Of a stretch of DNA of 64,000 nt, positions 1 to 64,000 are shown in pieces (the stretch's first letter is position 1; each line of letters opens with the position of its first letter). The notes under the pieces were generated by a model. The model did not search any database. It was not told the DNA's origin and was given only the letters and a program-made list of their open reading frames with translations. This DNA is from Aquiflexum lacus (GTDB lineage: Bacteria; Bacteroidota; Bacteroidia; Cytophagales; Cyclobacteriaceae): NCBI RefSeq assembly GCF_015476655.1, contig NZ_JABFHF010000032.1, positions 1-64,000 on the forward strand, read 5' to 3'. The position numbers and the translations under genes were made by a program.

Positions 1-49
1 GAAACACTGACTATATTTGAAAAACAAAAGTGTCAACCATTTTCAGGAC

Positions 50-165
50 GAGACAAGAACTAAGAGCCAAGATGCGAGAACCAAGAACTAAGAACCAAAG
101 CCTGTCTCGTACCGGTAGCTATCGTCACGGGAAACCAATAACCAAGACAAAATGAAAACTAGAAC
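50..165. repeat. Purine-rich degenerate intergenic repeat
   Basis: Successive variants of the words AAGAACCAAG, AAGAGCCAAG and GATGCGAGAACC run up to the ABC ATPase start, interrupted by a GC-rich hairpin-like stretch near 111-133. Related tracts occur at about 4335-4535, 11158-11285, 14338-14480 and 19676-19760. The unit is degenerate with no fixed period, so it is neither a CRISPR array nor a clean tandem repeat. Function unknown. Confidence 0.6.
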
Positions 166-183
166 AACCACCAACATCCTCCC

Positions 184-867
184 ATGAAAGGAAAACCGGT
201 ACTAGAAGCCAAAGGAGTCAATAAATATTTTTACAGTCCTGTCAAAACCCAGGTGCTGAAGGAAGTGACCTTTCAGGTTACAAGAGGAGAGTTTGTGTCG
301 GTGATGGGGAAATCCGGCTGCGGGAAGTCAACCTTACTCTATATTTTGTCCACCATGGATACTGATTATGAAGGTAAATTGTGGGTAGATGAAGAATTGG
401 TGACAGATAAAAGTCCCAATTACCTTTCCAAGATCAGAAATGAAAAAATCGGTTTTGTTTTCCAGTTTCATTACCTGCTCAATGAGTTCTCTGTTTTGGA
501 AAATGTAATGATTCCGGGACTCAAACTTGATCAGAAAACCAGACAGGAACTGGAGCATATTGCCATGGAAAAACTCAGGATATTTGACATGCAGGATCAT
601 GCATTGAAAAAAGCCTATCAGCTCTCCGGCGGACAAAAGCAAAGAGTAGCCGTGGCAAGGGCTTTGATGAATGATCCGCTGATTATCATGGGAGATGAAC
701 CTACAGGCAATTTAGATAAAAAGAATTCTGATATTGTATTCAATATTTTCAAGGAATTGGCTGAGGAATTTCATCAGACCATGTTGATTGTAACCCATGA
801 TCCTGAATTTGCAGAAGGTACTGACAGAATCATTGAAATGGAGGATGGATATATCATCAATCAATAA
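184..867 (+). CDS. ABC transporter ATP-binding protein (MacB/LolD type)
   Basis: This is the ATPase subunit of an ABC transporter that energises FtsX-like permeases at the inner membrane. Walker A (GKSGCGKST, residues 42-50), the Q-loop glutamine (about 93), the signature LSGGQKQR and Walker B IIMGDEPTG are intact, and 227 aa is normal for the family. No permease follows it here, so its partner is probably left of the window edge. The second ATPase of this type at 13639 is clearly related but belongs to a different operon. The ATG at 184 follows a repeat-filled leader with no strong ribosome binding site. The transported substrate cannot be told from sequence. Confidence 0.93.
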   Translation: MKGKPVLEAKGVNKYFYSPVKTQVLKEVTFQVTRGEFVSVMGKSGCGKSTLLYILSTMDTDYEGKLWVDEELVTDKSPNYLSKIRNEKIGFVFQFHYLLNEFSVLENVMIPGLKLDQKTRQELEHIAMEKLRIFDMQDHALKKAYQLSGGQKQRVAVARALMNDPLIIMGDEPTGNLDKKNSDIVFNIFKELAEEFHQTMLIVTHDPEFAEGTDRIIEMEDGYIINQ

Positions 868-925
868 GGATGCGTTATTGATTAGGAATTTGTTGTTAGA
901 ATTAAAAAATGCTTTAATATATTTT

Positions 926-2017
926 ATGAGGAAATTCACTTTTGTTTTGCTCGTTATTTTTTTCTCCTGTTCAGAAAAGCATGAACCGATTTCCGGAATT
1001 CCGGAAATCTATTTCCCACCCGTTTCGGGTAATACATGGGAAAGTATTTCACCATCTTCATTGGGTTGGAATATTTCCGAAATAGGAAATCTCAAAACTT
1101 TGTTGGAGGACAATGGAACCCGTGCTTTCATTCTCCTCAAAGATGGGAAAATTGTCATGGAAGAATATTTCGGAACCCGATTGTCGGGAAGTCAAGCATT
1201 TGACCAAAACTCAATTTGGTATTGGGCTTCTGCAGGTAAAACACTGACGGCAACATTGATTGGAATCGCACAAGAGGAAGGGAAATTAAATATTCAACAG
1301 CCAAGTTCAGATTATCTGGGTAAAGGGTGGACTTCCCTGACAGCATCCCAAGAGCATGAAATAAGCGTTTGGCATCAGTTGACCATGACCACAGGTTTGG
1401 ATGATGGTGCGGGTAATTTAGATGATTTTTCTTCGGAAAATTTAAGGTTTCTCGCCGAACCGGGGACCCGATGGGCGTATCACAATGCCCCATACACCTT
1501 ATTGGATAAGGTCATTGAAGGAAGTACAGGAAGTACGTTTCCCCAGTTTTTTAAGGATAAACTAGCCTCAAAAATTGGAATGACTGGCTCATGGCAAAGG
1601 GTTAATTTCAATAATGTTTTTTTTAGTGATGCCCGGTCAATGGCCAGGTTCGGATTATTGATTTTGGCCAATGGAGATTGGGATGGGGTATCAGTCATCA
1701 AAGACAAATCATACCTAGCGCAAATGCTCAGTAAGTCTCAAAACTTGAATCAGGGCTATGGATACCTTTGGTGGCTCAATGATTCGGATACTTTCATGAT
1801 ACCGCAGGTTACGGTTCAATTGCCTGGTTCTTATGCTCCAAATGCCCCTGCAGATATGGTCTGTGGCTTGGGTAGAGATGGTCAATATGTCTGTATTATT
1901 CCTTCCCAAAATCTTGTTTTGGTAAGAATGGGTTCCAATCCGGATCAGGCTTTGGTGCCTTTCATGTTTTTGAACGATATGTGGCAGATTCTTCGAAATA
2001 TCATTCCTTCTGCTTAA
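926..2017 (+). CDS. Serine hydrolase, beta-lactamase class C family, lipoprotein
   Basis: A penicillin-binding-protein-like serine hydrolase of about 363 aa. The start is placed at ATG 926 because it gives a proper lipoprotein signal (hydrophobic stretch, then lipobox IFFSC with Cys15). An upstream in-frame start at 797 would run into the ABC ATPase gene. The catalytic S-x-x-K is S102-A-G-K105, and Y185-H-N187 fits the Y-x-N motif. The third KTG/HxG-type motif is not obvious; a GLGRDGQ stretch near the C-terminus sits in its place. Family members are esterases, peptidases or beta-lactamases, and the substrate is not predictable. It is likely anchored in the periplasm or outer membrane. It begins 59 bp after the ATPase gene and may be co-transcribed. 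Confidence 0.87.
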   Translation: MRKFTFVLLVIFFSCSEKHEPISGIPEIYFPPVSGNTWESISPSSLGWNISEIGNLKTLLEDNGTRAFILLKDGKIVMEEYFGTRLSGSQAFDQNSIWYWASAGKTLTATLIGIAQEEGKLNIQQPSSDYLGKGWTSLTASQEHEISVWHQLTMTTGLDDGAGNLDDFSSENLRFLAEPGTRWAYHNAPYTLLDKVIEGSTGSTFPQFFKDKLASKIGMTGSWQRVNFNNVFFSDARSMARFGLLILANGDWDGVSVIKDKSYLAQMLSKSQNLNQGYGYLWWLNDSDTFMIPQVTVQLPGSYAPNAPADMVCGLGRDGQYVCIIPSQNLVLVRMGSNPDQALVPFMFLNDMWQILRNIIPSA

Positions 2018-2068
2018 GACTTCTCTCAATGATTTGTATCTTCGTAAATAAACCTAAATAATTATTTT

Positions 2069-3487
2069 ATGGCCAAAAAGACAAATTACAGCTTATTTGA
2101 TGATGTATGTGCTTTTGTCGATGATGCAGCAAAACATCTTGATTTACATCCAGGGTTATTGGATCAGATCAAACAATGTAACAGCATTTACAAATTTAAT
2201 TTTCCGCTAAGAAATGACGATGGAACTTATGAAACCCTGACAGGTTATAGAATTCAGCATTCACACCATAAGTTACCAGTCAAAGGTGGTATTAGGTACA
2301 GCGAGCATGTGGATGAAGAGGAAGTCAAAGGATTGGCAGCACTGATGACTTACAAATGTGCCTTGGTCAACATTCCTTTTGGAGGGGCAAAAGGTGGCAT
2401 CAGTATAGATCCTACCAAGTACAATATCAATCAATTGGAAAGAATCACAAGGAGATATACAGCAGAGTTGATCAAGAAAAAATTCATAGGTCCTGCCATT
2501 GATGTCCCCGCACCGGATTATGGCACCGGAGCAAGAGAAATGGCATGGATAGTGGATACTTTTGAGGCATTTAGTCCAGAATTGATCAATGCCAAAGGCT
2601 GTGTTACCGGTAAGCCGCTATCTCAGCATGGGATCGATGGAAGAACCGAAGCCACAGGACAAGGTGTGTTTTATGGGATCAGAGAGGCTGTCAACGTTGA
2701 TGAGGACATGAAATCACTTGGACTTACCAAAGGTTTGAGAGGAAAGAAAGTGATTGTTCAAGGCCTTGGAAATGTTGGGTATTATTCAGCTAAATACCTG
2801 AGTGAAGCAGGTGCAAAGATTATTGGAGTTGCGGAATGGAATGGAGGTATTTGGGATGAAGCAGGTATTCATATTGAAGACCTAAAAAATTATCAGTTGA
2901 AAAACAAGGGATACAAAGGATATCCACGTGGCGAATTTATAAAAAACGGCAAAGAAATGCTGACCTATGAATGTGATATTTTAATTCCTGCTGCTTTAGA
3001 AAATCAGATTACAATTGAAAATGCAGCTCTAATTAAAGCTAAGATCATTGGCGAGGCAGCTAATGGGCCCGTCACAGAGGAAGCTGAAAAAATATTATTG
3101 GATAAAGGTGTCATGATAATTCCTGACATGTATCTGAATGCGGGTGGTGTTACAGTTTCTTATTTTGAGTGGCTCAAAAATCTCTCACGGGTTTCTTTTG
3201 GGAAGCTTGAAAAAAGATATGATATGGAAAAATATAGAAAATTGATGAGCACCATAGAAAATGCCACCGGAGAGGAATTTACTGAAGAGGAAAGAGATGC
3301 CCTTATCAAAGGTGCCTCTGAAAGGGATTTGGTCTTGTCAGGCTTGGAGGAAACCATGGTCACGGCCTATCAGGATATGAACCGTATTAGAAAGGAAAAA
3401 GGTATAGAAAGTCTGCGAACTGCAGGTTTTATCCTAGCTTTGGAAAGAATAGCAGTCAGTTATATGGATTTGGGAATTTTCCCTTGA
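2069..3487 (+). CDS. Glutamate dehydrogenase (Glu/Leu/Phe/Val dehydrogenase family)
   Basis: Catalyses reversible oxidative deamination of glutamate to 2-oxoglutarate and ammonia with NAD(P). The N-terminal dimerisation/catalytic domain has the active-site lysine in PFGGAKGG (K108) and a substrate-binding KGGIRY segment near 72-77. The GRTEATGQGV segment leads into a Rossmann domain with VIVQGLGNVG. At 472 aa it is longer than leucine dehydrogenases (about 360 aa), and the VTGKP-plus-GRTEATG segment is typical of glutamate dehydrogenases. The gene stands alone and ends just before a strong hairpin terminator. Cofactor preference is not determined. Confidence 0.9.
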   Translation: MAKKTNYSLFDDVCAFVDDAAKHLDLHPGLLDQIKQCNSIYKFNFPLRNDDGTYETLTGYRIQHSHHKLPVKGGIRYSEHVDEEEVKGLAALMTYKCALVNIPFGGAKGGISIDPTKYNINQLERITRRYTAELIKKKFIGPAIDVPAPDYGTGAREMAWIVDTFEAFSPELINAKGCVTGKPLSQHGIDGRTEATGQGVFYGIREAVNVDEDMKSLGLTKGLRGKKVIVQGLGNVGYYSAKYLSEAGAKIIGVAEWNGGIWDEAGIHIEDLKNYQLKNKGYKGYPRGEFIKNGKEMLTYECDILIPAALENQITIENAALIKAKIIGEAANGPVTEEAEKILLDKGVMIIPDMYLNAGGVTVSYFEWLKNLSRVSFGKLEKRYDMEKYRKLMSTIENATGEEFTEEERDALIKGASERDLVLSGLEETMVTAYQDMNRIRKEKGIESLRTAGFILALERIAVSYMDLGIFP

Positions 3488-3509
3488 TAAAAGTGGTTGG
3501 ATTACGAAC

Positions 3510-3559
3510 AAACCCTTCAAGGTTCTTCGAGTTTAAATGTCGAACCTTGAAGGGTTTTT
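3510..3559 (+). terminator. Intrinsic terminator after glutamate dehydrogenase
   Basis: A perfect 16-bp inverted repeat (left arm 3510-3525, AAACCCTTCAAGGTTC; right arm 3542-3557) is followed by a T tract ending at 3559. It ends 18 bp before hisF, so it separates the two genes. The arm is nearly symmetric in composition and could work in both directions. Confidence 0.8.
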
Positions 3560-3576
3560 GCAAAATACTTCAGTGA

Positions 3577-4332
3577 ATGTTAACAAAAAGAATAATTCCC
3601 TGTCTTGATATCAAAGAGGGCAGGACAGTAAAAGGTGTGAACTTTGTGGATTTGAGGGATGCCGGTGATCCTGTAGAACTCGCAAAAATCTATTCAGATG
3701 AAGGTGCTGATGAGCTTGTATTTTTGGATATTACTGCGACAGTTGATAAGAGAAAGACTCTTGCAGAGCTCGTCGGAAAAGTGGCAAGGACGATTAATAT
3801 CCCATTTACAGTAGGAGGAGGGATTTCTACCATAGAAGATGTCAAAGTTCTGCTCAATGCAGGGGCTGATAAAATATCCATCAATTCATCAGCGGTTAAA
3901 AACCCGAAAATCATCAACGAAATGGCAAAAGAGTTTGGTTCCCAATGCGTGGTTGTTGCCATTGATACCCGAAATGTGGATGGGATTGATTTTGTCCATA
4001 CGCACGGAGGCAGAAAACCTACTATTTTAAATACACAATCCTGGGCCAAGGAAGTCTGTGACAGGGGTGCTGGTGAAATACTGCTTACTTCCATGGACCA
4101 TGATGGTACCAAGGCGGGCTTTGCCAATGAAATTACATCAGAAATTTCATCCATGTTAACCATTCCGGTAATTGCTTCAGGTGGTGCGGGAAATATGGAG
4201 CATTTCAAAGATGTCTTTACCTTTGGAAAAGCCGATGCGGCTTTGGCAGCAAGTATTTTCCATTTCAAAGAAATCCCTATCCCCAATTTGAAAACCTATT
4301 TGGAAAAGGAGGGGGTTTTTGTTAGGAAATAA
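3577..4332 (+). CDS. hisF: Imidazole glycerol phosphate synthase, cyclase subunit HisF
   Basis: HisF forms imidazole glycerol phosphate and AICAR from PRFAR using ammonia delivered by HisH (histidine biosynthesis, cytosolic). It is a (beta/alpha)8 barrel of 251 aa, the usual length. Both catalytic aspartates are present: D11 in IPCLDI and D130 in VVAIDTRN. The phosphate-binding loops VGGGI and SGGAG are visible. hisIE follows on the same strand after a 404-bp repeat-filled gap; the rest of the histidine genes are not in this window and are not upstream, where glutamate dehydrogenase lies. Confidence 0.97.
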
Positions 4333-4334
4333 AT

Positions 4335-4535
4335 TTGGTAAGAGCCAAGAGACAAGAACCAAGAGGCAAGAGAAAAGAAGCGAGAAACGAGAGACTAGAA
4401 ACAAGAGACAAGAAGCAAGAGACAAGAAGCGAGAAACGAGAGACAAGATGCTAAGCCTACCCCGAGTATCGGGGAGCTAAGAGACAAGAACCAAGAGGTA
4501 GGATATAAGAACCGAGATGCGAGAGAAAGCTTGTC
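4335..4535. repeat. Purine-rich degenerate repeats with CCCCGA hairpin
   Basis: About 200 bp between hisF and hisIE consists of variants of AAGAGACAAGAACC and GAGAAACGAGAGAC. It contains a small hairpin, CCCCGAGTATCGGGG at 4460-4474 (6-bp stem, GTA loop). The identical 15-mer recurs at 11227-11241 and 14357-14371, each time in the same purine-rich context. The remaining 4536-4736 carries nothing I can identify. Confidence 0.7.
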
Positions 4536-4736
4536 CCGAAGAATTCGTTGGAATACTGGGCACTGGAGCAGCGTTAATTTTGATGCTCAGTAAGTGTATC
4601 GACAATCTAAACAATTAGTGTCAAGTTTAACCAGAAAGTGACATTGTGATGTGGGACTTCCGTCTTCCAACCATTGAAAAAGGGAGCAAATACATCAAAA
4701 AATATGCAATAAATTATTAGTCACCATCAAGAAAAA

Positions 4737-5345
4737 ATGAACAACTTAAATATAGATTTTGAAAAAGTAAATGGACTGGTACCTGCGATCATTCAGGATG
4801 TGGATACGAATGTTGTCCTCATGTTGGGTTATATGAATCAGGAAGCATTGGACAAAACCTTGGAGACCAAACAAGTAACTTTTTTCAGCAGAACCAAACA
4901 ACGTCTATGGACCAAAGGAGAGACTTCAGGGAATTTCATGCTTGTCGATCACATCACGGTTGATTGTGACAATGATACACTTTTGGTCAAAGTCAAGCCA
5001 TTAGGTCATGTATGCCATACCGGTGAAGATACTTGTTTTGGAGAGTCCAACAAATCCAAAACCATGTTTATTGATCACCTGAGAGAAATCATTAAAGACC
5101 GAAAAAATAATCCCTCAGACCAATCCTACACTGCATCACTTTTTGCCAAAGGCATTAATAAAATTGCCCAAAAAGTAGGGGAGGAGGCTGTGGAAATAGT
5201 TATTGAAGCAAAAGATGATAATAAAGACTTATTTATGGGTGAAGCAGCAGATTTGCTTTATCATTACTTAGTCCTTTTAGAAGCAAAAAAGTATGAATTA
5301 GATGAAGTAATGGATGTATTGATTGATAGGCATAAAAATAAATAG
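4737..5345 (+). CDS. hisIE: Bifunctional phosphoribosyl-AMP cyclohydrolase/phosphoribosyl-ATP pyrophosphatase HisIE
   Basis: Carries out steps 2 and 3 of histidine biosynthesis. The N-terminal HisI domain (about residues 1-105) has GYMNQEAL, FFSRTKQRLWTKGE and the metal-binding cysteines of VDCDNDT and CHTGEDTC. The C-terminal HisE domain (about 112-202) is the all-alpha pyrophosphohydrolase, with KVGEEAVE followed by AADLLYH. At 202 aa it has the normal length of the fused enzyme. Its order after hisF matches the usual end of a bacteroidete his operon, apart from the repeat-filled spacer. Confidence 0.96.
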   Translation: MNNLNIDFEKVNGLVPAIIQDVDTNVVLMLGYMNQEALDKTLETKQVTFFSRTKQRLWTKGETSGNFMLVDHITVDCDNDTLLVKVKPLGHVCHTGEDTCFGESNKSKTMFIDHLREIIKDRKNNPSDQSYTASLFAKGINKIAQKVGEEAVEIVIEAKDDNKDLFMGEAADLLYHYLVLLEAKKYELDEVMDVLIDRHKNK

Positions 5346-5469
5346 TTTTGTCCTTTCAAAAAACATTATCGGAACATGTCTTAAACTTTTTGGAGAAAAC
5401 ATCTTTTTATAAATCAAAAAAGTAAATCAAGCAGGCCGATTTCAATAAAGGATTGAATTATATAAGATT

Positions 5470-5500
5470 TTTGTAGTCTATCAGAAAGTTTATATCTTCC
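5470..5500 (+). promoter_or_regulatory. Candidate bacteroidete promoter
   Basis: A TTTG box at 5470-5473 is separated by exactly 19 nt from TATCTTCC at 5493-5500. This fits the Bacteroidota primary sigma consensus (TTTG, 19 nt, TAnnTTTG) with two mismatches in the -7 box. The start codon of the secreted protein at 5522 lies about 20 nt downstream. Confidence 0.45.
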
Positions 5501-5521
5501 AAAAAAAATATAAGCAATTTT

Positions 5522-6019
5522 ATGAAAACCTTTATTTTAAGTTTATCATTTGTTTTGGTTGCATTTGGAATCAATGCACAATCAATGAGTGTATCAACCA
5601 ACGTTTCTTCAATCGAAGCAGAAGGTTGTTACGGGGAATACTTCCAGATTTTTTCTGAAAGAGGAGCAAAGGCAATCCCCAATGGAAACCATGATGTAGT
5701 CATCAGCATCATTTACAATGGTGAAAGTCAATGTTATTTTGGGAAAGCGAAAATCGAAAATGGAAAATTGATACCACCGGTTCAGATACAAAAAGAAGAT
5801 TTGAGCTATGCACCGGTGTCTTCCCTCTACAGAAATCTTGATCAGGAATGGTTGAGCAAACAAAATCCAGAAACCATGTATGACGTTGTGGATGGAATGA
5901 GTAAAACCTTTTATTCGGAAGACCAACAAGCAGGAAGGGTATTTTTCTACACCTTTATCAATGACAAACCCAAATCAAACCGGAAAGCCCCTTCAGCTTC
6001 AACACTGATTAAAAATTAA
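5522..6019 (+). CDS. Small secreted hypothetical protein
   Basis: I do not recognise a family. The first ~20 residues form a classical signal peptide ending at INAQS, so the mature part (about 145 aa) should be periplasmic or secreted. It has two cysteines (in EGCYGEY and SQCYFGK) that could form a disulfide, and no transmembrane segment after the signal. The gene is a single unit with its own candidate promoter upstream and a strong terminator downstream. Confidence 0.75.
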   Translation: MKTFILSLSFVLVAFGINAQSMSVSTNVSSIEAEGCYGEYFQIFSERGAKAIPNGNHDVVISIIYNGESQCYFGKAKIENGKLIPPVQIQKEDLSYAPVSSLYRNLDQEWLSKQNPETMYDVVDGMSKTFYSEDQQAGRVFFYTFINDKPKSNRKAPSASTLIKN

Positions 6020-6106
6020 ATAAAAAGGATTTTGAATATGTGTCTAATATCAAATGATTTGTCAAACAACCGCTGAAAGCGACATATATTCCATAATTTG
6101 AAAATG

Positions 6107-6139
6107 AATCTCCCGCAAAAAAGGGAGATTTTTTTTTTT
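6107..6139 (+). terminator. Intrinsic terminator
   Basis: An 8-bp perfect stem AATCTCCC/GGGAGATT (6107-6114 and 6123-6130) is followed by nine or more T residues. It ends the secreted-protein gene. It lies at the 3' end of the convergent acetyltransferase gene (ending 6138) and may serve both. Confidence 0.85.
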
Positions 6140-6692
6140 AACTATCCCAATCCCAAACCACTATACTCCAATGTTCCCCTGTTGGATCTACATATTGATG
6201 GATTTCCTTAAAACCAATCCGAGAATGAGCCCTGATGGACCTTGGGTTACGGGTAGATATTTCGGTAATGGCAAAATCAAATGCATCTTTGAAAGTTTCC
6301 CGGTAGGTAGCATAAATATTATCAAACACCCCCAATCCGCGGTGATTTTGACCAACACAGACCTGACCTACTACCATGTAATTGAATTCTGAAACCTTCT
6401 TCCCCTTAAAACTTATCTGGTCAAAAACATCAAACATCGGAATCAATGCAGGAACATCTCCTTTACAATCAACGGTCATTGACAGGGTAAATGCCACTAC
6501 TTCCTCTCCATCTTTACAGATAACCTGTGGTGCAAAGGATTGCATTTTTATCAAGGTCTCGAGGTCATGTTTTACAAATAAAAAACCATTTTCTATGGCG
6601 CTAATGGTACTGAGGTGGTTTTGTTGCTGAAGGTCAAGGATACCTTGTAGATCTTCTGTGGTCTTGGCGGTTTGGAAAGAAAGCGAATCCAT
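6138..6692 (-). CDS. GNAT-family N-acetyltransferase
   Basis: A 184-aa protein with the acetyl-CoA binding motif A of the GNAT fold (VGQVCVGQNHRGLGV, around residues 107-122). A C-terminal beta strand follows after IRAHSRIGFKEIH, typical of motif B. The substrate is unknown. It is a stand-alone gene convergent with the secreted protein gene. No signal peptide, so cytosolic. Confidence 0.82.
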   Translation of the reverse strand: MDSLSFQTAKTTEDLQGILDLQQQNHLSTISAIENGFLFVKHDLETLIKMQSFAPQVICKDGEEVVAFTLSMTVDCKGDVPALIPMFDVFDQISFKGKKVSEFNYMVVGQVCVGQNHRGLGVFDNIYATYRETFKDAFDFAITEISTRNPRSIRAHSRIGFKEIHQYVDPTGEHWSIVVWDWDS

Positions 6693-6857
6693 GTTTTTGT
6701 TTTTTGATAGATAAAAATAAGCACCAATCTGAATATAATTGCTTGGATCAGATTTTCATTTTTTAACCCATTAACATCTTTTCACAAAATATAATTTTTC
6801 CACCGGCAACGTCTGTTTAAATTTTAAGGTTCCAACTTTTGAAAACCACAAAATCAT

Positions 6858-7427
6858 TTGGAAGAGCAAGATGTAATAGCAGGTTGCAGACAGAACAACC
6901 AAAATCCACAGAGGAACCTCTTCGACAAGTATTACTGGCGCAGCTATCACGTGGTCATGAGGTACCTGTCCAATCATCATGATACCGAAGATGTCCTCTC
7001 CATCTCTTTTACCAAAATTTTTAAAAATATAAGTCAATTTGAAAATAGAGGTGACAGTAGTTTTCAAAAATGGATAAATACCATCTTTATCAATGAATCC
7101 ATTCGTTTCTTTAAAGCCAAAAAAGAACTCCTTTCACTGCAATCTTTTGTGAACGAAAACATTTATAAAAATGGATTAAACTATGAAAAGGTTCTCCCTG
7201 AAAAGGAAGATATCATTGATAAGAAACCAATGATCATTGAAGAAACCACTCCAATTGTAAAAAGTGCATTAGCCCATTACAGTCACTTTCGTTTGCAAAG
7301 CAAAATTATAATTCCTGCTGTAATTGAGTTTCTCACAAATCTCCTCCTATACTTTATCGAAATTTTGAATCAGAACCTTATATTGGGAGGGTGGATGTTC
7401 GATATTGTATCATATGATTCAAATTAA
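6858..7427 (+). pseudogene. Truncated ECF RNA polymerase sigma factor
   Basis: The first ~95 residues match the sigma-70 region 2 of extracytoplasmic-function sigma factors: EEQDVIAGCRQNN, DKYYWRS, then a degenerated core helix (DTEDVLSISFTKIF) and NISQFENRG. After about residue 110 there is no region 4 helix-turn-helix. Instead the frame runs through unrelated hydrophobic sequence to a stop at residue 190. The start codon is TTG, where relatives would be expected to have ATG before EEQ. With the DNA-binding region missing it should not work as a sigma factor; it is most likely a decayed gene. Confidence 0.65.
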
Positions 7428-7480
7428 TAGGAAAACTATTACCAAAACAATATGAAAACATAGACCAAAACCAAAAAAAA

Positions 7481-8164
7481 ATGGATGCAAAAGAACAACA
7501 AGCAGATTTGATAAAGACTGCAAGGATGGCCGGTATCTGGTATCTGGCCCTGGCAATTACTGGGGTATTGGGGTTTTTGGTATTTCATCCGCAGTTATAT
7601 ATTTCAGGGGATCCGGAGCAAACACTTAAAAACCTAGCTGAAAAAGAATCCTTTGCGAGGGTAAGGCTTTTATTGGAAATTGGCGTGGTCGGCTCGCAGG
7701 CAATGGCTGCGCTTTGGTTCTACAAGCTTTTTAGAAATATCAATCCTGTGGCAGCTTTGGCGACCGGACTTTGGGGTACGGTGAATGCTGTTGTTATTTT
7801 GATCAGTGCGATTTCTATGGGAGTTGCCATTAAGATTGCAAATGGAACCCTTTTGACCCTCGACTTTAAAGTTGCGTCCATTCATCTTTTGGAGCAGTTC
7901 AGTTCAAATGCTTGGGGAGTAGGAGGACTGTTTTTCGGGCTTTGGTTGATTCCAATGGGTTATACAATTACGAGTTCGCAACGAATGCCTATCTGGCTTG
8001 GCAGGTTATTAATTCTTGGCGGCATTGGATATATCCTGAACACTTTGATTGGTTACTCAGGCATTTCTTCCATTTGGGTGAATATGCTAACAATACCTGC
8101 CACAATCGGGGAATTTTGGATGATTGGATATTTATTGGTTTTTGGAATGCGTCCTTCAAAATGA
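7481..8164 (+). CDS. DUF4386 family membrane protein
   Basis: A 227-aa integral membrane protein with about six hydrophobic segments. The first (GIWYLALAITGVLGFLVF) follows a short charged N-terminus. The overall pattern, including the central GLWGTVNAVVILISA helix and the late IPMGYTI/LGRLLILGGIGY segments, matches the DUF4386 family, whose function is unknown. The gene is monocistronic and lies between the broken sigma gene and a repeat-rich region. Confidence 0.78.
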   Translation: MDAKEQQADLIKTARMAGIWYLALAITGVLGFLVFHPQLYISGDPEQTLKNLAEKESFARVRLLLEIGVVGSQAMAALWFYKLFRNINPVAALATGLWGTVNAVVILISAISMGVAIKIANGTLLTLDFKVASIHLLEQFSSNAWGVGGLFFGLWLIPMGYTITSSQRMPIWLGRLLILGGIGYILNTLIGYSGISSIWVNMLTIPATIGEFWMIGYLLVFGMRPSK

Positions 8165-8224
8165 AAGAATTTTGTTTTAGTATTCATTAGTTAAACCTAC
8201 CTTTTTCAATCCTTTATCCCTAAA

Positions 8225-8303
8225 GAGATTGCCACGTCGCACGAAGGACTATTCAAAATATCAAAGTTTCTCAAGTGCTCCCTACCAAAATCGGCAGGCA
8301 GGT
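8225..8303 (-). repeat. Dispersed GCGACGTGGCAATCT-type repeat, copy 1
   Basis: Read on the minus strand, this ~80-bp stretch (CTGCCTGCCGATTTTGG, then GGGAGCACTTGAGAAAC, ending GTGCGACGTGGCAATCT) is closely similar to 19566-19662 and 19451-19528. Only the inner part is kept here; the GCGTCATTGCGA start seen in the other two copies is missing. Confidence 0.75.
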
Positions 8304-8415
8304 CTACAATCTAAAATCTAAAATCTTCCTTCATCTCTTATCCTTCATCCTTCAATCTAAAATTTTCTCATCCCTCATCCCTTCCCCCAATCTAAAATCA
8401 TCAATCTAAAATCCC
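8304..8415. repeat. AATCTAAAATCTAAAATC / CTTCATCC pyrimidine-rich repeat
   Basis: Repeated words AATCTAAAATC and TTCATCCTTCA/TCCCTCATCCC fill the space downstream of the histidine kinase gene. The same words recur at about 11315-11335 and 14536-14610. Some are reverse complements of the purine-rich tracts (GGATGAAGGATGA at 19432). Confidence 0.6.
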
Positions 8416-8418
8416 TTC

Positions 8419-9774
8419 TCACCCAAACCTCAACGTAAACACTGTCTTATCCCCAACCACTGACTCCGCTTCAAGACTACCTTTGTGGAGGTGCATGATT
8501 TGTCTGGAGATGGCAAGTCCAATACCGCTGCCTGATTTTTTGGTGGTATAAAAGGGAACAAAAATCCTTTCGATTGCTTCGGGAACTATACCTTCGCCAT
8601 GGTCAATTACTTGGATGTATGGAATCGATTGGCTGTCAGTACCTGCGGATAATATGATTGTCCTATTTTTTGCCAAGACCATTGCCTCTTTAGCATTTTT
8701 GATCAGATTGATCAATATCATTTGGATAAGATCAGGATCAGCAAGAATTCCCAGATCCCTGGGCTGCAATTTGGGGATAAGTTTAATTTCAACTTTGGTG
8801 AGTTCCTCTTTGAGCAAGACACAGATGTTTTCAAACATCTCTGCTACAGGAAATCTCCTGATGACCGGTTGCGGAATATTGGTATAATCCCGGTAAGCAT
8901 TGACAAATTCCACCAATCCGGCACTACGTTTACTGATGGTCTCCAAACCTTCGGAAAGGTCCATAAAACAGTCTCTTTGCATGACTAGGATTCCGTCATC
9001 TTTCTCCTCAACATCTTCCTCCAAAATTGTCCCAAGGGAATTGGCCAAACTCGCAATTGGTGTCATGGAATTCATGATTTCATGTCTCAGTACCTTGGTA
9101 AGGTTCTGCCAAGCCTCTAACTCATTTTTCTGTAATTCTGATTTGATGTTCTGAAAAGATAATAAGGTCCAGCTATGTCCCTCCATTTTAAAAGATGCTG
9201 ATTGCACATTCAGGTGGAGGTCTGAATTGATTTTGATGGAAAAAGAGCCCCCTGGTTTTAACTGCAGCACATTACGTAGCAACTCTATAGACAACTTTCC
9301 TAAGTCATTGATGTCTTTGAATTGAGGGATTTGCAGCAATTGCTTGGCAGCCCCGTTGATAACACCGATTTTGCCGTCATTGTCAAATGATAAAATCCCG
9401 GTATTGATATGCTGAATCATTATTTGGAGAAACAGCATCTGTTCTTCCTTTTCTGCCCTGGTTTTTTTAAAGGCATCAATGACTTCGTTAAATGACATGT
9501 TCATTTCACGGAAGGATGCTCCCAATTTACTGTCCTTGGTAAAGGAAGAAGAAAAATCCGAGTATCTTATGGATTCCAGAAAACGGGTAATCTTTCTATT
9601 GGTGGTATTGACAAATGAAATCAGGTTTACCGTCAAAACCAACACAATGATTGAAAACATAATACCCTGTAGGAATGATTGTTCTTTTTGAAAAAAGAAA
9701 ACACCTACATAGGCCACTGCTACTATCAGTATGACACGGAAAATAATTCCGACAGCAAATGATTTAAAGCCCAT
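8419..9774 (-). CDS. Sensor histidine kinase (NtrY/AtoS-like)
   Basis: The membrane sensor kinase of a sigma-54 two-component pair. It has two N-terminal membrane helices (about 8-27 and 36-55) separated by only a few residues, so it has almost no periplasmic sensor. A HAMP-like linker, a PAS domain (about 118-210), a dimerisation domain with the phospho-acceptor H231 in LRHEIMNSM and a HATPase domain (NLIKNAKEA, GEGI, GSGIGLAIS) follow. At 451 aa it is complete. Its start overlaps the regulator's stop by 11 bp, so the two are translationally coupled. The partner efflux genes diverge from 11.7 kb. The lack of an extracytoplasmic domain suggests it senses the membrane or the cytoplasm (inference). 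Confidence 0.92.
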   Translation of the reverse strand: MGFKSFAVGIIFRVILIVAVAYVGVFFFQKEQSFLQGIMFSIIVLVLTVNLISFVNTTNRKITRFLESIRYSDFSSSFTKDSKLGASFREMNMSFNEVIDAFKKTRAEKEEQMLFLQIMIQHINTGILSFDNDGKIGVINGAAKQLLQIPQFKDINDLGKLSIELLRNVLQLKPGGSFSIKINSDLHLNVQSASFKMEGHSWTLLSFQNIKSELQKNELEAWQNLTKVLRHEIMNSMTPIASLANSLGTILEEDVEEKDDGILVMQRDCFMDLSEGLETISKRSAGLVEFVNAYRDYTNIPQPVIRRFPVAEMFENICVLLKEELTKVEIKLIPKLQPRDLGILADPDLIQMILINLIKNAKEAMVLAKNRTIILSAGTDSQSIPYIQVIDHGEGIVPEAIERIFVPFYTTKKSGSGIGLAISRQIMHLHKGSLEAESVVGDKTVFTLRFG

Positions 9775-11152
9775 ATCTCTCCAGTCTTCTGTAAAGGGAT
9801 GATCGTGTCAAGCCCAATTCCTCAGCAGCACGGGTTATATGTCCATTATGCTTTTGAAGGGCTTTTCGGATCAGGATTTTTTCCACATCTTCTATATTCA
9901 GATGGTCTAAGCTGACCATTTCCTCCTGTTTCTCTGGTGCAAGTTGCTTTTGCATAAAGAGATCTTCCGGTTGAAGTACACTGTGGGAAGTCATGATAAC
10001 AGCCCTTTCGATACTGTGCTGAAGTTCACGGATATTGCCCGGCCAATGGTATTTCTGCATTCTTTTGATCAGGGCTTCACCGGCTTTACGGATTTCCTTG
10101 TTGTATTTTTTGGAGTAAATTTCAATGAAATGGTTAGCCAGCAAAGGAATATCATCCAGCCTTTCTCTTAAAGGAGGTAGTGTGATTTCAATGGTATTGA
10201 TCCTGTAAAGTAAGTCCTGTCGGAAGGTGTTTTCATACACCATGTTATGAATATTCATGTTGGTTGCCGAAATCAACCTGATATTTACAGGAATCACTTT
10301 ATTGGAACCTACCCGCGTGACTTCTCTATTTTGAATAGCTGCCAATAATTTTGCCTGAAGGGGAAGCGGAAGGTTACCTATTTCATCCAAAAATAAGGTG
10401 CCTTTGTTGGCCTGTTCAAATCGCCCGGCCCTGTCCTCTTTGGCATCTGTAAATGATCCTCTTTTGTGCCCAAAAAGCTCACTTTCAAATAATGTACCGG
10501 TAATTGATCCCAGATCTACCCCCACAAAAGCCTCCCGGTGTCTCTTAGAATATCGATGGATGGCACGGGCAATCAGTTCCTTCCCTGTTCCGTTTTCTCC
10601 CAAAATCAGCACATTTGCATCGGTGGCCGCTACGCGATCTATGGTTTCAAAAACCTTGACCATGGGGCCACTTTGCCCAATGATATCCTTGAATTTGCTG
10701 TCTATATCCTGATAAAGCTGTTGCTGTTGGTCTTTAAGTTGGGTTATCTCCAATTTGGATTGGCGGAGTTGAAGAGCCGAGTTGAGGGTTGCCAGTAATT
10801 TTTCGTTTTCCCATGGCTTCAAAACAAAATCTGTTGCACCTTCCTTGATGGCCTTGACAGCGGTGTTGACATCTCCATAAGCAGTGATCAAAACCACCAC
10901 AGCCGAAGAATCTAACTCTAATATCCTATCCAACCAATAAAAACCTTCCTGACCACTGCTGACATCTTTGGTGAAGTTCATGTCCAACATGATCACATCA
11001 TACTGTTCGTTGACGATCAGGATCGGCAGCAAACTTGGGTTGGTTTCAGTATCTACCTGACCAAAATGCCGCTTTAAAAATATTTTGGCCGCTTTGAGCA
11101 AATCTTCATTGTCATCGACAATCAGAATTTTTCCAGTTTTTTGTTCTTTCAT
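9764..11152 (-). CDS. Sigma-54-dependent response regulator (NtrC family)
   Basis: Activator ATPase that opens sigma-54 promoters once phosphorylated. Domains: receiver (about 8-125, phospho-acceptor D57 in VIMLDMNF, KPWEN switch lysine), AAA+ domain with Walker A GENGTGKE and Walker B TLFLDEIG, and a Fis-type helix-turn-helix at the C-terminus (HITRAAEELGLTRSSLYRR). The loop that contacts sigma-54 reads GSFTDA instead of canonical GAFTGA; the essential threonine is kept. First gene of the regulator-kinase operon, divergent from the efflux adaptor gene. It probably controls that efflux operon (inference from context). Confidence 0.93.
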   Translation of the reverse strand: MKEQKTGKILIVDDNEDLLKAAKIFLKRHFGQVDTETNPSLLPILIVNEQYDVIMLDMNFTKDVSSGQEGFYWLDRILELDSSAVVVLITAYGDVNTAVKAIKEGATDFVLKPWENEKLLATLNSALQLRQSKLEITQLKDQQQQLYQDIDSKFKDIIGQSGPMVKVFETIDRVAATDANVLILGENGTGKELIARAIHRYSKRHREAFVGVDLGSITGTLFESELFGHKRGSFTDAKEDRAGRFEQANKGTLFLDEIGNLPLPLQAKLLAAIQNREVTRVGSNKVIPVNIRLISATNMNIHNMVYENTFRQDLLYRINTIEITLPPLRERLDDIPLLANHFIEIYSKKYNKEIRKAGEALIKRMQKYHWPGNIRELQHSIERAVIMTSHSVLQPEDLFMQKQLAPEKQEEMVSLDHLNIEDVEKILIRKALQKHNGHITRAAEELGLTRSSLYRRLERYGL

Positions 11153-11157
11153 TTATA

Positions 11158-11420
11158 GAGGTGAGATGTTAGACGTAAGACATGAGATTTAAGAAACAAG
11201 AAACAAGAGCCAAGAACCAAAGCCTGCCCCGAGTATCGGGGAATCAAGATTCAATAAGCAGAGGCGAGAAGCGAGAACCGAGATGATTTTAAACTAATAC
11301 CAGTTTCGAATGCGGCTTTAAATCTAAAATCTACCTTCCTACCTCTTCCATTAAAACCCACCTACTTCCGACAACTAACCTCGTACTTGGTACATTGTAC
11401 TTCGTACTTTGTTCATTCTT
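11158..11420. repeat. Composite intergenic repeats
   Basis: The 5' part (11158-11285) is purine-rich AAGAAACAAGAGCC-type sequence with the CCCCGAGTATCGGGG hairpin at 11227-11241. Then come AATCTAAAATCTACC words and a GTAC-rich stretch (TCGTACTTGGTACATTGTAC and following, about 11383-11410). All three word families recur elsewhere in the window. The unit separates the regulator gene from the promoter region of the adaptor gene. Confidence 0.65.
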
Positions 11421-11440
11421 CTCACATCCTTTTACCAAAC

Positions 11441-11459
11441 TTGTACCGAAATGATACAA
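11441..11459. promoter_or_regulatory. Inverted repeat upstream of efflux operon
   Basis: TTGTACCGAAATGATACAA is a 19-bp element with 5-bp arms TTGTA/TACAA. It lies about 265 bp upstream of the adaptor gene, at a distance suitable for a sigma-54 enhancer, and on the other side 289 bp upstream of the regulator gene. It is a candidate binding site for the adjacent regulator; this is inference only. Confidence 0.35.
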
Positions 11460-11705
11460 ACGGACAATGTTTTTTCAAAATCGGGCATTGGATTAAAATT
11501 ACGCTATTTTTTCACTTAAATCCGAATTTAAAAATGAACTAGCATTGCACCGTTCGCTGTGGATTTTGGTCGCTGGCGGACAATTTTGTTCGATAAAAAA
11601 ACGATTCTAACTGCCAAGATGCCTTTTTTAGGTTTTTTTGGCGGTTTTGTTCGTGGCATATTAATTGGCAATAACAGATCAATCGAATAAATGGAAATTA
11701 CCACA

Positions 11706-12956
11706 ATGGATAGAAAGATTGAAAAAAAGACCTGGACCCCTAAGTTTATCGCTATGATAGCAGGAGGTACCTTATTGGTAGGATTTATTGTGTACCAATT
11801 GGTATTTGCTGATTCCAGATCTTCCATGAATGTCAACATGGAACGCATCACTATAGCCACTGTCAGAGAAGGTGAGTTTACAGATTATATTCCTGTAAGT
11901 GGTACTATAGAACCGGGAGAGGTCTTCTTCCTTGATGCATTGGAAGGCGGTAATATCCAAAGAATTGTCCGTGAATCAGGGGCTTTTGTCAATGCTGGGG
12001 ATACTATCTTATTGCTCTCCAATTCCAAACTTCAGCTCGAGGTAATGGAAAGAGAGTCAGGACTGTATTTTCAGATAAACAACCTCAGACAGGTCCGGCT
12101 CCAATTGGATCAAAATGACCTCAGTCAGCAAGGTCAGCTGGCAGAGATCGATTATCAGATCAGCTTGTTGAAGCCACAATACGAAAGATTTCGAGAGCTG
12201 CATGAAAAGAAATTGGTTTCGGACAGGGAGTTTGAAGAAGTCAAAGAACAATATGAATACAATGTCAAAAGAAGGAAATTGACTTATACAGCATATCGAA
12301 ATGATTCTATGTCCCGTGTAGCGCAGAAACGACAGCTTCAGGATTCTGAAAGTAGGATGAATCAGTCGCTAGATGGGGTGGGACACATACTAGATAACCT
12401 GGCTGTAAGGGCGCCGATTACAGGTCAACTATCGACCGAACAAATTGAAATTGGACAATCCATCAGTGCCGGAGAGAGATATGGACAGATTGATATCCTT
12501 GATAAGTTTAAAGTACGGGTGCCGATAGATGAACTGTACCTTCCAAGGATTTACACAGGATTGAAAGGAACCTTTTCATTTTCAGGTGATGATTATGAAC
12601 TTGAGATAGGGAAAATCTATCCAAATGTGACTGCGGGCAGGTTCGAGGTTGATATGTTTTTCCCTGATGAAGTTCCGACAGGAATTCGCCGGGGTCAAAC
12701 CGTAAGAATCAGGTTGGAATTGGGTGAAAGCAATCAGGCCACTTTGCTGCCAACAGGTGGCTTTTACAAGGATACCGGTGGTAATTGGGTTTTTGTGGTC
12801 GATCAACAGACCGGCAAAGCGGAAAAAAGAAATATACGCCTCGGTCGTAAAAATCCAGAATTCTACGAAGTGATTGAAGGCCTTAATATCGGAGAAAAAG
12901 TAATCGTGAGTGGTTATGAGAATTTTGGGAAGAATGAGGTGTTGAATTTGAAATAG
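11706..12956 (+). CDS. Efflux periplasmic adaptor subunit (HlyD/MacA family)
   Basis: Membrane-fusion protein linking an inner-membrane ABC transporter to an outer-membrane channel. A single N-terminal membrane helix (FIAMIAGGTLLVGFIVYQLVF) anchors it. A split lipoyl/barrel-sandwich domain follows (SGTIEPGEVFFLDALEGG, then AVRAPITGQLS), separated by a long alpha-helical hairpin (about 110-225), with beta-barrel and membrane-proximal domains after it. The start is set at ATG 11706 (MDRKIEKK), as typical relatives begin; an in-frame ATG lies at 11691. The gene heads the transporter operon, but the next gene downstream is the four-helix-bundle insertion, not the ATPase. Confidence 0.9.
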   Translation: MDRKIEKKTWTPKFIAMIAGGTLLVGFIVYQLVFADSRSSMNVNMERITIATVREGEFTDYIPVSGTIEPGEVFFLDALEGGNIQRIVRESGAFVNAGDTILLLSNSKLQLEVMERESGLYFQINNLRQVRLQLDQNDLSQQGQLAEIDYQISLLKPQYERFRELHEKKLVSDREFEEVKEQYEYNVKRRKLTYTAYRNDSMSRVAQKRQLQDSESRMNQSLDGVGHILDNLAVRAPITGQLSTEQIEIGQSISAGERYGQIDILDKFKVRVPIDELYLPRIYTGLKGTFSFSGDDYELEIGKIYPNVTAGRFEVDMFFPDEVPTGIRRGQTVRIRLELGESNQATLLPTGGFYKDTGGNWVFVVDQQTGKAEKRNIRLGRKNPEFYEVIEGLNIGEKVIVSGYENFGKNEVLNLK

Positions 12957-12960
12957 TATT

Positions 12961-13563
12961 TGTCAGATGTCGGATGACAGATGACCGATGTTAGGTTTAA
13001 ATAAATTAAAGAAGTTAGATTATAAAATAAACGATTAAGTTTCAATGTATTTTATTTTCAATGATTTGGTTTTGGTATTTTGACTTGTAAATCTAAATCT
13101 AGACCCTGGAAATCATGAAATTTAAATTTGAAAAACTGACCATTTGGCAAAAAGCCATGGATTTTGGAGAAGAGCTATTTGAAATGAGCTCGAGATTTCC
13201 AAAAGAGGAAAAGTATAACCTTATTTCTCAGATCAGGAAAGCTTCAGATTCTATTGCCTTAAACATTTCTGAAGGTTCGATTGGACAATCAAATCTGGAA
13301 TTCAAAAGATTCTTAGGATATGCTATAAGGTCTCTTGCAGAAGTAGTCACCTGCCTGCATAAGTCAAAAAGAAGAAAATATATAAATGAAAGTGATTTCA
13401 AAATATTGTATGACGAAGCCTTTTATTTAATGAACATGATGAATTCCTTCAAATCAAAAATCAAATAATTATTCTATAATTTACAATGAAATCATCTGTC
13501 ATTCGACCCCTGTCATGATTATCAGAAACCCAACATCGGTCATCGGTCATCTGACATCGGTCA
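12961..13563 (+). mobile_element. Putative IVS-like element: four-helix-bundle gene framed by 38-bp inverted repeats
   Basis: The left arm (12961-12998) and the reverse complement of the right arm (13526-13563) match at 33 of 38 positions. The arms are made of GATGACCGATG-like words. A further inner inverted pair exists (12971-12984 against 13493-13506, 13 of 14). They enclose a single gene (13115-13468) of the S23/four-helix-bundle family, which is known from intervening sequences in 23S rRNA. Here the unit lies between the adaptor and ATPase genes of an ABC efflux operon. No target duplication or transposase is seen. Mobility is inferred, not shown. Confidence 0.5.
13115..13468 (+). CDS. 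Four-helix bundle protein (S23/IVS-encoded family)
   Basis: A 117-aa all-helical protein with the family hallmarks: LTIWQKAMDF at the N-terminus, FPKEEKYNLISQIRKAS in helix 2, IALNISEGS, and the FKRFLGYAIRSLAEV segment. Members are encoded in 23S rRNA intervening sequences, and distant relatives include the Avd accessory protein of diversity-generating retroelements, where a positively charged surface binds nucleic acid. No reverse transcriptase or template/variable repeat is present here. Its role is unknown. It is an intact frame sitting inside an efflux operon and framed by long inverted repeats. Confidence 0.9.
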   Translation: MKFKFEKLTIWQKAMDFGEELFEMSSRFPKEEKYNLISQIRKASDSIALNISEGSIGQSNLEFKRFLGYAIRSLAEVVTCLHKSKRRKYINESDFKILYDEAFYLMNMMNSFKSKIK

Positions 13564-13638
13564 AGAAGCAACCAAAACACAAAAAACAACATCTAATAAA
13601 CAAAACAACTTAACTACCTCAATACAAACCTCAATCCC

Positions 13639-14337
13639 ATGCAAAACATCATCAAAACCGTCAATCTCAAAAAACTCTACACCACTGAAGAAGTAGAGAC
13701 TACTGCCTTGGATGATATCAATATAGAAATCAAAAAAGGAGAATTTGTGGCAATTATGGGCCCATCAGGTTGTGGCAAATCTACTTTGCTCAATATTATA
13801 GGGCTATTAGATAATCCTGATGCAGGTGAATACCATTTTATTGAAAGTGAAGTGGCCAGATTCTCTGAAAGACAAAGATCCCAACTTAGAAAAGGTAACA
13901 TTGGATTTGTTTTCCAAAGCTTTAACCTGATCGATGAACTCACAGTATTTGAAAATGTAGAATTACCCCTTTTGTACTTAAAGACTCCGTCTGATGAAAG
14001 AAAAAGAAGGGTTGAGGAAGTGCTGACCCGAATGGGAATCATGCACAGAAAAGACCATTTCCCGCAGCAACTTTCCGGGGGACAGCAACAAAGGGTAGCC
14101 ATAGCCCGGGCTATTGTGGCTAAACCCTCCGTGATACTTGCCGATGAACCTACAGGTAACCTTGATTCAGCAAACGGCGAAGAAGTAATGAGATTGTTGG
14201 AAGAACTTAACAATGAAGGAACCACCATTGTGATGGTAACCCACTCTCCCCATGATGCTAACTATGCCCACAGAATCATCAACCTGTTTGATGGCAAAGT
14301 GGTGACTGAAAATATCAGAGAGCAGTTTCATGTTTAG
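13639..14337 (+). CDS. ABC transporter ATP-binding protein (MacB-like)
   Basis: ATPase subunit of the efflux system. Walker [10 protein letters not shown] (about 44-52), Q-loop FVFQSFNL, signature LSGGQQQR, Walker [13 protein letters not shown] and the switch histidine (VMVTHSPHD) are intact; 232 aa is usual. It works with the two FtsX permeases that follow and the adaptor at 11706. The arrangement resembles MacAB, but with the ATPase and permease on separate chains. Confidence 0.94.
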
Positions 14338-14630
14338 AGGCAAGAGTTAAAGCCTGCCCCGAGTATCGGGGAACCAAGAACCAAGATGGAGATGCGAGAG
14401 ACGAGAACCGAGACCTGAGAGATGAGTTGAGAAAGTCGAAAGAATAGAATCTCGCATCAAAGCCTACCCTGAGTATTTCGGGCCAAGAAGAGAAATCCGG
14501 GGAGATATGTCCTAACCAAACCCCGATACTGAGGTTAAATCTAAAATCTAAAATTTAAAATCTACCTTCTACCTTCATCCCTCATCCCTTATCCTTCATC
14601 CTTTACAACTTCCCACTCCCCAGCTTCCTA
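14338..14630. repeat. Purine-rich then pyrimidine-rich repeat leader
   Basis: The first half (14338-14480) has AACCAAGAACCAAG and GATGCGAGAGACGAG words plus the CCCCGAGTATCGGGG hairpin at 14357-14371. A degenerate hairpin relative lies near 14467. The second half (about 14536-14610) has AATCTAAAATC and TTCATCCCTCATCC words. The two halves are partly complementary and could fold together in the mRNA leader of the first permease. Confidence 0.6.
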
Positions 14631-14632
14631 CC

Positions 14633-16993
14633 ATGTTATCCATCTATCTCAAAACCGCCCTAAGAAGTTTTAAGAAGCACAGAATGACCTTCGGGATCAA
14701 TCTTCTGGGGCTTACTTTGGGGCTTACCACTGTGATTTTGATCATGTTGTGGGTTAAGGATGAAATGTGTATCAATAGGTATCATGCACTTGGGGATAGG
14801 ATTTATGCCGTTTTCACCAATCATGATAATTCAGCTGGTATGGTAACCATAGGAGTTACTCCTGCTGAAATGGCTGAAGCCATGGAGGCTGATCTTGCCC
14901 AGGTGGAAATGGCAGCAGCTTATTCCCCTTTTATAGAAGGTGTGTCTTTTGATAAGGGTGGAGAAATACAGATTGCGGATGGCTTGTTTGTAGATCAGCA
15001 ATACTTGGATATCTTCAGTATAGAGTTTCTGGAAGGAGATAAAAACCAAGCTTTGATTGACATCAATGCAGTTGTATTGTCAGAATCAACTGCCAATAAG
15101 ATTTTTGGCTCCACAAAAGAGGCCTTGGGAAAATCCCTGAAGTGGTCTGTTTTTGAATTTGGGAATGATGTTCTGGTAAGTGGGGTTTATAAGGATTTTG
15201 GGTCCAAAGATGTGGATAAGCCGGAATTTCTGATGTCATTTCCCTATTTCAGGAAAATGCTCGGTGATCGTGCTCATTGGGATAATTTCAACGCTGGTAC
15301 ATATCTGTTGTTAAGAGAGGGAACAGATATAGATGGCTTCAATTTTCAGATAAAAGATTATATCAAAGGAAAAAAAGCAGACAGCAATGTAACACCTTTT
15401 GTTCAGTCCTTTGAAGATACCTACTTGTATGGAACCTATGAAGATGGAAAAGTGGTCGGTGGTAGGATCAATTACGTTTGGATTTTTTCAGCCATAGCTT
15501 TCTTTATTTTGATGATTGCCTGTATCAATTTTATGAACCTAACCACGGCTAGGACCATGAATAGGATCAAAGAAATAGGTGTCAAGAAATCTATGGGTGC
15601 AAGTCGTGGCGGGCTATTCAGTCAATTTATGGTTGAAACCATGCTGCTCAGTTTTTTTGCGATGATTTCTGCACTGGTTTTAGCCAAATTATTACAGCCG
15701 TTTTTCAATCAGGTGTCGATGAAAGAAATGGTTCTGGATTTAAATTTAAGCTTGGTCCTGTTGCTTGGTTCTATTTGGGTGTTGACAGCTTTGATGGCGG
15801 GAATATACCCATCCCTATATTTATCTAAGTTTAGACCCATTCAGATCCTCAAAAGCAATGTTAAAGGAAGTTTCGGAGAGCTTATGGCAAGAAAGGGTCT
15901 GGTCGTTTTTCAGTTCTCCATTTCCTTGTTATTGATTATCGGGATTGTAGTGATAGGAAAACAGATGTCTTTTATCCAAAATCAAAATCTTGGCTATAAC
16001 CAATCCAACTTGCTTCAAGTGAATTCTTCTTCGATTTCTGACGCCCAGCTAGAACTGTTTTTAAATCAGGTAAGAGGATTGCCCGGTGTTGAAAATGCAT
16101 CAAGTATAGCTCACCCATTGATTGGGTTGATGAGCTCAACTATTGGATTGCATTGGGAAGGAAAAAATCCTGATGAACAGGTCAAATTTGAGAATATTAG
16201 CGTGAATATGGATTTGATCGAAACTATGGAATTTGAGATTTTGGAGGGGAGGTCATTTTCAAGAGAGTTTGGAGACGAAAAAAGTAAAATTATCCTAAAT
16301 GAGGAAGCTGTCAGCGTGATCGGGCTGAAAGAACCAATTGGTACCATAGTCAATCTTTGGGGAAATGATATGGAAGTGATTGGGATTTTGAAAAATTTCC
16401 ATTTCGAGTCATTGAAAGAAACTGTAAAGCCAGCTTTTTTAAAGTATGGCGATTCATTTATGCAAAAAATTATCCTAAGGATAAACATCGAAAATCAAAC
16501 TAATTCAATTGCTGCTCTTTCGGGATTATATCAGGATCTTTTTGATCAAAAGATGGATTTCAGCTTTATGGATGAAGATTTTCAGAGCTTGTACAGTCAG
16601 GAGCAACGTGTTTCCAAACTGGCTAAGTATTTTGGGGTAGTTGCTGTTTTCCTTTCATGTTTAGGCTTGTTTGGATTGGCAGCTTTTACAGTTGAAAACC
16701 GGAAAAAAGAAATAGGTATTAGAAAAGTATTGGGTGCCTCAATCAATTCCATTTTATATATGATCGTGAGGGACTTTGTATTACTTGTTCTGATATCAAT
16801 TTTATTAATAATGCCTTTGGCATGGTATCTATCCAATTCCTGGCTTCAGGTATATGCATATAAAACAAGTCTTAGCTGGTGGATTTTTGCAGGAGGAGCT
16901 ACCATAGTCCTGATGATTGCTTTGATTACAGTCAGTTTTCAGGCTTTAAAAGCAGCTAGCAATAATCCGGTCAATTCCCTGAGTTCTGAGTAA
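14633..16993 (+). CDS. ABC transporter permease, FtsX/MacB domain
   Basis: Inner-membrane permease of 786 aa. Layout: a first membrane helix (about 20-41), a periplasmic MacB-type core (about 42-280), a three-helix FtsX domain (about 283-400), a repeated unit with a helix near 425, a second periplasmic part, and a final FtsX domain (about 675-780) ending in the usual ALKAASNNPVNSL tail. The coupling motifs KEIGVKKSMGAS and KEIGIRKVLGAS follow helices, as in other FtsX proteins. Works with the ATPase at 13639. Substrate unknown. Confidence 0.93.
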   Translation: MLSIYLKTALRSFKKHRMTFGINLLGLTLGLTTVILIMLWVKDEMCINRYHALGDRIYAVFTNHDNSAGMVTIGVTPAEMAEAMEADLAQVEMAAAYSPFIEGVSFDKGGEIQIADGLFVDQQYLDIFSIEFLEGDKNQALIDINAVVLSESTANKIFGSTKEALGKSLKWSVFEFGNDVLVSGVYKDFGSKDVDKPEFLMSFPYFRKMLGDRAHWDNFNAGTYLLLREGTDIDGFNFQIKDYIKGKKADSNVTPFVQSFEDTYLYGTYEDGKVVGGRINYVWIFSAIAFFILMIACINFMNLTTARTMNRIKEIGVKKSMGASRGGLFSQFMVETMLLSFFAMISALVLAKLLQPFFNQVSMKEMVLDLNLSLVLLLGSIWVLTALMAGIYPSLYLSKFRPIQILKSNVKGSFGELMARKGLVVFQFSISLLLIIGIVVIGKQMSFIQNQNLGYNQSNLLQVNSSSISDAQLELFLNQVRGLPGVENASSIAHPLIGLMSSTIGLHWEGKNPDEQVKFENISVNMDLIETMEFEILEGRSFSREFGDEKSKIILNEEAVSVIGLKEPIGTIVNLWGNDMEVIGILKNFHFESLKETVKPAFLKYGDSFMQKIILRINIENQTNSIAALSGLYQDLFDQKMDFSFMDEDFQSLYSQEQRVSKLAKYFGVVAVFLSCLGLFGLAAFTVENRKKEIGIRKVLGASINSILYMIVRDFVLLVLISILLIMPLAWYLSNSWLQVYAYKTSLSWWIFAGGATIVLMIALITVSFQALKAASNNPVNSLSSE

Positions 16994-17055
16994 TTTATTA
17001 ACCGTATTTCGACAATATTAAAAGTTTGTTCTATCACTATTAATATTTAACTTCC

Positions 17056-19425
17056 ATGTACTCCAACTATTTCAAAATCGCACTTCGTGGCTTTGCCAAG
17101 CATAAGCTAACTTTCTTTATCAACCTCTTTGGATTGGCGCTTGGCTTATGGGCAGCCATCCTGATAGGGCTTTGGGTCAAATCAGAGCTAAACACCAATA
17201 AGAATTTGGCTGAGATTGATCAGGTTTATAGGATTATGGAACATCAGCGCTATGGCGCTGAGATATTTACCACTTCTTCTACTCCTGGGATATTGGCAAA
17301 TGAACTTAAGGAAGTCTACCCGGAAATAGAGGCAGCTGCTACCTATTCATGGAATCAAGACAATCTTTTTGTTGTCGAGGATACCAGGATCAAACTAAAT
17401 GGGTTTTATGCTGGGGAAGATTTTTTGAAAATCATTCAGCATGAAATTCTTCACGGTGATCGTAATAAATCTTTGGCGGAAATAACAAATATTGTACTTA
17501 CTGCGGAAGCAGCTGTAAAACTATTTGGGAAGACAGATGTAATCGGGGAAACAGTAGTCATGAAAGAAACTGAAGGTGAAAATTCATTTATTGTCCAAGC
17601 AGTTTTGGCACCTTTTTCAGATAACTCCGATGCCCAATTTGAATATATTCTTCCTTTCAGATTTATGTTTGATAAACCATATAATGATTGGTTAAAGGAT
17701 TGGGGAAATAACGGTCCGAGTACAGTAGTAAGGCTGAACAAAGAGTCGAACTGGCAGGCATTTTCGGCGAGTATCGAGGATTTTATATTGGAAAGGAATG
17801 AAGGCAGTAACGTAAAACTTTTTGCCTATCCGCAAACTGAACTGTATCTCCATGGTAAATTCAAAGATGGCATTCAGCAAGGTGGCAAGATTGAATATGT
17901 TAAGTTGTTTTCGATTATAGGATTGTTTGTTTTGTTGATAGCTTGTATCAATTTCATGAACCTGTCCACAGCCAAATCTCAGAAAAGAGCCAAAGAAGTC
18001 GGTGTAAGGAAAGTTGTGGGCGCAGAAAAAGGTGCCTTGGTCAATCAATTCCTGAGTGAATCTCTTTTAATGACACTCTTTGCAACTGTATTTTCTCTTT
18101 TGCTGGTGGAGTTGACTTTACCTGTATTCAATACTTTGACAGGAAAAACCATGTCAGTTCCATACTCAGATGGGGTTTTCTGGCTTCAGTTGGTTGGTGT
18201 GATGTTGTTCACGGGTTTGATTGCGGGAAGTTATCCGGCATTTTATCTTTCTGCAACAAAGGTGGTTTCTGTTTTCAGAAGTCATACCAAAGCAGGTAGG
18301 GGAGTGGTCCTTGCAAGAAAGGGACTTGTAACTTTTCAGTTTATTCTTGCTACGATCTTGATTGTTTCGACGGTAGTGGTTTATCAGCAGATAAATTACG
18401 CACTCAACCAAAATCTGGGATATGACAAGGATCAATTGTTAGTGATACCCTTGGAAGGAAAGTTAATGGACAATTATGAAGTATTCAAAAACCGAATTGA
18501 CCAAAACAATGAAGTAAAATCCATTAGCAGAACAACACATTCTTTATTGGGAAGAAACTCCAACACAGGAGGTGTCAATTGGGAGGGAAAGGATCCTGAT
18601 TTCAATGCCTTGTTTGAAATCATGAGGGTTGATTATGGATTTTTGGAAACTATGGGTTTCCATTTGATTAAGGGGGAAGATTTCTCCAGAGAGAAAGGTG
18701 CAGACTCCATTCAAGGTGCCATCATCAATAGAAGAGCCTATGAACTGATCGTTGAAAATAACCCTGGAGCAACTTCCTTCAACCTTTGGGGAGATGACAG
18801 AACTATCACAGGCGTAGTGGACGATTTTCATTTTCAGAGTTTCCATCAGGCAATGGAACCTGTCATTATCTTACTTGACCCATCTTTTGCATCAACTTGT
18901 TTTATCAAAGTCGGTACTGATGATATTCAAAATACCATTGCGTCTATTCAGAATCTTGCTGAGGAAATCAACCCTGATTTCCCGTTCCAGTATACCTTTA
19001 TGGATGAGAACTATGCAAGAATGTACAGTGAAGATGTTAAGGTCAGAGAATTGGCTAAGTATTTCAGCATACTGACAATATTGATTTCCTGTCTGGGACT
19101 TTTGGGATTGTCAGCCCATGTGGCAGAGCAGAAAACAAAGGAAATAGGCATCAGGAAAGTTTTGGGCGCTACCACTTTTTCCATATTGAACGTGATCAAT
19201 AAAGAGTTTATCGCAATTGTGGCCGTTTCGATTCTTTTAGGTTCAGGATTGTCATATTGGGCCATGCAGGAATGGCTTGCAGGATATGCCTATAGGATTG
19301 ATTTTGAATGGTGGTTTATCCCACTGGCAGCAGGAGTCATATTATCCATTGCTTATCTGACGGTGACCCTACAAGCCCTTAAAGCTGCGCAAGTGAATCC
19401 TGCCTCTACTTTAAAAAGTGAGTGA
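17056..19425 (+). CDS. ABC transporter permease, FtsX/MacB domain (second copy)
   Basis: A 789-aa paralogue of the preceding gene with the same domain order: N-terminal helix (about 18-38), periplasmic core, FtsX domain near 285-400 with KEVGVRKVVGAE, second half, and C-terminal FtsX domain with KEIGIRKVLGAT and tail ALKAAQVNPAST. It begins 62 bp after the first permease and is probably co-transcribed. The two permeases may form a heterodimer on one ATPase dimer, or may be alternative homodimers (inference). Confidence 0.93.
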   Translation: MYSNYFKIALRGFAKHKLTFFINLFGLALGLWAAILIGLWVKSELNTNKNLAEIDQVYRIMEHQRYGAEIFTTSSTPGILANELKEVYPEIEAAATYSWNQDNLFVVEDTRIKLNGFYAGEDFLKIIQHEILHGDRNKSLAEITNIVLTAEAAVKLFGKTDVIGETVVMKETEGENSFIVQAVLAPFSDNSDAQFEYILPFRFMFDKPYNDWLKDWGNNGPSTVVRLNKESNWQAFSASIEDFILERNEGSNVKLFAYPQTELYLHGKFKDGIQQGGKIEYVKLFSIIGLFVLLIACINFMNLSTAKSQKRAKEVGVRKVVGAEKGALVNQFLSESLLMTLFATVFSLLLVELTLPVFNTLTGKTMSVPYSDGVFWLQLVGVMLFTGLIAGSYPAFYLSATKVVSVFRSHTKAGRGVVLARKGLVTFQFILATILIVSTVVVYQQINYALNQNLGYDKDQLLVIPLEGKLMDNYEVFKNRIDQNNEVKSISRTTHSLLGRNSNTGGVNWEGKDPDFNALFEIMRVDYGFLETMGFHLIKGEDFSREKGADSIQGAIINRRAYELIVENNPGATSFNLWGDDRTITGVVDDFHFQSFHQAMEPVIILLDPSFASTCFIKVGTDDIQNTIASIQNLAEEINPDFPFQYTFMDENYARMYSEDVKVRELAKYFSILTILISCLGLLGLSAHVAEQKTKEIGIRKVLGATTFSILNVINKEFIAIVAVSILLGSGLSYWAMQEWLAGYAYRIDFEWWFIPLAAGVILSIAYLTVTLQALKAAQVNPASTLKSE

Positions 19426-19450
19426 TATAAAGGATGAAGGATGACCGTGG

Positions 19451-19528
19451 TGCGTCATTGCGAGGAGCACTTTGGAAACTTTGGTATTTTGAATAATCCT
19501 TCGTGCGACGTGGCAATCTTTTTAGGGA
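19451..19528 (+). repeat. Dispersed GCGTCATTGCGA...GACGTGGCAATCT repeat, copy 2
   Basis: Begins TGCGTCATTGCGAGGAGCAC and ends TGCGACGTGGCAATCT. It shares most of its length with the repeats at 19566-19662 and 8225-8303 but lacks the CCTGCCTGCCGG insert. Confidence 0.75.
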
Positions 19529-19565
19529 GGAAGGAGAAAGGATGATGGATGAGGGCTGAAGGTGA

Positions 19566-19662
19566 TGCGTCATTGCGATCCTGCCTGCCGGTTTAGGTAG
19601 GGAGCACTTGGGAAACTTTGATATTTTAAATAGTTCTTCTGCGACGTGGCAATCTCGTTAGG
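19566..19662 (+). repeat. Dispersed GCGTCATTGCGA...GACGTGGCAATCT repeat, copy 3
   Basis: The longest copy, about 97 bp: GCGTCATTGCGA, an insert CCTGCCTGCCGG, then GGGAGCACTTGGGAAAC and GCGACGTGGCAATCTC. The ends are imperfectly complementary, so the RNA could fold as a hairpin. It lies downstream of the permease operon. Confidence 0.75.
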
Positions 19663-19852
19663 GATGAGGGAAGAAGTTGTACAATGAACAAAGTACTAAG
19701 TACCAAGAGGCAAGCACCAAGAGACAAGCACCAAGAGACAAGACATGCTTCTTCCTTGAAGGTTGGGGAGTTAGGGCAATGACTTTCAATCTCATACTTC
19801 CTTGCATTCTACTTCTAACCTAATACTTGGTACATTGTACTTGGTACATCCA
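19663..19852. repeat. Mixed purine-rich and GTAC-rich repeats
   Basis: Contains GTACAATGAACAAAGTAC at 19678, AAGAGGCAAGCACCAAGAGAC words to about 19745, and TACTTGGTACATTGTACTTG at about 19826-19847. It fills the gap between the convergent permease and bestrophin genes. Confidence 0.6.
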
Positions 19853-19855
19853 ACC

Positions 19856-20851
19856 CTACATCAAAAACCCATTTTCAACCGGATAAGGTGCGGGAATATT
19901 TTCATCTTCAAGCATTTCCCTAAGGTCGATTTCTACACTTCGCGCAATTGACGAGATGGGAACATCATTGTAGGCTGCTTCAAAGGGATTTTCGGAATAA
20001 TCGCCGATCCGGTCCATTAAGAAGAATATCCAGATGATCAATCCACCAAAAGGTATCGTCAGCCAGACATGCAACACTCTAGAGGCTTCAAAAATATTCA
20101 AAAGGCCAAAGGGAATCAACGCACAAAAGACGTAATTCATCCAAAGTGCGGTGGAGGCGTACTGTCTGGGTAAAGGAAAGTTTTTGATTCTTTCGCACAT
20201 TCCTTGGTTGTCATAAAGCTTACCAATGATCTGATGTAACCAAACCTGTTTAAAATCAGAGATATAACCTCCGGATTTTAGTTCCTGGATTACTTCTGTC
20301 TGTTTTTTTAGGATATGTGAAGGAATATTGCTTTTGACTTTTAAAGTATCCCATTCTGAACTGCTGATAAAATATTTAATTTCATCTACCAATTCGTTTG
20401 TGTAGGTTTCCTTGAAAGTCGGAGTAAAAACCAATCTAGTAGGGTCCTCATCGTGTTCCCAGGTTTTCTTTTGTCGCAATTGGTATTTAAGGGCATGCAT
20501 CCAGGCAAGGTGACGATAGATGATAGACTTTTTAAGCCGTTTATCTTCATCCTCATCTTTAGCATCTAACAAAGTCAGAATGGCAGTAGTAAATGTTCTG
20601 CTGTCGTTGACAATGGCGCCCCAGATTTTTCTTGCTTCCCAGGTCCTGTCATAGGAACTGTTATTTTTAAAACCAAGATAGAAAGCCACTGCAATACCGA
20701 TAACGCTTATTGGTTCCCAGGGCAGGGTGAATTCCCAATCAGAGAGTTCGTATAGAATGACAATTAAGGTTGAGTACAATAGCCCGTAATACACTGATTT
20801 TCGAGACCACCTTAAAGTCATATAAAAACTATAATGTCTTTTTACATACAT
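19856..20851 (-). CDS. Bestrophin-family ion channel (UPF0187)
   Basis: A 331-aa predicted pentameric anion or cation channel of the inner membrane. The N-terminus has the family signature: a first helix (SVYYGLLYSTLIVILYEL), the IAVAFYLGFKNNSSYDRTWEARKIWG segment, and later helices around 225-275. The C-terminal FGLIIWIF...DRIGDYSENPFE-like stretch, the calcium-clasp/belt region in eukaryotic bestrophins, is present. The end has SVEIDLREML. Not in an obvious operon; a gap of 88 bp separates it from the next minus-strand gene. Confidence 0.88.
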   Translation of the reverse strand: MYVKRHYSFYMTLRWSRKSVYYGLLYSTLIVILYELSDWEFTLPWEPISVIGIAVAFYLGFKNNSSYDRTWEARKIWGAIVNDSRTFTTAILTLLDAKDEDEDKRLKKSIIYRHLAWMHALKYQLRQKKTWEHDEDPTRLVFTPTFKETYTNELVDEIKYFISSSEWDTLKVKSNIPSHILKKQTEVIQELKSGGYISDFKQVWLHQIIGKLYDNQGMCERIKNFPLPRQYASTALWMNYVFCALIPFGLLNIFEASRVLHVWLTIPFGGLIIWIFFLMDRIGDYSENPFEAAYNDVPISSIARSVEIDLREMLEDENIPAPYPVENGFLM

Positions 20852-20939
20852 ATCAAATATATCTTTTAAACAATCTTCTGAATCTTTCCCATCATTCCAG
20901 AAAATTGAATGTAATGAAAAATTAACGGTTTTATACGGG

Positions 20940-21773
20940 TCATTCTAAAATTCTATCAAAGAGATACCTACATTTCTCAACCACCTTGTGTGTATGGGAC
21001 TTTTTATTTGTCTGAAGTCGAGAAAGGAGGTCAAGGTATTTTTTAGCGATATTTTCTTTGTCGGTCAGGTAGAATGATAAATGCTGAATAAAAAGATGGT
21101 TTTGGTACCAGTCCAAAAGCGATTGTCTTAATCCTCCCATATGTCCATGAACCTCCTCCACGAAAATTGAGTTGAAACCGGATTCTATCCTTAAATTTTC
21201 CAAAGCAATAATGACCCGAAGACCTTCATAGATATCTTTCAAAGCTTTGCTATCCATTTTGTTTTTGTGCTCAAGGTTGAAAAATTCAAGTTCTTCATTG
21301 ATGATTTGGGTTGTTGCGGTATTGATCATCAAAGGCTTTAATCCTTTGCTATATTCATAAGCCTCTTCATACAATTTATCCCAAATCTGAAAAGGAGTGC
21401 TGACAATGAGATCATATACTTCTGCATAAAGCTTCTTTTTGTCGGATTCCAGCGATTTGATATAAGTATTGAAAGCCATGTTTTGGTCTATATTATGCAA
21501 TCTCACTTGGTCCAATACCATCTTGATGTGCTTAACTTTTTTCAGCCCTTTAAATAAATCCTTGAAAGGCGAAAATAGTTGGAATTTAAGATTTTCTTCT
21601 TTGAAATAGATTCTTGAAATCAGATCAATATATATCTCCAAAAAAATAAGTTTTTGCTCCAGTTCAATGGCTTTTTTTCCTTTGAATTGTTTACCCAATG
21701 AAGAGAAGGCCGATTTCGCTTCTTCAAATTGAATATGAAAATGTCTGAAAATCGGGGAGATTTTTCCTTGCAT
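20940..21773 (-). CDS. Conserved hypothetical helical protein
   Basis: I do not recognise this 277-aa protein. It is predicted nearly all alpha-helical, lysine-rich, without signal peptide or membrane helix, and so probably cytosolic. Its start is 2 bp after the stop of the Smr-domain gene, so it is the last gene of the photolyase-Smr-orphan operon. That tight spacing hints at a role connected to the Smr protein. Confidence 0.78.
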   Translation of the reverse strand: MQGKISPIFRHFHIQFEEAKSAFSSLGKQFKGKKAIELEQKLIFLEIYIDLISRIYFKEENLKFQLFSPFKDLFKGLKKVKHIKMVLDQVRLHNIDQNMAFNTYIKSLESDKKKLYAEVYDLIVSTPFQIWDKLYEEAYEYSKGLKPLMINTATTQIINEELEFFNLEHKNKMDSKALKDIYEGLRVIIALENLRIESGFNSIFVEEVHGHMGGLRQSLLDWYQNHLFIQHLSFYLTDKENIAKKYLDLLSRLQTNKKSHTHKVVEKCRYLFDRILE

Positions 21774-21775
21774 GT

Positions 21776-22726
21776 TTAGGATATTCTGACCAAAGTTGCA
21801 CCATAGCCAAAGCGGCTTTTTTGTGTGTCCTGAAAATACTTAATATTTCCCAATTGACTCAAATACTTGTGGATTTCTTTTTTGAGTACCCCATTTCCGA
21901 TACCATGGATAAAAGAAATTTCATCCATTCCAGAGGCCATTGCATAATTGAGATTTTTTTCAAAAGTATCCATTTGAAGCTTTAACATTTCACTGTTGCT
22001 CATCAGGAAGTGGTCTTTGGTCAGTTGTTCAATATGAAGGTCTATTTCTTTCGGAGGTCTTTGGAAAGTGATCTTTGCTTCCTTGGTTTGTGGATTAAGT
22101 TCCTCATTGAGTTGCTTGATGTCTATCTCTTTGACCTGATCTGAAACCTTAAAAACATATCCTGATTTATCCAACACGGGAACTATACCTTTGCTTTTGA
22201 AAAAAGCTGAAGCTTTAAATTTAAGGCGACGTTCAAAAGACGGCTGGGTTTTTTCGATCTTGGGATGTATTGGAAAAAATTGGATCAATAAGGGAGGCCA
22301 TTCCTCAAAATCCCGAATTGATTTTTCTCCTAACTTCTTACTGGACCTTGTCTGTATTCTTTCAGCAATGATGGTTTGACTGTTGCCGCCATATACTTCT
22401 GAGGCCAAGACCATATACTCCCTTCCGGAATTGTTGCACAAGTAAATGCTGTGGTCTTTGTCATTGATAGGGAGATAGGCCAAAAACAATCCTTCTTCTT
22501 TAGCACTTTTTGGGGTTTGCTTGCTGTCGATCTTATCTATAACAGGGGCTTTTTCTCCTCCGAAGTATTGTCCTTCCACTGCGGAAATAATCGCAATTTC
22601 ATTTTTCATCACGGGAATTCTGAAACCGTCCTCAATTTCTACTTCCACTCTACCACCTGATGATATTTTGGTAATAACTCCCTCTTCGTTGCCATGCAGC
22701 AACCTTACCCTGTCTCCTATGTTCAT
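21776..22726 (-). CDS. DUF2027 and Smr domain protein
   Basis: A 316-aa protein. The N-terminal DUF2027 region begins with an SH3-like segment (GDRVRLLHGNEEGVITKI). The C-terminal Smr domain (about 232-316) has the LHIEQLT opening and the FIHGIGNGVLKKEI loop that is the nuclease-active signature in MutS2 and other Smr proteins. MutS-like ATPase parts are absent, so this is not MutS2 itself. It overlaps the photolyase gene by 4 bp (ATGA), indicating coupling. A nucleic-acid-cutting role is likely but unproven. Confidence 0.88.
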   Translation of the reverse strand: MNIGDRVRLLHGNEEGVITKISSGGRVEVEIEDGFRIPVMKNEIAIISAVEGQYFGGEKAPVIDKIDSKQTPKSAKEEGLFLAYLPINDKDHSIYLCNNSGREYMVLASEVYGGNSQTIIAERIQTRSSKKLGEKSIRDFEEWPPLLIQFFPIHPKIEKTQPSFERRLKFKASAFFKSKGIVPVLDKSGYVFKVSDQVKEIDIKQLNEELNPQTKEAKITFQRPPKEIDLHIEQLTKDHFLMSNSEMLKLQMDTFEKNLNYAMASGMDEISFIHGIGNGVLKKEIHKYLSQLGNIKYFQDTQKSRFGYGATLVRIS

Positions 22727-24024
22727 GTGTTCAATGCTTTTTTATAAGTTTCTATCGCCCTTTCCCTGGCAAATTTGTGATCAACCATAGGTTTGGGATA
22801 ATCTGTGGTCCCATATTCAGGAACCCATTTTTTAATATATTTCAGTTCTTTATCAAACTTCTCTGTCTGGGATTCCGGATTGAAAACCCTGAAATAAGGC
22901 TGGGCATCTGTCCCCGTTCCCGCAGCCCATTGCCATCCTCCGTTATTTGATGAAAGTTCAAAGTCCAGTAATTTCTTCGCAAAGTACGCTTCTCCCCATC
23001 GCCAATCAATCAAAAGATGTTTTGTCAAAAAACTTGCCACAATCATCCGTACCCTATTGTGCATGTAGCCTGTGGAATTCAATTCCCGCATTCCTGCATC
23101 CACGATAGGGTATCCTGTCTTTCCTTCACACCATTTTGTGAAATCTTCCTCTGAATTTCTCCAGGGAATTTGATCGTATTGTGGTTTAAACGCCCTGTCC
23201 ACAACTTTCGGATTGTGGTACAAAATCATCATATAAAACTCCCTCCAGATCAATTCATTCAGAAAGGTGCTGTTTAATTGGACGGCTTCCAATGCAAGTT
23301 TTCGCACGCTTATAGTTCCGAATCTTAAATGAATTCCAAGTCTACTTGTGCCTTTTTGTGCGGGAAAGTTTCTCAGTGCGTCATATTTTTTGATCAAAGG
23401 CTTATCTATTTCCAAGGGGGGGATTTCTATATCGGATTTTTCAAACCCCATTTCTTCTAACGTTGGAATCGGAATAGGGTCTGACTTGAAAAAATTGTTT
23501 TTCTTTTTATCCAACAGCAATAGTTGGATAGATGACTTATTGAACTTGTCTAACCATACCCTGCTATATGGAGTGAATACTTTATAGAACTCACCGCTTC
23601 CATTGACTATTTCTTCTTTTTCAAAAATGACTTGATCTTTGAAATCCAAAAGCTGTATTTTATTTTCTTTCAGAAGATTTTTTAATTCAGCATCTCTTTC
23701 TTTTGCATAAGGTTCATAATCCCTGTTGGTGTATACATTTTGAATGTCATAGTTTGACATCAGATCCTTGTAGATTTCCAAGGGTCTGCCATATTTGACC
23801 ATTATGGCGCTTCCAAATTCTTTCAGTTGATCACTCAGATTTTTGATCTGCGCATGTATAAAACCAACCCTAGCATCATGCTTCTCTTCCAGTTTTTCAA
23901 GGATGTTTTGATCAAAAATGAATAACGGTAAAACATTTTTTTCTTGGGAATAGGCATAATATAGCCCGGTGTTATCCTCTAACCTTAAATCACGTCTAAA
24001 CCAAAATATGCTAACTTTTTCCAT
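22723..24024 (-). CDS. Deoxyribodipyrimidine photolyase (cryptochrome/photolyase family)
   Basis: Light-driven repair of cyclobutane pyrimidine dimers in DNA. The N-terminal alpha/beta antenna domain starts FWFRRDLRLEDN. The C-terminal FAD-binding domain has RFGTISVRKLA, ELIWREFYMMI, the WCEGKTGYPIVDAGMREL signature and SSNNGGWQWAAGTGTDAQPYFRVFNP, broken here as SSNNGGWQW and GTGTDAQPYFR. At 433 aa it is a compact class I enzyme. First gene of a three-gene operon with the Smr protein and an orphan. Confidence 0.93.
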   Translation of the reverse strand: MEKVSIFWFRRDLRLEDNTGLYYAYSQEKNVLPLFIFDQNILEKLEEKHDARVGFIHAQIKNLSDQLKEFGSAIMVKYGRPLEIYKDLMSNYDIQNVYTNRDYEPYAKERDAELKNLLKENKIQLLDFKDQVIFEKEEIVNGSGEFYKVFTPYSRVWLDKFNKSSIQLLLLDKKKNNFFKSDPIPIPTLEEMGFEKSDIEIPPLEIDKPLIKKYDALRNFPAQKGTSRLGIHLRFGTISVRKLALEAVQLNSTFLNELIWREFYMMILYHNPKVVDRAFKPQYDQIPWRNSEEDFTKWCEGKTGYPIVDAGMRELNSTGYMHNRVRMIVASFLTKHLLIDWRWGEAYFAKKLLDFELSSNNGGWQWAAGTGTDAQPYFRVFNPESQTEKFDKELKYIKKWVPEYGTTDYPKPMVDHKFARERAIETYKKALNT

Positions 24025-24279
24025 TTTCTTTTACATGTTTTTAGGCGGATTTGTCATCCGCAATCCAAATCATATTTAGGATGATTAAATCAAATATGGT
24101 TTAATTAATCAATTTGCATCGGATGTAGGCAAATGCATGTCAATTTACTATCCATAAATATCCAACCCGACTGATGGGCAGGTATCCAAAAATATCAGAT
24201 GTATTAGGATTGGATAAAATTGATCAATTTCATGATTTTGGATAACCACTTTATTAATTACCCAAGCAGTGGAATTGTT

Positions 24280-27200
24280 TCAATCTTCATCCTCTTTTCT
24301 TAAATTTTTATTGGGCTGATCCATTTGGTAATCCAAATTACTAATTCGCTTATCAAGGTCATTTAAGGGTATAGATTTCCAGTCCATTTCTTCCTCAAAC
24401 TGATATCTTAAAAAGTCATCAGTGTCATTTATTCTCAGTTTTTCACGTTCTTTACTTTTTATTTTATCCCACAATTCGCCAAAGGAATTAAAGGCTAAAT
24501 TTTGGGATACAGAAACACCGTATGTGGCGACATTTCTAGCCAAGGAAAGGGACGTAAAGGTATTGAAGTTATTGCGGTTATAAATCCGCATTCTGTAGCG
24601 ACCATCCTCTGTCAGCAGGTATTCTGCCTGCCAATCACCTGCGATACTGTTCAGGTCGGCATTGCCCTGAAGATCCGTAAAACCGCCATCACGGGTGACC
24701 CTCAACCTACCATCCAGAAATGTATATGCTACCCGTAATTGGAATGTTTCAAGGGCATTTTGATCTAGATTTGCAAGGTCAATATCCACCTCTAGGTTTT
24801 GGTCTACCTGGGCTATGAAACTGTTCAGCTGAGATGATAATAGTTGACTGAGGTTGGAAGTGGCAATATTGCTGACACCACTGAATTGGCCTTCAGGTGA
24901 AAGTGAACGCATCATGATGACTGAAAAAACCTGACGGTTTTTCTCCTGCTCGTCATTGGCAATCCTATTTTGAAATGCTGAAATATAAGTCTGCACATTA
25001 CCTTCAGAAGGGAACTCTCCGAAGTCAAAATTGAAAGTAATATCTGGGGAAAGCAATTTGCCCTTCAAGTCCATATTTACTTTTAGTGGCCATCTCCTTC
25101 TCATTTGAGGATCTTCAAGTGAGGCATTTTGGTTCGTTTGTAGGTTCTGCAAAGAAACACTTTCCTGATAATAAGCCCTGAGGTCCATTATTCCTTCATA
25201 AGGATCCCCAAACCAGGAAATCCGACCACCCGGCTGTACAATAAACTCTCTTCTGATTATGTTGTAAAGTGAAAAATTATATTTGGCTTCGGTGATTTCA
25301 TAATTGCCTTGCATGGAAAAATTACCTTGGGTATCTATGTTCATAGTCAGCACTCCTCTGCCCCGACCTTGGATATTTTCACCTGTTCTTGGGTCAATTT
25401 GGATTTCTGTATAGGCATCAGGAGTAATGTCAAAAACAAAGTTCATGCGTACATTCTGAATGGCAAGCTTTTCAACAGTCTCCTGGGGTTCGACCATCTT
25501 GACAGTATCCCTTACATTGATAATCGTGATAAAGTCTTCTTGTGCTTGCACACTGGTAGAACCAAAAGGAATAAATATTCTGGTGCTCGGCTGTGATGTC
25601 GCTCTTGCAGTGATGTCTAGGTTGTTGGCAGCTCCAAAAATATCAAGACTACCCGTTACATAGGCTGTTCCATAGAAAACCTCGTTGTCCCGGGCGCCTG
25701 TGTTTAGCACTTGGAAATTTTCAAGGTTAGTGCTGATATCCAAAATTAAATCAGAAAAGTAATCATGTGAAATGCCACCTCGCATCCTCGCCCTGTTTCC
25801 ATTGGTATCCAAAATATTGAGCTCTCTGAAATTGATCTCGCTGGGATTGAATACCAAATTGCCATCAATGGTGTAGAATGTGTTGAGGTAGTTGACCCTA
25901 AGTCTGCCGGCATTTACTTTACCAGTTCCCGTTACAATTGGAAACTGTAAAGAACCTTCTATATCGAAAACCCCGGTGACAGTCCCTCCCAAATTGGTAA
26001 TATAGTCTGACAGGAAAGGTTCAAGAATAGTAAGATTAGCTTCATTCAAATTGGCCTTTAATTCCAATTGATCATCTTCACTTCCCAAATAGCCTTTGAT
26101 GGAAATGACATCTTTACCCTCTCTTGTATTTGTCAATTCCAAGTTGACCAGCTTATCTGCAAAATATGTTGCTGCTTCAATATTCCCTACAAGAAAACTA
26201 TTGATATAAAGATCATCTATATTCAGCTGACCATTGATTCCGAAGGTTTCATAAAAATCTGTCAACCCAAAATTACCATTAGCAGTTCCTTCAAATTCCT
26301 TTACACTTAGGGTATTGAAAAAGTCCAGGTTTACATCTTTTATTTCTAGTCCAAGAACATCTTCAGGGTCTGGACTGACTGTTCCGTTGAGTGCAATGAA
26401 TTGTTGATTGTTATAAAGTTTTATATTGTCAAATAGAAAAGATTTATTGGCAATGTAGATACTGTTTTCCGGATCAAAACTCCAGCTTTTATCCAAAATT
26501 TTCAATTCGGAAGGTTCAAAAATGATAGTGGTATGGTCGGGATAAATTTTAATTTCATTTTTGATCCTGACGTAGCTGCCTGTGGCCAATTGATCCTGCG
26601 AATAGCTGAAATCTATATTTGATTCATCCCAAATCGCCTCTATGGCCAAGTCGTTGAAGGTTAGACCCGTATTCAGTTCCTGTTTTTTAGAAAAAATATA
26701 AAATGACGCCAATACTTCATTGCTATTGTTGATTTTGGAAGTGTTGAAATCAAGGTTGGTGTTAAAAAGAAAATTTCCATCAAAATAAATACTGTCAATG
26801 CTTGAAAAGAAATTGAGTACGGCATTGTCAGGAGTCTGGTAAAATGCACCCTCTATCAAGGTGTTTTTGGAAATAGTTGCCCTTGGTTCCAATAGGTTAA
26901 TTATAGGATTGATGTCCAGGAAATTAAGGTTGATGTCTATGCTGTAGGGTTCAGGACTCTTATAAGTTCTAAGAGAAGCTTTTTCTTCTGAATTGGTCAA
27001 AATGGAAAAATATTCCATGCTGAGATTTTGGACATCAGTCAGTAATTGTTGGACTTTGAAATTTCCTGAAATCCCTGCCACCAACAAATCTGAATTAAAG
27101 GAAATCACCCTTGACTCATCGGTAAATAATGATTGGAAAAAGAAATTGTCTACATACAAATTCCTGCCTTCATAGCTGAGCTTCACATCGCTGAAACGTG

Positions 27201-28899
27201 CTATTCCTTCTATATCATCCAAAGTAATGCCTTTGGTATCGATGTCTATATTGCCACTTACAAAACCATCATTTTCAATATATTTAAGTTCTTTTAGAAA
27301 GGCGGTATCCAATTTGACATTTAACCGGATAGAATCCTTGCCATCCCTGACATCAAGGACTCCTCTTGCCTCACCCTTTAAATTGGGATCATTGACAACA
27401 ATCTGTCCTCTGAACAGGTCCCTGCCATAGGTAGCGTCGGTTTGGATATTTACATAATTGTAGCCTTTGATGCCGGCACTTTTGATACTTGCATCCACTT
27501 CAAGAATGAATGTTTCAAGGTTAAGTCCTGTACCTTTTATCCTGCCTGTCATGGTGACTTTTTGGAATCTTTCTCTATCATCTAGAAGGATTCCCAAATC
27601 AAGATTTTTGGTTTCCAATCGGCCATTGAATGTCGGTTCGCCCTGATCTGATCTGAAATTCAATCGGCCAATAACATCTCCAATACCTGTTCTGAAGTTT
27701 CCATTCGCAGTGAAAAAATGTAAGTATCCAGAAAAATCTGAATCAAATCGGATGTCCCTGAATTTGTTCAGGTCCTGCTTTGCTTCCTCACTGATATAAG
27801 GTGCCAGGTCATTGCTGTTCAATACTGAATTCAACAGAGACATTTGAAAAAAAGTATTGTCAATATCAGGTAATCCTTCAATTTGGAATTTCCCAAACAA
27901 TGCGCTCCTTTGTCCAAATCTTATCAACAATTCTTCTGATGAAAGATCTTGAACAGTACCTTCAATGTCTCCACTTAGAAAAATCCTGTCCTCAAAATCC
28001 GGAATCTGATCCGTGAAATATTTAAGATCCTGAATATCCAAAACGGATTCATCCAACCGGGCCAAGATCATCACCTCTTCATTGAAATTGGACAAAGATC
28101 CCGCTGAATCATAGCTAAACTTGAGATAATTCTTGATTTCCGTCTTATTTGAACGCAAAAATAACTTGTCAAACTCCATATAGGTGGGAGCGTAGGTAAA
28201 ATCTGTTTTCAGTTGTTGAAATACTAACCCTGAGGTAGATTCTAAGCCCCTTAGATAATTCACCTTCATGCCAATGGTGGATCCCTCGGTATAAAAATCA
28301 TCTGCGTCTGCCACTAGATCTCGGAATAAAAGATTGTTATAATCAAACCCTTCTATGATTGGTACAGCGTTGTAATTGATGATATCCAAGGATGTATTTT
28401 TGAAATAAATGTTGCTAATGGAGAATTTACCTGACTTTTTGGTAGGATCTTTTTTGGCAGGAAGCAGATCATTGATCTTACTGAAGAATTCGGCAATATT
28501 GAGATATGATTCATCGGTATGGAAAAGTAAGCGAACATTCCCATTTTCCATTTTTATCTGATCGAGAGAGGGGTTTTCACGATCAAAAAGACCTCCAATA
28601 GAAAAATCAATATATACTTCTTCCAAATCTACCATCAGACTATCTCGATGGTCGTAAATGACCACATCATTGAGGCTGATAGCATCCCACCATCTGATTC
28701 TTACTTTTGATATGCTGGTTTCAAAGCCGGTGTTTTTACTGATATAGCCAGTCAAAGCCTTGCTTACTTGTGTTTGTACATAGGGGATTTGAAGGGAAGC
28801 CGCTATTAACAATATTCCAAGCAAAATGAAAAGAACCAACCTGAAGATGACCCTTAAGGCTTTCAGTATTTTTTCCGTAACTTTCGGGTTCTTTTCCAA
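24280..28899 (-). CDS. TamB-like translocation/assembly module protein (DUF490)
   Basis: A 1539-aa AsmA/TamB-family protein that bridges inner and outer membrane and is thought to carry lipids or assist outer-membrane assembly. One N-terminal anchor helix (about 16-36) is followed by a very long stretch of repeating beta strands and the DUF490 C-terminal domain (about 1080-1450). Bacteroidete TamB proteins are this long. The gene diverges from tsaD, with only 12 bp between the two start codons. No alternative methionine is available until well inside the protein, so the start is probably right. Confidence 0.92.
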   Translation of the reverse strand: MEKNPKVTEKILKALRVIFRLVLFILLGILLIAASLQIPYVQTQVSKALTGYISKNTGFETSISKVRIRWWDAISLNDVVIYDHRDSLMVDLEEVYIDFSIGGLFDRENPSLDQIKMENGNVRLLFHTDESYLNIAEFFSKINDLLPAKKDPTKKSGKFSISNIYFKNTSLDIINYNAVPIIEGFDYNNLLFRDLVADADDFYTEGSTIGMKVNYLRGLESTSGLVFQQLKTDFTYAPTYMEFDKLFLRSNKTEIKNYLKFSYDSAGSLSNFNEEVMILARLDESVLDIQDLKYFTDQIPDFEDRIFLSGDIEGTVQDLSSEELLIRFGQRSALFGKFQIEGLPDIDNTFFQMSLLNSVLNSNDLAPYISEEAKQDLNKFRDIRFDSDFSGYLHFFTANGNFRTGIGDVIGRLNFRSDQGEPTFNGRLETKNLDLGILLDDRERFQKVTMTGRIKGTGLNLETFILEVDASIKSAGIKGYNYVNIQTDATYGRDLFRGQIVVNDPNLKGEARGVLDVRDGKDSIRLNVKLDTAFLKELKYIENDGFVSGNIDIDTKGITLDDIEGIARFSDVKLSYEGRNLYVDNFFFQSLFTDESRVISFNSDLLVAGISGNFKVQQLLTDVQNLSMEYFSILTNSEEKASLRTYKSPEPYSIDINLNFLDINPIINLLEPRATISKNTLIEGAFYQTPDNAVLNFFSSIDSIYFDGNFLFNTNLDFNTSKINNSNEVLASFYIFSKKQELNTGLTFNDLAIEAIWDESNIDFSYSQDQLATGSYVRIKNEIKIYPDHTTIIFEPSELKILDKSWSFDPENSIYIANKSFLFDNIKLYNNQQFIALNGTVSPDPEDVLGLEIKDVNLDFFNTLSVKEFEGTANGNFGLTDFYETFGINGQLNIDDLYINSFLVGNIEAATYFADKLVNLELTNTREGKDVISIKGYLGSEDDQLELKANLNEANLTILEPFLSDYITNLGGTVTGVFDIEGSLQFPIVTGTGKVNAGRLRVNYLNTFYTIDGNLVFNPSEINFRELNILDTNGNRARMRGGISHDYFSDLILDISTNLENFQVLNTGARDNEVFYGTAYVTGSLDIFGAANNLDITARATSQPSTRIFIPFGSTSVQAQEDFITIINVRDTVKMVEPQETVEKLAIQNVRMNFVFDITPDAYTEIQIDPRTGENIQGRGRGVLTMNIDTQGNFSMQGNYEITEAKYNFSLYNIIRREFIVQPGGRISWFGDPYEGIMDLRAYYQESVSLQNLQTNQNASLEDPQMRRRWPLKVNMDLKGKLLSPDITFNFDFGEFPSEGNVQTYISAFQNRIANDEQEKNRQVFSVIMMRSLSPEGQFSGVSNIATSNLSQLLSSQLNSFIAQVDQNLEVDIDLANLDQNALETFQLRVAYTFLDGRLRVTRDGGFTDLQGNADLNSIAGDWQAEYLLTEDGRYRMRIYNRNNFNTFTSLSLARNVATYGVSVSQNLAFNSFGELWDKIKSKEREKLRINDTDDFLRYQFEEEMDWKSIPLNDLDKRISNLDYQMDQPNKNLRKEDED

Positions 28900-28911
28900 G
28901 GAATAATTGAA

Positions 28912-29916
28912 ATGAGGATAAATATTCTGGCCATTGAATCATCCTGTGATGAAACGTCGGCAGCGGTAATTTCTGATGGCAAAATACTTAATAATATTAT
29001 CGCCACGCAATCTGTACACGAAAAATATGGGGGGGTAGTTCCTGAACTTGCTTCCCGTGCCCATCAGCAACACCTGATTCCCGTTATCCATGAAGCCATC
29101 CAATCTTCTGGTATAGACAAATCCCAACTTTCAGCCATTGCCTTTACCAAGGGACCCGGATTATTAGGCTCTTTATTAGTTGGTGTTTCATTTGCTAAGT
29201 CTTTTGCCTATGCATTGGGATTGCCTTTGATTGAAGTCAACCACATGCAAGCCCATATCCTTGCTCATTTTATTGATGACCCAAAACCTAATTTTCCATT
29301 TATCTGCTTGACAGTAAGTGGTGGCCATACGCAATTGGTGCTGGTAAAGGATTTTCTCAATATGGAAATCATAGGAGAAACCACCGATGACGCTGTTGGA
29401 GAGGCCTTTGATAAAACTGCTAAGTTATTGGGCTTACCGTATCCCGGTGGCCCTTTGATAGACAAATATGCCAAGGAAGGCAATCCCGAAGCTTTCAGGT
29501 TTCCGGTATCTGATATGTCGGGATTAAACTTTTCCTTCAGTGGAATTAAAACTGCCGTATTGTACTTTCTTAGAGATAGGATCAAAGAAAACCCTTCCTT
29601 TATAGAAGATAATTTAGCGGATATCTGTGCTTCGATTCAATTTACACTTATAAAAATGCTGATGCAGAAACTGAAAAAAGCTTCAAAAGAATATCAGATC
29701 ATAGAAATAGCCATAGCAGGGGGTGTTTCGGCCAATTCAGGTTTGAGGAATGAGTTAGCCAATGTAGCCAAAAAATCTGGATGGAACATTTATATCCCAA
29801 AATTCGAATATTGCACAGATAATGCCGCAATGATAGCCATGGCTGCTCATTACAAGTTTCTGAAGGGAGAGTTCAGCGATTTGGAAGTGGTACCTGAAGC
29901 GAGGATGAAGCTGTAG
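28912..29916 (+). CDS. tsaD: tRNA N6-threonylcarbamoyladenosine transferase TsaD
   Basis: Transfers threonylcarbamoyl to A37 of ANN-decoding tRNAs, with TsaB and TsaE. The ASKHA fold opens with ILAIESSCDETS, and the metal-binding histidines are H111 and H115 in NHMQAH. SGGHTQLV and GVSANSGLR are present as expected. The full length is 334 aa. The start is fixed by the conserved MRINILAIESSCDET N-terminus. The promoter must overlap the start of the divergent TamB gene. Confidence 0.97.
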   Translation: MRINILAIESSCDETSAAVISDGKILNNIIATQSVHEKYGGVVPELASRAHQQHLIPVIHEAIQSSGIDKSQLSAIAFTKGPGLLGSLLVGVSFAKSFAYALGLPLIEVNHMQAHILAHFIDDPKPNFPFICLTVSGGHTQLVLVKDFLNMEIIGETTDDAVGEAFDKTAKLLGLPYPGGPLIDKYAKEGNPEAFRFPVSDMSGLNFSFSGIKTAVLYFLRDRIKENPSFIEDNLADICASIQFTLIKMLMQKLKKASKEYQIIEIAIAGGVSANSGLRNELANVAKKSGWNIYIPKFEYCTDNAAMIAMAAHYKFLKGEFSDLEVVPEARMKL

Positions 29917-30045
29917 CGTTCAGTTTGAAGTGTTCAGTTCTCAGTAGCGGGTAGAGTTCAGTTTGAAGGAGGAAGTTTCAGTAGACAGTCAGTGTGGGCA
30001 GTGTTCAGTTGCGGTGGGCAGGGTTAGAGAAGCAATTAGAAGAGA
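29917..30045. repeat. CAGTTTGAAG/GTTCAGT degenerate repeat
   Basis: Words GTTCAGTTTGAAG, GTTCAGTTCTCAGTAG and GCAGTGTTCAGTTG repeat without a fixed period between tsaD and smpB. The style is like the other intergenic repeats in the window but the words differ. Confidence 0.55.
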
Positions 30046-30062
30046 ATCGAGTTAACTAGATC

Positions 30063-30530
30063 ATGACAGTGAAAAAAAATAAATTTGATAAGATCATCAA
30101 TATCCGAAATAAAAAGGCAAGCCATGAATTTGAGTTTGTCGATACTTATGTAGCGGGATTGATGCTGACAGGAACCGAAATAAAATCAGTCAGAGAAGCA
30201 AAGGTCTCTTTGACAGAAGCCTATTGTTACTTTAGAAGGGGCGAACTGTATATAAAGCAAATGCATATCGCTCCGTATTCCATGGCGGCAAGTTACAACC
30301 ATGATTCAGTCAGAGAAAGAAAGCTCTTGCTAAACAAAAAAGAACTCGATAAATTGGAATCCAAGTTTTCTGAAAAAGGTCTATCTATCATTCCTGTCAG
30401 GATTTTTATCAATAACAAAGGTTTGGCAAAATTGGAGATAGCACTTGCTAAGGGTAAGAAACTGCACGATAAAAGACAAGACATAAAGGAAAAAGACGTA
30501 AAAAGGGAAATGAACCGAATTGAATTCTAA
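30063..30530 (+). CDS. smpB: SsrA-binding protein SmpB
   Basis: Binds tmRNA and delivers it to stalled ribosomes. The 155-aa OB-fold protein has the typical NKKASHEFEFVDTYVAGLMLTGTEIKS opening (seen here as ASHEFEF and GTEIKSVREAK), NHDSVRERKLLL and the basic tail GKKLHDKRQDIKEKDVKRE (broken: GKKLHDKR, then DVKRE). The length is normal. Cytosolic; no tmRNA gene was recognised nearby. Confidence 0.97.
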   Translation: MTVKKNKFDKIINIRNKKASHEFEFVDTYVAGLMLTGTEIKSVREAKVSLTEAYCYFRRGELYIKQMHIAPYSMAASYNHDSVRERKLLLNKKELDKLESKFSEKGLSIIPVRIFINNKGLAKLEIALAKGKKLHDKRQDIKEKDVKREMNRIEF

Positions 30531-30583
30531 AACAATCCCTTTACACAGCTCGTTTTTCCGTTCAAAGAGAGAATAAATCAATT

Positions 30584-31090
30584 ATGGAGAAACGTGTTTT
30601 GGTATTGAATTTAGACCATAGCCCAGTTGCCGTAGTCACCGTGCAAAAGGCGCTCGTTTTGACTTTTATGGATAAAGTAAGCTGCCTGAGTTTTTATGAA
30701 TCTTTGGTAGTAAGGACTGTTTCAAGGGAATTCAGGTATCCAGCAGTTATCCGTCTCAACCAATACAAAAACATACCCTACAAAGGTGTGTTACTCAACA
30801 GGACCAATCTTTTCAGACGTGATAGCAACGAATGTCAATATTGCGGTTCCAAAAAGCAATTGACAATTGATCATATCATTCCCCGATCAAAAGGTGGAAA
30901 AACTAATTGGACCAATCTTATCACTGCCTGTCATCGCTGCAATGTGATAAAAGGGGACAAAACCCCAGATCAGGCAGGGATGCTTTTGAAAACAGAACCT
31001 TTTCGACCCACTTTAGGATTTTTTTTGGCAGAGTATGCAGAAAGACATGCTGAGGAATGGATGCCGTTTTTGGAGCTCAGGACAGTTTAG
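30584..31090 (+). CDS. HNH endonuclease family protein
   Basis: A 168-aa protein with a C-terminal HNH fold: CQYCGSKKQLTIDHI, PRSKGGKTNWTNL and CHRCNVIKGD. These give two CxxC zinc ligand pairs and the His-Asn-His catalytic set. The N-terminal ~75 residues (VLVLNLDHSPVAVVTVQKAL) are typical of the conserved chromosomal HNH proteins of Bacteroidota, which are not homing endonucleases of introns. The cellular role is unknown. It lies 53 bp after smpB. Confidence 0.88.
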   Translation: MEKRVLVLNLDHSPVAVVTVQKALVLTFMDKVSCLSFYESLVVRTVSREFRYPAVIRLNQYKNIPYKGVLLNRTNLFRRDSNECQYCGSKKQLTIDHIIPRSKGGKTNWTNLITACHRCNVIKGDKTPDQAGMLLKTEPFRPTLGFFLAEYAERHAEEWMPFLELRTV

Positions 31091-31183
31091 GTTTTGGACA
31101 ATTTGTTTTGTTTGATAATATGATTTGAATTTCATTCTTTAGGAATGGTTATTGTCTTGATTCTCAGTAAAAAAAAATAGGTT

Positions 31184-33718
31184 TTGATCAGATCCAAAAG
31201 TAAATATCAGGTTGGGAGTAAGGTCATCATGGGCTTCGTTCTTGCAGCCTTCTTGGTCATTGGTGTCAGTTTGGTGACTTATTTCAGTATCAGTAAATTA
31301 TTGAACACGGTCGAAAACTTATCAGAGCCAAATGAAAAACTCCGTCAAATCAATGGCCTCATGGCTGATGTATATCTTTTGGATATGTCCAAAACGGAGA
31401 GAACTTCCGACAAAGATTCTGTTTTGGAGGAAACCTTGGATAGGGTAAAAAAAAGACTGGATTGGTTGAATCAAAATTCTAAAGATTCCGAGGAGGTGCA
31501 AACTTTTGAAAGAATTGGGTTGAACATCAGTGAATTGATGGTAGTATATGCCGGTTTGGAAGAATTGAGGTATAATCTCACCAACAGAAATTTCAGTGAG
31601 GAAGCTCTTATCAATATTGAAAGAAGAATTCAGCGACAGGATGAGTTGAATGAAATGCAATTTTTAGGAAAAATAAAAGACAGGGATTTCCTTTCTGAAA
31701 TATCACCAAGAAGTCAACAGGAAAATAGAAATGCAGTAAATGAGAATAGATCTGTATCACCATCTGTTAAATCTGAAATAGAAGAAAGCCTCATTGAAAT
31801 CGTAAGGGATTTTGAAGAATCCAGAAATTTGGATTCAATTTCGAAAATAGCAAATACTGAGTCGACGCTTCTCGCACTGCGTAGTTTTGTTGCAGGAATG
31901 TATCAAGACGAGCAAAAGCTTCAGGAGAATTTTGTCCAGATTGAAAGTAGGCTTTTGGATAAAAACAAAGAGGTTTTTTCCCAGATTCAGGATCTGATCT
32001 CCAAAATGCAAGGTGATTTGCTGATAGAATATAAAAGTCAAAATCAATCAGCATATGATCTTACCTATAGAGTTTCTTTTATTTTGGCACTGTTGGTATT
32101 TTTAGGAGTTGTAGGTTCCCTTGGTTTGGTTTATAGTATTCTGAATGAAGTCAAAAAAGCAAATACATACAGAGAAAAGCTTGAAGAAGCCAAAAAACAA
32201 TCAGATAATCTCGCCAAAGCAAAACAGGATTTTTTGGCCAATATGAGCCATGAGATTAGAAATCCACTACATGCTATCCAAGGATATCAAAATGCATTGG
32301 AGCAATCGGACATTTCCGATCAGCAAAAGGAATTTGTAAAAATGATAGGCTTTGCTTCGGATACTTTGATTTCAATCGTCAACGACATTCTGGATTTTTC
32401 TAAACTTGAGGCAGGTAAAATACAAATTGAACAACAGCCTTTTGACCCTTTCAAGCTTTTTTTATCCATCAAAAGTTTTTTTGCTTTTAAAGCCGAAGAG
32501 AAGAAATTGTATTTTGACTGGACAATTGATTTGCCCAAAGACAAATGGCTTATTGGAGATCAGTTACGGATCAATCAGATCATGAGTAATCTTTTGAGCA
32601 ATGCCATCAAATTCACCCAGGAAGGGGGGATTGAGGTAAATGTCAGATTCGATTCAGCAAAAAAACTTCTGATTCTGATCAAGGATACAGGAATGGGAAT
32701 GACCCAGGAAGTCAAGGAAAATATTTTTCAGGAATTTAAGCAGGGTGATACTTCTATCACCAGAAAATTCGGTGGAACCGGTTTAGGATTGTCAATTATC
32801 AAAAAACTGATTGATCTGCAAAAAGGTAAAGTGGAAGTTGAAAGTAAATTGGGAGTTGGCACAATCATTACAGTTGAGTTGCCAATACAATTGACAGAAG
32901 TAGGATTAAAGGTACTTGATAAGGAAGATGCTTTGGTATATACTTTGGTAGATAAAAAGATTTTAGTGGTTGATGATGATGCTATTGGATTAAAACTCAT
33001 CAAATTACTTTTGGAGTCAAAAGGTGCCAAAGTGGAGGAATATCTTGGGGGGTTGAATTTCAAAAATAACTATCCTAACACTGATTTTGACCTTGCCATT
33101 CTTGATATTCAGATGCCCGAGATAAGTGGTTTCGAAGTCTTAAAAATTTTGAAATCTAATTTTACAAACTCCCCAAAACCTGTATTAGCCATGTCCGCCA
33201 ATGTATTTGCGGATGAAAAGAAAGCACTGACCGAAGCAGGTTTTAATGCTTTACTATTGAAACCCTTCAATGAAAAACAGCTCTTATCTAGTATTGGAAA
33301 ATTGGTGACTCTTGTTGGGAGCAAATCAGGACAAGATGAGATTATCAAAACTGTTGGAGAAAATGAATCAGATAGTTCCTATGATCTTTCTGATTTAATG
33401 AAGTTTTGTATGGGAGATGAAGAAATGCTTCGGGAGGTTCTTTTGGATTTGATCAACATAACCGAAGCAGATTTAAAGCAATTAGAAACCGCAACTTCTT
33501 TACAGAACCTTAACAAAGTAAGGGAAATTACCCATCAGCTTTCAAGTCGATTGGCTCAGATTAGAATTGGTGCATGGTCTAAAGCAAAAAATATAGAGAT
33601 GTCACTCAAAAATGGGAATTCTGAGGGGATTGAAAATCAGGTCAATGATTTGATAGTTGAAATTACATTGGCCATGGAAAAAATTAAATCTGATTTAAAC
33701 CAACCTGTCAAGAGTTAA
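31184..33718 (+). CDS. Hybrid sensor histidine kinase with receiver and Hpt domains
   Basis: An 844-aa phosphorelay protein. It has a membrane helix near 16-36, a periplasmic helical sensor (about 37-285), a second helix (about 292-315) and a coiled linker. The kinase core has its phospho-histidine in NMSHEIRNPLH (near residue 360) with N, G1 and G2 boxes. A receiver (about 588-705, LAILDIQMP) and a C-terminal Hpt-like domain (HQLSS) follow. The start codon is TTG at 31184, because an in-frame TAG lies two codons upstream; ATG 31229 is an alternative but would remove the basic pre-membrane residues. It converges with the sigma-54 regulator, and their 3' ends overlap by 11 bp. Confidence 0.92.
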   Translation: MIRSKSKYQVGSKVIMGFVLAAFLVIGVSLVTYFSISKLLNTVENLSEPNEKLRQINGLMADVYLLDMSKTERTSDKDSVLEETLDRVKKRLDWLNQNSKDSEEVQTFERIGLNISELMVVYAGLEELRYNLTNRNFSEEALINIERRIQRQDELNEMQFLGKIKDRDFLSEISPRSQQENRNAVNENRSVSPSVKSEIEESLIEIVRDFEESRNLDSISKIANTESTLLALRSFVAGMYQDEQKLQENFVQIESRLLDKNKEVFSQIQDLISKMQGDLLIEYKSQNQSAYDLTYRVSFILALLVFLGVVGSLGLVYSILNEVKKANTYREKLEEAKKQSDNLAKAKQDFLANMSHEIRNPLHAIQGYQNALEQSDISDQQKEFVKMIGFASDTLISIVNDILDFSKLEAGKIQIEQQPFDPFKLFLSIKSFFAFKAEEKKLYFDWTIDLPKDKWLIGDQLRINQIMSNLLSNAIKFTQEGGIEVNVRFDSAKKLLILIKDTGMGMTQEVKENIFQEFKQGDTSITRKFGGTGLGLSIIKKLIDLQKGKVEVESKLGVGTIITVELPIQLTEVGLKVLDKEDALVYTLVDKKILVVDDDAIGLKLIKLLLESKGAKVEEYLGGLNFKNNYPNTDFDLAILDIQMPEISGFEVLKILKSNFTNSPKPVLAMSANVFADEKKALTEAGFNALLLKPFNEKQLLSSIGKLVTLVGSKSGQDEIIKTVGENESDSSYDLSDLMKFCMGDEEMLREVLLDLINITEADLKQLETATSLQNLNKVREITHQLSSRLAQIRIGAWSKAKNIEMSLKNGNSEGIENQVNDLIVEITLAMEKIKSDLNQPVKS

Positions 33719-35057
33719 TTGGTCGAATAGCATACTTTTCCATTTTATTATAGAGAGTCTTTCTGTCTATACCCAAAAGTTTTGCTGCTTTGGTTTTATT
33801 GAATTTCACTTTTTCCAAGGTTTTTATGATCAATTCCTTTTCATGGCTGTTCAAGGAATTTTTTATTTCCAGTTCATCCGGAAGCAAATGATCAATTTTA
33901 CTTACTCTCGTTAATTCTTCCGGTAATATATCCTGATCAATGAATTCAGCTTGGCAAAGCAATACTGATCTACGGATAATATTTTTCAATTCCCTCAGAT
34001 TTCCAGGCCAAGGATATTTTTTAAAAATCTTTTCCACACCAGGAGAAAATCCCTTTACATTCTTCCCAAGTTTGAGATTGCTTTGAGTCAAAAAATTTTG
34101 AGCAAAAATCATCAAGTCCTCTCCGCGTTCCCTTAGAGGAAGTGCAGTAATGCTGAATTCATTGAGGCGGTGGTACAAGTCTTCTCTAAATTCGCCTTCC
34201 TTTACCTGAATCTGAAGGTCTTCATTGGTAGCGGCGATGACCCGGACATCAATTGGAATTTCAGTGTTACTACCAGTCTTTTTGATTGTTTTTTCTTGGA
34301 GTGCTCTCAATAATTTGATTTGAATGTCATAGCTGAGGTTGCCAATCTCGTCCAATAAAATGGTCCCGCCTTTCGCAGTTTCGAAATGTCCGGTTCTTGT
34401 GTCTGTAGCTCCGGTAAATGCACCCTTGATATGCCCAAATAGCTCACTTCCAGCCAGTTCATTGGACAATGCGCCACAATCTACAGCGATGAATGGACCG
34501 GCATTTCTATTGGATAGGAGGTGGATTTTTTTGGATATGTATTCTTTTCCCGTGCCTGTTTCACCAAGTACAATTACACTGAGGTCCGTAGGCGCTACCA
34601 ATGAAATATACGCTTCAAGTTTCTGAGAGGCTTCAATATTGCCAATGATGTAATCATCCTTTGTAGTTTCAGGTGAAGTCATTGACCTCGGTCTAGGATC
34701 CTCCGAAAGTGTTTCCTTCACAGTGGCCAATAATTCATCGGGGTTGATGGGTTTGGTAATGTATTCTACAGCACCGATCTTCATTGCTTTGACAGCAATC
34801 CTGATATCAGAATAATTGGTAATCAGGATAACAGGAATGGGTTTGGACAGGGAATTACTAAAGTTCAAAATATCCAAACCTGTACCATCAGGAAGCCTAT
34901 AATCAGTGATAATCAGATTGACTTGGTTGGTATTTAGGAAAGAAATGCTTTCAGCAATCTTTTCTTTTGAGACGATTTCAAAACCATTTTTATCCAGAAA
35001 ATTCTTAATGATTCTGGAATAGCTGATATCATCTTCTACCAATAAAATTTTTCGCAT
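33708..35057 (-). CDS. Sigma-54-dependent response regulator (NtrC family)
   Basis: A 449-aa regulator. Its receiver has the phospho-acceptor in LIITDYRLPDG and the switch lysine in TKPINPDELL. Its AAA+ domain has GETGTGKE, the canonical GAFTGA sigma-54 loop and GGTILLDEIG. A Fis-type helix-turn-helix ends it (FNKTKAAKLLGIDRKTLYNKM). Its receiver closely resembles the receiver-only protein at 38017 (DYRLPD, KPINPDELL). The likely donor is the convergent hybrid kinase, perhaps through the Hpt domain (inference). Confidence 0.93.
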   Translation of the reverse strand: MRKILLVEDDISYSRIIKNFLDKNGFEIVSKEKIAESISFLNTNQVNLIITDYRLPDGTGLDILNFSNSLSKPIPVILITNYSDIRIAVKAMKIGAVEYITKPINPDELLATVKETLSEDPRPRSMTSPETTKDDYIIGNIEASQKLEAYISLVAPTDLSVIVLGETGTGKEYISKKIHLLSNRNAGPFIAVDCGALSNELAGSELFGHIKGAFTGATDTRTGHFETAKGGTILLDEIGNLSYDIQIKLLRALQEKTIKKTGSNTEIPIDVRVIAATNEDLQIQVKEGEFREDLYHRLNEFSITALPLRERGEDLMIFAQNFLTQSNLKLGKNVKGFSPGVEKIFKKYPWPGNLRELKNIIRRSVLLCQAEFIDQDILPEELTRVSKIDHLLPDELEIKNSLNSHEKELIIKTLEKVKFNKTKAAKLLGIDRKTLYNKMEKYAIRPINS

Positions 35058-35094
35058 GCGAGAATAAAAATTTTAACTAAAAGTAGACAAAAAT

Positions 35095-35123
35095 AAAGCA
35101 CCGGGAAAGGACCCGGTGCTTTT
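35095..35123 (-). terminator. Intrinsic terminator of the small secreted gene
   Basis: A perfect 11-bp stem (AAAGCACCGGG at 35095-35105 paired with 35112-35122) encloses a 6-nt loop and is T-rich at the minus-strand 3' side. It lies about 23 bp after the stop of the minus-strand gene at 35146. Confidence 0.85.
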
Positions 35124-35145
35124 AAGTAATCAATAGGGCAAAAGA

Positions 35146-35469
35146 TTATACTTGGGTATCTTCTATTACATTACCCTGAGTATCGTATTTTCTAACAAAA
35201 TCCTCACCACCCATGTCAAAAGTGACTTTGTAATGGACTTCTCCTTCTTCTTCAATATGCCATGCCTCTTTGATGGTCAAGGCAGCAGCAGTGTCGTCTT
35301 TTTCAATTGCATTTTTCAACACCTCAGGAAGATTCTCAAGATCCAATTTGGTTTTTTCACCAGCTACTATCTCAGTTGTGCACAGTTGGATTTCTGAACT
35401 GTTTGCAACGAAAGGCGAAAATGCCAAAGCACAGGCAAACATTGCGGGAATCATGATTTTAGTTTTCAT
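35146..35469 (-). CDS. Small secreted PepSY-like hypothetical protein
   Basis: A 107-aa protein with a signal peptide (to about ANSSE) and a mature domain of roughly 85 residues. The LPEVLKNAIEKDD...IKEAWHIEEEGEVHYKVTFDMGGEDFVRKYDTQGNVI pattern, here read in parts (LPEVLKNAI, YKVTFDMGG, RKYDTQGNVI), resembles PepSY-like periplasmic proteins of Bacteroidota. Function unknown. It is a single-gene unit with its own terminator. Confidence 0.75.
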   Translation of the reverse strand: MKTKIMIPAMFACALAFSPFVANSSEIQLCTTEIVAGEKTKLDLENLPEVLKNAIEKDDTAAALTIKEAWHIEEEGEVHYKVTFDMGGEDFVRKYDTQGNVIEDTQV

Positions 35470-35990
35470 TTTTAAATTGGTTTAGTTTAATATAATTGGT
35501 TTTTAATTTTATGGTCAGTGTATTTTTTTCTGATTAATCTGTGAAATATTAACCTTATCTATTGTCACGGGTTTTTGTTGACTTGATGTAACTTATTCCT
35601 ATGGCTAAGATGAATATTTATCCTAGAGAACTAGAATTATTATACACATTGCATATTTCTTACATTGACAGAATCTATACCACTACGAAAAAGGCCCAAT
35701 GAGCCATTTAAACAAAGTATTCTGAATTTAATGATGTGGAATTTTTGCCCACTTGGGTATAAAATCCTCATAAATCCCCAATTCTGACAGCATGAAATAT
35801 TTGATGGGTTTCTTGAATTGAAAAAATCATCTCGTGAAATTTGTGAGTTTTGATTGAACCACTGAATTAGAAAAATTTTGTAATAAACGGAAAAATAGAC
35901 TATTTCATTTAAAGCGCAGGTAGGAGGGGGAGGTACGCAAAATAAAAATTAAATAGAACTTTTTTTACTTCTATTACCTTCTAAAAAAGA
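35470..35990. other. Intergenic region without recognised gene
   Basis: About 520 bp between the divergent secreted-protein gene and the PurF-like gene. It is A+T-rich, with many stops in all frames. No repeat from the other families and no RNA gene could be recognised. Confidence 0.5.
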
Positions 35991-35992
35991 GT

Positions 35993-36000
35993 TAACTTTG
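35993..36000 (+). promoter_or_regulatory. Candidate -7 promoter box
   Basis: TAACTTTG fits the Bacteroidota TAnnTTTG -7 element and lies 31 bp upstream of the PurF-like start codon. No clear TTTG -33 box is found at the expected spacing. Confidence 0.4.
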
Positions 36001-36031
36001 TTGACTTAATGAAACCCCCTGTACTGACCCA

Positions 36032-37915
36032 ATGAGTGACCAAATCAAACATGAGTGTGGTATTGCAATGCTAAGGCTAAGAAAAGAGCCGCAGTATTAC
36101 ATTGAAAAATATGGATCTCCCCTGTATGCTCCCAATAGATTGTATGTGCTGATGCAAAAGCAGATCAATAGAGGGCAGGATGGTGCTGGATTGGCAAATA
36201 TAAAAATCAATACCAAGCCGGGGACACGCTACATCAGTCGTTACAGGTCAATTGAACCACAAGCTGTAAATTATATTTTTGATAAAATTTACAAAAAGTA
36301 TAAAAAGGCAAAGAAGCAAGGTGGTGAAAAGGGATTGTTTGATGCGGAATGGCTAAAGGAAAATATCGCTTTTTCAGGAGAAGTTTGGTTGGGCCACCTG
36401 AGGTATGGTACCCATGGGGAAAACAGCATTGAAACCTGCCACCCATTTTTGAAGCAAAATAACTGGAGAAGCAGGAATCTGGTCATGGCAGGAAATTTCA
36501 ACATGACAAATGTAGAGGAGCTTTTTGACAGACTTGTCGAATTGGGTCAGCATCCAAAAGAAAAGACGGATACAGTTACTGTCATGGAAAAAATAGGACA
36601 TTTTTTGGATGAAGAAAACCAACGCATTTTTGATAAATACAAACATCAATACTCCAATGAACAGATCACAGCAGTAATTGAAGACGAACTGGACGTCGCA
36701 AGAATCCTTAGGAGATCCTGCAGGGATTTGGATGGAGGATATGCGATGGCAGGTTTGATAGGTAATGGATCAAGTTTTGTGGTAAGGGATCCGACCGGAA
36801 TAAGACCGGCATATTATTATGCAGATGATGAAATTGTAGTCGTAGCGTCAGAAAAACCTGCGATTAAATCCGCCTTCAACATAGATTACAAGGAGATCAG
36901 GGAAATTCAACCTGGTCATGCATTGGTCATCAACAAAGACGGGTCATATGCAGAGCATGAGATCATGCCGGCAAGGGAAAAGAAATCATGTAGCTTTGAA
37001 AGGATATATTTTTCAAGAGGTACAGATCCCGATATATATAGAGAAAGAAAATTATTGGGAAAAGCATTGATTCCTCAGGTACTTCAGGCCATAGATTTCG
37101 ACTTAAAGAATACTGTATTTTCATATATTCCCAATACTGCGGAAACTGCTTTTTTGGGGATGATAGAAGGCTTGGAAGATTACCTCAGTGCCAAAAGAAG
37201 AGAAGTGCTTTTAGAGGGGAAACCACACCTTGAAGACTTGGAGGAGCTATTGAATTTCAGGCCCAGGGTTGAAAAATTGGTCAGTAAAGATGTCAAATTA
37301 AGAACCTTCATCACCAATGACTCTGACCGGGATGCCATGGTGGCTAATGTTTATGATACCACTTATGAAGTGGTCAGGGCAGGGATAGATACTTTGGTTG
37401 TCATAGATGACAGTATTGTACGAGGGACCACTTTGGAAAAGAGTATCCTCACCACATTGGACAAATTGAATCCAAAAAGAATCATCATTGTTTCTTCAGC
37501 ACCGCAGATCAGGTATCCGGATTGTTATGGAATTGACATGTCCAAACTTAAGGATTTTATTGCTTTTAGAGCAACAATCCAACTGCTTCAAGACCAAGGT
37601 TTATCTAATCTTCTAGACGATACCTATGATAAATGCGTAGCCAAACAGGTTTTGACTGAAAATTATGTCAAGGATATTTATGCGCCATTTACTGATCAGG
37701 AGATCTCTGATAAAATCGCCGAAATTATCACATCAAAAGAGATCAATGCGCAGGTAAAGGTGATTTATCAGACTGTAGAAAACCTGAATAAATGTATTCC
37801 CGACCATCAAGGAGATTGGTATTTTACGGGAGATTTCCCTACAACAGGGGGAATGAGGGTTGTGAATAGAGCTTTTGCCAATTATATGGAAGGAAAAGTA
37901 GTCAGAGCTTATTAG
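36032..37915 (+). CDS. Amidophosphoribosyltransferase family protein (long PurF-like form)
   Basis: Class II glutamine amidotransferase fused to a phosphoribosyltransferase. The glutaminase nucleophile would be C9 (HECGIAML), after a short N-terminal extension that may be removed. RGQDGAG and GNFNMTN match glutaminase motifs. The PRPP-binding motif VVIDDSIVRGTT is near residues 462-473. At 627 aa it is about 120 residues longer than ordinary PurF. The extra length is mostly an insert in the glutaminase half and a C-terminal extension. It could be a PurF paralogue with another acceptor or a regulatory role. No other purine genes are nearby. Confidence 0.85.
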   Translation: MSDQIKHECGIAMLRLRKEPQYYIEKYGSPLYAPNRLYVLMQKQINRGQDGAGLANIKINTKPGTRYISRYRSIEPQAVNYIFDKIYKKYKKAKKQGGEKGLFDAEWLKENIAFSGEVWLGHLRYGTHGENSIETCHPFLKQNNWRSRNLVMAGNFNMTNVEELFDRLVELGQHPKEKTDTVTVMEKIGHFLDEENQRIFDKYKHQYSNEQITAVIEDELDVARILRRSCRDLDGGYAMAGLIGNGSSFVVRDPTGIRPAYYYADDEIVVVASEKPAIKSAFNIDYKEIREIQPGHALVINKDGSYAEHEIMPAREKKSCSFERIYFSRGTDPDIYRERKLLGKALIPQVLQAIDFDLKNTVFSYIPNTAETAFLGMIEGLEDYLSAKRREVLLEGKPHLEDLEELLNFRPRVEKLVSKDVKLRTFITNDSDRDAMVANVYDTTYEVVRAGIDTLVVIDDSIVRGTTLEKSILTTLDKLNPKRIIIVSSAPQIRYPDCYGIDMSKLKDFIAFRATIQLLQDQGLSNLLDDTYDKCVAKQVLTENYVKDIYAPFTDQEISDKIAEIITSKEINAQVKVIYQTVENLNKCIPDHQGDWYFTGDFPTTGGMRVVNRAFANYMEGKVVRAY

Positions 37916-37917
37916 TC

Positions 37918-38015
37918 GTACAAAGTACCGTCCGTTCCGGCAGACAGGTTGTACCGAGCACTATCTATCCCATACGTGGCTTAATCTTTGGGGTATCATA
38001 CTTTGTACTTTGTAC
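37918..38015. repeat. GTAC-rich inverted repeat between convergent genes
   Basis: GTACAAAGTA at 37918-37927 is the exact reverse complement of TACTTTGTAC at 37999-38008 and again at 38006-38015. The words match the GTAC-rich repeats near 11383 and 19826. The pairing could form a transcription-ending hairpin between the convergent PurF-like and receiver genes, although no T tract follows. Confidence 0.5.
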
Positions 38016-38016
38016 A

Positions 38017-38379
38017 TTAATTCAGATTTTTGATTACTTCTAACAACTCATCGGGATTGATAGGTTTTGAAATAAACGCATCTGCTCCGGCGGCTATGGC
38101 TTTGCTTGCTACTTCTTGATCCCCGTATCTGGTAATCAATACTACCTTGGATTCTGGCTGTTTTTCCTTTAGCGTACGAAGTATTTCTATTCCGGTCATG
38201 TCAGGAAGTCTGTAATCCAAAACAGCCAGTTTAAAGACGTTTAGCTCCATGAGTTCAAAAGCATCTTTTCCGTTTTGGGCATCCATAACTTCAAACCCAT
38301 TTTTGGACAAAAATTTGGTCAGCAGTTTGCAGAAAATTACATCATCCTCAACTATCAATATCTTTACATTCATGTTCAC
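38017..38379 (-). CDS. Receiver-only response regulator
   Basis: A 120-aa CheY-like receiver without an output domain. It has the acidic pocket (VEDDV), the phospho-acceptor aspartate in LAVLDYRLPDMTG (near 55), T/S in VVLIT and the lysine in ISKPINPDELL. The match in DYRLPD and KPINPDELL to the sigma-54 regulator at 33708 suggests a shared origin and perhaps a shared phosphodonor. It may act as a phosphate shuttle or sink. Confidence 0.9.
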   Translation of the reverse strand: MNMNVKILIVEDDVIFCKLLTKFLSKNGFEVMDAQNGKDAFELMELNVFKLAVLDYRLPDMTGIEILRTLKEKQPESKVVLITRYGDQEVASKAIAAGADAFISKPINPDELLEVIKNLN

Positions 38380-38475
38380 AGCTTTGATTTGGTAAATTAA
38401 AACAATGTGTTTAAAGTTTGCTTTTTATTTTAGGAAAAAATTCCTCAAGTTAGGGAGTCATACAATGGTTAAATT

Positions 38476-39528
38476 ATGGAATTAGATATAAAACTACTTA
38501 AAAAGATTTGTGAAATACCTGGTGCCCCGGGTTTTGAAAAAAGGATTCGGGATTTAGTGATAAATATAGTGACTTCACTTGCTGATGAGGTGAAAATAGA
38601 CAATCTAGGTAATGTCATTGCCATTAAAAAAGCCAAAAATAACTCTGATGGCAAAAAAGTGATGGTAGCCGCCCATATGGATGAGATTGGTTTCATTGTT
38701 ACCCATATAGATGATAAGGGATTTGTCCGCTTCCACACGCTTGGTGGATTTGATCCAAAGACCCTAACCGCACAAAGGGTAATTGTCCATGGGAACAAGG
38801 ATCTGATCGGTGTCATGGGCAGTAAACCCATCCATGTGATGACTGCCGATGAAAAGAAAAAGCTTCCAGAGATTACAGATTTTTTTATCGATTTGGGGAT
38901 GTCCAAAGAGGAGGTAGAAAAATACATCAAAGTAGGTGATCCGATTACGCGGGATAGGGAATTAATAGAAATGGGTAATTGTGTCAATTGTAAATCAATT
39001 GACAATAGGGTGGCGGTTTTTATTCTGATTGAAGCGCTTAGGATTTTGGAAAATCCAGCTTATGATGTATATGCCACATTTACGGTTCAGGAAGAAGTCG
39101 GAATCCGCGGTGCCAATGTGGCTGCCCATGGCATCAATCCTGATTTTGGAATTGCTTTGGATACTACGATAGCTTTTGATGTGCCCGGGGCACAGCCTCA
39201 TGAAAGGGTCACCGAGTTGGGTAAAGGCACGGCCATCAAAATCATGGATGCCTCTACCATCTGTGACTACAGGATGGTGTCATTCATGAAGCAAACTGCG
39301 GAGAAATATAATATAGCCTGGCAACCGGAAATCCTGACAGCAGGAGGTACGGATACTGCAGGTGTACAGCGAATGGGCAAGCAGGGAGCAATTGCGGGTG
39401 CAATTTCCATTCCCACAAGACATTTGCATCAGGTCATTGAAATGGCTGATAAATCCGATATTTCAAACAGCATACTTTTATTGAAGGCCTGTCTGGAAGA
39501 TATGCATAGCTATGATTGGAGTCATTGA
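38476..39528 (+). CDS. M42 family metallopeptidase
   Basis: A cytosolic di-metal aminopeptidase/glutamyl-aminopeptidase-like enzyme of 350 aa. Metal and catalytic motifs in order: H in VAAHMDEIGF (about 71), D in KSIDNRVAV, EE in TVQEEVGIRG, D in IALDTTIAFD, and H in PTRHLHQVIE near 318. Members cleave short peptides and often form 12-subunit tetrahedral particles. The gene is monocistronic, followed by a terminator. Confidence 0.92.
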   Translation: MELDIKLLKKICEIPGAPGFEKRIRDLVINIVTSLADEVKIDNLGNVIAIKKAKNNSDGKKVMVAAHMDEIGFIVTHIDDKGFVRFHTLGGFDPKTLTAQRVIVHGNKDLIGVMGSKPIHVMTADEKKKLPEITDFFIDLGMSKEEVEKYIKVGDPITRDRELIEMGNCVNCKSIDNRVAVFILIEALRILENPAYDVYATFTVQEEVGIRGANVAAHGINPDFGIALDTTIAFDVPGAQPHERVTELGKGTAIKIMDASTICDYRMVSFMKQTAEKYNIAWQPEILTAGGTDTAGVQRMGKQGAIAGAISIPTRHLHQVIEMADKSDISNSILLLKACLEDMHSYDWSH

Positions 39529-39555
39529 AAAGATTTAGCGAAAAAAACCATAATT

Positions 39556-39582
39556 AGGTCTGATTATTCAGGCCTTTTTTTT
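39556..39582 (+). terminator. Intrinsic terminator after M42 peptidase
   Basis: An 8-bp stem AGGTCTGA/TCAGGCCT with one G-U pair and a TTAT loop, followed by seven T residues. Confidence 0.85.
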
Positions 39583-39628
39583 CTATTGACGTTAGTCTTT
39601 CATTCAAAAAGAAAATCCAATGGTTTAA

Positions 39629-39660
39629 ATTAATTTATATCGCAAGAGATATAAATTAAT
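39629..39660. promoter_or_regulatory. Operator-like inverted repeat, site 1
   Basis: A perfect 13-bp inverted repeat: arms ATTAATTTATATC (39629-39641) and its complement (39648-39660) around GCAAGA. The core TATATCGCAAGAGATATA resembles the second site (TATCGTGCACGATA). It is a candidate binding site for the OhrR-type repressor encoded at the end of the operon. Confidence 0.6.
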
Positions 39661-39663
39661 CCC

Positions 39664-39685
39664 TATATTTGTATCGTGCACGATA
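39664..39685 (+). promoter_or_regulatory. -7 box with overlapping palindromic operator, site 2
   Basis: TATATTTG at 39664-39671 fits the Bacteroidota -7 box TAnnTTTG. It abuts TATCGTGCACGATA at 39672-39685, a perfect 14-bp palindrome lying where transcription would start. A palindrome on the start site is the usual place for a MarR/OhrR repressor. The peroxidase start codon is 24 bp downstream. Confidence 0.6.
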
Positions 39686-39709
39686 TAATGAAAATTAATA
39701 CTTAGATTT

Positions 39710-40192
39710 ATGAAAAACAGGTTTTATGATTTCTCCGCCAATAACCTTCAAGGCAAAGAAGTACCCATGTCAGAATTCAAAGGAAAGACGGTTTTGGTAG
39801 TGAATACGGCAAGCCAATGTGGACTTACACCGCAATATGAAGGATTGGAGAAACTCAATCAAAAATACAAAGACAAAGGCTTGGTCATCCTTGGATTTCC
39901 CTGCAACCAATTCGGCAATCAGGAGCCCGGGGATTCCAAAGACATTGCAGAAGGATGCCTACTGAACTATGGTGTTACCTTTCCCATGTTTTCCAAAATC
40001 GAAGTCAACGGAAAAAATGCCCATCCCGTATTCAAATACCTCAAAAATGAATTAGGTGGCTTACTTGGGTCAAGGATTAAGTGGAACTTCACCAAGTTTC
40101 TGCTGGATGCAAACGGCAAACCCGTCAAGAGATTTTCACCCATTACCAAGCCTGAGGAGATCGATAAATACCTTAGAAAAATTTTAAAATAA
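39710..40192 (+). CDS. Glutathione peroxidase family (thiol peroxidase)
   Basis: Reduces hydrogen peroxide or organic hydroperoxides. A 160-aa thioredoxin fold with peroxidatic C37 in NTASQCGLT, glutamine in [12 protein letters not shown], and tryptophan in KWNFTKFL. A second cysteine (FPCNQ) is the likely resolving residue, so electrons probably come from thioredoxin rather than glutathione (family knowledge). First gene of a redox operon of peroxidase, flavin reductase, DoxX and OhrR regulator, with operator palindromes directly upstream. Confidence 0.93.
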
Positions 40193-40222
40193 AATGCACC
40201 TTAGCAATTTTCCCGATTTACG

Positions 40223-41461
40223 ATGTCAGACAATCCATTAAACCGTCCATTTACTTTTCCAAGCGGGGTATTGGTGAAAAACCGACTGTTCAAATCTGCC
40301 ATGAGCGAAGGTCTTGGCAGCAAGGATGGTTCGCCCAAACCGATGCTCGATCTGCTTTACCGAAAATGGGCGGATGGAGGTATTGGTCTTTGTGTCACAG
40401 GAAATGTGATGATTGACAAAAAGGCACTTGGGGAGCCAGGAAATGTGGTCATAGAAGATGCCTCAGGCTTTGAGGGATTGAAATCCTGGGCCAAAAACGC
40501 CACAGCCAACGGGACTCACTGTTGGGTTCAGTTGAACCATCCCGGAAAGCAGGCGCCGAAAGGGCTGAACAAAGAAACAGTTTCTCCCTCGGCTATTCCG
40601 TTTAGGAAAGACATGCAGTCTTTTTTCAACACTCCAAGAGAACTGACCGAAACGGAAATCCAGGACCTGATCAAAAGATTTGCTTTTGCAGCGAAAATGG
40701 TAAAAGAAGCCGGATTTTCAGGGGTTCAGATTCATGGTGCCCATGGATATTTGGTCAGCCAGTTTCTTTCTCCCCATCATAATCAGCGGACGGACAAGTG
40801 GGGCGGGGACTCGGAAAGACGCAGAAGGTTTGTTTTGGAAGTTTATCAGGCCATGCGGGATGCTGTCGGAACGGACTTTCCTATAGGAATAAAACTTAAT
40901 TCTGCTGATTTTCAGCGTGGTGGATTTACGGATGAGGAATCTTTGGAAACCATCAAGGCATTGGAATCGGCTGGTATTGACCTGATAGAAATATCAGGAG
41001 GAACTTACGAAGCCCCTGCAATGATGGGAGCAAAATGGAAAGAAAGCACCCGAAAAAGGGAAGCCTATTTTATGGATTTTGCGGTCAAAGCCAGGAAAGC
41101 GGTAAAAATTCCTTTGGTGGTAACAGGTGGATTCAAAAGCTATGAACGCATGGCTGAAGCCATCGAGTCAGGAAATGTGGATTTTGTGGGTTTGGCAAGG
41201 TTGATCGCCGTGGAGCCTGATGCACCTCTCAGACTCCTGAGTGGGCATTCTCCAAAGATATCTATCCAACCAATCAAAACCGGAATCGGCCCCATCGATA
41301 AAATGAGCGTCATGGAGACTGTGTGGTACCGTGAACAGTTGGAAAGAATGGGTAAAGGAATGGAACCAAAGCCAAACTTATCGGCCTTTGTTGTATTCCT
41401 GAAATTCGCTTATAAGTTGATATTCAAAAGAAAAGGGGCACTTAAGGAAAGGGCCTCCTGA
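40223..41461 (+). CDS. NADH:flavin oxidoreductase, old yellow enzyme family
   Basis: FMN-dependent TIM-barrel reductase of 412 aa, acting on activated double bonds such as enones. The substrate-binding pair is in QIHGAHGYL, followed by FLSPHHNQRTDKWGG. Near the C-terminus the flavin-phosphate segments VTGGFKS and FVGLARL are seen. There are extra basic residues in the tail (FKRKGALKER) and no Fe-S domain. Second gene of the operon, 30 bp after the peroxidase. It may remove reactive enals formed by lipid peroxidation (inference). Confidence 0.92.
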   Translation: MSDNPLNRPFTFPSGVLVKNRLFKSAMSEGLGSKDGSPKPMLDLLYRKWADGGIGLCVTGNVMIDKKALGEPGNVVIEDASGFEGLKSWAKNATANGTHCWVQLNHPGKQAPKGLNKETVSPSAIPFRKDMQSFFNTPRELTETEIQDLIKRFAFAAKMVKEAGFSGVQIHGAHGYLVSQFLSPHHNQRTDKWGGDSERRRRFVLEVYQAMRDAVGTDFPIGIKLNSADFQRGGFTDEESLETIKALESAGIDLIEISGGTYEAPAMMGAKWKESTRKREAYFMDFAVKARKAVKIPLVVTGGFKSYERMAEAIESGNVDFVGLARLIAVEPDAPLRLLSGHSPKISIQPIKTGIGPIDKMSVMETVWYREQLERMGKGMEPKPNLSAFVVFLKFAYKLIFKRKGALKERAS

Positions 41462-41492
41462 TTTTTATTTTCAATCCAAAATCTTCAATATC

Positions 41493-41933
41493 ATGGAATC
41501 AATATTCAATCCCACCATTCAGCCCAAAACCAACATCGGACAGACTATCGTCAGGGTCCTGCTAGGCAGTTTTCTGCTTTTTGCTGGTATAAGCCACCTA
41601 TCTTTCAATAGGGCAGAATTTTTGGCGCAGGTACCACCTTGGGTTCCCATGGATCCGGATCTGGTTGTAATCCTGTCAGGAATAGTGGAAATCCTGCTTG
41701 GAGCATCCTTGCTTTTTCTTTCTTCGAAAAGGGTTCAGGTCGGTTGGGTGGCAGCACTTTTCTTTGTCCTGATTTTTCCAGGTAATATTTCCCAGTATGT
41801 CAATGGGATTGACGCCTTTGGGTTGGATACTGACCGCGCCCGGTTCATCCGTTTATTTTTCCAGCCGGTTTTGATTTTTATGGCAATATGGTCCACGGGT
41901 GCATGGCAGGTTTGGAGAAACAGAAACAAATAA
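41493..41933 (+). CDS. DoxX family membrane protein
   Basis: A 146-aa inner-membrane protein with four predicted helices (about 18-36, 56-76, 83-101, 117-137), the DoxX pattern. Members have been linked to thiol/redox stress in other bacteria. Its place between an old yellow enzyme and an OhrR regulator supports a redox role. The stop is 4 bp before the regulator's start. Confidence 0.8.
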   Translation: MESIFNPTIQPKTNIGQTIVRVLLGSFLLFAGISHLSFNRAEFLAQVPPWVPMDPDLVVILSGIVEILLGASLLFLSSKRVQVGWVAALFFVLIFPGNISQYVNGIDAFGLDTDRARFIRLFFQPVLIFMAIWSTGAWQVWRNRNK

Positions 41934-41937
41934 TAAG

Positions 41938-42378
41938 ATGGATCAGCTAAAACTTGCTAACCAGATTTGCTTCCCGGTGTATGCCGCCTCAAGGTTGATC
42001 ATCAGGGAATACCAGCCTCATTTGGACAAAATTGGGATCACCTACCCCCAGTATTTGGTGTTGTTGGTTCTTTGGGAAAATGACGGAATGGCGGTCAATG
42101 ACATTGCCCATAAGTTGATTTTGAATACCAATACAGTGACGCCACTATTGAAGCGGATGGAGACATTGGGATTGGTATCCAGGATTCGCTCTGAAGAAGA
42201 TGAAAGGAAGGTCATTGTCAGACTTACTGCTAAAGGAAGTGAAATGAAAGTAGAAGCTGCACATATTCCTTTCAGCTTGATGGCCGACATTTCGCCTGAT
42301 GAGCTCAAGATGGAGGAATTGCTGGCAATGAAAAATAAACTGGAAGAGTGGATTGAATTTTTGAAGAGAAAGGGGTAG
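41938..42378 (+). CDS. OhrR/MarR-family peroxide-sensing repressor
   Basis: A 146-aa winged-helix regulator. The N-terminal NQICFPVYAASRLI matches the OhrR subgroup, where the single cysteine (C11 here) is oxidised by organic hydroperoxides and releases DNA. YPQYLVLLVLWE, TPLLKRMETLGLV and EEDERKVIVRLT complete the MarR core. The start is set at ATG 41938, 4 bp after DoxX; a longer frame from 41899 would overlap DoxX. It probably represses its own operon through the palindromes near 39630-39685. Confidence 0.92.
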   Translation: MDQLKLANQICFPVYAASRLIIREYQPHLDKIGITYPQYLVLLVLWENDGMAVNDIAHKLILNTNTVTPLLKRMETLGLVSRIRSEEDERKVIVRLTAKGSEMKVEAAHIPFSLMADISPDELKMEELLAMKNKLEEWIEFLKRKG

Positions 42379-42412
42379 AATCCCGATCAAGCCAGTTACT
42401 GAGTTTGGTTTT

Positions 42413-43501
42413 TTATTTGATTTCCTCTTTATATAATTCTTTCATCACTTTTATCTTCTCCGGATTCTCGACAAGTGATTGATCGGAAAACATCATAATG
42501 CCTGTTGACGGTGATCTGGAACCTTCAATCATTACCTGTCGGAATTCTTCGGGGCTAATTATTCCGGGATTGTTGTGCGCCTGAACGATGGGCCAGATCA
42601 AAATATTTTCAATCTTTTCAGTTTGGATTGTTTTTCCAAGCCAGTCAACATATTCTCCCACCCAAGCAGTTGGTCTACCTTTCATATGGTGAAAAAGCAT
42701 GGGAGAAAGCACATCTGCTCTTTCTGCAATTGCCACCGGATCAATTCCAAGATTGCGGTACAAAGCCGAATCATAATCCGTCGGATACCATGAACAATAA
42801 AATACACCCAATTTGGCTTCAGGTTGCTTTTCCTTGAGGATACTTCCCATATCTTCAATCCAACCATTCAAGATACCAACTCTCCATTTTCTCCATTCAG
42901 GGTCACGGTTGGTAAGGATCCAAGATGCTTTTTGGGAAATGTTTTCTCCAGGGATTTCCTGTTGGATTTCTTCACTGAATATGCTTGTACAGCGATTGCA
43001 AAAGCAGGTTTCTGGTAGTATGGGTTCAGTGGTTTCAAATTGCGCATGCCAATGCACATAATCCAGAAAAACACCATCAACCGCATAGTTGCCCAAAATA
43101 TCCAGAAGTTGTTTTTTCCGGTAATCTTTGAAACCTTCATGCGTAGGGCAAATTCCCATAAACCAATCAGCAGGAGGGGATTGTTCTCCTTTTTCATTGA
43201 TAGGCCATGCATTGGGATGATCCTGAAGGTATTCCTTGCCATTTAGAGTCGGGAACTCCACGAATACTTTTATTCCCTGTTCCTTGGCTGTTTTATAGAA
43301 CTCCTGATTCAAAGAAATACTTCTTACAAACACAGCATTCATCCCCAAGGAATCAAATCTATATCCGGCTTTGAGGAGGGTAGCAGGATTGCCATATACC
43401 CCTTTGATAAATTCAGACTCCTCTATGGTTTGGTTAGGAGTTTGGCAGGAAAGAGTAGAAACAGAAAATAGGATGATGAGAAGAAAAGGAAAGGCTCTCA
43501 T
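42413..43501 (-). CDS. Lipoprotein with glycosidase-like TIM-barrel domain
   Basis: About 362 aa from ATG 43501. This start gives a lipoprotein signal ending at lipobox STLSC; an upstream start at 43567 would bury it. The body looks like a putative glycoside-hydrolase/GHL TIM barrel: GMNAVFVRSI, GIKVFVEFPT, VDGVFLDYVHWHA, and a late IWPIVQAHN strand. A Cx2C pair (CFCNRC) may bind metal. No specific family can be named with certainty. It is convergent with the OhrR gene and stands alone. Confidence 0.72.
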   Translation of the reverse strand: MRAFPFLLIILFSVSTLSCQTPNQTIEESEFIKGVYGNPATLLKAGYRFDSLGMNAVFVRSISLNQEFYKTAKEQGIKVFVEFPTLNGKEYLQDHPNAWPINEKGEQSPPADWFMGICPTHEGFKDYRKKQLLDILGNYAVDGVFLDYVHWHAQFETTEPILPETCFCNRCTSIFSEEIQQEIPGENISQKASWILTNRDPEWRKWRVGILNGWIEDMGSILKEKQPEAKLGVFYCSWYPTDYDSALYRNLGIDPVAIAERADVLSPMLFHHMKGRPTAWVGEYVDWLGKTIQTEKIENILIWPIVQAHNNPGIISPEEFRQVMIEGSRSPSTGIMMFSDQSLVENPEKIKVMKELYKEEIK

Positions 43502-43606
43502 AAGGATTAAAATGGTTTTTTGATTTGGATAGGAATCCAATTTAGGGATTTCGATCCAATTAATCACCTTAAGTCAAAATTCAAAAGTTCAATTATAAAT
43601 CAACCC

Positions 43607-43638
43607 ATCTTCGGTCTTCGGTCTTTCGTCTTCTGTCT
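43607..43638. repeat. TCTTCGGTCTTCGG simple repeat
   Basis: A short degenerate run of TCTTCGGTCTTCGGTCTTTC and TCTTCTGTC words upstream of the glycosidase-like gene. It is another intergenic repeat with its own word family. Confidence 0.5.
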
Positions 43639-43685
43639 AAAAAGAAAATGAATAGTGGGTCCAATTATCCTTTCCGCTAATCATT

Positions 43686-43973
43686 CTACCTCTTGCTGAT
43701 TTTATTGAGTGCGATACCTTTTTGCATCCTTGATCTAAAAGTTTTCATGTCCTCCTGAGACAAGGCTTTATGCTTCGTGCTTCTTCCCTGAACACGTTTT
43801 CGCCACATTTTAAAAGAGCTTTCTTTCATTTCCCTGCGCATAAGGTTGATGACTTCTTTTTCGGGGATTCCAAATTGTGCTTCGATGGCATCAAAAGGCG
43901 TGCGGTCCTCCCAAGCCATTTCTATGATTCTGTCAATTTCCTCGGCTTGAAAGTCTGTTGTTTTCTTCATCAT
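43686..43973 (-). CDS. TIGR03643 family protein
   Basis: A 95-aa basic protein: EEIDRIIEMAWEDRTPFDAIE, IPEKEVINLMRREMK, FKMWRKRVQGR, typical of TIGR03643 (DUF2805; parts quoted separately). It looks like a helix-turn-helix-like fold with a basic tail, function unknown. It diverges from the photolyase-family gene at 44002 with 28 bp between the starts. The family is often found beside such genes. The start may be 43970 instead (MKKTTDF). Confidence 0.82.
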   Translation of the reverse strand: MMKKTTDFQAEEIDRIIEMAWEDRTPFDAIEAQFGIPEKEVINLMRREMKESSFKMWRKRVQGRSTKHKALSQEDMKTFRSRMQKGIALNKISKR

Positions 43974-44001
43974 TTAAAAACTTTAGATTCGATCCATTGT
44001 T

Positions 44002-45480
44002 TTGATCCCGATGGAAAAAGTCAATTTGGTGTGGTTCAAAAGAGATCTGAGGTTAAGGGACCATGCCCCATTAAAGGCGGCTATTGAAAATGGGCTTCCT
44101 GTGATTTTGGTGTATTGTTTTGAACCTGAACTGATAGCATCCCCTAAATCTGATATTCGGCATTGGAGGTTTGTTTGGCAAAGTTTGGTGGATCTGAATT
44201 CCCAACTCCAGGCCTATGATACCAAAATCCATATTTTTTATATGGATCCGCTGATGTTATTTCAGGAATTATCCAAAATCTACGACATACAAACAGTTTT
44301 TTCCCATCAGGAAACAGGTATCAAGATTACCTATGACAGGGATAAAAGGGCTGCGGGGTTTTTTAAAAAGGAGAATATCCAATGGAAGGAATATGCGCAA
44401 CAAGGAGTAAAGCGGGGCAGGAGTGATAGAAAAAACTGGTCAAAGGATTGGTACAGCATGATGGCTGCCCCACAGGAAAATCCTGATTTATCCAAAGGGG
44501 CTTTTTATACCTTGTCCAATCAATTTATAGAAAGTCTGGAATCCAATAGCATACCTGAAGCTTGGAAATTCCCTCATCCCAATATGCAGAAAGGAGGAGA
44601 GGTTACAGCCATGAAATATTTTCATTCTTTTTTTGAGGAAAGGGTCAAAAACTACAACCGACACATTTCAAAACCCGAATTGAGCCGGAAAGGCTGTAGC
44701 AGGTTGTCCCCATATCTTGCTTGGGGCAACATGTCCATCCGGCAGGTTTATCAGGCTGCAGAGGTGAAAAAGAAGGAGAAGTTCCAAACCAAAAACCTGA
44801 CGAATTTCCAATCCCGGCTGAGGTGGCACTGTCATTTTATCCAAAAATTTGAAATGGAATCCAGAATGGAGTACGAACATGTCAATAGGGGATTTGATGA
44901 TTTCATAAAACCAAAAGATGAAAAAAAGATCAAGGCATGGGAAGCAGGTAAAACAGGAATACCGCTCGTGGATGCCTGTATGCGCTGTCTTGCTGAAACG
45001 GGTTACCTCAATTTCCGGATGCGGGCCATGGTTGTATCCTTTTTGACCCACCATCTCTTTCAGGATTGGCGGGTGGGTGCCAACCATTTGGCAAGGATGT
45101 TTCTGGATTTTGAGCCGGGGATCCATTACCCGCAATTGCAGATGCAGGCAGGGGTGACAGGGATCAATACCGTCAGGATTTACAATCCCCTCAAGCAATC
45201 CACAGACCATGATGCGGAAGGGGTTTTTATCAAAAAGTGGGTTCCTGAACTTGCGTGCTTACCAATTCACATCATGCACGAACCATGGAAAATCACAGGT
45301 ATTGAATCAGAGCTTTATGGTTTTCATTTGGGCAAGGATTATCCCTATCCTGTAGTAGATGTGGAGGCTTCTGGAAAATTTGCAAGAGATCATATCTGGA
45401 AAGCTCAGAAAATGGTCGCAGTAAAAGAGGAAGCGGAAAGGATTTTGAATAAGCATACGGTGCCGGATAGGTGGCCTTAG
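44002..45480 (+). CDS. Cryptochrome/photolyase family protein, atypical
   Basis: A 492-aa FAD-binding protein. The N-terminus, VWFKRDLRLRDHAPL, is photolyase-like. The C-terminal part has YLAWGNMSIRQVY, the GKTGIPLVDACMRCL signature and WRVGANHLARMFLDFEPG. The segment replacing the usual NNGGWQW of photolyases reads GIHYPQLQMQAGVTGINTVR, then IYNPLKQS. So it differs from the enzyme at 22723 and may be a cryptochrome or a photolyase of a less-studied group. It shares a promoter region with the TIGR03643 gene. Confidence 0.9.
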   Translation: MIPMEKVNLVWFKRDLRLRDHAPLKAAIENGLPVILVYCFEPELIASPKSDIRHWRFVWQSLVDLNSQLQAYDTKIHIFYMDPLMLFQELSKIYDIQTVFSHQETGIKITYDRDKRAAGFFKKENIQWKEYAQQGVKRGRSDRKNWSKDWYSMMAAPQENPDLSKGAFYTLSNQFIESLESNSIPEAWKFPHPNMQKGGEVTAMKYFHSFFEERVKNYNRHISKPELSRKGCSRLSPYLAWGNMSIRQVYQAAEVKKKEKFQTKNLTNFQSRLRWHCHFIQKFEMESRMEYEHVNRGFDDFIKPKDEKKIKAWEAGKTGIPLVDACMRCLAETGYLNFRMRAMVVSFLTHHLFQDWRVGANHLARMFLDFEPGIHYPQLQMQAGVTGINTVRIYNPLKQSTDHDAEGVFIKKWVPELACLPIHIMHEPWKITGIESELYGFHLGKDYPYPVVDVEASGKFARDHIWKAQKMVAVKEEAERILNKHTVPDRWP

Positions 45481-45612
45481 GGAGAGGATTATCGAATCCC
45501 GTTTTTGGTCCTTTCAATTATTAGAATTTTGGCTATCCTGTTTACTTTAAATTATATATGCAATGAAAGCAAATGTACTGATTTGAGGTGCCAAATATTT
45601 AGGCTGTATATC

Positions 45613-46023
45613 CTACTTTGACTTTAAAAACTCTTTGGCTGTCAGAATTGGGATGGTTGCTTTCTGAAAATCTTTTTTGTTTCTGGTGATAATGATTTCA
45701 ATTTGATGTTCAAGAGCGGTATAATATTGAATAGCATCTTCAAAATCTTTAAAATCTGATGCTAGAGACAATTCAATGATCTTATCATCAAGGGGGAGAA
45801 CTGTCACCAAAACCTTGAATTTTGTCAGGATCTTTCTTGCCTCAGTTGCATTATAATGCTTTGATAGTAGATAGTTGGCAGTGGTGATTGTTAATGAAGA
45901 AATGAAAATATCAACCTTCTTTTTGTCTGCTAAAGTAAATAGTTCTTGCGCTTCTTTGAAAAAATCTTCCCTTCTTTGAAGCAGGTCAATCACGATATTG
46001 GTATCTACAAAAAGTCTTTCCAT
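45613..46023 (-). CDS. PIN-domain toxin (VapC-like)
   Basis: A 136-aa PIN-domain ribonuclease. Acidic active-site residues are seen at D7 (FVDTNIVID), near the middle in FKDFEDAIQYY, and in IITRNKKDF. It overlaps the upstream antitoxin gene by 1 bp, the usual toxin-antitoxin coupling. The RNA target is unknown. Confidence 0.85.
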   Translation of the reverse strand: MERLFVDTNIVIDLLQRREDFFKEAQELFTLADKKKVDIFISSLTITTANYLLSKHYNATEARKILTKFKVLVTVLPLDDKIIELSLASDFKDFEDAIQYYTALEHQIEIIITRNKKDFQKATIPILTAKEFLKSK

Positions 46024-46268
46024 TAGGAGTATTTTTTATTTAGATAGTCGTAATACTCTTTTTTAATATCGACTTCACTTTCTTTAGGTATAACTCCAGT
46101 CAAACTTTCTACTAATGGACTAACTTTACCTGATTTTTCCTCTCTTTGCGTCAAGGAGTTTAAATAATTTTCAATCAATCCCGATAGGCTAAGATTTTGA
46201 TTTTTGGCATAATCTTTTGCTCTTTCTATTATTTGTTTGTTAAGACTTAATGTGAGTTTAGAATTCAT
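46023..46268 (-). CDS. Antitoxin, DUF6364 family
   Basis: An 81-aa protein with a ribbon-helix-helix start (KLTLSLNKQIIERAKDYAKNQ) and a C-terminal tail (DIKKEYYDYLNKKYS) that probably wraps around the PIN toxin. It is first in the two-gene unit, as usual for antitoxins. Confidence 0.82.
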   Translation of the reverse strand: MNSKLTLSLNKQIIERAKDYAKNQNLSLSGLIENYLNSLTQREEKSGKVSPLVESLTGVIPKESEVDIKKEYYDYLNKKYS

Positions 46269-46386
46269 GGCAAACTGATTTTTATACGTGTAAATTTAAA
46301 ATTTATTTACGTAAAATTCAAGAGAGTTCTCCCACTATCTACGGTCCTTTAACCTTCCTAGAAATAATTGTTTCTGAATGTCTCAC

Positions 46387-46899
46387 TTATTTTGTGTAAG
46401 CCCCTGAAGAATAAGTGAGTTCATAGCTGTGGCTGTAAACTTCAAATACAATCCCAAAAGGATCTTCGACATAACACATGCTGAAAGGTTTTTTACCTGG
46501 GTAATACTCCCTGATGGGCATGCGTTGTTTTCCGCCTTGGGCTACAATTTTTTCCACCAATCCTTCAATGTCGGGATCCTGTACACAAAAGTGAAACAAA
46601 CCTATCTGAAAAGGATTGAATTCAGGCTTTTTCATTTCTGTATTTGGAAAAGAAAAAAGTTCTATTCCTATTCCGTCTGAAGTGGCCAAATGGGCGATTT
46701 CGAAATAATCCCAGCCCTCACCGAATACATCCATGCACATTTGTCCTATAGCAGATTCAGTTTCTTCCTTGACCTTACTTGGCTCCATGATAATATACCA
46801 ACCCATCACTTCTGTGTAGAATTTTACAGCCAAATGGATATCAGGAACAGTAATGCCGATATGTGAAAATGATCTTGGGTAGCTTGTTGGTGCGGGCAT
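46387..46899 (-). CDS. VOC family (glyoxalase/bleomycin-resistance fold) protein
   Basis: A 170-aa paired betaalphabetabetabeta metalloprotein fold: SHIGITVPDIHLAVKFYTEVMG at the N-terminus (quoted in parts: SHIGITVPD and FYTEVMG), HFCVQDPDIEG in the second module, and the terminal DPFGIVFEVYSH. Metal ligands would be the first and second module histidines and the final glutamate. The reaction is unknown. Confidence 0.85.
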   Translation of the reverse strand: MPAPTSYPRSFSHIGITVPDIHLAVKFYTEVMGWYIIMEPSKVKEETESAIGQMCMDVFGEGWDYFEIAHLATSDGIGIELFSFPNTEMKKPEFNPFQIGLFHFCVQDPDIEGLVEKIVAQGGKQRMPIREYYPGKKPFSMCYVEDPFGIVFEVYSHSYELTYSSGAYTK

Positions 46900-47075
46900 A
46901 GCTTGAGATTTTGTTTTTAAAAATAGGGAAATTGGGTTGGGATAAAAAGGGATTTTTGAGTGCTTTCAAACAAAGGTTGGAAAGGAAATTAAAGCGCAAA
47001 CAATCAAAAATATTGATTTTAAAAAATAAATTAAATATTTAATTTATCGCCTTTAACCTCTATAAGCCTTTTATA

Positions 47076-47330
47076 ATGAAACAAACTTTCGAGAACCTAA
47101 TTGCCTATCTAAAATTCCCATACCACTCGGAATCCTATAAAGATATAAAAGGAAAGGATTTTATTTACCTGTTACTGATTATGTTATTCCTCGTCATTCC
47201 CTATGCTTTAATTCTTGACTGGGCAGGAATGGATCAGTTTGACCATCATGGTATGAAATGGGCCATTATTTTCCACGGGGTTTATAATGCGGTTTTGGTA
47301 ATTCCAGCAATTTATTTTTATGAGCCTTGA
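47076..47330 (+). CDS. Small membrane protein, possibly CPBP N-terminal fragment
   Basis: An 84-aa frame with two hydrophobic segments (about 29-47 and 62-80). The MKQTFENLIAYLKFP start resembles the N-terminus of CPBP intramembrane proteases in Bacteroidota, but none of the protease motifs (EExxxR, HxxxN) is present. It stands first in a run of decayed genes, so it may be a leftover of a longer gene. Low certainty. Confidence 0.4.
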   Translation: MKQTFENLIAYLKFPYHSESYKDIKGKDFIYLLLIMLFLVIPYALILDWAGMDQFDHHGMKWAIIFHGVYNAVLVIPAIYFYEP

Positions 47331-47640
47331 GCAATGAGGGTTTTATAATAATCCATTAAAAATTAAGATCATGCTTCTTTTTATCAGAGGTATAGAATTG
47401 TTAGTTTTCATTCAAAAGCTTTTTAAAACAAGAAATTCTTAAAAAAACTCAGACCTGCTGGTCATAAGGACGGATACCCATCTCTCAACATTAGGCTTTG
47501 ATCAAATTAAAAGTCCATTAGATAGATTGGACTTTTAAAAAATTAATTACTTTTAGATAACCCCAAAATATCCTCCACTTATGAAGCAAAGCAAAATTTT
47601 GGGCCTCATTTTAACATTAAGGACATTGAGAAGAATAAAC

Positions 47641-48725
47641 ATGAAAAGATTAATTGTTGCATTAGTTGTGCTGAATTGTTCGATGAATTATTCCTTCGCT
47701 CAGATTAAAGTCAGCCCGGTAAATGTTGACCGGATCGTTACACAATTTATGCATGTTGATAAAGTCCCCGGAGTTGCCATTGCCATCCTTCAACGCGATT
47801 CGCTGCTTTACAAAAACACTTATGGTTTATCAAACCTTGAGCTACATACACCTGTTACATATAACACCGTTTTTAATTGGCATCTGTAACAAAGCAAATG
47901 ACTGCTTCAATTATTACAACACTTGATTATCAGGGCAAGCTTTCTCTTGACGATAAAATATCAAAATATATTGACAGTATTCCATCAGCATGGGAAACAA
48001 TTACAGTCCGTAAATTACTTGGTCATATGGCCGGTTTGAACCATAGTTTTGAGCCACAGGTAAACGGTTCATACCTGCTTAATTACAGCAAGGAATATAT
48101 GCTTGAAGCCGCCAAGAATACACTCATGAAGTCTGTTCCGGGAACGGATTGGGAATACAGTGATCAAGGTTATTTTCTTGCGGGTTATGTTGCAGAAAAA
48201 GCAACAGGGAAAATATTTGATTCATTAATGACAAATGAATTTTTTAAACCTATGGGTATGACAAATACAAGATTTTTAAGCCAAGATAATATTATCCCAA
48301 ACCGTGCCGCAGGTTATATTATAAAGAATGGTGAATATAAAAATAATCGTCGGCAATGGCAGTTTGAACTAACACCACATTTTGGCGTAATGTCAACAAT
48401 TGATGATATGATAAAATATGACAAAGCCATCACGCAGGGAATCATTAATGAAAAAGTATTCGAAGAAATAACAACTCCTAACAGGATTTTTTTTAAAGAC
48501 AATGTTCAGCAGTATTCATATGGTTTGGGCTGGCAGGTTCATGATTTTGACAACCGGCGGATTGTGGCTCACTCTGGTTACACAGGAACAGTATATTTAA
48601 AAGATTTGAAAACAGGTTTAAGTATCATTGTTTTAACTAATCGTGATGCTAACCAAGGTACATCACAAGATGTATTAGCTAAACGAATAGCAAAAGAAGT
48701 AGATAAGTCATTTCCAAATTTTTGA
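47641..48725 (+). pseudogene. Frameshifted serine hydrolase (beta-lactamase class C family)
   Basis: Two frames together make one serine hydrolase. The first (from ATG 47641) has a signal peptide to YSFAQ and runs to TYNTVFNWHL and a stop at 47889. The second continues from about 47877 with LASVTKQMTAS, which carries the catalytic S-x-x-K (SVTK), through to 48725. At the joint the sequence reads TTT-AA-TTG where relatives have TTT-GAA-TTG, so a single base is missing near 47875. Apart from that the gene appears intact, including YSDQGY and a late AHSGYTG motif. Either a true frameshift or a sequencing error. Confidence 0.82.
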
Positions 48726-48880
48726 TAAAAAAAAACTATTGACATTGTATAAGCGTACTGCGGGCTGAAGTGCTAAATAGAAACGATTTGACTATTAACA
48801 AACCTATCGGAAAACGAAAAGTGAAGTGATTCAAATCCCGTACTACGCTTAAACTTGACCGTTACCAACTACAAAATATA

Positions 48881-49461
48881 ATGCAGCTTAAAAAAAATGT
48901 TTGCCGTTTTAATAACTGTTGTAATAAGCAGTTCAGTTTGCCCGGCACAAGAACAATTCCTTTACAAACAGATTGATACCACCAAGTTATTCATGGAGTT
49001 GTATTATCCTGTTCAAGTTGATTCATCCACAAGCTATCCTGCTATGGCATTCTTTTTTGGAGGAGGCTGGGTTGGTGGTGATAGAACCCAATTCATAAAA
49101 CACGCCCAGTACTTTTCCAAGAGAGGTATGATCTGTTTTTTGGTTGATTACAGGACTAAAAGCAAAAATAATACGCCTACAAAAGCTTTTCTCCTCTTCA
49201 CAATATAAAAATTGGAGCACCACCAACTATTTTGTTTTTGGGAACAAACGATAATCTCATACCGGTAGAAACTGCTAAATATTATCAAAAAATAATGGAG
49301 AAGATCAGCAGCCGCTGTGATCTTCATTTATAAGAAGGACAAGGTCACGGATTTTTCAATTATAAAAACTTTGAGTAATACAAAAAACAGTTTCTGAAGC
49401 TGATGGGTTTCTGCAATCACTCGGCTACTTAAACAAAGAGCCAACAATAGAAATTGAATAA
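48881..49461 (+). pseudogene. Decayed alpha/beta hydrolase
   Basis: The start MQLKK is out of frame with the next part (extra A in an A8 run). FAVLITVVISSSVCPAQ is a signal peptide, followed by FFFGGGWVGGD, the oxyanion-hole strand of an alpha/beta hydrolase. The middle with the nucleophile elbow is deleted. The sequence picks up in another frame with SPLHNIKIGAPPTILFLGT and NLIPVETAKYY. TAA stops replace expected tyrosine codons before EGQGHGFFNY and after NFE, and the end GFLQSLGYLNKEP is in a third frame. Clearly non-functional. Confidence 0.8.
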
Positions 49462-49966
49462 TAGCACTTGGTAACAAGCAATATCGCAAAAAGCAAAAAA
49501 TGCTGGTTTCGAATGAAGTGCCTTAATGTTTTAGGCAATCTATACTATTTGAAATCCTCAATACCTCCACGCATCAAAATATTCATCCCTTTAAATTTAA
49601 AGGGAATTACGGACTGTATTTCAGAATATCGGATAGATTGATGGGTACAGAACCCTCCGATTAGTTGAAAGAGTACGGCAAAATTTAAGAACGCAGATTT
49701 TAGAGAACATAGAATTGATTGATTAAGAAACCGGCATATACCACCTAAGAGCCAGGCTTCAATACTTATTGATGAAGAGTTGGCTAAATTTGGATAATCG
49801 GAGAAAAAGTAGTACAAATGATTTTTCTTGGATAAGGTAATTTCGATGTATCTGAATGTTTCCAAAGCGACATAGTTTGGTCAGTTTTTGTTGGCACCTA
49901 CCTGTAATTTGCCCAAAAATCCGGACAGTTCGCAACTGCTCTCGCAAGTAATTGTCAAGGCCATTT
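49462..49966. other. No recognised gene
   Basis: About 500 bp following the decayed genes. A 106-codon minus-strand frame (49545-49865) shows no convincing family. I see no repeats, hairpins or RNA genes. Confidence 0.4.
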
Positions 49967-50863
49967 TCACCATCTACTCACTATCGGGATCTGCGTCGCA
50001 GGATTGACATCACCTCTAGGGTCTATGGCTATCCCTCCCTTGATTTTCAACAAAACAGGCACTCCTATTTCATCCAGACATAAATCGGTATTGTTGTCAT
50101 TATCGCCCAAATCAGCCAATTGAAAAGGGCTTACTTTAATCGTGTCTGAATCCTGCATCAGTGTGATTTCAAAGCTTCCCAGTTCATTATCACCCAATTC
50201 TTCCCCATTCACTGCTCTAACCCCTCCGGACCAAACGGCCTTGACCACCTGTTTTGTTTTTTCCTTCGGACAATCGCATCCATTCCCCGAGTCTACATAA
50301 GGATAATCCTCGGTGAAGCTGAAATATTCAGCATAGCTCAAGATTGGACCTTCTTCCAAGGGAATGACTGATAAAAACTGACCTTTGAAATTTACTCCGG
50401 TTCTACTAAGTAAGTCATCCACGATTTTCACCGAAACAGGTGGGTTGTCCGGATGATTTCCGTACTCCCCGATAAGCAAAACAGTCCGAAGCTCATAAGC
50501 TTCCCTTGCTGGCAATAAGGAGACCACATCTGGTGTGAATAAAGTTCCATCCATCGATATCACTTCAAAATCACCTGGATCCAAGGTGCCGGGATCAATT
50601 TCCAAGGAGAAAACAAGAGGCATTCCGTCTTTTCCGGGAGTACTCCAGTGTATCGCTAAGGCCTGAGGCGTCAATGCATTATCCAAACCAAAAAAGGCAG
50701 TTAAAATTTTTGCCTCCTGTGTTTTGTCAATTTCCGGAACGGAGTCTGATAAAGTGACCTCCCGATTGACACATCCAAAAAGAATGAGAATTGAAAAGCA
50801 AAGGATTGCCAAACCCAATCGGCTGCTAGCTGGATATTCCCTCTTTGATGCGTTGTTTTTCAC
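49967..50863 (-). CDS. Lipoprotein with domain shared with the 52.2-kb protein
   Basis: About 298 aa from GTG 50863, which has an AGAGG 12-15 nt upstream; a TTG at 50890 is an alternative. Both overlap the end of the preceding gene. A lipoprotein signal ends at ILFGC. The body carries the pattern LDPGDFEVISMDG, RTVLLIGEYGNHPDNPP and a SYAEYF segment, which matches part of the cadherin-repeat lipoprotein at 52244 (IDLSDFRITVSNG, NVIVLAGEF). The domain has no known function. Last gene of the lipoprotein cluster. Confidence 0.75.
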   Translation of the reverse strand: MKNNASKREYPASSRLGLAILCFSILILFGCVNREVTLSDSVPEIDKTQEAKILTAFFGLDNALTPQALAIHWSTPGKDGMPLVFSLEIDPGTLDPGDFEVISMDGTLFTPDVVSLLPAREAYELRTVLLIGEYGNHPDNPPVSVKIVDDLLSRTGVNFKGQFLSVIPLEEGPILSYAEYFSFTEDYPYVDSGNGCDCPKEKTKQVVKAVWSGGVRAVNGEELGDNELGSFEITLMQDSDTIKVSPFQLADLGDNDNNTDLCLDEIGVPVLLKIKGGIAIDPRGDVNPATQIPIVSRW

Positions 50864-51614
50864 GTTTCCAATTTCCTCTGATATAATCAATAATCGGCTG
50901 AAAATTAAGTTTTAGCGGATTATTACTGTAAAAGCCCGTGGTGACTCCGTAGGTTACTTTTTCAGTCTCGGGCTCATACGTGCCAAAGAGTCGGTCAAAG
51001 ATAATGAGCATGCCTCCATAATTTTTATCAATATATTTTTCGTTGGACCCATGATGCACCCGATGGGCCGAGGGGGTATTGAAAAACAATCCTTCCAGGA
51101 AGCCCAACTTTCTCACCGCTTCGGTATGCAGGAAATATTGAAAGAATAAATTGACGAGCAAGCTGACAATAATCAGATCTGCAGAAAAACCAAGGAGGAC
51201 AAAAGGAACATAGATCAATGGACTCAAGAATGTGCCAATCCAATTTAATCGAACTGCCGTGGATAGGTTCATTTTCATGCCGGAATGATGGGTATGATGA
51301 AGGGTCCACAGCAAGGGGACCTCATGGCTCAGCCTGTGGTACCAATAAAACCCAAACTCCGTAACAAGGAAGGTCAAAACGATGGTGAAGAAATTGGTAG
51401 GAATACTTAAAAACTGAAAGGATTCTACCCATCCAAGTGCAAAATATTTCCAAGCCAAAGAGAGCGGTTTCAGGAGGGTATTTCCAATAAATATCCCAAG
51501 ATTAGCCAGACTTTCTCTCGAGCTGAAAACCTCTTTCTTTTTGACTTGAGACCAAATGATCTCCAGAAAAAGGGCAAGAATTACAAAACCCGCAAATATC
51601 AATTCCATGTTCAT
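50826..51614 (-). CDS. Sterol desaturase/fatty acid hydroxylase family protein
   Basis: A 262-aa di-iron membrane oxygenase. The eight-histidine pattern is present: WYHRLSH, HHTHHSG, and HRVHHGSN. Four or more hydrophobic segments flank these. It hydroxylates or desaturates lipids in other members. The start is 1 bp before the end of the DUF2147 gene, so the genes are coupled. A partial second copy exists at about 56070-56135. Confidence 0.9.
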   Translation of the reverse strand: MNMELIFAGFVILALFLEIIWSQVKKKEVFSSRESLANLGIFIGNTLLKPLSLAWKYFALGWVESFQFLSIPTNFFTIVLTFLVTEFGFYWYHRLSHEVPLLWTLHHTHHSGMKMNLSTAVRLNWIGTFLSPLIYVPFVLLGFSADLIIVSLLVNLFFQYFLHTEAVRKLGFLEGLFFNTPSAHRVHHGSNEKYIDKNYGGMLIIFDRLFGTYEPETEKVTYGVTTGFYSNNPLKLNFQPIIDYIRGNWKREKQRIKEGISS

Positions 51615-51615
51615 G

Positions 51616-51969
51616 TTATTGCAGTTTGGTCCAGTTGACTTTTCGTTCTACCCAACCGACTTTGATGGTGACTTCACAATCATTTGACTTCTGTAAAAAG
51701 GAAGCATCAAACCATTTGTCAAATTTAGGGCTATACAATTTACCTTTCAGCAGATTCTCCTCTCGGCGGAGCTCTTTGAGTATTAGCTTGCCGAGAGGTG
51801 CTTTTGGATGGTCAGATGAGATGACTCTTCCTTCCATTTTGCCATCGGTTTCTTTGATTTCAATTACGGTATTTTCCTGTCCGGTATTCCAGTGTCCAAG
51901 GATGGATTCCTGAGCCATCAGTGAAATTGAGCTCAACAGAAATATACTTATCATAATTAGTGTTCTCAT
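51616..51969 (-). CDS. DUF2147 family secreted protein
   Basis: A 117-aa protein with a signal peptide (to SLMAQ) and a small beta-barrel-like DUF2147 domain: GHWNTGQENTVIEIKETDG (parts), MEGRVISSDHP, WFDASFLQ. Periplasmic. It lies tightly before the hydroxylase gene. Confidence 0.85.
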   Translation of the reverse strand: MRTLIMISIFLLSSISLMAQESILGHWNTGQENTVIEIKETDGKMEGRVISSDHPKAPLGKLILKELRREENLLKGKLYSPKFDKWFDASFLQKSNDCEVTIKVGWVERKVNWTKLQ

Positions 51970-52021
51970 TTTATATTCTCTTTTGATTATACTGTTAATC
52001 TATTGCGAAGGCTTTGACCCA

Positions 52022-52160
52022 TTACTTAACAAAGGATAATAAGCGCGCTTCTTCATTAACATAATTTGATACTCTCAAGGGATTTTCCAGAGCCATGATC
52101 AAAGGGTCCAAGTCAGGTGACCCTAGGGCATGGCTGGTACTGGGATAGGATGTTTGATTT
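52022..52160 (-). pseudogene. 3' remnant of a second cadherin-lipoprotein gene
   Basis: Read on the minus strand, this frame encodes YPSTSHALGSPDLDPLIM and ALENPLRVSN, then about 16 more residues to a stop. It closely parallels the C-terminus of the intact lipoprotein at 52244 (YPTASYTAPGPADLEPVIM, ALDNPMRVSN). There is no upstream part, so it is the leftover tail of a paralogue. Confidence 0.72.
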
Positions 52161-52243
52161 TTTCATTATTCTAATTTTTATCTTTTGCCATTGAGGTCAA
52201 ATCTTTTGAAGAATGCACAGGTTTCTTCGCATCCCTATTGAAA

Positions 52244-53863
52244 TTAGTTGCTTACCCGCATCGGATTATCTAAGGCCATGATCACGGGTTCCAGATCGGC
52301 CGGGCCTGGTGCAGTATAACTGGCAGTGGGATAGGGTGTTGGCCCAGGGCCTCCGGGGTTATAAAACGCGGCGTAGCCACCTGCCAAACTGGGAATTTCT
52401 ACATGGGTAATATTCCGCATCGCCGCATCATCACCTACTAATATGATGTCAATGTAGTTATCGCCATCTTCATCATAACAATCATCATACAGCACCCCAT
52501 TCTCCCCTTCTTTTCCGCCTAAATCTGAAAGTCCAATTACTTTCAATGAACCACCTTGCACCGCATGATCTACATTTTCCTGCTCCAGTAACACAGTAGT
52601 TCCATCCGCCCCTTTTACATGCACCCTAAAGAATTTTTCATAGTCTGTAGGTAGCACTCCCTGAACGCCATTAGGTGAAAAACCTCCGGTAGTCAGTACC
52701 CTCAACCTACAAGCTTTCTTCCCGTCAGCTTCAGCCTGTGCCAATAGATCACCATAAAGTGCATACTCATCATTGCCCGGTTGTTGTACGGGAAGTTGTA
52801 TAGATGCGCCATCAGCTGCATTGGGGTCGCAGTAATTCAGTTTTGCGCCAACCAGTCGTGGGCCGTTGTTTTCATCGTACGGACTAGAAAATGTTTCTTT
52901 GAACAAGCCCTGTGCGTTGAACTCCAGCCCATTAGGGCCGACCAGTATCAGTTCTCCCACTATTTCCACTTTGGTTACATACCTAGCATCAGGGTCGGTG
53001 CTTGGTTTTTTGTTCGCAAATTCACCAGCAAGTACAATCACGTTGCGTTCATTGATCTCCACATTAGGGAATACGCCAGCCGCAGAGGGTATCACCACAT
53101 CTCCATTGCTTACCGTGATCCTGAAGTCGCTTAAATCAATGGTATTGGTTCGAACCGGCCAGGAGATCACCATAGGCAAGGCGTCGAGACCGATGGCTCC
53201 TTCTTTGAATTCATCTGCGTAAGGGTTTTGAACTATAAAGACCTGTTCCATATTTGTTCTTGTAGTAGTAAAGGTTCTGTCAGCCGCATCTTCACAGCCG
53301 ATGTTAGAAGCCCATGCCCCGCCAATACTTTCTACTAGCGCTTCAGTAATTTCATCCACTTCTATACCCACAATATCAGCAAAGCCCAAACCTGCAGAAA
53401 GGATTTCAGGTTGGTCAGACCAATAATCGGCATCAGCTAAGCGCCCATCAAAAAAAGAACTTGCGGGAAAGCCAGGGGTACTAATGGTAACCACCTGAGG
53501 CGTTACATTCACCGTCATTATTGCCTCAGCATTGTTACTGCCATCGGTTACCTGAACCGTAAGGAAATAGGTGCTAGTAGATTTATCATCTAGCGTTTTT
53601 GCAAGCGTTAGTACTCCCGAAGTACTCTCCAATGAAAAGGTGGCATCTGTATTACCCGCAGTAATGCTAAATGTAAGTGGGTCATTATTAGCATCTGATG
53701 CCACAATAGTCCCGATAGACGTTCCAATATTTGCATTTTCTGCAACTGAAAATATTTGGGCAGAAATGGAGGGGGCTGTATTTGTCGGTTCCATTTCTTC
53801 ATTTTCGCAGCCAATTAATAAAGCCAGTATTCCAACTATCGTTATGAATTTTATTTTCTTCAT
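52244..53863 (-). CDS. Cadherin-repeat surface lipoprotein
   Basis: A 539-aa lipoprotein with lipobox LLIGC (Cys19) and an acidic ENEE stretch after it, the pattern of the bacteroidete lipoprotein export signal, so probably surface-exposed. One cadherin-like repeat (about 30-125: FSVAENANIGTSIGTI, ATFSLESTSGVLTLA) is followed by a domain shared with the protein at 49967, and a C-terminal half with acidic, calcium-like DEDGDNYIDI. Function unknown. It lies 11 bp after the hydrolase gene. Confidence 0.85.
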   Translation of the reverse strand: MKKIKFITIVGILALLIGCENEEMEPTNTAPSISAQIFSVAENANIGTSIGTIVASDANNDPLTFSITAGNTDATFSLESTSGVLTLAKTLDDKSTSTYFLTVQVTDGSNNAEAIMTVNVTPQVVTISTPGFPASSFFDGRLADADYWSDQPEILSAGLGFADIVGIEVDEITEALVESIGGAWASNIGCEDAADRTFTTTRTNMEQVFIVQNPYADEFKEGAIGLDALPMVISWPVRTNTIDLSDFRITVSNGDVVIPSAAGVFPNVEINERNVIVLAGEFANKKPSTDPDARYVTKVEIVGELILVGPNGLEFNAQGLFKETFSSPYDENNGPRLVGAKLNYCDPNAADGASIQLPVQQPGNDEYALYGDLLAQAEADGKKACRLRVLTTGGFSPNGVQGVLPTDYEKFFRVHVKGADGTTVLLEQENVDHAVQGGSLKVIGLSDLGGKEGENGVLYDDCYDEDGDNYIDIILVGDDAAMRNITHVEIPSLAGGYAAFYNPGGPGPTPYPTASYTAPGPADLEPVIMALDNPMRVSN

Positions 53864-53874
53864 TTTTCTGATTT

Positions 53875-54777
53875 TTATCTTTTCCCGTTTACATCAAATT
53901 TTTTAAAGAACTCCCATGCCTCTACACTGGCATTGATGTCATAGCTGGTGCCCGGCTCACCAAACCAATCGTGTACACCTCCTATCACTTCCAGATGTTC
54001 TATTTCTACCCCGTTTGTACCCCTTTGATACAAGTAACTTACCACCGTACTTCCATTACTTGGATCGAGATCAGGTAGGTTGGATACGATGGGTTCGGAT
54101 TCTGTTTGATTGAATTCAGCCCAATACTGAAGAGTAGGTAATACGCCTTCGTATGGGACAAGCGGATCCTCGTTTCCATGCATCTGAAGAATAGGAGTTG
54201 GCTTTGAAGGGTTGCAATTGGTTATCTGATCCGGGGACATATACCCCTTGACAGCAGCTGTGGCGGCAATTCTGTGATTTAGCTGACAGTTGATTTCCAG
54301 TGCCATAAAGGCGCCGTTTGAAGAGCCTGCCAGGTAGACCCGCGCCAGATCAATTCGATACCTGCTTGCTACCTCATCAATTAAGACATTGATAAAATCG
54401 ACATCATCCGGCAGATTGGGCATACTTTGCTGGTTCCAAAATGTGAGGTTGTTTCCCCTCAAAGATGTCGCTTGTGGAGTCACCAGAATGAAGGCCTCTT
54501 GATCGGCCAGTAGATTGAATTGACTCAAATTATACTGACTTTCTTTGGTCCCTCCTGCCCCGTGCAAGCTGAAAACAAGGGGTACGGGTTCGTCACCTGG
54601 GTAGCTTTCCGGGATGTACAAGAGGTATTCCCGCTGAAGGTTACCGTGGCTGATGGTCTCATCGAAAAGACCTTTCTCGGGAGTTTCTGCAATCACGGGC
54701 TCATCTGCTTCTGCGCAACTGGTAACTAGTGCCAGCATCCCTAACAGGGCGATTATCTTGATATTGGATTTTTTCAT
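53875..54777 (-). CDS. PHB depolymerase-family esterase, lipoprotein
   Basis: A 300-aa extracellular-type serine esterase. Lipobox LVTSC (Cys21) is followed by AEADE, a surface-export-like acidic stretch. LVFSLHGAGGT is the oxyanion strand, VYLAGSSNGAFMA the nucleophile elbow (GSSNG), and IGGVHDWFG supplies the histidine. Members act on polyhydroxybutyrate, feruloyl esters or acetylated polysaccharides; the substrate is not decidable. It shares its organisation and linker with the gene at 54895 and is probably a duplicate. Confidence 0.88.
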   Translation of the reverse strand: MKKSNIKIIALLGMLALVTSCAEADEPVIAETPEKGLFDETISHGNLQREYLLYIPESYPGDEPVPLVFSLHGAGGTKESQYNLSQFNLLADQEAFILVTPQATSLRGNNLTFWNQQSMPNLPDDVDFINVLIDEVASRYRIDLARVYLAGSSNGAFMALEINCQLNHRIAATAAVKGYMSPDQITNCNPSKPTPILQMHGNEDPLVPYEGVLPTLQYWAEFNQTESEPIVSNLPDLDPSNGSTVVSYLYQRGTNGVEIEHLEVIGGVHDWFGEPGTSYDINASVEAWEFFKKFDVNGKR

Positions 54778-54894
54778 TGGTTTTCAGTTTAGAATGTATG
54801 GTGATTTAAAAAGAGAAATAGATCATCAGGTCCAGTTTGTGATTCCCAAACTGATCCAGTGCATTCTATCCCTCCACTTAAGTGATTCAGAAGT

Positions 54895-55878
54895 CTAGTT
54901 CCTTTCAAACTTTTTAAAGAATTCCCAGATCTCTTTCCCGGCTTTTATATCCTTGTTGGTGTCTTCAAAAAGTGCCGTAGGTCGGTTATTTATTGGAAGA
55001 CCAGGCCAAGTATGTCCACCCCCATTGATGCGGTAAAACTTCACCTCCGTACCACCTGTCCCATTGGAATATTCCAATACAGTAACCGTTGAGTTATCAC
55101 CTGAATCGGAGTCGGCCAGGTCAGTTTCTTTTGGAGTTGTATTGCACCCATTTATCCCTACCCAATAGTCAACTGCAGATTCAATAGCTAAAGCCGGAAC
55201 CGTCCAGCCATCGACATTGAAAGCTGTAGGCGGAAGGCCACCGTTTTCGTAGTTGGTAATGGGATCATCCGTGCCATAGATGTATAGCATCGAGATTGGA
55301 TTGGGACTAGTATTTGCAAATGTTTCATGTAAAGAAGCCGATACCGTGGCCATTGCTGCAAAACGGCTATTGTCTTGGTTGGCCACATTTTGAACCATAA
55401 AGCCCCCATTGGAAAATCCGCACAAATACCTTTTGGATGGATCTATTTTTAATTCCTCAGTTACTGCGTCAACCAACGCATTGATATAACTGACATCACT
55501 GCGAGCGTCTGCAATACCCCCTCGACCCTCTGCCCAAATAAATCCTCCGGAACCTGCATGGCCCGCCTCTGGGTATAACATGATGAAGCCCTGTGATTCA
55601 GACACATCAATAAAATCGGTAGATGACTGTGCAAGCTCTTTGTTCTCTGGTGCACCATGCAAGTAAACTACTAGAGGTACTTCTTCATTGCCAGTGTAAG
55701 AAGTTGGAATGTACAAGGCATATTCAAGCTGTTTATTTTCGTGGAAAAATGTCCGGTTTAAGAGTCCAGTCTCTACAGGCGCCAGAATTGGCGAGGAATC
55801 CAGATCCTCCTGACAAGAAACCAGGAATGAAACGATGGATAAGAATAGAAGTAGGGGTTTGAATTTTAGCTTTTTCAT
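54895..55878 (-). CDS. PHB depolymerase-family esterase, lipoprotein (second)
   Basis: About 327 aa from ATG 55878; an upstream frame to 56010 lacks a signal and is rejected. Lipobox FLVSC (Cys22), then QEDLD. LVVYLHGAPENKE, the nucleophile elbow RYLCGFSNGGFM and INGGGHTWPG with the histidine are intact. It has the shared PVETG linker. The 116 bp to the next gene hold an inverted repeat, CAGTTTG/CAAACTG at 54833-54853. Confidence 0.88.
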   Translation of the reverse strand: MKKLKFKPLLLFLSIVSFLVSCQEDLDSSPILAPVETGLLNRTFFHENKQLEYALYIPTSYTGNEEVPLVVYLHGAPENKELAQSSTDFIDVSESQGFIMLYPEAGHAGSGGFIWAEGRGGIADARSDVSYINALVDAVTEELKIDPSKRYLCGFSNGGFMVQNVANQDNSRFAAMATVSASLHETFANTSPNPISMLYIYGTDDPITNYENGGLPPTAFNVDGWTVPALAIESAVDYWVGINGCNTTPKETDLADSDSGDNSTVTVLEYSNGTGGTEVKFYRINGGGHTWPGLPINNRPTALFEDTNKDIKAGKEIWEFFKKFERN

Positions 55879-55988
55879 AAAATTTGAATTTTTTTTATCG
55901 TTAAATTTTTGATACAAAAGGGTACCCAAGGGCTCTCTTGGATAGAATAAGAAGTTGGTGGAAAACAGCTTTGAATCAGCTTTTGAGA

Positions 55989-56135
55989 TCATACTATAAC
56001 CTGCTCCCATTTGACTGTCTCATTTACCATTTCGGCAAACTTTAGCCTCATGGCTGTGGTAAAATTCATCCAGAAACAGGAATGATGGGTATGGTGCTAG
56101 GTCCATAAAGTGGGCACTTCATGGCTCATAGGAGG
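55989..56135 (-). pseudogene. Mosaic remnant: hydroxylase fragment joined to esterase tail
   Basis: On the minus strand a fragment reads MSHEVPTLWT, a stop-containing join, HHTHHS and then TAMRLKFAEMVNETVKWEQV before a stop. The first part is a copy of the hydroxylase gene around 51280-51330 (SHEVPLLWTLHHTHHSG). The end parallels the C-terminus of the pectin-acetylesterase-like protein (VRQWLANMINESAGWETV). Two cluster genes were thus joined and lost. Confidence 0.6.
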
Positions 56136-56149
56136 GGCTTTACCTCAAA

Positions 56150-57298
56150 TTAGAAATTGCCATAAAATTCAACCAATCTAGTGGCTATCTCTACACCCTG
56201 ATCATGCTGCAGAAAATGGCCGGCTTCAGGAAGACGGTCATGCGGCTGCCCTTCAGCCCCTGGAACCTCATCAATAAACTTTTGCTGCGTTTCGCAACTG
56301 CCTAAGTTGCCAGGATCATTCCCTCCCCAAATAGTCAGGAATGGCTTCTCGAATGAAGTAAGACCCGCCCAGGCATCCTGGTTGAGACCGGGCATTTGAT
56401 TGATCAATGACGGGAAAGTACGGACACCCGCCATGTATTCGCGGCTGGGGAATGGCGCATCGTAGGCCGCTTCTTCTGATTCTGATAAAGGGAACCAAGT
56501 GCCACTTTCTACTACCTCAGAAGCATGAAAGGCAGTGTCTTTCATGGCATAGTTTATCCATTCTCCAAAGCCCTCCTGCGGACTTCCTCCTCCAAAGAGC
56601 AATTCACAACCATTATAAAAGGGAAACTGTTGATCAGGAACGATTGCAAGCGGGAAGTTTAAATCTTCATGTTCATTTGGATTTTCTACAGGTGGAAAGG
56701 GTTGAACGCCTTCAGGAATCAGTATTAAATCTCCATTTCCGACACTTATCGTGGCAAACCAGTCCGGATTAAGTCCGGCTACCCGCAGACCGATCAAGCT
56801 GCCCCAGTCCTGTACAAACAAGTTGATGTCGCTTAACCCAAGGGTCTGAATAAATTGCCCTAAGCGATCAGCATGACCCAGATAGCTGTAGTAGTTGATA
56901 TCGATGGGTTTGTCAGAGCGTCCCATACCGATGTGGTCCATTGCAATGACCCGGTATCCGGCTTCAGCCAGTACAGGAATCATTTTCCTGTAGAGGTAGG
57001 ACCAACTTGGTTGGCCGTGGAGCAATAATACAACTTCACCATCTGCTGGCCCCGCTTCTGCATAGGCTTGGCGTAATCCGTCTATTTCAACATACTTATA
57101 ATCGTAAGGCCAGTCTGGTAAATTTTCAAATTGGGCTTCAGGAGTCCTGACGAATTCAATGCCACCTGCTGAAGTTAATATTTCAACTTCTGTTTCTTCT
57201 AGAGGCGAAACATCAATGTCATCATCATCTTGGCAAGAAACCATAAATAAAGCAATGGATAAGAATATAACTACTGGAATGAATTTGAGCTTTTTCAT
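56150..57298 (-). CDS. Haloalkane dehalogenase-like alpha/beta hydrolase, lipoprotein
   Basis: A 382-aa lipoprotein (lipobox FMVSC, Cys22, then QDDDD, a strong surface-export-like signal) carrying a full haloalkane-dehalogenase-type hydrolase. The pattern is that of the DhlA-like subfamily: HGQPSWSYLYRKMIPV (H94), nucleophile D164 with the halide-binding W165 in FVQDWGSLIGL, acid candidate D328 in IWGGNDPG, and H361 in AGHFLQHD. A cap-domain tryptophan (W247) is in place. The EEAAYDAPFPSREYMAGVR segment (parts) also matches. Known dehalogenases are cytosolic or periplasmic, so a lipid-anchored one is unusual. Dehalogenation is predicted, not proven. Confidence 0.85.
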   Translation of the reverse strand: MKKLKFIPVVIFLSIALFMVSCQDDDDIDVSPLEETEVEILTSAGGIEFVRTPEAQFENLPDWPYDYKYVEIDGLRQAYAEAGPADGEVVLLLHGQPSWSYLYRKMIPVLAEAGYRVIAMDHIGMGRSDKPIDINYYSYLGHADRLGQFIQTLGLSDINLFVQDWGSLIGLRVAGLNPDWFATISVGNGDLILIPEGVQPFPPVENPNEHEDLNFPLAIVPDQQFPFYNGCELLFGGGSPQEGFGEWINYAMKDTAFHASEVVESGTWFPLSESEEAAYDAPFPSREYMAGVRTFPSLINQMPGLNQDAWAGLTSFEKPFLTIWGGNDPGNLGSCETQQKFIDEVPGAEGQPHDRLPEAGHFLQHDQGVEIATRLVEFYGNF

Positions 57299-57408
57299 AA
57301 TTAAATCGAATCTATTTTAACATTAAATTTTTGAGGTAAATGATTATCAAACATCCATCTTCGATGGAAAATAATTATTGGGAAATGCTTTTTAGATAAG
57401 TTTTTTTT

Positions 57409-58503
57409 TTATTCAATAACTGTTTCCCAACCCGCGCTTTCATTGATCATATTGGCAAGCCATTGCCTCACGGAGATGCCTCCTATTTCAAGATTGAAAC
57501 TTCTGATGATATAGGTGTGTGCATCACCATTATCGATCAAACTTTGGAAGCGTTCGGGGTGGGCGTTGTTAAGTTCTATGGAAGCTTCGAGGAGTTGTGC
57601 TTCGAAGACTTGCCCGCCCATAGAAGCTGAGGTCACTGAGTCTTGTTTTGAGGAAATATACGCCATGCGGATATTATCGTCTTTTGCAAGCTGATAATTA
57701 TGAAGGCCTGTCAGGTTGCCGTCTGTCCCAATACAGTCTGGGCAACTTGCCGGAATGAACGCCTCGGCATTCCAATAGTCAAAAAGTGAAGCCATCCCTC
57801 CCGGATTAGCAATGCCTTGCCCTGAATCATTTACAACATAAATACGGGCTTCGGGATATAGTTTTCTAACTAAAGGCAACGCAATATGCACTGCATAACC
57901 TCCTGCGCTATTTCCGGCAAGGACAATCTTCTCGGGCGAAGGATAGTTCTTGAAAATCACATCGAGTGATGCCGATAAATTTTGTAGACCCTTAAAGAAA
58001 CGGTCATTTACGCCATCACCATCGCTATCCACTTCATTATCGCCCGACATCATGGAACCATCGCAGTAAGGCACATACCCTACATTATAATTTGCAACAG
58101 GATTTTGTGGGTCGCTCGGGCTTAATATCCCAAAAGGAATAAAAGGGATGCCCTCTTCAACTGCTGCACAAACTACTGGGCTACAAAAACCCCCTCCTTG
58201 CAGGAAGATCATCAGGTTATTGCTGCCTCCGTTTCTGGTGAACATAGAAAATTGTTTGCCGGTAAAACAAACGGGCCCATCTTCACTACTAAACACATGC
58301 TCAGTTACACCCGGACCGGCAGATGCTGATGAAACTGGGGTAATGGTACCTAGATACCTATCCACTCCTTGGTCATAGAGTTGCTGAAAAGGGGAGGTCT
58401 CTACAGGTTCGATTTCAGGTTGTTGCCCTTCATCTTCTACACAGCTCAAGAGCACCACAAACAGAGATAGAAATAATAAATGACTGATTTTAGATGTTTT
58501 CAT
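57409..58503 (-). CDS. Pectin acetylesterase-family lipoprotein
   Basis: A 364-aa lipoprotein (lipobox VLLSC, Cys21, then VEDE). Pectinacetylesterase/Notum-type hydrolase: MIFLQGGGFCSP (oxyanion strand), nucleophile S199 in LAGNSAGGYA, D in YVVNDSGQG, H in NGDAHTYI. These enzymes remove acyl groups from polysaccharides or proteins. First gene of the hydrolase series after the two-component system, with a candidate LytTR operator 84-149 bp upstream of its start. Confidence 0.86.
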   Translation of the reverse strand: MKTSKISHLLFLSLFVVLLSCVEDEGQQPEIEPVETSPFQQLYDQGVDRYLGTITPVSSASAGPGVTEHVFSSEDGPVCFTGKQFSMFTRNGGSNNLMIFLQGGGFCSPVVCAAVEEGIPFIPFGILSPSDPQNPVANYNVGYVPYCDGSMMSGDNEVDSDGDGVNDRFFKGLQNLSASLDVIFKNYPSPEKIVLAGNSAGGYAVHIALPLVRKLYPEARIYVVNDSGQGIANPGGMASLFDYWNAEAFIPASCPDCIGTDGNLTGLHNYQLAKDDNIRMAYISSKQDSVTSASMGGQVFEAQLLEASIELNNAHPERFQSLIDNGDAHTYIIRSFNLEIGGISVRQWLANMINESAGWETVIE

Positions 58504-58586
58504 TTTACCAAGATTTAAAGTGTTTGTTGTTTTGAATACATCGTAAAATTATCTCATTTGATCGTTCTGATTCGGTGCAAACTGAC

Positions 58587-58652
58587 TGAACTGCACCAAT
58601 CGGCAAGTCAATTGAACAGGTTGGGAATTAAGGTTTTTATCAGTTGTACCGT
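58587..58652 (-). promoter_or_regulatory. Candidate LytTR operator, hydrolase cluster
   Basis: On the plus strand, CTGAACTGCACC (58587-58598) and GTCAATTGAACA (58608-58619) are two imperfect direct repeats 21 bp apart. The same arrangement with the same spacing occurs upstream of the kinase gene (60658-60690). ATCAGTTGTACCG at 58640-58652 is also shared with 60721-60738. Direct repeats about two helical turns apart are the usual LytTR binding arrangement. Confidence 0.55.
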
Positions 58653-58715
58653 ATCATGAAAAAAATTGATAGATAAAAAAACTAACTATTTCACCAATTT
58701 AACAAAGATACTACC

Positions 58716-59468
58716 CTATCCCTCCAACCATTCCTTAAATGGCGATACTTTCAACCGACTGACCACCGCTTGCTCGGGAAGCTGTACACTAAGTTGTAAG
58801 ATTATTTTTCGGTTGAAATAAGGCTCAAAAGATTGGATGGCCTCTCTGTTCACCAACACCTGTCGGTTGACGCGAAAGAACCGGCTCGGATCGCATACGG
58901 ATTCCACGTATTCCAGTTTTTTAAAAATGGGATATTTATCACCCTCAAAGGTGTAGAGGTACACGTTTTCATACTCCACGGTAAAAGCGGCGATTTCCTC
59001 CACTTTTTTGATTATAGATTTTTCGCGGTGCTGGGTCAGAAAGCTCTTTTGGAATTTCTTGTCATCCTGTGTCTGCATGATTACGGGTGCTGCATTTTTA
59101 GCTTGCAAACTGCTGACCAACCTTTTGTACTTCTGGAGCGCTCCATGTATTTCTTCCTCTTTGAAAGGCTTGAGCACATAGTCTATCCCATTGTTTTTGA
59201 TGGCTTGGAGGGTATATTCATCGTAGGCGGTGCAAAACACTATGGGCACGGTTACATCCACATGTTTAAAGATTTCGAAGCTCTTCCCATCTGCCAACTG
59301 GATATCAAAAAAGAGAATATCCAGGTTTTTCTGGTATTTACTCAGGTACTGGACCGCTTCTGCTATCGATTCCAGTTTTTCGATGACCATAAAATCGTCA
59401 TCTTGCTCAATGATTTCCTGCAAAAGTGAGGCGGTATGTGCTTCGTCTTCCACAATTAAGGCATTCAT
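58716..59468 (-). CDS. LytTR-family response regulator
   Basis: A 250-aa regulator: receiver (about 1-120, phospho-acceptor D55 in ILFFDIQLADG) and C-terminal LytTR DNA-binding domain (about 145-250: YENVYLYTFEGDKYPIFKKL in parts, RFFRVNRQVLVN). It overlaps the kinase gene by 4 bp. It is the likely regulator of the secreted-hydrolase genes downstream. Confidence 0.93.
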   Translation of the reverse strand: MNALIVEDEAHTASLLQEIIEQDDDFMVIEKLESIAEAVQYLSKYQKNLDILFFDIQLADGKSFEIFKHVDVTVPIVFCTAYDEYTLQAIKNNGIDYVLKPFKEEEIHGALQKYKRLVSSLQAKNAAPVIMQTQDDKKFQKSFLTQHREKSIIKKVEEIAAFTVEYENVYLYTFEGDKYPIFKKLEYVESVCDPSRFFRVNRQVLVNREAIQSFEPYFNRKIILQLSVQLPEQAVVSRLKVSPFKEWLEG

Positions 59469-60445
59469 CTTTTCAGCAGTTTTAATTGTACAAGAAAATG
59501 TCCGTCCGTTTCTTTAATCGTTACCCCATCCTGCTCGTTCAAAAGCGCATAACGCTTTCTCAAAACATCCAGGCCATATCCGGAGCTTTCAGCCTCTTCA
59601 ATTTTTGGTTGGAGGTTATTGAATACTTCGATATGACCGCTTTCCGTACTTACGATCTCAATGGTTAGCGGCTTTTTGGCGGTCATGCTGTTGTGTTTGA
59701 AGCAATTCTCCACCACTACCTGTAATGCCATAGAAGGCAAATGCAACGCATGCAACTTCTTGTCAACCCCCAATTTCACTTGCATGGCTGCCTCGTTGCG
59801 GTTTTTCATCAGGAACAGGTACGACTCCAACACCATCAGCTCTTCTGAAAGCGGTAGCGTCGAGTTATCGTCATGACTCAATATTTGCCTGTAAAAGTCG
59901 GACAGCTTCATTACGAACGCCTCTGCATGTTGATGCTGTTGGCGCACCATGGAACGCAGCGTGTTCAAAGAGTTGAACAGGAAGTGTGGATCGACCGTTT
60001 TTTGCAGCGCTTTTAATTGGACCCTGTAATTTTCTTTCTGTATCTGCTCCTTCTCAATCAATAACCTCGAAATGTTTTCCTGCGTTTTGAGCGCATATTG
60101 AATAATTATAAAAATGATGGAAGCAAATATGATTCTAGCTATCGATTGGGCCCTTAATGAATTTTCTACACCATCTGTCATAAACAGGAAAAAAAAACCG
60201 TTTAAAACGCCAATACAAGCAATGATGCCCAACACAAATAGCAAAGCCCTGTATTTGGTTTTTTTTACCCTCCAAAGTTCCCATAGCATGTACCACAACA
60301 TGTAACAGGTGATGAATCCAACTATCCAGTTACCGATGAAACCCAGATTAAAAATGGACTCCGTTTCGGGGTTTGCATATATCCCCAGAAGGGGCAAAAC
60401 CACGGATAGGGCAATGGGAAATATGGTTTTTGTGTTGAGTTTCAA
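59465..60445 (-). CDS. LytS-type sensor histidine kinase
   Basis: A 326-aa membrane kinase of the His_kinase (pfam06580) group, with four or so N-terminal helices (about 10-25, 36-57, 68-90, 103-119), a short coiled coil and the phospho-histidine H154 in VDPHFLFNSLNTL. The ATP-binding domain has VVENCFKHN and GYGLDVLRKR. No extracytoplasmic sensor domain beyond short loops. Forms a pair with the LytTR regulator. Confidence 0.92.
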   Translation of the reverse strand: MKLNTKTIFPIALSVVLPLLGIYANPETESIFNLGFIGNWIVGFITCYMLWYMLWELWRVKKTKYRALLFVLGIIACIGVLNGFFFLFMTDGVENSLRAQSIARIIFASIIFIIIQYALKTQENISRLLIEKEQIQKENYRVQLKALQKTVDPHFLFNSLNTLRSMVRQQHQHAEAFVMKLSDFYRQILSHDDNSTLPLSEELMVLESYLFLMKNRNEAAMQVKLGVDKKLHALHLPSMALQVVVENCFKHNSMTAKKPLTIEIVSTESGHIEVFNNLQPKIEEAESSGYGLDVLRKRYALLNEQDGVTIKETDGHFLVQLKLLKR

Positions 60446-60657
60446 TTTTGAGAATAGAATTTTTAAAACAAGGATTATGCAACTAGTTACGAGTTTTTGG
60501 TGTATCTACCAAAAATGGGGGTTCCTGATTCAGGGAGCCTCTGAGGTGTCTTCACCGACTTTAGGTTTGTCCCAAATTCACGGGAAATTTCATGCTTTCT
60601 TATGGTTGATTTACCTGAAATTAAGTCCTATTATGCTCCCTGTATCTGTCGAACCCA

Positions 60658-60738
60658 GTGAACTGAACATGGATGTCGGTGAATTGAACAAACATACCGT
60701 CAAAGGAACATATCTATTAAATCAGTTCAACTGTACCG
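60658..60738 (-). promoter_or_regulatory. Candidate LytTR operator, two-component operon
   Basis: GTGAACTGAACA (60658-60669) and GTGAATTGAACA (60679-60690) are near-identical direct repeats 21 bp apart, about 215 bp upstream of the kinase start. ATCAGTTCAACTGTACCG follows at 60721-60738. The parallel arrangement at 58587-58652 suggests one regulator binds both. Confidence 0.6.
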
Positions 60739-61479
60739 CCCCCCCCCCCTCCATCCTCAATCCCCCTTTGCGCCCCTAGGGGCGAGCGCAATGCTATCAG
60801 GAGGGAAGAATTACCTTGAAAAAACTGAAAAAAATCCGGTCGAGAAAAATTTTGAAACCTTACCCTTCTATACATTTCAATGGCTATATTCAAACCCAGG
60901 ATTTTTCCTTCCATTATTTTTTAAAAATGCCAAGTTCCTGTTTTAATGGTCTTGAAAAAATAGCCGATGTGGACACGATAGGCCTAAAACAACTTATACC
61001 TTAAGGCCGATTTTTTTTCTACCAAAACAAAATGATTTGATCAGATCAAATTCCTATGTCCGTCGGCCATGCACCTACTTCTATACCCGTAAAGGAAAAA
61101 GAGCAGATACATGCGAGTCTTTCTTCCAAAGGACAACTCCATTCAACATCCGGTTGACCACAGACAAGGGGTCACATACCATATCCGGGGTTAACCGTTG
61201 TACGTTGGATTAAACTTACCTTATTGATTTCAATATAGATGTATAGGCAAAACACTGTTTCGAGTAAAAGGGTGTTATGTGCAAGTCATAAATTACCAAA
61301 AAATAAGAGACTAGACGGATTATGCAAGGTGCCGACCAGAGAATTTTTCCTCTGAAGTCTTAGAATAGTAGCTCATAATAAGGTTATTTCATTGTTTGAA
61401 AAAATTTTTTTATCCCTTTGTAATATTATTCAAGATTTGGAGTCAAATGGATAAAGGTTTAAAATCGTGACGCCTAAAC
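60739..61479. other. Intergenic region with C-tract, palindrome and hairpin
   Basis: Between the kinase and the ECF sigma gene. It has a run of 11 C (60739-60749), the perfect palindrome CGCCCCTAGGGGCG (60771-60784), a 17-bp palindrome with arms ATTTGATC/GATCAAAT at 61035-61051, and a GGCC-stem hairpin with an eight-T tract near 60980-61018 that looks like a terminator. A 62-codon frame (60816-61004) ends right at that hairpin but matches nothing I recognise. Confidence 0.45.
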
Positions 61480-61968
61480 ATGGATAATATAAGCGAAGAA
61501 TTTTCTTCTATTTACCTGGAATACAGCAGTAAGATAAAAAGTCTTTGTTTTGGGTATACCAATTCAATCCATGAGGCTGATGATCTTACACAAGAAACAT
61601 TTTTATCTGCCTGGAAGCATTGGGATAAATTTAACGGACAATCTTCTCGTACCACATGGATTTATAGAATAGCCATAAATAAATGTCTCACTTACATCAA
61701 AAAAAATGAGTCAAAAGCTATAGATATAAAAGAAATTGAAAAAGTGTTAGCCAATAATGATGAGAAGAATGAGAATATTAATCTCTTGTATAAAGCGATC
61801 AATAAACTGGAAAATATTGATAGGTTAATAATTACCATGTTTCTTGATGAATTATCCTACAAGCAAATTGCCGAAGTTCTGGGAATTAGAGAAAATTCAG
61901 TGGCTGTAAGAATTCATCGTATAAAACTAAAACTAACTGAAATATTTAATAATTATGAAAAAATTTGA
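61480..61968 (+). CDS. ECF RNA polymerase sigma factor
   Basis: A 162-aa sigma-70-type factor of the extracytoplasmic-function group. Region 2 has the core helix EADDLTQETFLSAWK and the NGQSSRTTWIYRIAINKCL stretch (parts); region 4 has LSYKQIAEVLGIRENSVAVRIHRIK as its helix-turn-helix (parts). Complete, unlike the one at 6858. Its last 14 bp overlap the membrane-protein gene, which is therefore its likely partner. The region is A+T-rich compared with the hydrolase cluster. Confidence 0.93.
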   Translation: MDNISEEFSSIYLEYSSKIKSLCFGYTNSIHEADDLTQETFLSAWKHWDKFNGQSSRTTWIYRIAINKCLTYIKKNESKAIDIKEIEKVLANNDEKNENINLLYKAINKLENIDRLIITMFLDELSYKQIAEVLGIRENSVAVRIHRIKLKLTEIFNNYEKI

Positions 61969-62545
61969 TGATTTAAAAAGTATTTGGTCTGAAAATCAAC
62001 TAAATACGAATGATTTAGCTCATTCCTTTGGTAACAAGAAAATCAATTCACTTGCGGTAATCAAGCAGCAGTATATATTAAGTGCAATTGGGTTATTCGG
62101 GACTACAGTTTTTATTTTGTGGTTTGGATTTTTAAGCGGCAAAAATTTTAAGTTTGATATTTCGTACACGGCTTTGGGGATTCTGGCAGTATGTTTGGTT
62201 ATTATTGTGTCAATTAATTTATATAATGTGTTTTTAATCAGCAAACTTGATGAAACACTTGCACCCAAGGAATATTTAAAACACTGGCTAAACTTCTACA
62301 AGAAGCGGCTTCGTTTTTTTAGACTTTATGCACCTATCCTTTTAATCACCTTTTGCATTTCCTTTGCACTTTACATTCCCGAAATCCTAGGCTATTACCC
62401 AAACACAGATTATAAAATCGGATTTATATTTTTTATGATTCTAATCTTTTTTGCAAGTTATCTCATGGGTAAAAGCGCAACACGCGAAGAAAAAATTAAG
62501 CTGAATGAACTCAACGATACATTTCAGTTGCTTTCTAATGGCTAA
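61955..62545 (+). CDS. Putative anti-sigma-like membrane protein
   Basis: A 196-aa protein with a cytosolic N-terminus (about 1-38) and four predicted membrane helices (about 42-62, 71-90, 120-140, 152-168). It shows no zinc-binding anti-sigma motif. Translational overlap with the ECF sigma gene suggests it controls that factor's activity, as partner proteins at this position often do. It is inference from position; no family was recognised. Confidence 0.7.
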   Translation: MKKFDDLKSIWSENQLNTNDLAHSFGNKKINSLAVIKQQYILSAIGLFGTTVFILWFGFLSGKNFKFDISYTALGILAVCLVIIVSINLYNVFLISKLDETLAPKEYLKHWLNFYKKRLRFFRLYAPILLITFCISFALYIPEILGYYPNTDYKIGFIFFMILIFFASYLMGKSATREEKIKLNELNDTFQLLSNG

Positions 62546-62851
62546 ATTCAGAAAATGTATAATTATTCCTGATCGCACAATTTGGGTTCATTCAGATGGA
62601 TAATTCATTTCATGGGGGAACAAGGATAGGCTTAAATCTAGTAGAAATAAAAACTACACCCAACAAATATAAGTAATGGCGAGCAGCGTGATAATTCAAG
62701 TCATAAAATTTCATTAATGCTAAGCAGTATTGTGATAGATTTGAGCTTTTAAGCCGCAATTACTAGTATTTTTAACATTGTGCTAAATTAAAAACAGACA
62801 TATGGAATTCAAATACTTAGCATACCTTTAACTGCAAGCTGAAATAACCAA
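62546..62851. other. Intergenic region without recognised features
   Basis: A+T-rich spacer of 306 bp between the membrane protein and the acetyltransferase. I see no hairpin, repeat or frame that can be supported. Confidence 0.5.
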
Positions 62852-63358
62852 ATGATAGAACTAAGACCAGCAACGATTAACGACCTTAACTTAGTCAAAT
62901 ATTGGGATACAAAGCAACACGTTATCGACTGTGACCCTGATGACGATTGGAATTGGGAAATCGAACTGAAGCGCAATCCTGAGTGGCGAGAACAATTAAT
63001 AGCCGAATTGAACGGAAATCCGATTGGTTTCATACAAATAATTGACCCATTTTTAGAAGAAACTAAGTATTGGGGAGAAGTTAAACCGAACAAGAAAGCA
63101 ATTGATATTTGGATTGGGGAAGAACAGAACCTTAACAGAGGATATGGGACGAAAATGATGGAACTCGCCATAGATAGATGTTTTAAAGATAAATCTATAG
63201 ATGGAATTTTGATTGACCCTCTGAAGTCTAACGTTAGAGCTCAAAGGTTTTATGAGAAGCTCGGATTTAAATTTATTGAGGAAAGAGAATTTGATGGAAC
63301 GTCTTGCATAGTGTATGAATTGAAAAGGAAAAAGCCAATACCCTTGGCTTCAATTTAA
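62852..63358 (+). CDS. GNAT-family N-acetyltransferase (aminoglycoside 6'-acetyltransferase-like)
   Basis: A 168-aa acetyltransferase. The N-terminal IELRPATINDLNLVKYW and the acetyl-CoA loop EQNLNRGYGTKMM with IDPLKSNVRAQRFYEKLGF are typical of the AAC(6')/siderophore-like branch of GNAT enzymes. D-x-W-I-G (DIWIGEEQNLN) is also typical. Whether it modifies aminoglycosides cannot be decided. Codon use is A+T-rich like its neighbours. Confidence 0.87.
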   Translation: MIELRPATINDLNLVKYWDTKQHVIDCDPDDDWNWEIELKRNPEWREQLIAELNGNPIGFIQIIDPFLEETKYWGEVKPNKKAIDIWIGEEQNLNRGYGTKMMELAIDRCFKDKSIDGILIDPLKSNVRAQRFYEKLGFKFIEEREFDGTSCIVYELKRKKPIPLASI

Positions 63359-63383
63359 ATATTAACCTAAAAGAAATACGAAT

Positions 63384-63509
63384 ATGAAAAAATTCGCTTT
63401 AATTCTTCAATTCTGCTTTGGTTTGGTGAGTATTGCTCATACCCAAACCGTAACCATTGGCAACCAAGTATGGATGTCCGAAAACCTACCTAGGAGAAAA
63501 ATGATCTAA
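63384..63509 (+). pseudogene. Truncated FISUMP-domain protein
   Basis: A 41-codon frame: a signal peptide (MKKFALILQFCFGLVSIAHTQ in parts) then VTIGNQVWMSENL, the conserved opening of Fibrobacter-type major paralogous (FISUMP) domains. It breaks off after five more residues. The remaining domain (normally ~150 or more residues) is absent; the sequence instead enters the 3' end of the convergent NTF2-like gene. A deletion or recombination has removed the rest. Confidence 0.7.
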
Positions 63510-63926
63510 CATCATTTTCCATCCTTCTTCAGTTTTAATCCATACAAGCGAGAAAATAGAGCGCGCTGTTTGAAGTACATTTGCATTATAATAAGATATA
63601 TTAGAATATCCTCTCTGCAATGCCACATTAGGACCTAAAACTGTTATTTCAATATTTTCTAATTTCCATGAATGGGCATTCTTAAACTTTCCCCAATAAT
63701 CAACTAGGTTATCCTTTCCAATTACTTCAACTTTGTTCCCTACCATGGCTGCTTTGTCTGCATAGAATTCACCAATTTTAGAATAATTCCCTTTATCAAA
63801 CTCTGCTTCCATGGCTCTGTTTACGGATAATATTTCCTGCTCAATTGTGTTCAAGGAATCAATATCCGACTTACTAAATGAAAGATGCGCAAAAATGAAA
63901 AATAGTATGGTACAATAAACCTTCAT
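63486..63926 (-). CDS. NTF2-like/DUF4440 secreted protein
   Basis: A 146-aa protein with a signal peptide (to about SFSKS) and one NTF2-like alpha+beta barrel of the DUF4440/SnoaL type: ILSVNRAMEAEFDKGNYSKIGEFYADKAAM (parts), VIGKDNLVDYWGK, WIKTEEGWKMMLDH. Substrate unknown. Its end overlaps the truncated FISUMP frame by 24 bp. Confidence 0.83.
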   Translation of the reverse strand: MKVYCTILFFIFAHLSFSKSDIDSLNTIEQEILSVNRAMEAEFDKGNYSKIGEFYADKAAMVGNKVEVIGKDNLVDYWGKFKNAHSWKLENIEITVLGPNVALQRGYSNISYYNANVLQTARSIFSLVWIKTEEGWKMMLDHFSPR

Positions 63927-64000
63927 TGTATTATTTTAATTGATTTTAACCACTTAATTTTATCATAAGCATATCCAGGGCAAATCTGATATTCAGGTGT

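Follow-up and report, generated by a model that had tools for sequence, protein, structure and literature searches.

An S23-family gene framed by inverted heptad arrays in an export operon of Aquiflexum lacus: a candidate operon-borne element of the 23S rRNA intervening sequence type

The described systems closest to the unit reported here are the intervening sequences (IVS) of 23S rRNA. For Coxiella burnetii, the passages of PMC4990558 dealing with the 23S IVS describe two to three tandem GACAGAT heptads and one degenerate copy before an S23 gene, a heptad number that varies by strain, a 28-bp terminal stem and cutting by RNase III; S23/IVP proteins are said there to have no known function, and the Xanthomonas S23 protein is given as a pentamer. 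Intergenic TAACTGA heptads, reported from Beggiatoaceae, Cyanobacteria and Bacteroidetes, are described as lying in forward orientation just before start codons in several genomes and once reversed just after a stop codon, and translational regulation was proposed for them (MacGregor 2015, PMC4679880); the main text of that paper does not contain the terms ‘23S’, ‘S23’ or ‘four helix’. The cyanobacterial STRR are, in the account given by PMC2670836, 7-bp repeats of unknown function which can form hairpins and are also found in an operon gap. Finally, REPIN/RAYT systems as outlined in PMC8266576 pair a protein gene with many short inverted repeats that co-evolve with it, RAYT being a HuH nuclease. 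Among the matches listed for the open-licence PubMed Central literature, no paper was found that connects S23/four-helix genes with heptad arrays in operons, and none that connects STRR with S23 genes.

The window (the whole stretch of 64 kb of A. lacus DNA that was analysed) contains an export operon on the forward strand, for which open reading frames and profile matches identify a periplasmic adaptor of the HlyD/RND type (11691–12956), an ABC transporter ATPase (13639–14337) and a permease of the MacB/FtsX type (14633–16993). The gap between adaptor and ATPase holds a forward-strand gene (13115–13468) for an S23 (23S rRNA IVP, four-helix-bundle) protein of 117 aa, so that both the family and the placement given by the original prediction are confirmed. 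The protein matches PF05635 with 110.6 bits (cut-off 33.8) and TIGR02436 with 103.5 bits (cut-off 24), and only S23-type and Avd profiles match it. Its AF2 model (pLDDT 83) has four helices, the fourth of which is predicted to carry residue 104, a Tyr. The solved structures closest to the model are the S23 proteins 2gsc (TM 0.80–0.87; the S23 fold has been solved since 2006 with this entry) and 2rld, with five chains each. DGR Avd has a fold resembling that of the window protein (4dwl, 8ub7/8ub8; Foldseek E 0.25–0.4, TM about 0.75) and ranks further down among the structure matches, while its profile matches weakly (NF033474, 20.1 bits against a cut-off of 80), and no reverse transcriptase was found among the four operon proteins scanned. 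The gene and its ortholog in the genus mate differ by a dN of 0.029 and a dS of 0.531, and dN/dS is about 0.05–0.16 in the five closest ortholog pairs, which indicates purifying selection.

Inside the same gap the gene is framed by an inverted pair, whose upstream arm (12960–12998, forward strand) begins 3 nt past the adaptor stop codon and whose downstream arm lies at 13526–13564 (reverse strand). Recounting from the letters reproduced the 33 of 38 inverted positions predicted for 12961–12998 and 13526–13563, and the slightly wider span yields 39 nt with 87% complementarity, the longest inverted pair within 1500 nt anywhere in the 64-kb window. The shorter inner pair that had also been noticed corresponds to a degenerate inner copy of the downstream arm (13492–13515, reverse strand), a second partner for 12961–12984. 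The prediction mentioned neither a link between word and protein nor the heptad structure of the arms: both are arrays of the degenerate heptad GA(A/T)G(A/T)CN (GAWGWCN) reading inward on each side, with about five heptads upstream and the reverse complement of the same word downstream. The flank score of the unit is 26.5, while among the 54 other genes of the window one reaches 12.5 and none reaches 15. In the predicted fold of the transcript 12950–13640 (−153.4 kcal/mol, z −4.67 with 20 shuffles), the gene is held in a stem loop, which agrees with the earlier proposal that the arms could pair and loop it out.

Like the 23S rRNA IVS, the unit would thus form a stem from inverted ends and carry an S23-family gene in the loop, and the Coxiella heptad GACAGAT is a rotation of GATGACA, which fits the window word. 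The two differ in that the IVS sits in rRNA, while the window unit sits in a protein operon and has arms which are themselves heptad arrays, with many words. That the S23 unit is part of a 23S rRNA was rejected, given the protein operon on both sides and the lack of any Rfam match for the nine own-genome loci; carriage by phages or viruses was likewise rejected, with no relatives in viral contigs or phages. Heptad-like arrays of other words (AAGAACC, GAGATNN, GTACNNN and CTAAAAT types, with the GTAC array at 11383–11407) were also seen by eye in the gaps 11150–11420 and 14340–14632, which have no S23 gene. The window also contains a repeat of 22 nt, AAGCCTGCCCCGAGTATCGGGG, which is partly palindromic and present in three copies (4453–4474, 11220–11241 and 14350–14371, one with a mismatch), and two of its copies fall in the heptad gaps around the first operon genes.

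Inverted arms are a general feature of S23 loci. With a flank score of at least 12.5 counted as armed, 127 of 197 S23-family loci have such arms (not all of them independent, because orthologs are included), as against 6 of 152 other genes, which were taken from the window and from the named loci; the remaining 70 S23 loci have none at this threshold. By source, the armed loci amount to 49/75 for close relatives, 60/99 for the family sample and 18/23 for ten chosen genomes. The 197 were kept from 212, leaving out proteins outside 85–175 aa, L132 and loci with flanks shorter than 120 nt; further rows were left out for short flanks (L028, L059) or from the family-sample flank scoring (L118, L132, L010, L148). 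The S23 family is present in 35 of 41 genomes of the same GTDB family, where 56 of 98 loci score at or above the 99th percentile set by 588 cross-locus pairs (10 of 98 in direct orientation). PF05635 matches the own genome at nine places; internal stops interrupt two of these, and one passes the cut-off only with its neighbours. Eight of the nine beat the best of 30 shuffles for inverted flank matches, with differing words, so of the earlier expectation that the arms recur around other four-helix-bundle genes the inverted arrangement stands, while the arm sequence itself is absent at the other eight copies. Identity at lag 7 is 0.62 in arms against 0.28 in genes, and among the 127 armed loci the best lag is 7 or 14 for 102 and 8 for 19; the word differs between S23 subfamilies and the period is mostly 7, sometimes 8. 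Arm length peaks at 4–5 units (65/127 upstream, 75/127 downstream). For the TAACTGA repeats, the relevant passages of PMC4679880 mention no inverted arms flanking a gene. Among the 187 S23 loci with both neighbours, 158 genes lie in sense between two co-directional genes and 9 lie antisense, the corresponding figures for control ORFs of 80–200 aa being 43 and 7 of 82.

Of the 127 armed loci 125 were folded, and in 115 of these half of the arm or more is predicted to pair, as expected, because the loci were chosen by arm complementarity. The make-up of word base 3 is correlated between upstream and downstream arms (0.90; 59 of 78 loci, those with heptads in both). Inverted copying or covariation of the arms heptad by heptad, initially positive (89 loci, mean rank 0.78), was rejected: heptad order in the window subfamily shows no excess over the cross-locus control (own 0.67, n = 33, vs. 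0.70, n = 250), so that arm pairing follows from the shared word. The rank for the other subfamilies (0.83, n = 56) is a figure without cross-locus control.

The same operon was compared in relatives with and without the unit, as had been proposed, and its gap was found to be empty or to hold either this gene or other S23 genes. Of 80 named relatives, 11 (Algoriphagus, Pararhodonellum, Rhodonellum, Aquiflexum and Cognataquiflexum, members of the Cyclobacteriaceae) have this gene in the gap, as does the genus mate (L018). Judged by eye, heptads flank the gene on both sides in all 13 orthologous loci, the window being one of them, and both arms use the same type: GATG-type words in Algoriphagus and the window genus, GAAG-type words in the other four genera. 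For the family sample, 30 of 33 ATPase matches were taken as loci, 27 of which have the adaptor upstream; L220, L224 and L241, where no adaptor was found upstream, were not counted as empty sites. Five of these 27 operons carry an S23 gene in the adaptor–ATPase gap (L219, which is the window, L223, L226, L240 and L248) and 22 do not. The gap genes of L240 and L248 belong to other S23 subfamilies, in genomes without a match to the window protein at 1e-20, and their arms are weak (scores 9.5 and 12.5). In L225, whose gap has no S23 gene, a window-type gene lies in the next gap. The gaps of L221 and L222 hold heptads and no gene, while the remaining gene-less gaps (5–300 nt) have no heptads visible by eye. 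Taken together, the occupied and empty gaps and the variety of S23 genes in them identify the unit, as far as sequence comparison goes, as an insertion into the export operon, which was entered more than once. The original view of an IVS-type element living in protein operons therefore largely holds, on account of the empty sites, the recurring arms, the sense orientation in operons and the Coxiella heptads; the kinship does not extend to a position in 23S rRNA.

Whether loci share a flank word depends on how similar their proteins are. Out of 19306 locus pairs 5000 were drawn, 4597 of which are in different gene contexts; for these, the word is shared by 0.9–1.7% of pairs when protein identity is below 45%, by 3% at 45–50%, 15% at 50–55%, 17% at 55–60%, 27% at 60–70% and 50% above 70% (antisense control 0–8.5%). 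For the 112 loci outside the window subfamily the trend is weak, with 1.5–1.8% below 45% identity, 2.4% at 45–50%, 4.7% at 50–55%, 10.4% at 55–60%, 1/16 at 60–70% and 2/3 above. In these comparisons, confined to sequence, the link between word and protein across contexts is established for the window subfamily, which is found in many gene contexts, and weak for the other subfamilies. Within the family sample, four of the five genomes that have a gene of 60% identity or more contain arrays of the window word, as does one of the 36 others (Fisher p 2.4e-4, or 0.0016 excluding the genus mate), where a backwards control pattern matches 3 of 41 genomes against 5 of 41 for the true one. A phylum sample of 198 genomes has arrays in 3/4 with a close gene and in 17/194 without (p 0.003), which says little because the backwards control is found as widely as the pattern (24 genomes vs. 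20). For the GTAC word, arrays were predicted beforehand for G000, G001, G021 and G039 and were present in all four, and in 3 of 37 others, a result that is weak against shared ancestry because six of the seven genomes are close relatives (ATPase at least 95% identical). Three window-type proteins (L313, L316 and L127; 62–65% identical) have an apparent octad word, GGAGGTTN, of period 8, and the first two have Thr104. Genes 68% identical to that of the window are found on short contigs filed as a Nitrotoga MAG (L053) and a Bdellovibrio MAG (L077), which are likely mis-binned Bacteroidota.

The differences between words within the window subfamily raise the question of which residues accompany them. 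In 68 of 85 window-type loci (17 with fewer than four window-word heptads were left out), protein column 104 best explains word base 3. All 26 loci with Asn104 have GAAG words (T-fraction 0–0.13) and the five with Asp104 are similar (0–0.08), while the T-fraction is at least 0.25 in all 25 loci with His (19 loci, 0.25–1.0), Tyr (four, 0.88–1.0) or Lys (two, 1.0); the eight Glu104 loci are mixed and four loci have another residue or a gap. The association holds with phylogeny taken into account (PGLS p 7e-6, the best of 190 base-3 tests; Pagel p 1e-5, where parsimony counts 11 changes of the residue and 9 of the word), and becomes moderate once the whole base-3 scan is counted (p 0.027 with 300 simulations; five base positions were scanned). 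A rule fixed beforehand for residue 104 could be applied to five of 20 newly fetched loci and was correct in four. The two close homologues among the five both obey it, and two of the five are judged from just three heptads. The 39 array matches of the own genome, some of which overlap, comprise 18 GAAG, 18 GATG and 3 mixed, compared with 29 mixed expected under free mixing, yet the only window-type protein of this genome has Tyr104, so that half of its arrays do not fit the rule. Column 63 also gave a signal, for base 5 (PGLS p 2.7e-4); with 190 tests at each of five positions, it is not claimed as a second base-reading residue. The way in which residue 104 tracks base 3 suggests that the protein reads the word.

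Arms of this kind are also found in other phyla. A tblastn search of plasmids gave matches in Cyanobacteriota, Azospirillum and Gemmatirosa. In a set of 21 plasmid loci (the best place of 11 records and 10 chosen from the best 30 of 35 records; the pairs L335/L342 and L338/L341 look near-identical), 15 have inverted arms and six have none at the threshold, a score that cross-locus pairs reach in 38 of 420 cases. The best lag in the armed ones is 7 or 14 in ten and 8 in five. Among their words are GGGAACA and GGGTGTA types; one from Azospirillum, a GAKGACR type, resembles that of the window. The heptad arrays flanking S23 genes on cyanobacterial plasmids share their 7-bp period with the STRR, and their words are presumably STRR words. 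On three of these plasmids (L333, L336, L337) the S23 gene, with arms of heptads or octads, is part of a CRISPR-cas operon, in the order cas6-S23-cas4 or cas10-S23-cmr3. A figure legend on CRISPR-associated proteins in a 2023 survey (PMC10910872) carries the abbreviation 23S rRNA IVP, which may reflect such arrangements.

Arrays of the window word are also dispersed through the own genome and that of the genus mate, both as solo arrays and as paired arrays without a gene. The 48 arrays considered come from 30 loci of G000, which has 39 matches, and from 17 sites picked by hand in G001; six of the arrays lie inside mechanical ORFs. Heptad runs of 3 to 9 units at these loci number 5, 24, 21, 2, 1, 3 and 3 (runs below 3 are undetectable by the method used). 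An inverted partner is present for 14 of the 42 arrays outside ORFs, a share biased upwards because of the choice of sites. Three gene-less cores are common to G000 and G001 with 75–81% identity (orthology only partly checked), and the left arms of L206 and L299 differ in sub-word. One solo array lies in the window itself, in reverse orientation (43607–43640). Window-word heptads also seem, by eye, to lie in the middle of a separate dispersed element roughly 150 nt long, parts of which resemble GCCAGTAACCC and TTGCGTACATA; it is seen at L195, L200, L202, L208, L210 and L216, and downstream of the gene in L038 and L085.

Such dispersal invites comparison with REPIN/RAYT: cognate repeats are likewise scattered through genomes that hold the gene, as seen in the family sample and much less clearly in the phylum sample. 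The arrays could accordingly be DNA ends on which the S23 protein acts, directly or with an unknown enzyme, solo and gene-less arrays being non-autonomous copies and transcription incidental. The many contexts of the window subfamily would fit this, as would nine gene-less paired elements in two genomes, with cores of 118–339 nt lacking S23 similarity (tblastn found no remnant of an S23 gene in them), solo arrays between genes that are not co-directional, and a polarity that agrees with element ends in 35 of 42 solo arrays, whose nearest ORF lies 5′ of the word (p 1.5e-5). RAYT is however a HuH nuclease, while the window protein matched only S23-type families and folds, with no HuH transposase, nuclease or transposase domain in profile and structure searches, and the strong bias of S23 genes towards sense orientation in operons also speaks against a DNA system of this kind, which we regard as unlikely.

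The position of the solo arrays could also point to a stable chromosomal regulator, in which the S23 ring would act post-transcriptionally on heptad sites near start or stop codons and its own gene would be autoregulated through its flanks, with nothing mobile. Among the 42 arrays outside ORFs, an ORF lies within 20 nt on the 5′ side in 12 cases and on the 3′ side in none; the TAACTGA repeats, for which translational regulation was proposed (PMC4679880), have a similar polarity relative to genes in several genomes. Purifying selection on the S23 gene and a site kept in 13 loci agree with such a role. On the other hand, one and the same subfamily appears in many contexts, two own-genome copies have internal stops, and other S23 subfamilies occupy the same gap, so this explanation seems to us quite improbable. 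That slippage-prone intergenic heptad arrays are merely tolerated by S23 genes is very hard to believe, although many gaps without S23 genes do hold heptad arrays, considering the strong contrast between 127/197 S23 loci and 6/152 other genes, the inverted polarity of the arms, the word following the protein in the window subfamily, and array lengths that peak instead of decaying steadily.

We therefore favour, with slightly better than even confidence, reading 12960–13564 as an operon-borne element of the 23S rRNA IVS type, composed of the gene for an S23 ring and inverted arrays of the ring's own recognition word. The S23 product would form a small ring, five-membered in the solved relative, and in the operon mRNA the arms would pair and hold the gene in a stem loop. 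The TRAP ring binds triplets; by analogy, the S23 ring may read the word directly and bind an array of four to five heptads, perhaps one heptad per subunit, and once bound it could guard or use the stem. The stem may in turn be a target for RNase III or another double-strand nuclease, whose cut would separate the adaptor and ATPase messages. Solo arrays and gene-less paired arrays would be derivatives spread or kept by the same S23 protein. More tentatively, and at rather less than even confidence, S23/IVP proteins in general may be a large family of sequence-reading rings found across phyla, each subfamily with its own word of 7 or 8 bases, about one word per subunit and a specificity partly set by residue 104 in helix 4; their genes would be framed by arrays of the word, solo arrays (STRRs, the TAACTGA repeats and their kin) would be their footprints, and the rRNA IVS would be a special case.

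The link between S23 subfamily and word offers a common, testable explanation for the function of S23 proteins and for heptad repeats such as STRR and TAACTGA. If it is true, a ring protein would read tandem heptads, possibly with a swappable code, and the intervening sequences of rRNA would become one case of a widespread operon-borne element, while the arrays flanking S23 genes may explain a long-puzzling class of seven-base repeats.
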